Shown here in pieces: positions 1 through 32,662 of a stretch of 32,662 nt of DNA. The position numbers and the translations under genes were made by a program. The notes under the pieces are model-generated. The model made no database searches and was not told where the DNA came from. It saw only the letters and a list, made by a program, of their open reading frames with translations. Each line of letters opens with the position of its first letter. Position 1 is the stretch's first letter. The DNA is from Candidatus Nomurabacteria bacterium RIFCSPHIGHO2_12_FULL_37_29. Its GTDB lineage: Bacteria > Patescibacteriota > Minisyncoccia > Phycocordibacterales > UBA9973. The stretch is taken from the NCBI GenBank assembly GCA_001785675.1, contig MFUJ01000021.1, positions 2,139-34,800 of the forward strand, given 5' to 3'.

Positions 1-417
1 GCCACAAAAGGCGGAGGAGCTTATCTTAATGAAAGAGAAATAAAGGTTAATAATATTCTTGATCCCAAAAAAATAACCATTATATACACATGTGGCTATA
101 AGATAGAGTATAATTATTTTAGTAGAGTAATGAGTTCTCTGTGTAGTAAGGGTTGTAAGAGAATTATAAATAATTGGTCAGCTGCCTTTGAGTATTGCAT
201 GCTTGCTTCTGGTAAGGTTGAATCAGTTATTACTGATGGTATTGAAATTCATGATTTTGCTGCAGGTAAGCTTATCGCCCTTGAAGCTGGTGCAAAAATA
301 ATTGATTTTACTGGAAAAGGAGAAAAAGAATACATTAACACTAAATTTATTGTGAGCAATACGGATGAAATTAACGAATATGTTTTAGGTATAATTAAAC
401 CTTTACAAAAAAGTTAA
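1..417 (+). CDS. Inositol monophosphatase family protein, 5'-truncated by window edge
   Basis: Frame 1 is open from base 1 (ATKGGGAYLNEREIKV...) through NNWSAAFEYCMLASGKVESVI...IEIHDFAAGKLIALEAGAKIIDFTGK, resembling the C-terminal half of IMPase-family proteins; stop TAA. Confidence 0.7.
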   Translation, partial: ATKGGGAYLNEREIKVNNILDPKKITIIYTCGYKIEYNYFSRVMSSLCSKGCKRIINNWSAAFEYCMLASGKVESVITDGIEIHDFAAGKLIALEAGAKIIDFTGKGEKEYINTKFIVSNTDEINEYVLGIIKPLQKS

Positions 418-473
418 TTAATGCTATACTCAATATATCATTCTCACTAGTTGCATTTTGGGGATGACCCATT

Positions 474-1757
474 ATGTACAGAACTAATTCGACTGCTCCG
501 AAGAAATTCGGCAGTCACACTTCTACTTTTCGAGCAAAACCTCGTTTTGGTAGTGGAACAAAAAAAATATTCAGCAATAATTCTCGACCTACTTTCAAAA
601 GTAAATTTGGAGGTAATAAAAGCAACAAAAGATCCCGGGGTGAGCGGATAGATTTTTCTCGTTTCATAAAAAAAGGGATACACACAGAAGAAAAGCCCTA
701 TGTATCGAAACATACTTTCGCGGATTTTCCTTTTAATGCTCAGCTTCACAAGAATATTGCAAAAGCAGGCTATATTCATCCTCGTCCAATTCAAGACCAA
801 TCAATCCATGCAATACTAGAGCATAAGGATGTTTTCGGTATGGCGAACACTGGTACCGGTAAAACTGCGGCATTCCTCCTTCCACTAATTGAAAAAATTT
901 CAAAAACCAAAGGACAAAATAAGAGGGAAACAGTTTTGATCATGGCGCCTACTCGTGAACTTGCGCTTCAGATTGAAAGTGATTTTAAAAATCTCGCTTT
1001 TGGATTCGGAATGTTTTCTGTGGCTTGTGTGGGCGGACTTCCAATAATGAGACAGATTGGTGAAATAAAAAGAGGAGTATCTTTTGTTATTGGTACTCCG
1101 GGACGCTTGCGTGACCTTTTGGACAGAAAAGTTTTAGATTTATCTACATGTCACTCTGTGGTGCTCGACGAAGCGGACAGGATGCTCGATATGGGATTTC
1201 GAGATGATATGGTTTATATAATTGGTAAAACCGCCAAGGAAAAACAAACTCTTTTCTTCTCGGCGACCCTTTCGAGCGAAATTAAAAAATTAACCGAGCA
1301 ATATTTAAAAGAACCCATTTTTATTTCTGTTATTTCTGGTGAAACAGCCAAAAATATTGATCAAGATATCGTACGCACTAGAAGTAAAGAAGAAAAATTA
1401 GAAAAATTACACGAGGTCTTAAAAAGAGATGGCTCGGATAAAGTTTTAATTTTCCGTGAAATGAAACACAGCGTGGATACTCTTGCAAAAGAACTTGCTC
1501 ACTTTGGATTTAAAGTGGGCGCTATTCACGGTGACAAAAGAAGTCGAGAACGTATTCGAATACTGGATTCCTTTAAAAAAGATCACATCAATGTTTTAAT
1601 AGCGACAGACGTCGCGGCGAGGGGATTGGACATTCCAGATGTGACTCATGTTATCAACTACGATGTGCCACAAACATACGACACCTATGTGCATCGCATC
1701 GGCCGAACCGGTCGCTCAGGGAAAAAGGGAACAGCGCTGACCTTCGTGCCAGGGTAA
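474..1757 (+). CDS. DEAD/DEAH-box RNA helicase with basic N-terminal extension
   Basis: Motifs ANTGTGKT, PTRELALQ, GTPGR, DEAD (VLDEADRMLDMGF), SAT, ATDVAARGLDIP, HRIGRTGRSG. Confidence 0.95.
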   Translation: MYRTNSTAPKKFGSHTSTFRAKPRFGSGTKKIFSNNSRPTFKSKFGGNKSNKRSRGERIDFSRFIKKGIHTEEKPYVSKHTFADFPFNAQLHKNIAKAGYIHPRPIQDQSIHAILEHKDVFGMANTGTGKTAAFLLPLIEKISKTKGQNKRETVLIMAPTRELALQIESDFKNLAFGFGMFSVACVGGLPIMRQIGEIKRGVSFVIGTPGRLRDLLDRKVLDLSTCHSVVLDEADRMLDMGFRDDMVYIIGKTAKEKQTLFFSATLSSEIKKLTEQYLKEPIFISVISGETAKNIDQDIVRTRSKEEKLEKLHEVLKRDGSDKVLIFREMKHSVDTLAKELAHFGFKVGAIHGDKRSRERIRILDSFKKDHINVLIATDVAARGLDIPDVTHVINYDVPQTYDTYVHRIGRTGRSGKKGTALTFVPG

Positions 1758-1767
1758 TTGCGTATGA

Positions 1768-1773
1768 TATAAT
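1768..1773 (+). promoter_or_regulatory. Extended -10 (TGATATAAT) 7 nt before ATG 1781
   Basis: TGA-TATAAT followed by gagctct then ATG. Confidence 0.5.
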
Positions 1774-1780
1774 GAGCTCT

Positions 1781-2239
1781 ATGGCTACAGGAGACGGACA
1801 ACCAGGGGATCCAAGAACAGAAGCAGCTATAACATTTCAAGTTAAAAAGGAAGGTGTTTCTGCTGATTTTCTCAACTCTTTTATGATGGTTTCTATGCAA
1901 TGCAAGGCACTTTTAAAATTGGATGAAGAAAAATTTCCATTGAGGCATTACGGTTCTTCTGAAGCAAATGTAAGAGGAAAAATACTAGAAGCATCTCAAA
2001 AATTTATTACTTATACGGACTATATGACCAAAGGAGGAGAGGATGATAAAATTGATGGATTTGCTCTGGAAGATTTTTTAACAGAAAGAGGTAGAGAAAT
2101 CGTTGCTAGATTAGATGCAATTGTTTTAGAAATTAACGATATTTTTAAATTACATCCAGAAGATTTTGATATAAATGAAATATTTATTCGTTTAACGGAG
2201 CTTCATGACCTTGTAGACAATCAAGGTAGCTATCGTTAG
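1781..2239 (+). CDS. Hypothetical protein (start probably 1781 rather than 1772)
   Basis: Open frame of about 152 codons; ATG 1781 lies 7 nt after a TATAAT box that overlaps the upstream ATG at 1772. Confidence 0.6.
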   Translation: MATGDGQPGDPRTEAAITFQVKKEGVSADFLNSFMMVSMQCKALLKLDEEKFPLRHYGSSEANVRGKILEASQKFITYTDYMTKGGEDDKIDGFALEDFLTERGREIVARLDAIVLEINDIFKLHPEDFDINEIFIRLTELHDLVDNQGSYR

Positions 2240-2256
2240 ATAATGAAAATAAAAAT

Positions 2257-2508
2257 TTATTTTGCCTGTATCAATCCAGCTTTGAGTAAAGTGGTATAAG
2301 CACCGTTTTTCTTCATTGTACGGAAGCCCTGGACGGATGCTTCTACTTTTATAGATTTATTTAGTTCAGGAATAAAAATCTTCTTCTTTTGAAGATTTAA
2401 ATATTTTCGCTTCTTGCCAGTCGGATTAAATTTAGTGGCGCGGGTTCGGTTGGAATATCCTCCGCCGACGATTGAACCTTTTTTTGTTATTACGCATATT
2501 TTCGCCAT
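2257..2508 (-). CDS. rpmB: 50S ribosomal protein bL28
   Basis: MAKICVITKKGSIVGGGYSNRTRATKFNPTGKKRKYLNLQ... is typical of bL28. Confidence 0.85.
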   Translation of the reverse strand: MAKICVITKKGSIVGGGYSNRTRATKFNPTGKKRKYLNLQKKKIFIPELNKSIKVEASVQGFRTMKKNGAYTTLLKAGLIQAK

Positions 2509-2540
2509 AGGTTTTTTATGTTATCATTACATACAAGTTT

Positions 2541-3161
2541 ATGCAAGCAACCGATACGATTTTTTATATAGTCATACTTGTAATATCAGTCGTGATTCAC
2601 GAGGTCTCGCACGGCTTTGTAGCAGAATATTTTGGTGATAAAACTGCGCGCTATGCCGGACGTCTGACTTTGAATCCGCTTGTTCATCTAGATCTTTTTG
2701 GTTCGATTCTTTTGCCGGCACTTTTAATTTTATCCCATTCTCCTTTTTTGTTTGGCTGGGCAAAACCGGTGCCATACAATCCAAACAATCTGAGCAACAA
2801 GAAATGGGGGACCATGTGGGTGGCCGCGGCTGGGGTGCTTGCCAACTTTTTCATTGCCGTTATCTTTGGTCTCATTATCCGTCTGGCTCCCAGTCTTACT
2901 TTACCAGCCGGTTTCTATTTTATAACTTCTACAATAGTAATAGTGAATTTGGCGCTAGCATTATTCAACTTAATTCCCATTCCTCCGCTTGATGGCTCTA
3001 AAATACTTTTTTCTTTCCTACCGTATTCATTTTCTAAGTGGGTAACTCTCTTTGAGCAATACTCTCTCATTTTGCTTCTTGTCTTTATTGTTTTCTTTTC
3101 CAGCTATTTATATCCCATATTGTCTTATCTTTTTCATTTAATCACCGGTCTCTCTTTTTAA
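2541..3161 (+). CDS. Site-2 protease family (M50) membrane metalloprotease
   Basis: HExxH ([17 protein letters not shown]), multiple hydrophobic segments, [19 protein letters not shown] motif. Confidence 0.9.
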
Positions 3162-3247
3162 TATTGCAATTTTCCACAGTTTATAGTACATTATTCTGTA
3201 GTCCCTTTCGAGTCTGGGACTCTTTTGTTTTGCAGGAAATCAATTTA

Positions 3248-3670
3248 ATGCCAACAATTAATCAATTAATTAAAAAGCCGAGAGTCAAAGTCCATTCTAA
3301 ACACAAGACAGTTGCTCTAGCGAAGGGTTTTAATGTTCTTAAAAATAGACCAGTTTTTTTCCCTGCTCCCTTTAAACGAGGTGTTTGTACAAAAGTTTCA
3401 ACGACAACCCCAAAGAAGCCAAACTCAGCACTCCGAAAGATTGCCAGAGTGCGTTTAACTAACGGCATGGAAGTTACGGCTTATATTCCAGGCGAAGGTC
3501 ATAATTTACAGGAACACTCAGTGGTTATGCTTCGAGGAGGACGTGTGAAAGACTTGATTGGAGTAAGATATCACATTGTGCGTGGAGTGCTCGACACGCA
3601 AGGAGTAGAAAAGAGGAGACAAGGACGATCTCTCTATGGTAACAAAAAGCCGAAAGAAAACAAGAAATAG
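3248..3670 (+). CDS. rpsL: 30S ribosomal protein uS12
   Basis: [10 protein letters not shown]...[31 protein letters not shown]...; the tabulated start at 3164 is too long. Confidence 0.97.
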
Positions 3671-3696
3671 AATTTATAAATTTTTATAAAATAAAA

Positions 3697-4167
3697 ATGA
3701 GACGAAAAGTTAAAAATCGAAATATAGTAGAACCAGACTTCATATATAATTCTCAGAAATTAGAGAAGTTTATTAATTACATTATGTGGTCTGGGAAAAA
3801 AGAAACTTCCCGAAAGGTTATGTATGCTGCTTTTGATATCATCAAAGAAAAAACAGGCAACCCAAACCCATTGGAAGTTTTTGATTTAGCACTAAAAAAT
3901 GCTGGTCCTTCAACCGAAGTACGTTCCAAGCGTATTGGAGGCGCGAATTACCAGGTGCCGATAGAGGTCCGGTCTGAACGCAGACTCGCACTCGCTATGC
4001 GCTGGATACGTGATGCGGCTCGAGGGGGAAAGGGCAAACCAATGCACCTGAAACTCGCCGATGAATTGATCTCAGCCTCAAAAAATGAAGGTTCGGCTAT
4101 TAAAAAGAAAGAAGACACTCATAAAATGGCAGAGGCCAACAAAGCCTTCGCGCATTTTGCTTGGTAG
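3697..4167 (+). CDS. rpsG: 30S ribosomal protein uS7
   Basis: MRRKVKNRNIVEPDFIYNSQKLEKFINYIMWSGKK...; follows rpsL. Confidence 0.97.
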   Translation: MRRKVKNRNIVEPDFIYNSQKLEKFINYIMWSGKKETSRKVMYAAFDIIKEKTGNPNPLEVFDLALKNAGPSTEVRSKRIGGANYQVPIEVRSERRLALAMRWIRDAARGGKGKPMHLKLADELISASKNEGSAIKKKEDTHKMAEANKAFAHFAW

Positions 4168-4176
4168 TTTAAATAT

Positions 4177-6324
4177 ATGGAACGAGACTATCCTCTAGAG
4201 AAAGTTAGAAATATTGGAATCATTGCCCACATTGACGCGGGTAAGACTACCACAACAGAACGTGTGCTTTTTTATACTGGAGTATCGCACAAAATAGGTG
4301 AAGTTCACGACGGCGAGACGACGACAGACTGGATGGAGCAGGAACGAGAACGTGGTATTACCATTACTTCTGCGGCTGTAACCTGTTTTTGGACACCTAC
4401 GTATGCGCTGACAGATAAAACTAAAAAGCATCGTTTTAATATTATTGATACTCCTGGACACATTGACTTTACCGTAGAAGTAAAAAGGTCATTACGAGTG
4501 CTCGATGGGGCAGTCGTTGTATTTGACGGTGTGGCTGGAGTAGAGCCCCAATCTGAAACAAACTGGCGTTATGCCGACGAAGCAAAAGTGCCTCGCGTTT
4601 GTTTTGTAAATAAATTAGATAGAACCGGCGCTTCCTTTGAACATTCATTTTCGACTATTTTAGACAGACTTAGTAAAAAAGCTGTACGTGTACAAATTCC
4701 TATCGGTCTAGAAGAAAAGTTTGAAGGAGTTATTGATATTCTTCGTATGAAGGCTTACTATTTTGAAGGAGAAATGGGTAATCAAGTTGTTGAAAAAGAG
4801 ATTCCGGAAAGTTTATTAGCTGACGCGGAAAAGTATCATAGTGAATTGGTTGAGAAAATAGTTGAAACTGATGAAGTTATGATGACTGAATATTTAGAAG
4901 GCATGATTCCTGGTTTTGATGTATTAAAGAAAACTCTTCGTAAGGCTGTAATAGCTAATGAAATTTTTCCAGTATTTGCCGGTTCTGCATTAAAGAATAA
5001 AGGCGTTCAGCTTGTCCTGGATGCCGTGGTGGACTATTTACCATCACCACTTGATATACCAGCTATTTCTGGCATTGACCCTAATACTGAGGAGCCAATT
5101 GTTAGGCATGCTTCAGACGCAGAACCTTTCGCTGCACTTGCTTTCAAAATAGCGACTGATCCATTTGTTGGGCAGATTATTTTCTTTCGTGTTTATTCCG
5201 GGACTCTTTCAGCTGGTAGTTATGTTTATAATCCGCGCACGCGCAATAAAGAGCGCATCGGACGAATTTTACGCATGCACGCTAACGATAGAGAAGAAGT
5301 GAAGCAAGTCTTTGCTGGAGAGATAGCCGCAGCTGTTGGGCTGAAAGATACAATTACCTCCGATACTATTTGCGATGAAAATAAATCAATTATTCTAGAC
5401 AGAATTGTTTTCCCTGAACCGGTTATATCACTTCGTATTGAACCCAGAACAAAAGCAGATCAAGAAAAAATGGGTATGGCTCTCAACAGACTTGCGCAAG
5501 AAGACCCGACTTTTAAAGTATCTACTGATCAAGAAACAGGAGAGACTATCATCGCCGGCATGGGGGAATTACATTTGGAAATTATTGTGGATCGCATGAA
5601 ACGCGAGTTTACCGTGGAGGCCAATGTAGGTAAACCGCAAGTGGCGTACCGTGAGACGATCAGTGGCATTGCGGAAGCGGAAGGAAAATATATCAAGCAG
5701 TCTGGTGGACGCGGAAATTATGGGCATGTGAAAATAAAAGTTAAGCCGATGGTCTTGTTGACTAAAGAAGAACTGGAAGATTTACCTAAAAACACAAAAA
5801 GATCGCCTGGTTTTGAATTTATAAATACTATCAGAGGAGGAGTAATCCCACAGGAATATATTGCGCCCTGCGAGAAGGGGTTTAAGGAGGGACTAGACAG
5901 GGGAATTTTAGCTGGTTTTAGAATGGTAAATGTTTCAGTGGAGCTTTGGGATGGCAGTTATCACGAAGTTGACTCGAATGAAATGGCTTTCAAAATCGCC
6001 TCATCGATGGCTGTGCAGGATGCGTGTAGACGTGCGAATCCAGTAATTCTAGAGCCGATGATGAAAGTAGAAGTTGTGACTCCGGACAAATTCATGGGAG
6101 ATGTCACGGGTAATCTTTCCTCGAAGCGCGCGCTTATTGAAGGAATGGAAGACCGTGGAATGAATAAAGTAATCAAGGCGATAGTGCCTCTCTCTGAAAT
6201 GTTCGGGTACATGACCGGTTTGCGCTCCATGACCGAAGGTCGCGCATCGTTTACTATGGAATTTTTCCGTTACGATATTGTGCCTAACAACGTTGCGGAG
6301 ACTATTATTGCAGCGAGGAAATAG
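4177..6324 (+). CDS. fusA: Elongation factor G
   Basis: [44 protein letters not shown] and full-length EF-G domains. Confidence 0.98.
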
Positions 6325-6330
6325 TATAAT
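6325..6330 (+). promoter_or_regulatory. -10 box TATAAT 6 nt before pyrD ATG
   Basis: TATAAT-ctaggg-ATG. Confidence 0.45.
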
Positions 6331-6336
6331 CTAGGG

Positions 6337-7407
6337 ATGCTTTACACACCCTTTTACGACCCCGAAAAATCATACGAAGAAAATTTTACACAAGGTCCCT
6401 TCGGTGCTTTTGCTGACGGAGAGGAATTGAAAGAAGAGGATGAACCCCAATTTGATTTTTTTGGTTTTAAAGTAAATTCCCCATTTGGGATTCCTGCTGG
6501 ACCACTCATAAATGGTAATTTTGTTAAAGGTGCGCTCGATAAAGGTTTCGATATTGTAACTTATAAAACAGTACGAAGCAGGAAATATCCTTGTCATCCA
6601 TGGCCAAATGTTTTGTCAGTAAAAATTGATGGAGATCTAACTGAAGATATAGCACAGGGGAAATTAGTGGCGGATAGAAATTATCACGAACCACTTTCCA
6701 TCACTAATTCTTTCGGTGTACCATCTTTTGATCCAGAATTTTGGCAAAAAGATTTGACGAATGTAATTAGAAATACACATCCTGGACAAATAGTCGTTGG
6801 CTCTTTTCAGGGTACAAAAAAAGAAGGACAGAGTGTGGAAGATTATATAAATGATTATGCTATTGTTGCAGGGCTCATGAAAGAAATAGGTGTGCCGGTA
6901 GTTGAAGTAAATTTGAGTTGTCCGAATGAAGGGACGAACAACTTGCTTTGTTATGATACAGAGCGAAGCGCGAAAGTGGTTCGCACGATAAAAGAAGTCA
7001 TCAGAAATACTCCACTGATTATTAAAATAGCTTATAATAAAGATTACGATGCATTAAAAAATTTTGTAAAAGAAGTTGGACTTGTCGTGCAAGGTATTTC
7101 CGTTATTAATACAATTTCTGCAGAAATTGTGGATGAAAATGATAGACAAGCGTTGCCCGGGGAAGGGAGATTGCGAAGCGGTGTGTGTGGCCATGCTATT
7201 AAATGGGCAGGACTCGATATGGTAAAAAAATTAAAAAAACTTAGAGAAGAATTGGGATACAAATACATCATTGTTGGCGTCGGTGGAGTAACTACGGCAG
7301 ATGATTTTTTTGAATATCAAAAGGCAGGTGCAGACATCGTGATGTCCGCGACTGGGGCGATGTGGAACCCGTATCTTGCGAAAGAAATTAAAGAAAGGTT
7401 AAGATAA
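6337..7407 (+). CDS. pyrD: Dihydroorotate dehydrogenase
   Basis: SPFGIPAGPLINGNFVKGALDKGFDIVTYKTV..., VEVNLSCPNEG, IIVGVGGVTTADDFFEYQKAGADIV. Confidence 0.9.
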   Translation: MLYTPFYDPEKSYEENFTQGPFGAFADGEELKEEDEPQFDFFGFKVNSPFGIPAGPLINGNFVKGALDKGFDIVTYKTVRSRKYPCHPWPNVLSVKIDGDLTEDIAQGKLVADRNYHEPLSITNSFGVPSFDPEFWQKDLTNVIRNTHPGQIVVGSFQGTKKEGQSVEDYINDYAIVAGLMKEIGVPVVEVNLSCPNEGTNNLLCYDTERSAKVVRTIKEVIRNTPLIIKIAYNKDYDALKNFVKEVGLVVQGISVINTISAEIVDENDRQALPGEGRLRSGVCGHAIKWAGLDMVKKLKKLREELGYKYIIVGVGGVTTADDFFEYQKAGADIVMSATGAMWNPYLAKEIKERLR

Positions 7408-7411
7408 ATTT

Positions 7412-8035
7412 ATGCGAGACATAATCAGTATTTTAAAAAGCGTAGGAGCTATTGTTACTCACAGCCACTTTGTAGGTACCTCTGGTAGACATATGCCAGG
7501 ATATATAAAAAAGGATAAATTAACTATGCATACAAAAACCACATCAGAGGTTGGAAAGCTTTTCGCTAATAAATTTAAAAATAAAAATATAGAGGCTGTA
7601 GTTGCTCCTGCGGTAGGAGGAATTCCCTTATCTCAGTGGACAGCATATCATTTAAGTCAAATAACAAAAAAAGATGTCTTGAGTTTATATACAGAAAAAG
7701 ATGAAAAAAGTAACCAAATTTTCAAGAGAGGTTATGACTTGGTCGTCAAAAATAAAAGAGTCCTTATTATTGAAGATGCTACAACAACTGGTGGTTCAGT
7801 AAAAAAAGTAGTTAGTAGTGTGAAAAAAGCTGGGGGAAAAATAGTTACAGTATGCGTTATGATAAATCGAGACCCAAAATTAGTAAATTCTAAGAGTGTC
7901 GGGGCACCATTTTCTTCACTTGGAATTTTTAAAGTTCCTTCATACAAAGAAAAAGATTGTCCGCTATGCAAAAAGCATATTCCTATTGATACCGAAACAG
8001 GATGGGGTAAAAAATATTTGGAATACAAAATATGA
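7412..8035 (+). CDS. pyrE: Orotate phosphoribosyltransferase-like PRTase
   Basis: PRPP-binding motif VLIIEDATTTGGSV; placed between pyrD and pyrF; TGA stop overlaps the pyrF ATG. Confidence 0.85.
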   Translation: MRDIISILKSVGAIVTHSHFVGTSGRHMPGYIKKDKLTMHTKTTSEVGKLFANKFKNKNIEAVVAPAVGGIPLSQWTAYHLSQITKKDVLSLYTEKDEKSNQIFKRGYDLVVKNKRVLIIEDATTTGGSVKKVVSSVKKAGGKIVTVCVMINRDPKLVNSKSVGAPFSSLGIFKVPSYKEKDCPLCKKHIPIDTETGWGKKYLEYKI

Positions 8036-8832
8036 TCATCGATAAATACAACATAAGAGCGGAAAAAATAAACTCATTGCTGTGTGTTGGTTTAGATCCT
8101 GACCTTGAAAAATTACCAGAAAAATTTAAAGCTCTTAAACACCCTCAGTTTGAATTTAATAAATATATTATAGAAGAAACACATGAGTATGTATCAGCTT
8201 ACAAACCCAACATGGGTTCTTATGAGGTAAGAGGAAAAGACGGATGGGAAGATTTGGCTATGACCATGGAATATTTGCGAGAAAAACATCCCGACATTTT
8301 TACTATTTGTGATGCCAAAAGGGGAGATATCGGTTATACAAACGAACTTTATGCCAAAGCCATCTTTGATATATTAGGTTTTGATGCAGTTACACTTCAC
8401 CCTTATTTAGGTAAGGAGGCTCTTAAGCCATTTTTAGACAGAAAAGATAAAGTATCTATTATTTTATGTAGAACATCAAATCTCGGCGCGGGAGAATTGC
8501 AGGATTTAAAAATAGACGGCAAACAACTTTGGCAGATAGTTGCTGAAAAAATTTCTAAAGAATGGAACATCAATCACAACTGTATGCTTGTAGTTGGTGC
8601 AACATACCCAGAAGAATTAGGGGAGATAAGGAAAATAGTTGGCGAACTCACTTTGCTTGTGCCGGGTATTGGTACTCAAGGTGGAAGTGTGAAAGAAGTT
8701 ATGAATAAGGGGATGAATGTAAATAAAATGGGATTAATAATGTCTTCCTCAAAAGCCATAATTTTTAGCCCCAACCCCAAAGAAGAAGCTCGGAAACTTC
8801 GTGACGAGATAAGGCAACATAGCCTTGTTTAA
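8032..8832 (+). CDS. pyrF: Orotidine 5'-phosphate decarboxylase
   Basis: LLCVGLDPDLEKLP, YKPNMGSYE, ICDAKRGDIGYTNELYAKAIF, LVPGIGTQGG. Confidence 0.93.
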   Translation: MIIDKYNIRAEKINSLLCVGLDPDLEKLPEKFKALKHPQFEFNKYIIEETHEYVSAYKPNMGSYEVRGKDGWEDLAMTMEYLREKHPDIFTICDAKRGDIGYTNELYAKAIFDILGFDAVTLHPYLGKEALKPFLDRKDKVSIILCRTSNLGAGELQDLKIDGKQLWQIVAEKISKEWNINHNCMLVVGATYPEELGEIRKIVGELTLLVPGIGTQGGSVKEVMNKGMNVNKMGLIMSSSKAIIFSPNPKEEARKLRDEIRQHSLV

Positions 8833-8861
8833 CAAGGGTTATTGGGGAACATTCAGGGAGC

Positions 8862-8890
8862 TTGCTTTTTTAAGAGAAGTATGATATAGT
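8862..8890 (+). promoter_or_regulatory. Putative promoter TTGCTT-N17-TATAGT
   Basis: -35/-10-like hexamers with 17-nt spacing upstream of CDS 8930. Confidence 0.45.
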
Positions 8891-8929
8891 ATGCTTGCAG
8901 TTTATTAATTAATATTATATTATATAAAT

Positions 8930-9361
8930 ATGAATAAAAATATATATATTGTGCTTTTTGTAGTAATTGTTCTGGGAATAGTTTTTTGGATGTATAGTTC
9001 TTCTCAAAAAGAAAAAACTTCTCCAACTAGTCCAGCGACAGTTGCAACGCTTTCTGTTGTTAGTGACACCTCTTCAGCTTCAGCCGTACTTTCTGGAGCG
9101 AAGACCGTTATTTGGCAAACAACAAATTATCCAACAGATGTTGGGGTTAATATAAATTTAATTAGAAAAATTTCAGACTCCCCAAATCAGTTTGTAATTG
9201 TACGAGCTATTACCACTGATACTCCAAATGACGGGCAAGAAACATGGATACCACAAGATGGTGAAAATACAAGTGACTTGTATGTTGAAGTAACATGCTT
9301 AAACACATACCAATTTACAGCAGGATGCAGTATATTTGATGGCGCAGTAAAAGTTAACTAA
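8930..9361 (+). CDS. Hypothetical protein with single N-terminal membrane anchor
   Basis: MNKNIYIVLFVVIVLGIVFWMYSSSQKE followed by a Ser/Thr/Ala-rich linker. Confidence 0.7.
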   Translation: MNKNIYIVLFVVIVLGIVFWMYSSSQKEKTSPTSPATVATLSVVSDTSSASAVLSGAKTVIWQTTNYPTDVGVNINLIRKISDSPNQFVIVRAITTDTPNDGQETWIPQDGENTSDLYVEVTCLNTYQFTAGCSIFDGAVKVN

Positions 9362-9381
9362 TCTTTTTAATAAAAAGGAAA

Positions 9382-9424
9382 AAATAAAGAAAACGCAAGG
9401 ATAATCCTTGCGTTTTCTTTATTT
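9382..9424 (+). terminator. Rho-independent terminator, 20-bp stem with TAA loop
   Basis: AAATAAAGAAAACGCAAGGA-TAA-TCCTTGCGTTTTCTTTATTT perfect inverted repeat. Confidence 0.85.
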
Positions 9425-9450
9425 GACAATGTTTTTTAATTTGTTAGTAT
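9423..9450 (+). promoter_or_regulatory. tuf promoter TTGACA-N16-TAGTAT
   Basis: Consensus -35 with 16-nt spacer to TAGTAT followed by G; same arrangement before rpsS. Confidence 0.75.
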
Positions 9451-9619
9451 GTAAATAACTGCACTTTTGGCAGTTTTTGTTTGCTTAATTCCGCCTTTTT
9501 TATGGTGGATCGCCGATCGGGCAATTATTATAAGTTTAATATCGTTAGTAGCTAAGCCCCAGTGACTGGTTCTCGTACACTGAGTTTTGGTTATTAATCC
9601 GCCAGTTGGCGGAAAAATT
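9451..9619 (+). promoter_or_regulatory. Structured 5' leader of tuf
   Basis: Hairpins CTGC-acttttg-GCAG+T5, CAGTG/CACTG and TCCGCC-AGTT-GGCGGA (9598-9613), the last ending 6 nt before ATG 9620. Confidence 0.5.
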
Positions 9620-10813
9620 ATGGCAGAAGAATTTAAAAGAGACAGGCCGCACATTAATGTCGGCACGATTGGTCATGTTGACCATGGAAAGACCACTTTA
9701 ACCGCTGCAATCTTACATGTGCTTAACATGGCTGGAAAGCAGGTTCGGCTTCGAGGTGTTGATCAGATTGACAACGCTCCCGAAGAAAAAGCTCGCGGAA
9801 TTACCATTAACATTTCTCACAATGAGTATTCAACAGATGCCCGTCACTACGCGCACATTGATGCTCCCGGACACGCTGACTACATTAAAAACATGATTAC
9901 CGGGGCGGCGCAAATGGATGGCGCGGTACTCGTGGTTGCGGCGACTGACGGCGCTATGCCCCAAACTCGCGAACATGTTCTCCTTGCGAAGCAAGTTGGT
10001 GTGCCAAAAATAATTGTATTTTTAAACAAGTGTGACATGGTTGACGACAAAGACATGATTGACCTAGTAGAAGAAGAAATTCGCGAACTTTTGACCAAGC
10101 AAGGTTTTGACGGCGCGGGGGCTCCAGTTATTCGTGGTTCTGCATTAAAAGCCCTTGAATCAAAGTCAGTGGACGATGAATGGGCGAAGAAAGTTCTTGA
10201 GCTTGTGAATGCACTCGATACCTATATTCCAATTCCAGTTCGTGATACAGCCAAGCCTTTCTTAATGCCAGTCGAAGATATTTTCTCCATTGAAGGCCGA
10301 GGTACAGTTGTAACTGGTAAAATTGAAAGAGGAATAGTGAAAGTAGGAGAAGATGTAGAAATTGTTGGTATTAAACCTACGCAGAAATCAACAGTTACTG
10401 GTATTGAAATGTTTAATAAGAATCTTCAAGAAGGCATGGCTGGAGACAATGCTGGTATTCTTTTGCGTGGTCTTAAAAAAGAAGACATTACTCGCGGACA
10501 AGTTCTCTGCAAGCCAGGTACAACTACTCCGCATGATAATTTCACTGCTGAAATATATGTTTTGAAAAAAGAAGAAGGTGGACGACACACCCCTTTCTTT
10601 AAAGGATATAAACCCCAGTTCTATATTAGAACAACAGATGTAACGGGCGATGTCGCTCTTGCTGAAGGCGTAGAGATGGTGATGCCAGGAGACACAGTAA
10701 AAATTACGGTTAAATTAGTTACCCCAGTTGCATTGGAAGAAGCACAGAGATTCGCTATCCGTGAAGGTGGCAAGACTGTTGGTGCCGGGGTAGTAACAAA
10801 GATTCTTGCGTAA
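9620..10813 (+). CDS. tuf: Elongation factor Tu
   Basis: [31 protein letters not shown]...; true start is ATG 9620, not 9587. Confidence 0.98.
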
Positions 10814-10828
10814 ATAAAGTTTAATTTC

Positions 10829-11272
10829 ATGGTAACCAAAGAAGTAAAAATAAAAAAACCGAAAACCTCAACCAAGGTTGGTGCGAGGACGTTGAAAGTA
10901 TCTGTTAAAAAAGAAAAAAAGATTACTCACGCAGTGTCTCCTCTTCGCACAGAGGGTGGAGATGGCAAAGTGGTGCTTCGTATCAGGGTTCGTGCTTACG
11001 AGAGCAAGATCCTGGATGCTTCAGTTAAGCAGATTATGGATACTGCTACTAGGTATGATGCGAATATTGTCGGGCCAGTGCCATTACCTACTGAAATTAA
11101 AAAATATACAGTCAATCGTTCTCCTTTTATTTATAAAAACACACGAGAACAATTTGAAATTCGTGTACATAAAAGATTGATTGATATCGTAAATCCAAAC
11201 ACAAAAATCATAGAAGCCCTCACCAATTTATCGCTCCCTTCCGGGGTGGATATTGATGTGAAAATGCTCTAA
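10829..11272 (+). CDS. rpsJ: 30S ribosomal protein uS10 with Lys-rich N-terminal extension
   Basis: VVLRIRVRAYESKILDASVKQIMDTATRYDANIVGPVPLPTEIKKYTVNRSPFIYKNTREQFEIRVHKRLI. Confidence 0.96.
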   Translation: MVTKEVKIKKPKTSTKVGARTLKVSVKKEKKITHAVSPLRTEGGDGKVVLRIRVRAYESKILDASVKQIMDTATRYDANIVGPVPLPTEIKKYTVNRSPFIYKNTREQFEIRVHKRLIDIVNPNTKIIEALTNLSLPSGVDIDVKML

Positions 11273-11308
11273 GTTTAGATCACAGGTCTGACCTGCGGAA
11301 CACAAGTT

Positions 11309-11923
11309 ATGAAATTCATTTTAGCAACAAAAGAAAATATGACAGAGTACTTTTCCGAGGAAGGAAACGTTGTCCCAGTAACGATACTCTCTGCAGGACC
11401 TGTAACTGTGACCCGAATTTTTTCCAAGGAGCAAGACGGCTACAATTCTGTGCAGGTTGGTTTTAGAACACAAAAGAAAGAAAGAATTAGCAAGTCTCGC
11501 ATTGGTACTATGGGTGGCGGACTTTATAAAAATCTTAAAGAGTTCAGACTGAAACCAAATGATACGAGTGATGTTAAGGTCGGTGACAGTATTGATGTCT
11601 CGATTTTTTCTCCAGGTGACCGCCTTGTTGTTTCAAGCATATCTAAGGGTAAAGGCTTTCAGGGTGTTGTAAAGCGCCATGGTTTTCATGGTGGTCCTCG
11701 TACTCATGGTCAAAAGCATTCAGAAAGAGAAGGAGGTAGTATCGGAGGAGGTTTACGAACTCATGTTCCCAAAGGTATGAGAATGGCAGGCCGAATGGGA
11801 GGAGATCGTATTACGCAGAAGAATTTAGAAGTTGTTTCTATAGATAAAGAAAATAATTTAATGCTTGTAAAAGGAGCAATAACCGGTAAGCGTGGAAGTT
11901 TGGTTGAGGTTGTTAGTAGATAG
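11309..11923 (+). CDS. rplC: 50S ribosomal protein uL3
   Basis: KGKGFQGVVKRHGFHGGPRTHGQKHSEREGGSIG...GRMGGDRIT. Confidence 0.97.
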   Translation: MKFILATKENMTEYFSEEGNVVPVTILSAGPVTVTRIFSKEQDGYNSVQVGFRTQKKERISKSRIGTMGGGLYKNLKEFRLKPNDTSDVKVGDSIDVSIFSPGDRLVVSSISKGKGFQGVVKRHGFHGGPRTHGQKHSEREGGSIGGGLRTHVPKGMRMAGRMGGDRITQKNLEVVSIDKENNLMLVKGAITGKRGSLVEVVSR

Positions 11924-11959
11924 ATAGAATCCAAGGCCCTATCTCAAGGAAATAAAATC

Positions 11960-12619
11960 ATGGAAGCAAAAATATACAATCAAAAAGGAGCGCAGGTAGG
12001 AACAATAAATCTTCCAGTGAAAGTTTTTGGGGCTTCGTGGAGGAGCGATTTAGTGCATCAAGTCGTGGAAGGAATGCGTAGCAACAAACGTGCTGGCACA
12101 GCGGATACTAAAGATCGTGGGGAAGTTCGTGGTGGAGGCAAGAAGCCTTGGAAACAGAAAGGTACAGGACGAGCGAGGCATGGTTCTTCCAGAAGTCCGA
12201 TCTGGGTAGGTGGAGGCGTGACCCATGGTCCGCTAGCAGAAAAGAATTACAAAAGAAAAATTTCCAAGAAAATGCGCGCGCAAGCTTTATTCTCGGTACT
12301 TTCCAGAAAGCTAAAAGATAATGAAATACTTTTTATTGATTCACTTGCAATGTCTGGAATAAAGACGAAGCTGGCGATAGATGTGATGAAAAATTTGGCA
12401 AAAGTTTCCGGGTTTAAACCAATTGCGGATTCCAAAAAGCCTAAAGTTCTAACTGCCCTTTTTGCAAGGAATGAAAAAACAGAAAAAAGCTTTAGAAATT
12501 TACCACAATTGGAAATAGTGTTTTTAAAAAATTTAAATCCACTAGATGTTTTAAATTATCAATATCTTTTGATAGAAAATCCGGTCGAAAGCACAAAATT
12601 TTTAGAATCTCGTGGATAG
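11960..12619 (+). CDS. rplD: 50S ribosomal protein uL4
   Basis: RAGTADTKDRGEVRGGGKKPWKQKGTGRARHGSSRSPIWVGGG. Confidence 0.97.
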   Translation: MEAKIYNQKGAQVGTINLPVKVFGASWRSDLVHQVVEGMRSNKRAGTADTKDRGEVRGGGKKPWKQKGTGRARHGSSRSPIWVGGGVTHGPLAEKNYKRKISKKMRAQALFSVLSRKLKDNEILFIDSLAMSGIKTKLAIDVMKNLAKVSGFKPIADSKKPKVLTALFARNEKTEKSFRNLPQLEIVFLKNLNPLDVLNYQYLLIENPVESTKFLESRG

Positions 12620-12628
12620 CAAAACATC

Positions 12629-12898
12629 ATGACAACAATTATTAACAACCCAAGAATTACCGAAAAAGCCTCTAATGCTGCCGAGCAAAATGTATATACT
12701 TTTGATATTTCATCCTTGGCGAATAAGACAGAAATCAAGAAAGCTATTTTTGTTCTCTATAAAGTAAAACCAGTAAAAGTGAATGTTTTATCAGTGCCGA
12801 AGAAAAACATAATGTCAAAAGGTAAAGCTGGAGTAAAAGGGGGAGGCAGAAAAGCCCTTGTGTATTTAAAAAAAGGAGATAAGATAGAATTTATTTAA
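12629..12898 (+). CDS. rplW: 50S ribosomal protein uL23
   Basis: IINNPRITEKASNAAEQNVYTFDI...NKTEIKKAIFVLYKVKPVKVNVL. Confidence 0.95.
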   Translation: MTTIINNPRITEKASNAAEQNVYTFDISSLANKTEIKKAIFVLYKVKPVKVNVLSVPKKNIMSKGKAGVKGGGRKALVYLKKGDKIEFI

Positions 12899-13737
12899 TG
12901 AAAACATATAAACCAACAAGTAAATCACGAAGACAGATGACCAATGTATCTTACAGAGGAATTTTGACCGAGTCACAACCGACCAAGTCTCTGACTCATG
13001 GCTTCAGACGTTCTGTTGGGCGCAACAGTCAGGGGCGTATCACTATGCGACACAAAGGCGCAGGGCATAAACGCCTGTATCGTGATGTGGATTTTTTATA
13101 TAACAAGAAAGAAATTCCGGCGAAAATAAAATCCATTGAATATGATCCAAATCGAAGTGCATTTATCGGACTCGCTGTTTACAAAGATGGAGAAAAAAGA
13201 TATGTGGTATTACCAAAGTCTGTAAAAAGAGGAAGCTCATTTGTCGTTTCAGAAAAAGCATCACTTGAAGTTGGCAATAGACTTCCTCTTAAAAATATTC
13301 CTGTTGGAACTTTTGTTTATAATATTGAAATAAAACCCTATGGTGGCGCGAAGATTGCTCGTTCGGCGGGGATCTTCGCGCAAGTGGTAGCAAATGCTGA
13401 TAGGTACACAAATATTAAAATGCCTTCAACCGAAATTAGAAAAATAAATGAAAACTGTTGGGCATCTATCGGTACTGTTTCGAACGAAGAACATCATTTG
13501 GAAAATTATGGCAAAGCCGGACGGTCTCGTTGGAAAGGTATTCGTCCGACAGTCCGCGGTACTGCCATGAATCCGGTAGACCATCCATACGGAGGTGGAG
13601 AAGGCAGACAAGGCCGTGGGACTAAACGTCCAAAGACCATGTGGGGAAAAGTTACCGGTGGACGTAAAACACGTGGTCCAAAAAAATACTCAAATGTTTT
13701 TATAGTTTCTCGCAGGAAAACTGGGAAGAATAAATAA
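12898..13737 (+). CDS. rplB: 50S ribosomal protein uL2
   Basis: KPTSKSRRQMTNVSY...GRNSQGRITMRHKGAGHKRLYR...RPTVRGTAMNPVDHPYGGGEGRQGRG. Confidence 0.98.
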   Translation: MKTYKPTSKSRRQMTNVSYRGILTESQPTKSLTHGFRRSVGRNSQGRITMRHKGAGHKRLYRDVDFLYNKKEIPAKIKSIEYDPNRSAFIGLAVYKDGEKRYVVLPKSVKRGSSFVVSEKASLEVGNRLPLKNIPVGTFVYNIEIKPYGGAKIARSAGIFAQVVANADRYTNIKMPSTEIRKINENCWASIGTVSNEEHHLENYGKAGRSRWKGIRPTVRGTAMNPVDHPYGGGEGRQGRGTKRPKTMWGKVTGGRKTRGPKKYSNVFIVSRRKTGKNK

Positions 13738-13770
13738 AAAAATTACAAAGGATAATCTTTTGTAATTTTT
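13738..13770 (+). terminator. Terminator after rplB
   Basis: AAAAATTACAAAGGA-TAA-TCTTTTGTAATTTTT; 15-bp stem with one G-U pair. Confidence 0.8.
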
Positions 13771-13835
13771 GTTATTCACATTTTATTATTGTGTTGTTTT
13801 TTATATATGTTATATATATAAGTGAAGGAGGTGTA

Positions 13836-13949
13836 ATGGTAAAAACACACCATTACCACAAGAACAGATTCAGCCGACGAGTACGGCTGAAGGCTGGTCA
13901 TCGTTCCGACCGACGAGCAATTCGTCGTTTGGAAAAAAAGAAGAGTTAG
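13836..13949 (+). CDS. Unannotated 37-aa highly basic small protein (candidate)
   Basis: ATG preceded by AAGGAGGTGTA; translation MVKTHHYHKNRFSRRVRLKAGHRSDRRAIRRLEKKKS*. Below the ORF-track size cutoff. Has its own AT-rich promoter-like upstream region after the rplB terminator. Confidence 0.55.
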   Translation: MVKTHHYHKNRFSRRVRLKAGHRSDRRAIRRLEKKKS

Positions 13950-14087
13950 CGTCTGGTCTCATCCTGGGGGGTGTGCGATTCTGCATGCTCCCCATTCCTA
14001 TTTTCTACTCAAAAGTTTTAACAGTTTAGAAATAAGCGACTCATTTCCTGCCATTTACTTGGCCCGCCCATCTAGGAAGCCGCTCAC

Positions 14088-14115
14088 AATACACAGAAAT
14101 GCTCTGTGTATTTTT
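14088..14115 (+). terminator. Putative terminator
   Basis: AATACACAG-aaatgct-CTGTGTATT followed by TTT. Confidence 0.65.
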
Positions 14116-14116
14116 G

Positions 14117-14144
14117 TTGCTTTATTTTACGTATATGGTATATT
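14117..14144 (+). promoter_or_regulatory. Putative extended -10 promoter TTGCTT-N16-TATATT
   Basis: TTGCTT, 16-nt spacer, TGG-TATATT. Confidence 0.5.
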
Positions 14145-14149
14145 ACTAA

Positions 14150-14258
14150 ATGAATGGGTTCATCTCATATCTCAGTTTTTAACTCGCGAAGTTCAGGCAA
14201 ACTACTTCGTGAGTCTTAGGGGCTCGCTTGCAATCGAACGCAGGTGGCCCCTTTTTTT
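14150..14258 (+). ncRNA. Candidate small RNA / attenuator-like cassette with 11-codon uORF, hairpin and terminator
   Basis: ATG 14150 opens MNGFISYLSVF*; hairpin ACTCGCGAAGT (14182-14192)/ACTTCGTGAGT (14204-14214); terminator AGGGGCTCGCTTGC...GCAGGTGGCCCCTTTTTTT (14218-14258). Confidence 0.4.
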
Positions 14259-14274
14259 GCCCAAATTCATTCGG

Positions 14275-14302
14275 TTGACATTTTACTCTTATTTGTTAGT
14301 AT
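14275..14302 (+). promoter_or_regulatory. rpsS promoter TTGACA-N16-TAGTAT
   Basis: Same -35/spacer/-10 layout as the tuf promoter, including the ATTTGTTAGTATG-like -10 context. Confidence 0.75.
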
Positions 14303-14332
14303 GAAAATAAGCTCGTTAGGAGCTTTTTGTTT

Positions 14333-14408
14333 ACCCCCACACTTATATTAAAGATGTGCCTTAGGCACAGAGAGGGTACTCAAATATCTTTAATATAAGT
14401 GTGGGGGT
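14333..14408 (+). repeat. Perfect 23-bp inverted repeat in rpsS leader
   Basis: ACCCCCACACTTATATTAAAGAT (14333-14355) and ATCTTTAATATAAGTGTGGGGGT (14386-14408), 30-nt loop containing GTGCC-TTA-GGCAC; right arm ends 10 nt before ATG 14419. Confidence 0.9.
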
Positions 14409-14418
14409 TCATTTAATC

Positions 14419-14766
14419 ATGACTCGATCAATTAAAAAAGGTATATACGTAGATGAGGGGCTATTAAAAAAGATTGCTGGTAAAAACCCGCTCCAGACGG
14501 AAGTGGTGAAGACTTGGAAGCGCGCTTGTGTTATTTCTCCAGAGATGCTTGGTTTCACCTTCGGTGTTTATAATGGGAAAGTTCATGTGGATGTTCTCGT
14601 TACTGAAGATATGGTTGGTCATCGATTAGGAGAATTTTCTCCGACCAAGAAATTTATTAAACATGGCGGAAAAATGCAGAAAGAACTAGAGCAGAAGAAA
14701 AAAGAAGCCGAGATAACTCAAGCCAAATCAGCTACAGCGGCGGCTGATGATGCGAAGAAAAAATAA
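14419..14766 (+). CDS. rpsS: 30S ribosomal protein uS19
   Basis: MTRSIKKGIYVDEGLLKKI...WKRACVISPEMLGFTFGVYNGKVHVDVLVTEDMVGHRLGEFSPT; true start 14419. Confidence 0.96.
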   Translation: MTRSIKKGIYVDEGLLKKIAGKNPLQTEVVKTWKRACVISPEMLGFTFGVYNGKVHVDVLVTEDMVGHRLGEFSPTKKFIKHGGKMQKELEQKKKEAEITQAKSATAAADDAKKK

Positions 14767-14768
14767 TC

Positions 14769-15146
14769 ATGAAAGCATTTTTGAAAAATTATCGACAGTC
14801 TCCTAGAAAAGTTCGCTTAGTCGCAGGGCTTGTGAGGGGCAAGGGAGTTTTAGAAGCTATTGCCGAACTTGATTTTTTGGCGAAGCGTGCGGGTTTGCCA
14901 CTGAAAAAACTTTTACTCTCTGCAGTTTCTAATGCGAAACAAATGGGGATAGACAAGGAAAATTTATTTATTAAAGAATTACGCGTGGATAAAGGTATAA
15001 CAATGAAAAGAATGATGCCGGCGGCCATGGGCACAGGACACAGGATAAATAAGCGAACGAGCCACTTAAGTCTGATGCTTGCCGAGAAAATAGTTAAAGT
15101 TTCCACTAAGGGTGGATCTGCCTCCGGTAGAAAAAAATCAAAATAA
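14769..15146 (+). CDS. rplV: 50S ribosomal protein uL22
   Basis: LKNYRQSPRKVRLVAGLVRGK...AVSNAKQM...GRKKSK. Confidence 0.95.
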   Translation: MKAFLKNYRQSPRKVRLVAGLVRGKGVLEAIAELDFLAKRAGLPLKKLLLSAVSNAKQMGIDKENLFIKELRVDKGITMKRMMPAAMGTGHRINKRTSHLSLMLAEKIVKVSTKGGSASGRKKSK

Positions 15147-15147
15147 C

Positions 15148-15816
15148 ATGTCAAAAATAGTCCATCCATATGCGCATAGGTTGATCATACTGCGAGACTG
15201 GAAAAGTCGCTGGTTCGCTGACCCGAAAAAATATGTCACTTATTTAAAAGGTGATGTTCTAATACGACAATATTTAGAAAAAAAATTGCGCGGTATGTAT
15301 ATCTCTTCAATCGAAATTGAAAGAAGCAGAAAAGCCACCAGATTTATCATAAGAACTTCTCGCCCTGGGCTCTTAATAGGCCGAAGTGGCGAAGGAGCAA
15401 CGAAGCTCAAGGAAGATATTTTAAAGAAAATGGACAAGTTGAAACTCGCAAAGCCCGAAGATTTTAAGCTTGAAATTGTTGAAGTTTCAAATCCAGAAGC
15501 TGATGCCGCTATTGTTGCATATATGATTGCTGAAGGATTGGAAAAAAGAATGCCTTATCGCCGAGTTATTAAAACGATTATTGAAAAAGTAATGACAGCA
15601 CGCGGGGTAGAAGGTGCCAGAATAGTTCTAGGAGGCAGACTTGGCGGGGCAGACATTGCTCGCACGGAAGAAATCAAGCGTGGGTCTATTCCACTTCAGA
15701 CTTTCCGCGCGGATATAGATTTTAAGCGCGAGCGTGCGACCCTGTCTTACGGCGTTGTTGGCATTAAGGTTTGGATTTATCGCGGAAAAATATTTGGCAA
15801 AAAACAAGAAGTATAA
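15148..15816 (+). CDS. rpsC: 30S ribosomal protein uS3
   Basis: MSKIVHPYAHRLIILRDWKSRWF...IIRTSRPGLLIGRSGEGATKL...GGRLGGADIARTEEIKRGSIPLQTFRADIDF; start 15148. Confidence 0.96.
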   Translation: MSKIVHPYAHRLIILRDWKSRWFADPKKYVTYLKGDVLIRQYLEKKLRGMYISSIEIERSRKATRFIIRTSRPGLLIGRSGEGATKLKEDILKKMDKLKLAKPEDFKLEIVEVSNPEADAAIVAYMIAEGLEKRMPYRRVIKTIIEKVMTARGVEGARIVLGGRLGGADIARTEEIKRGSIPLQTFRADIDFKRERATLSYGVVGIKVWIYRGKIFGKKQEV

Positions 15817-15828
15817 TAAATCAATGAT

Positions 15829-16257
15829 ATGTTATTACCAAAAAAAGTAAAATTTAGAAAATGGCAGACCCAGCGGTCTAATCCCAAAATGTTATCACCA
15901 GACACCAGAGGTTTTAAGCTCGCCTTCGGTTCTTATGGAATCAAGTCTGTCTCTCAAGCGCGTGTTAAGTCAATCCAAATTGAATCTGCTCGAAAGGTAA
16001 TATCGCGTACTTTGACCAAGGCTGGCAAGTATTGGATCCGTATTTTTCCAGATCGCCCCTATACCTCTAAACCAGCAGAAGTGGGCATGGGAAAAGGAAA
16101 GGGAGATCCGCAGGGGTATTGCTTTGATGTTTTGCCCGGGCGTATTATCTTTGAAGTTGATGGTGTAGAAGAAGCCATAGCACATGAGGCGCTCCGTAAG
16201 GCTGGCACCAAGCTTCCGCTTAAAACCAGGATTATTGGAAGAACCCATAAACAATAA
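15829..16257 (+). CDS. rplP: 50S ribosomal protein uL16
   Basis: MLLPKKVKFRKWQTQRS...RKVISRTLTKAGKYWIRIFPDRPYTSKPAEVGMGKGKGDP. Confidence 0.96.
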   Translation: MLLPKKVKFRKWQTQRSNPKMLSPDTRGFKLAFGSYGIKSVSQARVKSIQIESARKVISRTLTKAGKYWIRIFPDRPYTSKPAEVGMGKGKGDPQGYCFDVLPGRIIFEVDGVEEAIAHEALRKAGTKLPLKTRIIGRTHKQ

Positions 16258-16261
16258 TTAT

Positions 16262-16504
16262 ATGACCGAAAAAAATAAAAATACAAAAGATAAAAATTTG
16301 CCGCCCGAGGCGGATCAGCCTCGGGCGGCAAAAGGAATGAAAACAGATGAGCTAGAAAAAAAGCTTGTTCTCTTGAAAGAGAACATAAGAGTTATTAGAT
16401 TTAAATCCGAAGGCTCAAAATCAAAAAATGTGAAAGAGTTGGCGTCTTTAAAGAAAAACGTAGCTCGAATTTTGACAGAAATAAACCAAAAAATTAAAAA
16501 TTAG
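16262..16504 (+). CDS. rpmC: 50S ribosomal protein uL29 (alternative start 16337)
   Basis: MKTDELEKKLVLLKENIRVIRFKSEGSKSKNVKELASLKKNVARILTEINQ; position between rplP and rpsQ. Confidence 0.85.
   Translation: MTEKNKNTKDKNLPPEADQPRAAKGMKTDELEKKLVLLKENIRVIRFKSEGSKSKNVKELASLKKNVARILTEINQKIKN
16297..16332 (+). repeat. GC-rich 15-bp perfect palindrome at 5' end of rpmC
   Basis: TTTGCCGCCCGAGGC-GGATCA-GCCTCGGGCGGCAAA; encodes LPPEADQPRAA in frame. Confidence 0.9.
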
Positions 16505-16516
16505 AAATTAACCAAT

Positions 16517-16792
16517 ATGGTAACTAAATTAAAACAATCACAAATACAAGAACAACAAGGCCCTAAAAAAAATGGGAATCTTCTGGTGGGTGTAGTTGTT
16601 TCGGACAAGATGGATAAAACTGTCACTGTTTCTGTTTCTAGATTTATCAAACATCCACTGTATGGGAAATTTTACAAAGTGAATAAAAAATACAAAGCGC
16701 ATGACGAAGAAAATAAATATAAAATAGGAGATAAGATAGAAATAATTGAAACACGGCCGATATCAAAAGATAAGAGATTTAAAGTAATTTAG
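16517..16792 (+). CDS. rpsQ: 30S ribosomal protein uS17
   Basis: [67 protein letters not shown]. Confidence 0.95.
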
Positions 16793-16802
16793 AAATAATT
16801 TT

Positions 16803-16840
16803 TTGTTCACCCTGCCATGGTGGGGCAAATAGGAGAACAA
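16803..16840 (+). promoter_or_regulatory. Hairpin leader before rplN enclosing an SD-like AGGAG
   Basis: TTGTTC/GAACAA outer stem with inner TGCC/GGCA; AGGAG at 16831-16835; ATG 16846. Confidence 0.4.
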
Positions 16841-16845
16841 GCAAT

Positions 16846-17217
16846 ATGATACAAAACGAAACATTGGTAAAAATAACAGATAATGCTGGAGGCACAGTGG
16901 GCAAAGTGTTTAAGATTTTAGGGTCTTCAAAAAAAAGATATGCGACCTTGGGTGAGTTGGTTATTATTTCTGTAAAGGTGGCGAGCCCCAGAAAAGGAGT
17001 TAAGAAGAAAGATGTGCATCAAGCAGTCGTTGTGCGTACTCGCAGTGCCTACAGAAGGAAGGATGGATCATATATTCGTTTTGATGATAATGCTGTGGTT
17101 CTTTTAGAAAAAGGAAAAAAAGATCCGAAAGCTGGACGTGTGTTTGGACCAATTCCGAGAGAGCTTGCTGAAAAGGGATTTCAAAAAATAATTTCTTTAG
17201 CGCAGGAGGTAATCTAG
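16846..17217 (+). CDS. rplN: 50S ribosomal protein uL14
   Basis: MIQNETLVKITDNAGGTVGKVFKILGSSKKRYATLGELVIISVK...VVVRTRSAYRRKDGSYIRFDDNAVVLL. Confidence 0.97.
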   Translation: MIQNETLVKITDNAGGTVGKVFKILGSSKKRYATLGELVIISVKVASPRKGVKKKDVHQAVVVRTRSAYRRKDGSYIRFDDNAVVLLEKGKKDPKAGRVFGPIPRELAEKGFQKIISLAQEVI

Positions 17218-17237
17218 TCAATTTAAAATTACGAATT

Positions 17238-17456
17238 ATGAAAATAAAAAAAGGAGACAATGTAATAATAATAACAGGAAAAGACAAGGATAAAAAAGGT
17301 AAAATTATCCGTGTTTTAGTAGAAGAGAACAAGGTCATTGTAGAAGGAGCGAATATGATGAAGAAGCATCAGCGTCCTAGAAAGTCTGGAGAAAAAGGAT
17401 CAATGGTAAATATTGCCATGCCGATTCATGCTTCCAATGTTAAAAAAGTAGAATAA
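17238..17456 (+). CDS. rplX: 50S ribosomal protein uL24
   Basis: MKIKKGDNVIIITGKDKDKKGKIIRVLVEENKVIVEGANMMKKHQRP. Confidence 0.95.
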   Translation: MKIKKGDNVIIITGKDKDKKGKIIRVLVEENKVIVEGANMMKKHQRPRKSGEKGSMVNIAMPIHASNVKKVE

Positions 17457-17469
17457 AGATTTTAAAATT

Positions 17470-18054
17470 ATGAAACATTTAACTGTAAAAGAAAAAGAGG
17501 TGCAGGCATTTGAGAAAATGAAAATATCTTTTCATTACAAAAATGCTATGGCTGCGTCCAGAATGGTGAAAGTTGTAATAAATACTGGCACAGGGACCGT
17601 CATTAAAAAAGATAAAAATAAAAATGAGGCTATATTGGAACGTTTGGCAAAAATTTCCGGACAGAAAGGGTCTCTAAAAGGCGCTAAGCAGTCTATAGCA
17701 TCTTTTAAAATTCGCCAAGGTGATCCGATCGGCATTGTTGTAACATTGCGTGGCAATCGAATGTATACTTTCTTGGAAAAATTGATAAATGTCGCTCTTC
17801 CTCGTACTAAAGACTTTCGTGGTATCGCTCGGACTGCAGTAGACAACATCGGGAACCTAACAATCGGCATAAAAGAACACACTATTTTTCCTGAAACAGC
17901 TGACGAGGATATTAAAGATATCTTCGGCATGTCTATCACCCTTGTTTCCACGGCTAAAAATAAAAAAGAAGGCGTGGCCTTCTTTGGGTTTCTGGGAATT
18001 CCTTTTAAGAAGGAAGAACCCATTCATCTGGTAGATGGAGAGAAGAAGAAATAA
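17470..18054 (+). CDS. rplE: 50S ribosomal protein uL5
   Basis: LAKISGQKGSLKGAKQSIASFKIRQGDPIGIVVTLRGNRMYTFLEKLINVALPRTKDFRG. Confidence 0.97.
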   Translation: MKHLTVKEKEVQAFEKMKISFHYKNAMAASRMVKVVINTGTGTVIKKDKNKNEAILERLAKISGQKGSLKGAKQSIASFKIRQGDPIGIVVTLRGNRMYTFLEKLINVALPRTKDFRGIARTAVDNIGNLTIGIKEHTIFPETADEDIKDIFGMSITLVSTAKNKKEGVAFFGFLGIPFKKEEPIHLVDGEKKK

Positions 18055-18060
18055 AAATTT

Positions 18061-18097
18061 GACTCTTTTGTATTTGTCTGCTAACCTATAAAGAGTC
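18061..18097 (+). promoter_or_regulatory. Inverted repeat in 139-nt rplE-rpsN gap; overlaps TTGACT promoter-like sequence
   Basis: GACTCTTT (18061-18068)/AAAGAGTC (18090-18097), perfect 8 bp, with TTGACT-N17-TAACCT overlapping. Confidence 0.4.
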
Positions 18098-18193
18098 TAG
18101 AAAATAGATTGATCTGTATTTCTCCTTAAGGCTTGTATTGAGGTTTTAAGAAAAAATACACGATATCATCTATGAAAATAGGCGATTTGATAT

Positions 18194-18379
18194 ATGGCAA
18201 AAACATCAGTTATCGCTAGGTCAAAAAAGAAACCAAAATTTTCTACTCGAGCCAAGAATCGATGTTTTCGTTGTGGACGGGGGAATGCTTTTATGAGAGA
18301 TTTTGGTATTTGTCGTATTTGTTTTAGAGAATTGGCTAACGAAGGCATGTTGCCGGGGGTTCGTAAATCAAGCTGGTAA
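18194..18379 (+). CDS. rpsN: 30S ribosomal protein uS14, zinc-binding type
   Basis: [61 protein letters not shown]; CxxC...CxxC. Confidence 0.96.
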
Positions 18380-18385
18380 AAAATC

Positions 18386-18772
18386 ATGGATTCAATTTCA
18401 AACATGTTAATAATAATGAAAAATGGAAGCAAGGTGGATAAAGAGTCTGTATTTTTCCCATATTCTAAAATTAAGCACGCCATCCTTGAATGTTTAAAGA
18501 AGGAAGGATATGTAAACAATATTTCAAAGAAAATAAGCAAGAATCAGCAAATATTAGAAGTTGGTTTAGCGTATAAAGACAAGAAACCAAAAATTACAGA
18601 AGTCGAGAGAATTTCAAAACAATCGAGGCGTGTTTATTTTAGAATGAAAGATATTCACAAGGTTCGCAATGGTTCTGGTTTGCTTGTGCTTTCAACCCCC
18701 AAGGGGATTTTATCAGGCAAGGATGCTAGACATGAGCAAGTCGGGGGCGAAGCATTATTCAAAATTTGGTAA
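18386..18772 (+). CDS. rpsH: 30S ribosomal protein uS8
   Basis: C-terminal LLVLSTPKGILSGKDARHEQVGGEALFKIW; located between rpsN and rplF. Confidence 0.95.
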   Translation: MDSISNMLIIMKNGSKVDKESVFFPYSKIKHAILECLKKEGYVNNISKKISKNQQILEVGLAYKDKKPKITEVERISKQSRRVYFRMKDIHKVRNGSGLLVLSTPKGILSGKDARHEQVGGEALFKIW

Positions 18773-18791
18773 AAGTAGTGAGAGAAAAAAT

Positions 18792-19325
18792 ATGTCAAGA
18801 ATAGGTAAACAAGAAATAATTATACCAGAAGGAGTGAAAGCCAGTCTAAATGGCGCGATTTTTAGTGTTGTCGGTTCTAAGGGGATTCTAACAAAAAATT
18901 TCCGAGATGATATTGTTATTACAATCACTGGTAAAGTTATTAATTTAAATATAAAAAGAAATGATAAATTTTCCAAATCTCTCTGGGGTACTTATGCTTC
19001 ACACATAAAGAATATGATTCAGGGGGTAGAGACCCCTTATCAAAAGAAATTAATATTAGAAGGTGTGGGATTTAAGTCTGAAGTTAAAGGCAAAACTCTT
19101 AATTTTGCTTTAGGATTTTCCCATCCAGTTATTGTGCCGATACCAGAAGGTATTACTGCTACCGCTGAGAAAAATAATATTACGATTACTGGGGTTGATA
19201 AGGAATTAGTCGGAAGTTTTACCGCCAGCCTGCGCGCATTAAAGAAGCCTGAGCCCTATAAAGGTAAAGGGATACGTTACGAGGGTGAAATTATCAGACG
19301 TAAACAAGGCAAGAAGACAGTATAA
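18792..19325 (+). CDS. rplF: 50S ribosomal protein uL6
   Basis: MSRIGKQEIIIPEGVKASLNGAIFSVVGSKGIL...KKPEPYKGKGIRYEGEIIRRKQGK; true start 18792. Confidence 0.97.
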   Translation: MSRIGKQEIIIPEGVKASLNGAIFSVVGSKGILTKNFRDDIVITITGKVINLNIKRNDKFSKSLWGTYASHIKNMIQGVETPYQKKLILEGVGFKSEVKGKTLNFALGFSHPVIVPIPEGITATAEKNNITITGVDKELVGSFTASLRALKKPEPYKGKGIRYEGEIIRRKQGKKTV

Positions 19326-19666
19326 TGCAAAAGAAGAATAACAAAAGAATAAGATTAAAAGCCAAAATCCGAGCAAAGATTTTAGGCACAGAAGATCGTC
19401 CCAGGCTTTCTGTTTTCAGGTCAAATAAATTTATTTATGCGCAAGTCATCGATGATACAAAGGGGAAAACCCTGGCCCAAGCGAGTGACATTAAGATAAT
19501 CAAAGGCACCAAGACGGAAAGAGCAAAAGAAGTGGGTCGTATGATTGGAGAGGTTTGTCAAAAAGTAAAAATTTACAAAGTTGTTTTTGATCGGAATGGA
19601 TTTAAATATACTGGAAGAATAAAGACAGTTGCAGACGAAGCAAGAGCGGGAGGGCTTAAGTTCTAG
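19325..19666 (+). CDS. rplR: 50S ribosomal protein uL18
   Basis: RPRLSVFRSNKFIYAQVIDDTKGKTLAQAS...VVFDRNGFKYTGRIKTVADEARAGGLKF; TAATG overlap with rplF. Confidence 0.96.
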   Translation: MQKKNNKRIRLKAKIRAKILGTEDRPRLSVFRSNKFIYAQVIDDTKGKTLAQASDIKIIKGTKTERAKEVGRMIGEVCQKVKIYKVVFDRNGFKYTGRIKTVADEARAGGLKF

Positions 19667-19690
19667 TAGTTATAAAGTTCATAAAATAAA

Positions 19691-20284
19691 ATGGAAAAAG
19701 GAAAAGAAAAAAAGAATAGCAATAGAAGAAATTCATCTTTCGGACGAGCCAAGCCTGAATTTGACCAGAAGATTATAAATATTCGTCGTGTGACCAGAGT
19801 TGTCGCTGGCGGGCGCAGATTTTCTTTTAGTGTTGCGTTAGTGGCCGGAGACAAGAAGGGTTCTATCGGGCTTGGGCTTGGTAAAGCGGGAGATACGGCT
19901 CTTGCGATCAATAAAGCGGTTCGCAACGCCAAGAAAAATATGATCAGATTAAATCTGACGAAAACAATGTCTATTCCTCACGAGCTTTCTGCTAAATTTA
20001 GAAGTTCTCAAATCATACTTATACCGAATCGAGGTCGCGGACTTGTAGCGGGTTCAGTCTTGCGTGATATAGTGAAACTCTCTGGGATGAAAGACATTAC
20101 CGGTAAAATTTTATCTAACAGCAAAAATTCATTGAATAATGCGAAAGCGGTTATGTTGGCACTTTCTGGCATTTCTTCAAAATACGCAAAGCCATTATCA
20201 GAATCCGTGGTTATTGTTCCTCTGGAAGTTGTTCCACCCGCAAGTTTATTAAAAGTTGCTGAAAAGGAAACTAATTTAGAATAA
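19691..20284 (+). CDS. rpsE: 30S ribosomal protein uS5
   Basis: EFDQKIINIRRVTRVVAGGRRFSFSVALVAGDKKGSIGLGLGKAGDTALAINKAVRNAKKNM. Confidence 0.97.
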   Translation: MEKGKEKKNSNRRNSSFGRAKPEFDQKIINIRRVTRVVAGGRRFSFSVALVAGDKKGSIGLGLGKAGDTALAINKAVRNAKKNMIRLNLTKTMSIPHELSAKFRSSQIILIPNRGRGLVAGSVLRDIVKLSGMKDITGKILSNSKNSLNNAKAVMLALSGISSKYAKPLSESVVIVPLEVVPPASLLKVAEKETNLE

Positions 20285-20300
20285 TATTTTATATACATTT

Positions 20301-20612
20301 ATGCAGATACATAATTTAAAGAGAACTCATAAGAATAAAAAAGATAGATTAGTGGGTCGCGGAGGCAAGCATGCCAAAACTTCTGGCCGTGGAGGCAAGG
20401 GCCAGACGGCGCGCGCGGGCAACAAGCGCCGTCCAGAGCTTCGTGATATTATTAAGAAGTTGCCGAAAAATCGTGGTTACCAGTTTAAGTCTATCCAGAA
20501 ATTATTCACGCTGTCCAAGGACAAGGTTCTCTCGACTGCCGGAAAAATAGAAAGTTTCTCCGAAATCCGCAAGCGTCTCGGTATTAAAGGAAAAAAGATA
20601 AGAATTAGATAG
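20301..20612 (+). CDS. rplO: 50S ribosomal protein uL15, short form
   Basis: LVGRGGKHAKTSGRGGKGQTARAGNKRRPELRDIIKKLPKNRGY; only 103 aa. Confidence 0.9.
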   Translation: MQIHNLKRTHKNKKDRLVGRGGKHAKTSGRGGKGQTARAGNKRRPELRDIIKKLPKNRGYQFKSIQKLFTLSKDKVLSTAGKIESFSEIRKRLGIKGKKIRIR

Positions 20613-20613
20613 C

Positions 20614-20641
20614 GTCGCGCTTTAATGGATGATTGCGCGAC
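20614..20641 (+). promoter_or_regulatory. Hairpin between rplO and secY
   Basis: GTCGCGC (20614-20620)/GCGCGAC (20635-20641), perfect 7 bp. Confidence 0.5.
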
Positions 20642-20659
20642 ATCATTCCGCTAAATCAC

Positions 20660-21931
20660 ATGCAAAATTTTTTCAACAAAATAAAATTGATCTGGACGGA
20701 TACTACTCTGCGAAAGCGGGTTTTGTTCGTACTTTTTTCTTTAGTAGTATTCAGGTTGCTTTCCGCTATTCCTATCCCGGGTATTGATACATTGCAACTT
20801 AATCGTTTCCTCTCCAATAACCAGTTTTTCGGAATACTGAATATATTTTCTGGAGGCGGACTAACGAACCTCTCTATAATAATGCTTGGTGTTGGTCCAT
20901 ATATCACTGGTTCAATTATTATGCAGCTTTTGACCATCATGGTTCCGGCGTTAAAGAGAATTTATCAAGAAGAAGGTGAAGCTGGCAGAAAAAAATTTAA
21001 TCAATACAGCAGACTACTTACTATTCCGCTTGCGGCTATTCAGGGCTTTGCTCTTTTGGCTATCCTTGAAAGTCAGAGTATTCTGACTAATTTAACAACT
21101 TTTGACAGGATTACGAATCTGTTTATTGTCATTGCGGGTTCGGTTTTCTTGATGTGGCTTGGCGAGCTTGTATCGGAATTTGGCATTGGTAATGGCGTCT
21201 CCCTTATAATTTTTGCCGGTATTGTTTCTCAGCTTCCTTCACAGGTTTCTCAGCTTATTTTTACTTTTGATGTCTCACAGATTCCGCTTTACCTTATATT
21301 TGCCGTAGCCGGAGTGCTTGTTATCGCGGGCATTGTTCTTGTCACTGAAGCCGAACGCCCGATTCCCGTCACTTATGCCAAGCGTGTTCGAGGAATGAAA
21401 ATGTATGGTGGTGGCTCCACTTATTTACCCTTGCGCGTGAATCAAGCAGGAGTGATTCCAATAATATTCGCGCTTTCCATTCTTCTTTTTCCACAGATGA
21501 TTGGTACTTTTTTGTCGCGTTTCAGTAACGTGATCTTAGTTAAAATTTCTCAAGTACTTGTTTCATTTTCTCAAACCTCAATACTTTATGCAGTATTTTA
21601 TTTTATCTTAGTATTTCTCTTCACTTATTTTTACACCGCAGTCACTTTTGACCCCGAAGCACTTTCCACTAACTTGCAAAAAAATGGCGCATTTATTCCG
21701 GGCATTCGTCCTGGCGTATCTACGTCCGATTATATTTCGAGAGTTTTGACTCGCATTACTCTGCTCGGCGCGGTCTTTTTGGGATTTATTGCAGTTTTGC
21801 CTCTTATTATGCAATTTCTAACTGGTATTGCTTCTCTTGCCCTGGGTGGCACATCGATACTTATCGTCGTTTCAGTCGTCCTTGATTTAATGAAAAAAGT
21901 CGATGCCCAAGTCTCCATGCGAGAGTATTAG
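20660..21931 (+). CDS. secY: Preprotein translocase subunit SecY
   Basis: SAIPIPGIDTLQLNRFL, MLGVGPYITGSIIMQLLTIMVP, TEAERPIPVTYAKRVRG, NGAFIPGIRPGVSTSDYISRVLTRITLLGA; likely start 20660. Confidence 0.97.
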   Translation: MQNFFNKIKLIWTDTTLRKRVLFVLFSLVVFRLLSAIPIPGIDTLQLNRFLSNNQFFGILNIFSGGGLTNLSIIMLGVGPYITGSIIMQLLTIMVPALKRIYQEEGEAGRKKFNQYSRLLTIPLAAIQGFALLAILESQSILTNLTTFDRITNLFIVIAGSVFLMWLGELVSEFGIGNGVSLIIFAGIVSQLPSQVSQLIFTFDVSQIPLYLIFAVAGVLVIAGIVLVTEAERPIPVTYAKRVRGMKMYGGGSTYLPLRVNQAGVIPIIFALSILLFPQMIGTFLSRFSNVILVKISQVLVSFSQTSILYAVFYFILVFLFTYFYTAVTFDPEALSTNLQKNGAFIPGIRPGVSTSDYISRVLTRITLLGAVFLGFIAVLPLIMQFLTGIASLALGGTSILIVVSVVLDLMKKVDAQVSMREY

Positions 21932-22536
21932 TTTCTAGCCAGTTTTCTATATTCCTCAACAGCTTTTAGTATATCTCTGGTGACCTTTGGGATAGGTTGA
22001 TCACCATTTATTGTTTTTAATTTTTTAAGGCTTTTAAAATATTTCACGGTTTTTCCTACTTGGTCTTTGTGCCATTTTATTCGTATACCAATAAGTTTTT
22101 TTGTGTCAAATACTTTATAGATTTCTCTCATATTTCCTGTACTTCTTTTTATTGAACGTTTATAGATTTCTTTGTCAGGAAGATCAATGTATAAAACAAG
22201 AAAATCTTCTTTACGCTCAGTAAGAATTTTCTTTACGAGTTGAGCTTCTGGTTTTAATCTAGGAGTGCCCAAGAAAAGCAAATCTTTATTTTTAGGCTTG
22301 TTATTTATTTCCCTAATTAAAAATTTCTGCAGTAGGACGGTCGGTAAAGGTTTACCTTTCCCTGCAGTACGCCTAGCCCGATCACCGATCTTGCTTTTTT
22401 CTTTTAGTAAGTTGCGTACGTATAAACCAGATTCTACGAATTTTAATGAATATTTATTTTTTAGAATATTCGCTTGAGTTTCTTTGCCCGAAGCTATCAT
22501 CCCTAAAAGTGCTATATTAAATCCAAGTTTTTTCAT
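21928..22536 (-). CDS. Divergent adenylate-kinase-like P-loop protein
   Basis: P-loop LLGMIASGKETQ; adk-like layout (SGLYVRNLL, FLGTPRLKPEAQLVKKIL) but without a canonical DG[FY]PR; convergent 4-bp overlap with secY. Confidence 0.75.
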   Translation of the reverse strand: MKKLGFNIALLGMIASGKETQANILKNKYSLKFVESGLYVRNLLKEKSKIGDRARRTAGKGKPLPTVLLQKFLIREINNKPKNKDLLFLGTPRLKPEAQLVKKILTERKEDFLVLYIDLPDKEIYKRSIKRSTGNMREIYKVFDTKKLIGIRIKWHKDQVGKTVKYFKSLKKLKTINGDQPIPKVTRDILKAVEEYRKLARN

Positions 22537-22562
22537 AATAAAACTATTCTATTACAAAACCC

Positions 22563-22591
22563 TTGATTTTTCAAGCTGAATTTTGTATTGT
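22563..22591 (+). promoter_or_regulatory. adk promoter TTGATT-N17-TATTGT
   Basis: Hexamers with 17-nt spacing; -10 ends 8 nt before ATG 22600. Confidence 0.5.
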
Positions 22592-22599
22592 TTACTTAT

Positions 22600-23187
22600 A
22601 TGCAACCACAAACTTTTGCATTTTTTGGGATAGTGGGCTCTGGCAAGGGTACTCAGATCAAGCTTTTAATGGATTTTCTAAAAGGCAAAGATGGCAAAGA
22701 GTGCGTTTATGCCTATCCAGGCAATGAGTATAGAAAGATCATAGAGTCTGGTAGTTATACGGGGGATCTCATGAAAGATTCTGTTTCTCGAGGCGAGCTT
22801 CAGCCTGGCTTTTTTTCTGATGCAATTGTTACAAATATTCTTATTTCAGCTCTCTCTAGAGACAAGCATTTAATTACTGATGGATACCCTCGCGCCGTTG
22901 ATCAGTCTCTAAGCTTTGAACGAATGATGAAGTTTTACAATAGAGAGAATGTAAAAATTATTTATATTGAAGTAGGAAAAGAGGAAGCCATGAAACGCAA
23001 TTTGCTTCGCGGAAGGCATGACGACACAGAAGAGGGGCTTGCCAAAAGATTTGAAGAATATGTGAACAATGTGGTGCCAGCGATGAATTATTTTAAAGAT
23101 AAAGAAAATTACACAATTTATACTATCAATGGTGAGCAGACAGTTCCAAATGTGCATAAAGATATTATAAAAGCTTTGGGATTTTAA
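22600..23187 (+). CDS. adk: Adenylate kinase
   Basis: AFFGIVGSGKGTQIKLL, LITDGYPRAVDQ, LLRGRHDDTEEGLAKRFEEY; likely ATG 22600. Confidence 0.88.
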   Translation: MQPQTFAFFGIVGSGKGTQIKLLMDFLKGKDGKECVYAYPGNEYRKIIESGSYTGDLMKDSVSRGELQPGFFSDAIVTNILISALSRDKHLITDGYPRAVDQSLSFERMMKFYNRENVKIIYIEVGKEEAMKRNLLRGRHDDTEEGLAKRFEEYVNNVVPAMNYFKDKENYTIYTINGEQTVPNVHKDIIKALGF

Positions 23188-23221
23188 ATTAAAACTTTTA
23201 AAATATAACTTTCTACGGTAC

Positions 23222-23246
23222 AGATTTTTTTAAGCTTAAAAAATCT
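23222..23246 (+). terminator. Putative terminator after adk
   Basis: AGATTTTTTTAAGCTTAAAAAATCT near-perfect palindrome. Confidence 0.6.
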
Positions 23247-23313
23247 TGAAGTTCTCACGCCGTCGCATTCGAAACCCCTCCAAAAGTTTATTTTAAAAAG
23301 TTCTATAAAATTT

Positions 23314-24090
23314 ATGATAATTATCAAAACAAAAGAAGAAATAGAAATACTGAGAGAAGGGGGCAAACGTTTGGCTACGGTACTTTTTAAAGTAAAAGGA
23401 AAAGTTGCTCCTGGTCTTTCTACGAAAGACTTAGATATATATGCCGAGAATTTGATCAGAGGTATGGGTGACGAGCCAGCCTTTTTGAATTATCGTCCGG
23501 CTGGAGCCGAGTTCCCATTTCCTGCATCATTATGTGTTTCGATTAACGATGAAGTCGTGCATGGCATTCCAAGTTCCAAGCGAATATTAAAAGAAGGTGA
23601 TATTGTTTCGATTGACTTAGGTCTTAAACATAGAGGTCTTTTTACTGATATGGCAATTACAGTACCAGTAGGCGTGGTGAGTGCAGGAAGTCAACAACTT
23701 ATGAATATAACCGAACAAGCGTTGCAAGTCGGCATTAATGCAGCTCAGGCCGGAGGTACTGTGGGTGATATTGGCTATGCTGTGGAGAGTTTCATTCGTT
23801 CACATAAGTACAAATACGGTATTGTAGAAGTTCTGTCTGGTCATGGCGTGGGTAGAGCAATACATGAGGATCCTTATATCCCCAATTTCGGGAAAAAAGG
23901 AAAAGGAGAAAAATTATTTTCCGGCATGGTGATAGCTTTGGAGCCGATGTTAAATAACGGCACAAAGAATGTGACTTTGGATACTGATGGTTATACTTTC
24001 CGCACAGCTGATGGTAAAAAAAGCGCGCATTTTGAACACACGATTTTAATTACGGAGGGTGATGCGGAAATTTTAACAAAAATTAATTAA
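23314..24090 (+). CDS. map: Methionine aminopeptidase type I
   Basis: SINDEVVHGIPSSKRILKEGDIVSIDLGLKHRGLFTDMAITVPVG, GHGVGRAIHEDPYIPNFG, MVIALEPML. Confidence 0.96.
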   Translation: MIIIKTKEEIEILREGGKRLATVLFKVKGKVAPGLSTKDLDIYAENLIRGMGDEPAFLNYRPAGAEFPFPASLCVSINDEVVHGIPSSKRILKEGDIVSIDLGLKHRGLFTDMAITVPVGVVSAGSQQLMNITEQALQVGINAAQAGGTVGDIGYAVESFIRSHKYKYGIVEVLSGHGVGRAIHEDPYIPNFGKKGKGEKLFSGMVIALEPMLNNGTKNVTLDTDGYTFRTADGKKSAHFEHTILITEGDAEILTKIN

Positions 24091-24176
24091 ATTACAGGAA
24101 TTACTTTTTAGAATGGTCTGGCTGGGGGAGGGACCCAGGGAACCGAGGACCTGAGAAAAAGTAATTCCTGTAATTT
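24089..24176 (+). repeat. Perfect 21-bp inverted repeat directly after map
   Basis: AAATTACAGGAATTACTTTTT (24089-24109) and AAAAAGTAATTCCTGTAATTT (24156-24176), 46-nt G-rich loop; stem overlaps the map stop codon. Confidence 0.9.
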
Positions 24177-24196
24177 AGTTTTTCACTTTTTTGTTA

Positions 24197-24202
24197 TATA
24201 CT
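24197..24202 (+). promoter_or_regulatory. -10-like TATACT 7 nt before ATG 24210
   Basis: TTGTTATATACT-attacta-ATG. Confidence 0.4.
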
Positions 24203-24209
24203 ATTACTA

Positions 24210-26978
24210 ATGCAAACATCCTTTTTAAAGGAAATGCCAAGGTTTAAGACTCCAGAAGATGAGTTAGACTATTTGCGTGCGCATGTAGCCAAGCGCGAAG
24301 AAGAATTGATTAAAATAGGTCGTGTAGAGCGTGTGGCAGATAATGCTATTACAGATGTTGTAAAAGCTTACAGGAATGTGTCGTCAGAACAAGCATTACA
24401 TGGAGATAATATTTTAAATAAAAAAGATACAGAGGGCATAGTGCTTTCGCTCAAGCCGGAGTCCCACGATACTGTAATGGAAGAACTTTTGGGTCTTGTC
24501 ATCACCAAAGGAATTAAAAACGCGCTCTCGGTAGTGGAAGCGATGAGCAATCCCCACATTGAGGATGATTTTCATCGGATTTTAATCCAATATTTTAAGG
24601 CAGGTCAAGCAGTTCTTGATTCCAAAGAAGGCACGCCTTTATATAAATCTCTTAATATGACTCTTTTTGAAATCACACTTCCACCGTCTACGGATGAAAC
24701 TGATAAGTCAAAAGGTTTCAAAGAATTTATTGGAGCCATGGAACAATTTTACGCCGGCATGCATTCCATTTCCATTGGGAAAAACAACGAAAAAGAAAAT
24801 TATTTTACACTAGAAGTTGCGCTTAGTAGCGAGAGCGACGAAGTGGTCATATATGCGGCTATTCCCAATAAACACATTTCACTTTTCGAGAAACAAATTT
24901 TAGCTTTTTATCATAATGCAAAAATTCGCGAGGTAACAGATGATTACAATATTTTTAATTCTTCTGGCGGGTCGGTCGGAGCTTACGCATCTTTTACCGA
25001 GCGTGGCGTAATGCCTATTAAGACTTATGAAAACATAGACCATGATCCAATGAATACAATATTGAATGTTTTCTCCAAACTAAAAACTCAGGGCGAAGGT
25101 GCGGCGATTCAGCTTGTGGTTGCACCTGCTGGCGACAAATTCATAAATGAATTTCATATGATTTTAGATGATGTGAAAGACGGTATCTCTGTCAAACACG
25201 CATCCGATAATTTTTATAAGTTCAACAAAGCTTTCATGAAAGCTTCTAAAGATTTGATTTTTGGCGCCAAACAAAAAAATGAAGAAGAGAATAAAGAAAA
25301 ATACATGAAAGGCAGACGCGCGGTGGATGAGGGGGCGACAGAGAAAATAGGAAATAAAATAAAAAGTACTATAATGAAAGCTAATATTCGCGTCATTGCC
25401 TCGAGCGCGACCAAAGAGCGCGCAGAAGCTATCCTAAAAGAGATAGAATCCTCTTTCAATCAATTCTCTGAAGCAGCTAGCAATTCTTTCGTTTTTGAAG
25501 AAGCTCAAGGAAGTTCTCTTAAACAGCTTTTCCGTGATTTTTCTTATCGATCTTTTTCGGCGGATAAAATATTGCCTTTAAATCTAAAAGAACTTTCTTC
25601 CGTTTTTCACTTTCCGGTCGGCATAGGAAGCCAGCCACAATTAAAAGAAGCTAAAGCGGGGATAGCTCCAGCACCTTTGGAGATAGGGCAAGAGGGAATA
25701 ATTTTAGGAATCAATAGTTATCGAGGCAAAGATACAGAAATTCATATGGCACGCGAAGATCGCATGAGACATTTTTATGTCATTGGTCAAACCGGAACAG
25801 GCAAAACAAACATCATGCTGAACATGATAACGCAAGATATCAGAAATGGCGACGGGGTTTGCTATGTTGATCCACACGGTACGGATATTCAAACTATATT
25901 GTCTCGCATCCCCAAAGAACGTCTTGATGATGTAATTTATTTTGACCCAGCTTATACCGCGCGACCGATGGGGCTCAACATGCTTGAGTATGATCCGCAA
26001 TATCCAGAACAAAAAACTTTTGTCGTGAATGAAATGATGGGAATTTTTAATAAACTTTTTGATATGAAAATAGGGGGCGGAGCCATGTTTGAACAATATT
26101 TTAGGAATAGCGCATTCTTAGTGATGGAAGATCCGGAATCTGGTTCAACCTTACTTGAAATTACTAGAATTTTAGCTGACAAAGAATTTCGTGACTTGAA
26201 ACTATCTAGATGCAAGAATCCTATTATAAAACAATTCTGGGTTTCGGCCGAGCAGACGACAGGGGATCAGTCTTTGGCGAATTTTGTACCATATATTTCA
26301 TCAAAGTTTGATAACTTTATTTCCAATGACATTATGCGTCCAGTAGTGCTTCAACAAAATTCAGTTTTTAATTTCCGAAAAATTATGGATGAGAAAAAAA
26401 TCCTTTTGGTCAATCTCTCCAAGGGCAGGTTGGGAGATATTAATGCGAATTTAATAGGGTTGGTATTAGTGGGCAAAATACAAATGGCGGCATTGTCTCG
26501 GGTAGACATGTTCGGTAAACCAATGAATGATTTCTATCTCTATATCGATGAGTTTCAAAACGTAACTACTGATTCCATTGCTTCTATTTTGTCTGAAGCT
26601 AGAAAATACAGGTTATCACTTAACATTGCCCATCAATACATTAATCAATTGGAAGAAAATATTAAGAATGCTGTTTTTGGAAACGTTGGTTCGATGGCAG
26701 TATTTCGTGTCGGTACCGAAGACGCGACATTTCTAGAGCCGAAATTTAAACCTCAATTCACGGCTCAAGACATTACAAAGCTTGATAATTACAATGCTTA
26801 CATGAGTATGTTAATAGAAGGTCAGCCGACCAAACCCTTTAATTTGAAAACTTTAGCTCCAGAGCAAGGCAATCCAGATATTGTGGATAGCTTAAAAGAG
26901 CTTTCATACGTAAAATACGGCCGTGATCGAGAAGAAGTGGAAGCAGAAATCATGGCAAGGTACAATACCATGGAGTAG
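24210..26978 (+). CDS. TraG/VirD4-like (DUF87/TraM-recognition type) ATPase
   Basis: Walker A VIGQTGTGKTNIMLN, GDGVCYVDPHGTD, Walker B YLYIDEFQNVTTDSIASILSEARKYRLSLNIAHQYINQL. Confidence 0.85.
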   Translation: MQTSFLKEMPRFKTPEDELDYLRAHVAKREEELIKIGRVERVADNAITDVVKAYRNVSSEQALHGDNILNKKDTEGIVLSLKPESHDTVMEELLGLVITKGIKNALSVVEAMSNPHIEDDFHRILIQYFKAGQAVLDSKEGTPLYKSLNMTLFEITLPPSTDETDKSKGFKEFIGAMEQFYAGMHSISIGKNNEKENYFTLEVALSSESDEVVIYAAIPNKHISLFEKQILAFYHNAKIREVTDDYNIFNSSGGSVGAYASFTERGVMPIKTYENIDHDPMNTILNVFSKLKTQGEGAAIQLVVAPAGDKFINEFHMILDDVKDGISVKHASDNFYKFNKAFMKASKDLIFGAKQKNEEENKEKYMKGRRAVDEGATEKIGNKIKSTIMKANIRVIASSATKERAEAILKEIESSFNQFSEAASNSFVFEEAQGSSLKQLFRDFSYRSFSADKILPLNLKELSSVFHFPVGIGSQPQLKEAKAGIAPAPLEIGQEGIILGINSYRGKDTEIHMAREDRMRHFYVIGQTGTGKTNIMLNMITQDIRNGDGVCYVDPHGTDIQTILSRIPKERLDDVIYFDPAYTARPMGLNMLEYDPQYPEQKTFVVNEMMGIFNKLFDMKIGGGAMFEQYFRNSAFLVMEDPESGSTLLEITRILADKEFRDLKLSRCKNPIIKQFWVSAEQTTGDQSLANFVPYISSKFDNFISNDIMRPVVLQQNSVFNFRKIMDEKKILLVNLSKGRLGDINANLIGLVLVGKIQMAALSRVDMFGKPMNDFYLYIDEFQNVTTDSIASILSEARKYRLSLNIAHQYINQLEENIKNAVFGNVGSMAVFRVGTEDATFLEPKFKPQFTAQDITKLDNYNAYMSMLIEGQPTKPFNLKTLAPEQGNPDIVDSLKELSYVKYGRDREEVEAEIMARYNTME

Positions 26979-26982
26979 TTCT

Positions 26983-27801
26983 ATGAAAATATATAAATAT
27001 AAAGATCTATTTGCATTGCTTACTACTGTCGGATGGATTTCCTTCATCTATTCTGCCTTCATGGGATTCCACTACTGGTATCTCGGTTTTGTATTTTTCT
27101 TCTGGTTCTGTCTCTCGATTTTGAATTATCGCCACGAAACCACATTTTGGCTCTTGAAAAATAGGCGATCTCGATTTATTAAGTATTATCTTGCGTTGGT
27201 AGTTCTGGGCTTTGTGGCGGACTATGTTATCGGTCAGCAATTGGTAAATTTATGGAGTTATCGTATTTATAGTTCCATCAGTGATTGGTTTAGGTTGTAT
27301 TTTCTAATCTATCCTTTGGGCGGATTGTCTGTGGTTGAACTTATCTATTTTTTGGCTTCGATTTTAAAAGAAAAAGTAGTTTTAATTCACGACGATGTAA
27401 AAAATTTGTTTGTAAATAAATTGACTCATGTGACCGACACAATACTGGTTTTAATTATATTGACGTGTTTAATTTTGAAGAATTTTAATTTATTTAACAA
27501 TATTCAGATTATTTTTATGATAGTTTTCCCAATCTGGATAATCTTAACCACTTTAAAGCTAAAATATTACATCAAACATTTTACGCATTGGATAGCCATT
27601 GTTGTTACGACAGCCATACTGTCTATTTTTATGCACGAGATTCCTAATGTAGCTGTTTATGAGTGGAAATATTATCCTCCTGAATTTTTTAGTTTTCAAA
27701 TTTGGGGGATCTCTATATGGGTTGTTGTAGGTTGGTATTTTCTGGTTTTGGTTATGCTAAAGTACTGGATACAAATAGTTTTATTAAAAGACAGAAAATA
27801 G
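26983..27801 (+). CDS. Multi-pass membrane protein of unknown function
   Basis: MKIYKYKDLFALLTTVGWISFIYSAFMGFHYWYLGFVFFFWFCLS...; several hydrophobic segments. Confidence 0.75.
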   Translation: MKIYKYKDLFALLTTVGWISFIYSAFMGFHYWYLGFVFFFWFCLSILNYRHETTFWLLKNRRSRFIKYYLALVVLGFVADYVIGQQLVNLWSYRIYSSISDWFRLYFLIYPLGGLSVVELIYFLASILKEKVVLIHDDVKNLFVNKLTHVTDTILVLIILTCLILKNFNLFNNIQIIFMIVFPIWIILTTLKLKYYIKHFTHWIAIVVTTAILSIFMHEIPNVAVYEWKYYPPEFFSFQIWGISIWVVVGWYFLVLVMLKYWIQIVLLKDRK

Positions 27802-28020
27802 TATGGAGATGTTGTTTTTGATATTGATTTTTGGCCGTTCATTCCCACCTACCTTGAAATTGAATCCAGTTCTTACGAAAAAGTTAAAGATGCTGCGAAC
27901 GAGCTAGATCTTAATCCTGAAGCCGGAATTATAGGTACAGCTGGTACTATCTATAAAAAATATGGCATTAATATTGATGACTATTCTTCTATAACTTTTA
28001 AGGGAATGTTTAAAAAGTAA
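27802..28020 (+). pseudogene. CYTH-domain C-terminal remnant without start codon
   Basis: In frame after TAG 27799-27801: YGDVVFDIDFWPFIPTYLEIESSSYEKVKDAANELDLNPEAGIIGTAGTIYKKYGINIDDYSSITFKGMFKK*; alignable to FDLDQYPGMPAYLEIEGKSHEHVQEAIKLL of the CDS at 29523. Confidence 0.7.
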
Positions 28021-28046
28021 AATTTTGCAAAATTATTTTTTTCTGT

Positions 28047-28052
28047 TATGAT
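28047..28052 (+). promoter_or_regulatory. Extended -10 TGTTATGAT 7 nt before ATG 28060
   Basis: TGT-TATGAT-ggttgtt-ATG. Confidence 0.45.
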
Positions 28053-28059
28053 GGTTGTT

Positions 28060-28641
28060 ATGAAACATCCCAAAGAAGAGAGAACATATGTGATGATCAA
28101 GCCGGACGGAGTCAGAAAAGGGCTCACGGGTGAGATTATAAAGCGCTTTGAACAGCGAGATTTGAAAGTTGTGGCACTTGAAATGTTTCAGCCAACACAT
28201 GCACAGATAAATGATCATTATCCAAAAGATGAAAAGTGGATTACTCGGCTTGGTGAAAAAACATCCACTACTTACGAAAAATACGGTTACGACCTAAATG
28301 AGCTTGGCACTACTGATCTTTTTGAAATAGGCAAAATGGTTCGTGGTTGGGTTATTGATTATATGATTTCAGCACCGCTGGTAAAAATGGTTTTACAAGG
28401 AACTCACGCTGTCGATGTAGTACGTAAAATAGCCGGTGATACTATGCCATACAAAGCAGATATGGGGACAATAAGAGGTGATTTCTCTATTGATTCTCCT
28501 GCATTGGCCAATAAAGAAAAACGAGCAGTAATGAATATTGTTCACTGTTCAGAAACTCCGGAAGAGGCAGAGCATGAGATTAAGCATTGGTTTGGCGCTA
28601 GTAAAATCCATGACTACAAGCGTTTTGGTGTGGATGAATAA
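28060..28641 (+). CDS. ndk: Nucleoside diphosphate kinase, long form
   Basis: ERTYVMIKPDGVRKGLTGEIIKRFE...APLVKMVLQGTHAVDVVRKIAGDT...GTIRGDFSID...NIVHCSETPEEAEHEI. Confidence 0.9.
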   Translation: MKHPKEERTYVMIKPDGVRKGLTGEIIKRFEQRDLKVVALEMFQPTHAQINDHYPKDEKWITRLGEKTSTTYEKYGYDLNELGTTDLFEIGKMVRGWVIDYMISAPLVKMVLQGTHAVDVVRKIAGDTMPYKADMGTIRGDFSIDSPALANKEKRAVMNIVHCSETPEEAEHEIKHWFGASKIHDYKRFGVDE

Positions 28642-28654
28642 AAATAGATAATTT

Positions 28655-29209
28655 ATGTATGAAGTTGAGGTAAAGGCAAGATTGAAAGACAGGGAAGCTG
28701 TAATGAAAAAACTTCAAGATTTAGGTTGTAAATTCTCCGAAGAACTTTACCAGCTTGATTTCGTTTTTATTCCTAAAAATTTACCTTTTCCGCCACCACT
28801 TGGAACTAATGTATTGCGTGTTCGTAAACAAAACAGTAAAAGTATTTTTAACCTAAAAATTCCTCAAAAAAGCCGACAGGATTGTATCGAATATGAATTT
28901 GAAATTTCTGATGGAGACCAAATGATCGAAGTTATAAAACTGCTCGACTACAAAAGTGTACCCACAGTCGAAAAGCTTAGAATCAAAACTAATTTCAAGG
29001 ATATGGAGATAGTGCTAGACGATGTAAAACTTCTCGGAGAATTTATTGAGGTGGAAAAGATTGTTATACATGAGGATTACGAAGATAGGAAGAAGATTCG
29101 AGAGGAATTGTTTGATTTTCTTGACCTCCTCGGTGTACCTAAAGAAGACCGCATACTTGATGGTAAATATGACATTATGCTTTATGAGAAGATGAAAAAT
29201 AAGATATAA
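28655..29209 (+). CDS. CYTH-domain protein, class IV adenylate cyclase (CyaB)-like
   Basis: MYEVEVKARLKDREAVMKKLQDLGCKFSEELYQLDFVFIP...LRVRKQN...EFIEVEKIV. Confidence 0.85.
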   Translation: MYEVEVKARLKDREAVMKKLQDLGCKFSEELYQLDFVFIPKNLPFPPPLGTNVLRVRKQNSKSIFNLKIPQKSRQDCIEYEFEISDGDQMIEVIKLLDYKSVPTVEKLRIKTNFKDMEIVLDDVKLLGEFIEVEKIVIHEDYEDRKKIREELFDFLDLLGVPKEDRILDGKYDIMLYEKMKNKI

Positions 29210-29237
29210 TACTGATTATTAGTTAATATCAGAAAAT

Positions 29238-29495
29238 ATGAATCAATTTACTAAACCACCACAACTTCCAGAAAATGAAGATTTACCTCCAGGAATGTCC
29301 ATTCTCATAGAACGATTTGGACATTTAATGGATAAATTACCACTAGAAAAAAGGGAACAAGTAGTAAGATCTCTGTCTGAAATGATAACGGGAGCTATTG
29401 TATCACCACCCACTGAGAAAAATTTCGCGGCTAGATTGAGAGAAATCATGGAAGCAAACATTCGATTTTTAGAAGAAGAAGGAAAAGCTCAATAA
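29238..29495 (+). CDS. Hypothetical protein
   Basis: 85-codon ORF in a same-strand cluster with short gaps; no recognised family. Confidence 0.55.
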   Translation: MNQFTKPPQLPENEDLPPGMSILIERFGHLMDKLPLEKREQVVRSLSEMITGAIVSPPTEKNFAARLREIMEANIRFLEEEGKAQ

Positions 29496-29522
29496 GTTTT
29501 TGGTAATACATATTTTTATTTT

Positions 29523-30065
29523 ATGCATGAAATTGAAACGAAAGTTTTAGAGGTGGATAAAGAAGAAATTAAACGGAAACTAAATTTACTAGGCGCGAAA
29601 GAAATTCAAAATACTCGATTAATCGTAGATTGGTATGGACCCAAAGGTTTAACTCATGATGGTGATGACCCTTGGTATTTAAGAATTCGCACAACATCAG
29701 ACGGGAAAAATGAAGTGAGCTATAAGTCACTGCCCCAAATAACAGGCAATACTCGACATTCTGATGAAATTAATTTAAATATTAGCGACGCCCTAACGCT
29801 AGGAAAACTTTTTGAAAATATTGGAATGGAAAATTATGCTCATCAAGAGAAAGACAGAATATCTTTTATATTGAAAGATTGGAATTTTGACCTAGATCAA
29901 TATCCTGGCATGCCAGCGTATCTAGAAATCGAAGGTAAGAGTCACGAACATGTGCAGGAAGCAATAAAATTGTTGAATTTAGAGAACCATAAAAGCATTG
30001 GTGAAGGAGAAAGGGTGTTAATTAAAAAAGAATATAGATTAGACTGGTGTAATATGTATTTTTAG
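29523..30065 (+). CDS. CYTH-domain protein
   Basis: MHEIETKVLEVDKEEIKRKLNLLGAKEI...WYLRIRTTSDGKNEVSYKSLP...YPGMPAYLEIEGKSHEHVQEAIKLL. Confidence 0.8.
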   Translation: MHEIETKVLEVDKEEIKRKLNLLGAKEIQNTRLIVDWYGPKGLTHDGDDPWYLRIRTTSDGKNEVSYKSLPQITGNTRHSDEINLNISDALTLGKLFENIGMENYAHQEKDRISFILKDWNFDLDQYPGMPAYLEIEGKSHEHVQEAIKLLNLENHKSIGEGERVLIKKEYRLDWCNMYF

Positions 30066-30159
30066 GAAAATTCCATGTCTTAAACTTGTTTTTATTTAAA
30101 ATTTGTGTTTTTTTATAAAACTTGTTGCGAAAATTTTTAAAGAGAGTACAGTTAAAGTA

Positions 30160-30281
30160 GGGTTATTTCCGATTATTACCTAGAACACTAATTTATGGGA
30201 GTCTCGATCGAGTATGGCCTTGGCTACACACGTCTGACACCCACCTAGCCTTGAGCTATGGTAATACATCAGAAATAGTCC
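30160..30281 (+). ncRNA. Candidate structured RNA closed by a long imperfect stem
   Basis: GGGTTATTTCCGATTATTACC (30160-30180) versus GGTAATACATCAGAAATAGTCC (30260-30281) are largely reverse complementary. Confidence 0.45.
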
Positions 30282-30324
30282 TAAGAAGAACTCTCCACCC
30301 TCGGGCGGGGAATTTTTCTTAAGG
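30282..30324 (+). terminator. Putative terminator downstream of candidate RNA
   Basis: TAAGAAGAACTCTCC...GGGGAATTTTTCTTAAGG imperfect hairpin with T-run in the 3' arm. Confidence 0.45.
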
Positions 30325-30336
30325 GGTGATTTACTA

Positions 30337-30342
30337 TATAAT
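30337..30342 (+). promoter_or_regulatory. -10 TATAAT 6 nt before ATG 30349
   Basis: TATAAT-acaaga-ATG. Confidence 0.5.
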
Positions 30343-30348
30343 ACAAGA

Positions 30349-30768
30349 ATGGACAGGAAAAAGTTTTTCAAACGCATCGTATATCTCATCTTTTTCATTT
30401 TTATAGTTCATTTCTTTGCAAATAAATTCTACTGGTATTCTTCTATTTGGTATTTTGACATAATTATGCATTTTCTGGGCGGACTTTGGGTCGGGCTTTT
30501 TTTTATATGGTTTTCCAGTGAGAGCCTTAGACTGTCATTAGCATTTAAAGCTCTTACTCTGGTAATTTTTAAAATATTACTTTTTGTGTTTGTCGTGGGT
30601 TTTGGTTGGGAGGTGTTTGAATTTTTATTTAATAATTACATCGCTCAAAACCCTTTTGACTTCTTAGATTCAACTTCAGATATTTTTTTTGACCTTGTCG
30701 GTGGAATCGTGGCTATTTTGTTTTTTCTAAAGAAAACTATGTTAAGTAATGAAAATAAGGTAAAATAG
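30349..30768 (+). CDS. Small integral membrane protein (DUF2238/YjdF-like)
   Basis: WYFDIIMHFLGGLWVGLFF...GFGWEVFEFLF...DSTSDIFFDLVGGIVA. Confidence 0.65.
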   Translation: MDRKKFFKRIVYLIFFIFIVHFFANKFYWYSSIWYFDIIMHFLGGLWVGLFFIWFSSESLRLSLAFKALTLVIFKILLFVFVVGFGWEVFEFLFNNYIAQNPFDFLDSTSDIFFDLVGGIVAILFFLKKTMLSNENKVK

Positions 30769-30772
30769 GTAA

Positions 30773-32137
30773 ATGGAAAAGATTGCCAAGATAACATTCT
30801 GCGGTGGAACTGGTTCCGTGACAGGAGCCAATTTCTTACTTGAAATTGAAGGTAAAAAAATCTTAATTGATTGTGGACTTACCCAAGGAATGAAATTAGT
30901 TGATGATATAAACTGGGATCCTTTTCCTTACAATGCACAGGAAATAGACTTACTTTTTATCACTCATGCTCACGTTGATCACTTGGGCCGTGTGCCGAAA
31001 CTTCTCCACGAAGGATTCCGTGGAAAAATTTATTCCACCAAACCCACCAAAGCTCTAGCTCTACCGATGCTTGAAGATACTGCGGGGATACTATCTAAAA
31101 ACACTGATTTGGATTTAGGCAAAATCTATACATCCGAAAATATAAAAACTACACTCTCGCTCTGGGAAGGTTTTGAATATCATCAGACTTTTAAAATCAC
31201 TGACAATTTAGAAATGTTTTTTCTGAATGCCGGACATATACTGGGTTCAGCCATGGTTTTATTTATTTACAATGGCAAGAAAATTCTTTTTACTGGAGAT
31301 TTGGGCAATAGTCCTTCTTTAATTCTTCCTGATCCTGAAAGAGTTACTGATGTGGATTATTTAATAATGGAATCTGTTTATGGTGATAGAAATCATGAAG
31401 GGAGAGACGTTCGCAGGAAATTTCTGGAGGAAACGATTGAAAATAATTATAAAAGAAAAGGCACACTTATCATACCTACATTTTCTCTGGAGCGTTCACA
31501 GGAACTTCTCTTTGAGCTTGATGCTTTAGTAGAAAATAATCGTATACCAACGATGCCTATTTTCCTTGATTCACCGCTTGCTATTCGCTTAACCGAAATT
31601 TTTAAACAATATAAAAATTATTTCAATACCGAGGCGCAAAAAGCAATGTCCAATGATAAATATTTATTTAATTTTTCAGGACTTCACAATACACTAAAGT
31701 CAGAAGAATCAAAACTGATTGCTACTGTGCCAAATCCAAAAATAGTTATTGCCGGTTCAGGAATGTCCACTGGCGGGCGTGTAGTACACCATGAAAGGCA
31801 TTACTTGCCAGATTCGAACAACACTTTATTACTAACAGGATATCAATCTATAGGTACCCCTGGGCGTCTGATTCAAGAAGGAGTAAAAACAGTACGTATT
31901 TCAGGAGAGGATGTAGTGGTTCGAGCACACATTGTGACAATCACGGGATATTCAGGACACAAAGATTCAGATAGCTTGCTTAGTTTTGTTGAAGACACGC
32001 AAGATACAATCAAGAAAATTTTTGTAGTTATGGGTGAACCGAAGTCCGCGATGTTTTTAGTGCAGAAAATTAGAGATAATTTGGGTCTTGACGCTTTTGC
32101 TCCTGAGCAGGGAAGTAGTGTTTTACTTGTTTGTTAG
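30773..32137 (+). CDS. MBL-fold beta-CASP RNase/CPSF73-like hydrolase
   Basis: FITHAHVDHLGRVPKL, FLNAGHILGSAMV, FTGDLGNS, IPTFSLERSQELL, IAGSGMSTGGRVVHH. Confidence 0.92.
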   Translation: MEKIAKITFCGGTGSVTGANFLLEIEGKKILIDCGLTQGMKLVDDINWDPFPYNAQEIDLLFITHAHVDHLGRVPKLLHEGFRGKIYSTKPTKALALPMLEDTAGILSKNTDLDLGKIYTSENIKTTLSLWEGFEYHQTFKITDNLEMFFLNAGHILGSAMVLFIYNGKKILFTGDLGNSPSLILPDPERVTDVDYLIMESVYGDRNHEGRDVRRKFLEETIENNYKRKGTLIIPTFSLERSQELLFELDALVENNRIPTMPIFLDSPLAIRLTEIFKQYKNYFNTEAQKAMSNDKYLFNFSGLHNTLKSEESKLIATVPNPKIVIAGSGMSTGGRVVHHERHYLPDSNNTLLLTGYQSIGTPGRLIQEGVKTVRISGEDVVVRAHIVTITGYSGHKDSDSLLSFVEDTQDTIKKIFVVMGEPKSAMFLVQKIRDNLGLDAFAPEQGSSVLLVC

Positions 32138-32148
32138 TTGCTAGTAAG

Positions 32149-32154
32149 TATAAT
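32149..32154 (+). promoter_or_regulatory. Promoter TTGTTT-N16-TATAAT, -10 6 nt before ATG 32161
   Basis: TTGTTT at 32127-32132; TATAAT-aagttt-ATG. Confidence 0.5.
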
Positions 32155-32160
32155 AAGTTT

Positions 32161-32662
32161 ATGGATTCTTCATTAAATTTTCTTAATAAACACGGACATG
32201 GTCAAATAAAAATCGGTGTATCGGGCGCGGCTGAGACCGGTCATTGCGGAGTAGATGCGTTAGAAAAAGCTAAAGAGCTTGGACGGGCAATCGCTCGTCA
32301 AGGAGCCATACTAGTCACAGGGGCAACAACAGGATTTCCGTTTTGGGTCGCTATGGGAGTTAAAGAAATTGGAGGAATATCTCTTGGCTTTTCTCCAGCG
32401 GCGTCCGAAAAGGAACATGTAGAAGTCTATAAACTTCCGCTTGATTATATGGATTTGATAATTTATACCGGTTTTGGTTACCCAGGGCGCGATTTATTAC
32501 TGACTCGCGCTGTTGATGCTGTAATATGTGGTTGCGGACGGGTTGGCACCATTCATGAATTCACTGTTGCCTTCGAAGACAATAAGCCCATTGGTATTTT
32601 TGAAGGACCGTGGGAAACGGATTCTGAATTAGAAGAAATTTTGGCAAAATCACACCGTCCTT
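32161..32662 (+). CDS. LOG family / Rossmann-fold nucleotide-binding protein, 3'-truncated by window edge
   Basis: MDSSLNFLNKHGHGQIKIGVSGAAETGHCGVDALEKAKELGRAIARQGAILVTGATTGFPFWVAMGVKE...; open to the end of the window. Confidence 0.75.
   Translation, partial: MDSSLNFLNKHGHGQIKIGVSGAAETGHCGVDALEKAKELGRAIARQGAILVTGATTGFPFWVAMGVKEIGGISLGFSPAASEKEHVEVYKLPLDYMDLIIYTGFGYPGRDLLLTRAVDAVICGCGRVGTIHEFTVAFEDNKPIGIFEGPWETDSELEEILAKSHRP

What the first reader, a model, noticed from the sequence alone, without database searches (positions are those of the whole stretch)
13836..13949. Unannotated 37-aa basic mini-protein with canonical Shine-Dalgarno inside the ribosomal cluster
AAGGAGGTGTA-ATG precedes MVKTHHYHKNRFSRRVRLKAGHRSDRRAIRRLEKKKS*. 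Roughly half the residues are Lys/Arg/His, as in small rRNA-binding proteins. Most neighbouring r-protein starts have no obvious SD, so this perfect one stands out. I do not recognise the sequence as bL34, bL36 or bTHX. It could be an undescribed small ribosome-associated protein.
Basis: partly seen in the sequence, partly recalled or inferred. Interest (0 to 1): 0.7.

Follow-up and report, generated by a model that had tools for sequence, protein, structure and literature searches.

The report
Misfit Shine-Dalgarno mini-gene in Nomurabacteria
The 37-residue, strongly positively charged reading frame looks like a real small gene, one of a fast-changing set found at one spot among the ribosomal-protein genes of one bacterial genus, and its perfect "start here" signal is odd because this organism's ribosomal RNA has lost the matching sequence.

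Summary
In detail: AAGGAGGTGTA-ATG and a 37-codon Lys/Arg/His-rich ORF lie between rplB and rpsS, in what looks like a separate promoter-to-terminator unit. The ORF matches nothing in Pfam, NCBIfam, PHROGs, PDB, phages or plasmids, and none of 79 congeners has a credible homologue, which counts against an undescribed ribosomal protein.
At the same place, 17 of 60 congeneric gaps carry a positional counterpart: strong SD, short cationic ORF, GC-rich terminator. Sequences mostly do not align, even between close species. SD-led basic ORFs exceed shuffles over 20-fold; beyond the known unit none was found in 397 kb sampled from three congeners, nor in 21 gaps of sister genera. Charge is frame-specific and rises with SD strength; two alignable pairs show synonymous change. 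So the class is probably translated.
The twist: the 16S 3' tail of this genome and of all 53 congeners where it could be read lacks CCTCC. This organism's ribosomes cannot pair with that SD, yet a clade of ten species keeps it while the peptides turn over.
Best reading: a locus-locked, fast-turnover cationic mini-gene of unknown target. Whose ribosomes use the SD is open.

The parts
13740..13774 (+). terminator-like hairpin after rplB
   Evidence: sequence: AAATTACAAA/TTTTGTAATTT followed by T-run; matched by similar blocks in congeners
13789..13817 (+). promoter-like block of the mini-gene (TTGTGT ... TG-T-TATATA)
   Evidence: reading; window 13765-13827 is similar to blocks at the same place in several congeners; not itself found by the consensus scan
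13825..13833 (+). AAGGAGGTG, canonical Shine-Dalgarno sequence
13831..13859 (+). hairpin that holds the start codon (10 bp, -9.8 kcal/mol for the folded stretch)
13836..13949 (+). 37-codon basic ORF with stop
   Evidence: class-level coding evidence
13869..13891 (+). hairpin inside the ORF (UUCAGCCG/CGGCUGAA)
13906..13932 (+). hairpin inside the ORF (CCGACCGACGA/UCGUCGUUUGG)
13965..13994 (+). GGGG/CCCC terminator-like hairpin that ends the mini-gene
14088..14112 (+). second terminator-like hairpin
14117..14142 (+). promoter-like block TTGCTTTATTTT-N8-TGGTATA of a second, ORF-less unit
   Evidence: 14 matches in 80 congeneric genomes, 6 of them in this gap; 0 for the control
14143..14258 (+). 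second unit, no SD-led ORF, ends in a GGGG/CCCC hairpin with T-run
14275..14325 (+). rpsS promoter (TTGACA ... TAGTAT) and AAGCTCGTTAGGAGCTT start element, conserved in the genus

Best explanation
The ORF is a genuine short gene with its own promoter-like block, strong SD, ORF and terminator. It belongs to a class that, as far as sampled, is confined to the rplB-rpsS gap of one Nomurabacteria genus. The class encodes roughly 20-70 residue, Arg/Lys-rich peptides that are constrained in charge more than in sequence. Most likely action (inferred): the peptide binds RNA or another polyanion in a role under rapid turnover, as expected of an antagonistic or effector-like peptide, and is not a fixed part of the ribosome. 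Shown here: the layout, the locus restriction, the statistical signal of coding for the class, the fast turnover, and the absence of an anti-SD in the organism's own 16S rRNA. Inferred: that this particular ORF makes a peptide, its target, and how initiation occurs without SD pairing.
For: Sense-strand SD-led ORFs in 60 congeneric gaps: 60, against 26 antisense and 10.8 +/- 3.4 in shuffles; strongly basic ones 21, 2 and 0.9 +/- 1.1. GGAGGTG in 15 gaps sense, 1 antisense, and SD-to-ATG distance peaks at 7-8 nt. Net charge is specific to the SD-defined frame and rises with SD strength. Two alignable peptide pairs have excess synonymous changes. Apart from the known unit, no SD-led mini-ORF of -12 kcal/mol or better and no basic one in 175 intergenic segments of three congeners; none basic in 21 gaps of sister genera. 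L153 and L190 share 85% identity over 536 nt next door but their mini-ORFs do not align. Single-sequence AlphaFold gives two helices for P0001 (pLDDT 73; weak).
Against: No direct evidence of expression. This ORF itself has no alignable homologue, so its coding status rests on class membership. The ORF RNAs are also more structured than synonymous shuffles (mean z -1.7 against +0.2 for ordinary genes), which suggests an RNA-level role as well. At the -8 cut-off the enrichment is partly due to purine-rich leaders (permuted tails mean 33, max 60). The peptide pairs were aligned at the peptide level before the codon test. The start codon is in a stable hairpin and own ribosomes lack the anti-SD, so translation by the organism itself may be poor.
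Confidence: 0.5

Rival explanations
1. The mini-gene is addressed to foreign ribosomes: the SD is kept because the message, as RNA or DNA, is read by ribosomes of a host or neighbour that have the canonical anti-SD, and the cationic peptide is made there.
For: All 54 readable 16S tails of the genus, own genome included, lack CCTCC, yet in a supported clade of ten species eight keep an SD of -14.7 kcal/mol or stronger while the peptides turn over. Recognisable cargo ORFs in the same gap have no SD. Mini-ORF start regions are more structured than ordinary ones (p 4e-7) and GC3 is higher than in rplB (0.58 against 0.40). No trans-acting anti-SD RNA was evident.
Against: No known route of export or uptake; hosts unknown; nothing here shows RNA or DNA leaving the cell. 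GC-rich hairpins could by themselves explain the GC3 and start structure. Arg codon choice is close to that of ordinary genes (CGN 64% against 58%).
Confidence: 0.1
2. The motif works in the organism itself by a route that does not need the 16S anti-SD, for example a protein or another RNA that recognises AAGGAGGTGA next to the start codon and controls this small gene.
For: SD position and spacing are kept in a genus without anti-SD, so something maintains it; own-cell use needs no export.
Against: The motif matches the canonical 16S tail complement closely (AAAGGAGGTGAT forms), which no other recogniser would require; no candidate recogniser was found (limited to held sequence).
Confidence: 0.13
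3. A structured non-coding RNA; the ORF is incidental.
For: Strong folding of the transcript and ORF; a neighbouring unit has no SD-led ORF; ORFs exceed synonymous shuffles in structure.
Against: Frame-specific charge, synonymous changes in two pairs, SD-ATG spacing peak. No Rfam match.
Confidence: 0.13
4. Foreign mini-genes recently acquired from donors that have the anti-SD; the SD is a relic.
For: High GC3, patchy distribution on the rplB tree (11 changes), cargo genes in the same gap.
Against: SD kept across a clade with peptide turnover; larger cargo genes in the gap have none; promoter-like blocks are shared within the genus; no match in phages or plasmids for this unit.
Confidence: 0.08
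5. Leader peptide or attenuator of the rpsS operon.
For: Position upstream of rpsS, hairpins and terminators.
Against: rpsS has its own conserved promoter after two further terminator-like hairpins; ORF codons and sequences are not conserved.
Confidence: 0.03
6. An undescribed small ribosomal or ribosome-associated protein.
For: Composition and location.
Against: No homologue in 79 congeners; no Pfam, NCBIfam or PDB match; positional counterparts do not align; only 17 of 60 genus gaps carry a clear counterpart.
Confidence: 0.03

Closest known systems
Small basic ribosomal proteins (bL34, bL36, bTHX)
   Same: Short, very basic, near ribosomal-protein genes
   Different: No profile or PDB match; not conserved even within the genus; not part of an r-protein transcription unit
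Arginine-rich RNA-binding peptides such as lambda N (from memory)
   Same: Short cationic, helix-prone peptide; transcript full of hairpins
   Different: Resemblance recalled only; no PHROGs match; no hairpin-peptide binding tested
Orphan small ORFs and fast-evolving cationic antagonistic peptides
   Same: Short, cationic, rapid turnover, found in a cargo site that also holds toxin-antitoxin-like genes
   Different: No export signal or processing gene identified; confined to one locus; SD in an anti-SD-less genus
Anti-SD-less, SD-scarce prokaryotes (PMC10783764, PMC6107228)
   Same: 16S tail without CCUCC and ordinary genes without SD, as already reported for some CPR lineages
   Different: In such organisms SDs are generally absent too (PMC6107228); here one small class keeps strong, well-spaced SDs

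Membership tests
Small ribosomal protein | Sequence match to a known ribosomal-protein family | tested here: not met
   No match in Pfam, NCBIfam or PDB
Small ribosomal protein | Conservation among close relatives | tested here: not met
   No credible homologue in 79 congeners; uS19 mostly 81-92% identical
Small ribosomal protein | Physical presence on the ribosome | not testable with these tools
   Needs proteomics or cryo-EM
SD-led gene in the classical sense | SD with proper spacing upstream of the start | tested here: met
   class spacing
SD-led gene in the classical sense | Complementary anti-SD in the organism's own 16S rRNA | tested here: not met
   G000:C14 tail GTGGAATAATTCAATTTGAAA (L337), same in 53 congeners
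Known structured RNA family | Rfam match | tested here: not met
   None at gathering threshold; weak hits are chance-like
Leader peptide / attenuator of rpsS | Transcribed into the downstream operon | tested here: inconclusive
   Own rpsS promoter and intervening terminators argue against it; no RNA-seq
Arginine-rich RNA-binding peptide (lambda N type) | Specific binding of the peptide to an RNA hairpin | not tested
   Resemblance recalled from memory; PHROGs negative
Class of gap mini-genes described here | rplB-rpsS position, strong SD, short basic ORF, terminator | tested here: met

The most novel reading that the evidence does not exclude
A genus that has lost the anti-Shine-Dalgarno keeps, at one fixed locus, rapidly changing cationic mini-genes whose perfect Shine-Dalgarno sequences can only be read by other organisms' ribosomes: messages written for a host or competitor, that is, an effector delivered as nucleic acid.
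Probability: 0.1. Interest if true: 0.96.

Novelty: new variant of a known kind. Interest (0 to 1): 0.68.

Why it matters
It sets up a sharp, testable contradiction: a ribosome-binding signal kept in a genus whose ribosomes cannot pair with it. Either SD-like leaders have a role that does not need the anti-SD, or these mini-genes are read by someone else's ribosomes. It also marks a class of small genes that annotation is likely to miss in poorly cultured bacteria, with an address (between rplB and rpsS) that makes them easy to collect.

Tried and rejected
tRNA, tmRNA or a known structured RNA: rejected. Ribosomal-protein identity: rejected by profile and conservation searches. Weak congener hits of P0001 (G014, G010, G021, G078): none lies in the rplB-rpsS gap and some contain stops. 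Phage or plasmid origin of this unit: no match. An intron hiding the anti-SD further downstream: no CCTCCT/CACCTCC tail within 1.5 kb (two unrelated matches). A trans-acting anti-SD RNA: in about 1 Mb of held congener sequence the hits read were complements of SDs or coding-type sequence (at most 14 per pattern were read). GGATCACCTCCT in the own genome is not the 16S end. Pairing of mini-ORF leaders with the organism's own new 16S tail: no signal. Genus-wide AAGGAGGTG-ATG sites are only slightly above the reversed control. The 37-aa query was too short for the search for related loci. Literature searches did not turn up this class; PMC9297842 is not held.

Full report
Setting. The window lies in a 630-kb, 39-contig, 95% complete genome (G000). 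The nearest named relatives by uS19 are Candidatus Nomurabacteria. Between rplB (ends 13737) and rpsS (starts 14419) lies a 681-nt gap. The ORF at 13836-13949 is as described.

Anatomy. A terminator-like hairpin after rplB (13740-13774) is followed by a promoter-like block (13789-13817), AAGGAGGTG (13825-13833), the ORF, and a GGGG/CCCC terminator-like hairpin (13965-13994). A second unit without an SD-led ORF follows (14088-14258), then a conserved rpsS promoter and start element (14275-14325). So the ORF appears to sit in a break between two ribosomal-protein transcription units and not inside one. Promoters and terminators are predictions. The RNA is strongly folded (z -3.5 for 13818-14120, z -4.2 for the ORF), and the start codon lies in a 10-bp stem.

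No homologues. No match in Pfam, NCBIfam, PHROGs, PDB, phages or plasmids. In 79 congeners only weak matches outside the gap were found. These are species of one deep genus (uS19 mostly 81-92% identical), so a 37-aa peptide could diverge beyond detection. For this reason I looked at position and not only at sequence.

A class at one locus. I extracted the rplB-rpsS gap from the congeners. It ranges from 15 to over 2800 nt and carries varied cargo, including HicAB-like and RelBE-like ORFs (named from sequence, not profile-tested). In 60 usable gaps, ORFs of 15-120 aa led by an SD of -8 kcal/mol or better number 60 on the sense strand, 26 on the antisense strand and 10.8 +/- 3.4 in dinucleotide shuffles. 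Strongly basic ones number 21, 2 and 0.9 +/- 1.1. At the -8 cut-off, purine-rich leaders account for part of this (25 permuted tails: mean 33, max 60). At -12 it is 17 against a mean of 3.7 and a max of 16 for permutations, some of which keep a CCUCC-like core. GGAGGTG occurs in 15 gaps on the sense strand and 1 on the antisense strand, and the SD-to-ATG distance peaks at 7-8 nt. In 397 kb from three congeners (175 intergenic segments), the only SD-led mini-ORF at -12 or better, and the only basic one, is the known gap unit; 0.3% of 397 long ORFs reach -12. No SD-led basic mini-ORF occurs in 21 gaps of sister genera. With the stricter rule (SD -10 or better, charge 0.15 or more) 17 gaps qualify; with weaker cases added by eye, 23 of 61 on the tree.

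Evidence of translation. Net charge is higher in the SD-defined frame than in the other two, and the difference grows with SD strength (0.335 against 0.147 and 0.052 for the 11 strongest). Most peptides do not align (666 pairs, mean z 0.17), but two pairs do (L139/L153 and L148/L191; 2 and 0 of 20,000 shuffles). Both show more synonymous codon changes than random mutation would give (10 against 2.5; 9 against 3.4). Caveat: these pairs were picked from 666 and aligned at the peptide level. The ORFs are also more structured than synonymous shuffles (mean z -1.7 against +0.2 for ordinary genes), so RNA structure seems to be selected as well.

Turnover. L153 and L190 share 85% identity over 536 nt of neighbouring sequence, yet their mini-ORFs do not align. 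On an rplB tree (most inner branches weak) the label needs 11 changes against 18.6 in shuffles: clustered but patchy. In a well-supported clade of ten species, nine carry a basic unit and eight keep an SD of -14.7 kcal/mol or stronger before a short ORF, while the peptides differ.

The paradox. The canonical 16S 3' end is GGATCACCTCCTTT. The pattern GGNTGGATCACCTCC was found in 1 of 80 genomes of the genus. Reading the 16S ends directly, the own genome (G000:C14, L337) and 53 congeners, including eight of the ten in that clade, end in GTGGAATAATTCAATTTGAAA or a close variant. The single canonical tail lies on a 4.3-kb contig of G030, which also has its own anti-SD-less 16S, so it is probably contamination. 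No downstream tail within 1.5 kb and no evident trans-acting anti-SD RNA were seen. Loss of CCUCC is already reported for other CPR lineages, and organisms without it generally lack SDs too (PMC10783764, PMC6107228). Here ordinary genes follow that rule (A/T-rich leaders), and so do the recognisable cargo genes in the same gap, but the mini-ORFs do not. Their start regions are more structured than ordinary ones (p 4e-7) and their GC3 is higher than that of rplB (0.58 against 0.40). These features fit initiation by SD-using ribosomes better than by this organism's own, although GC-rich hairpins could explain the last two.

Judgement. I put about 0.75 on translation of the class in some cell; for this particular ORF the inference is by class membership. 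A ribosomal protein is very unlikely. A cationic peptide in a rapidly changing role is the best reading. Whose ribosomes read the SD is open; the foreign-ribosome reading is bold and unproven but not excluded.

Noticed in passing
G000:C14 (L337) and L307-L362: The 16S rRNA 3' tail of the whole genus lacks the anti-Shine-Dalgarno and ends in a conserved GGAATAATTCAATTTGAAA.
   Followed up: yes
G000:C14:100-924: About 825 nt separate two adjacent blocks of the 16S query in the own genome, probably an rRNA intron as known in CPR.
   Followed up: no
L225, L226, L239, L240, L242 near position 1500: Perfect SD, a 5-14 codon ORF that is often Trp-rich (MGWDVDWW, MLWDNEVEIDWWR, MWMGADECGFEEWF, MWPAADEVWS), then what looks like an H-type pseudoknot (for example GGGCC..GCGG..GGCCC.CCGC with changes on both sides). 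No Rfam match.
   Followed up: partly
L230 near position 1500 (G016): A Cys-rich 24-aa ORF (MKKVSIARIKPVVRSTASCCMSCK) with a perfect SD right after the end of what reads like a SPASM radical-SAM protein: possible RiPP precursor.
   Followed up: no
L220 and L246: Two SD-led peptides of 45-50 aa with related Cys/Asp-rich C-termini (ICDCD...CSN).
   Followed up: no
window 14309-14325 and congeners: AAGCTCGTTAGGAGCTT just after the rpsS -10 region is conserved in most genus gaps (AAGCTC in 48 of 60); a related block lies near 9423-9482 upstream of tuf.
   Followed up: no
window 14333-14408; L195 gap start: Long near-perfect inverted repeat ahead of rpsS (CCCCCACACTTATATTAAAGAT); a similar repeat (CCCGCACACTTATTTT) starts the gap in G079, possibly a small mobile repeat.
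   Followed up: no
L164 (G020) rplB-rpsS gap: A second copy of the rplB C-terminal end lies 570 nt after rplB, beyond a HicAB-like insert, as if an insertion had duplicated the gene end.
   Followed up: no
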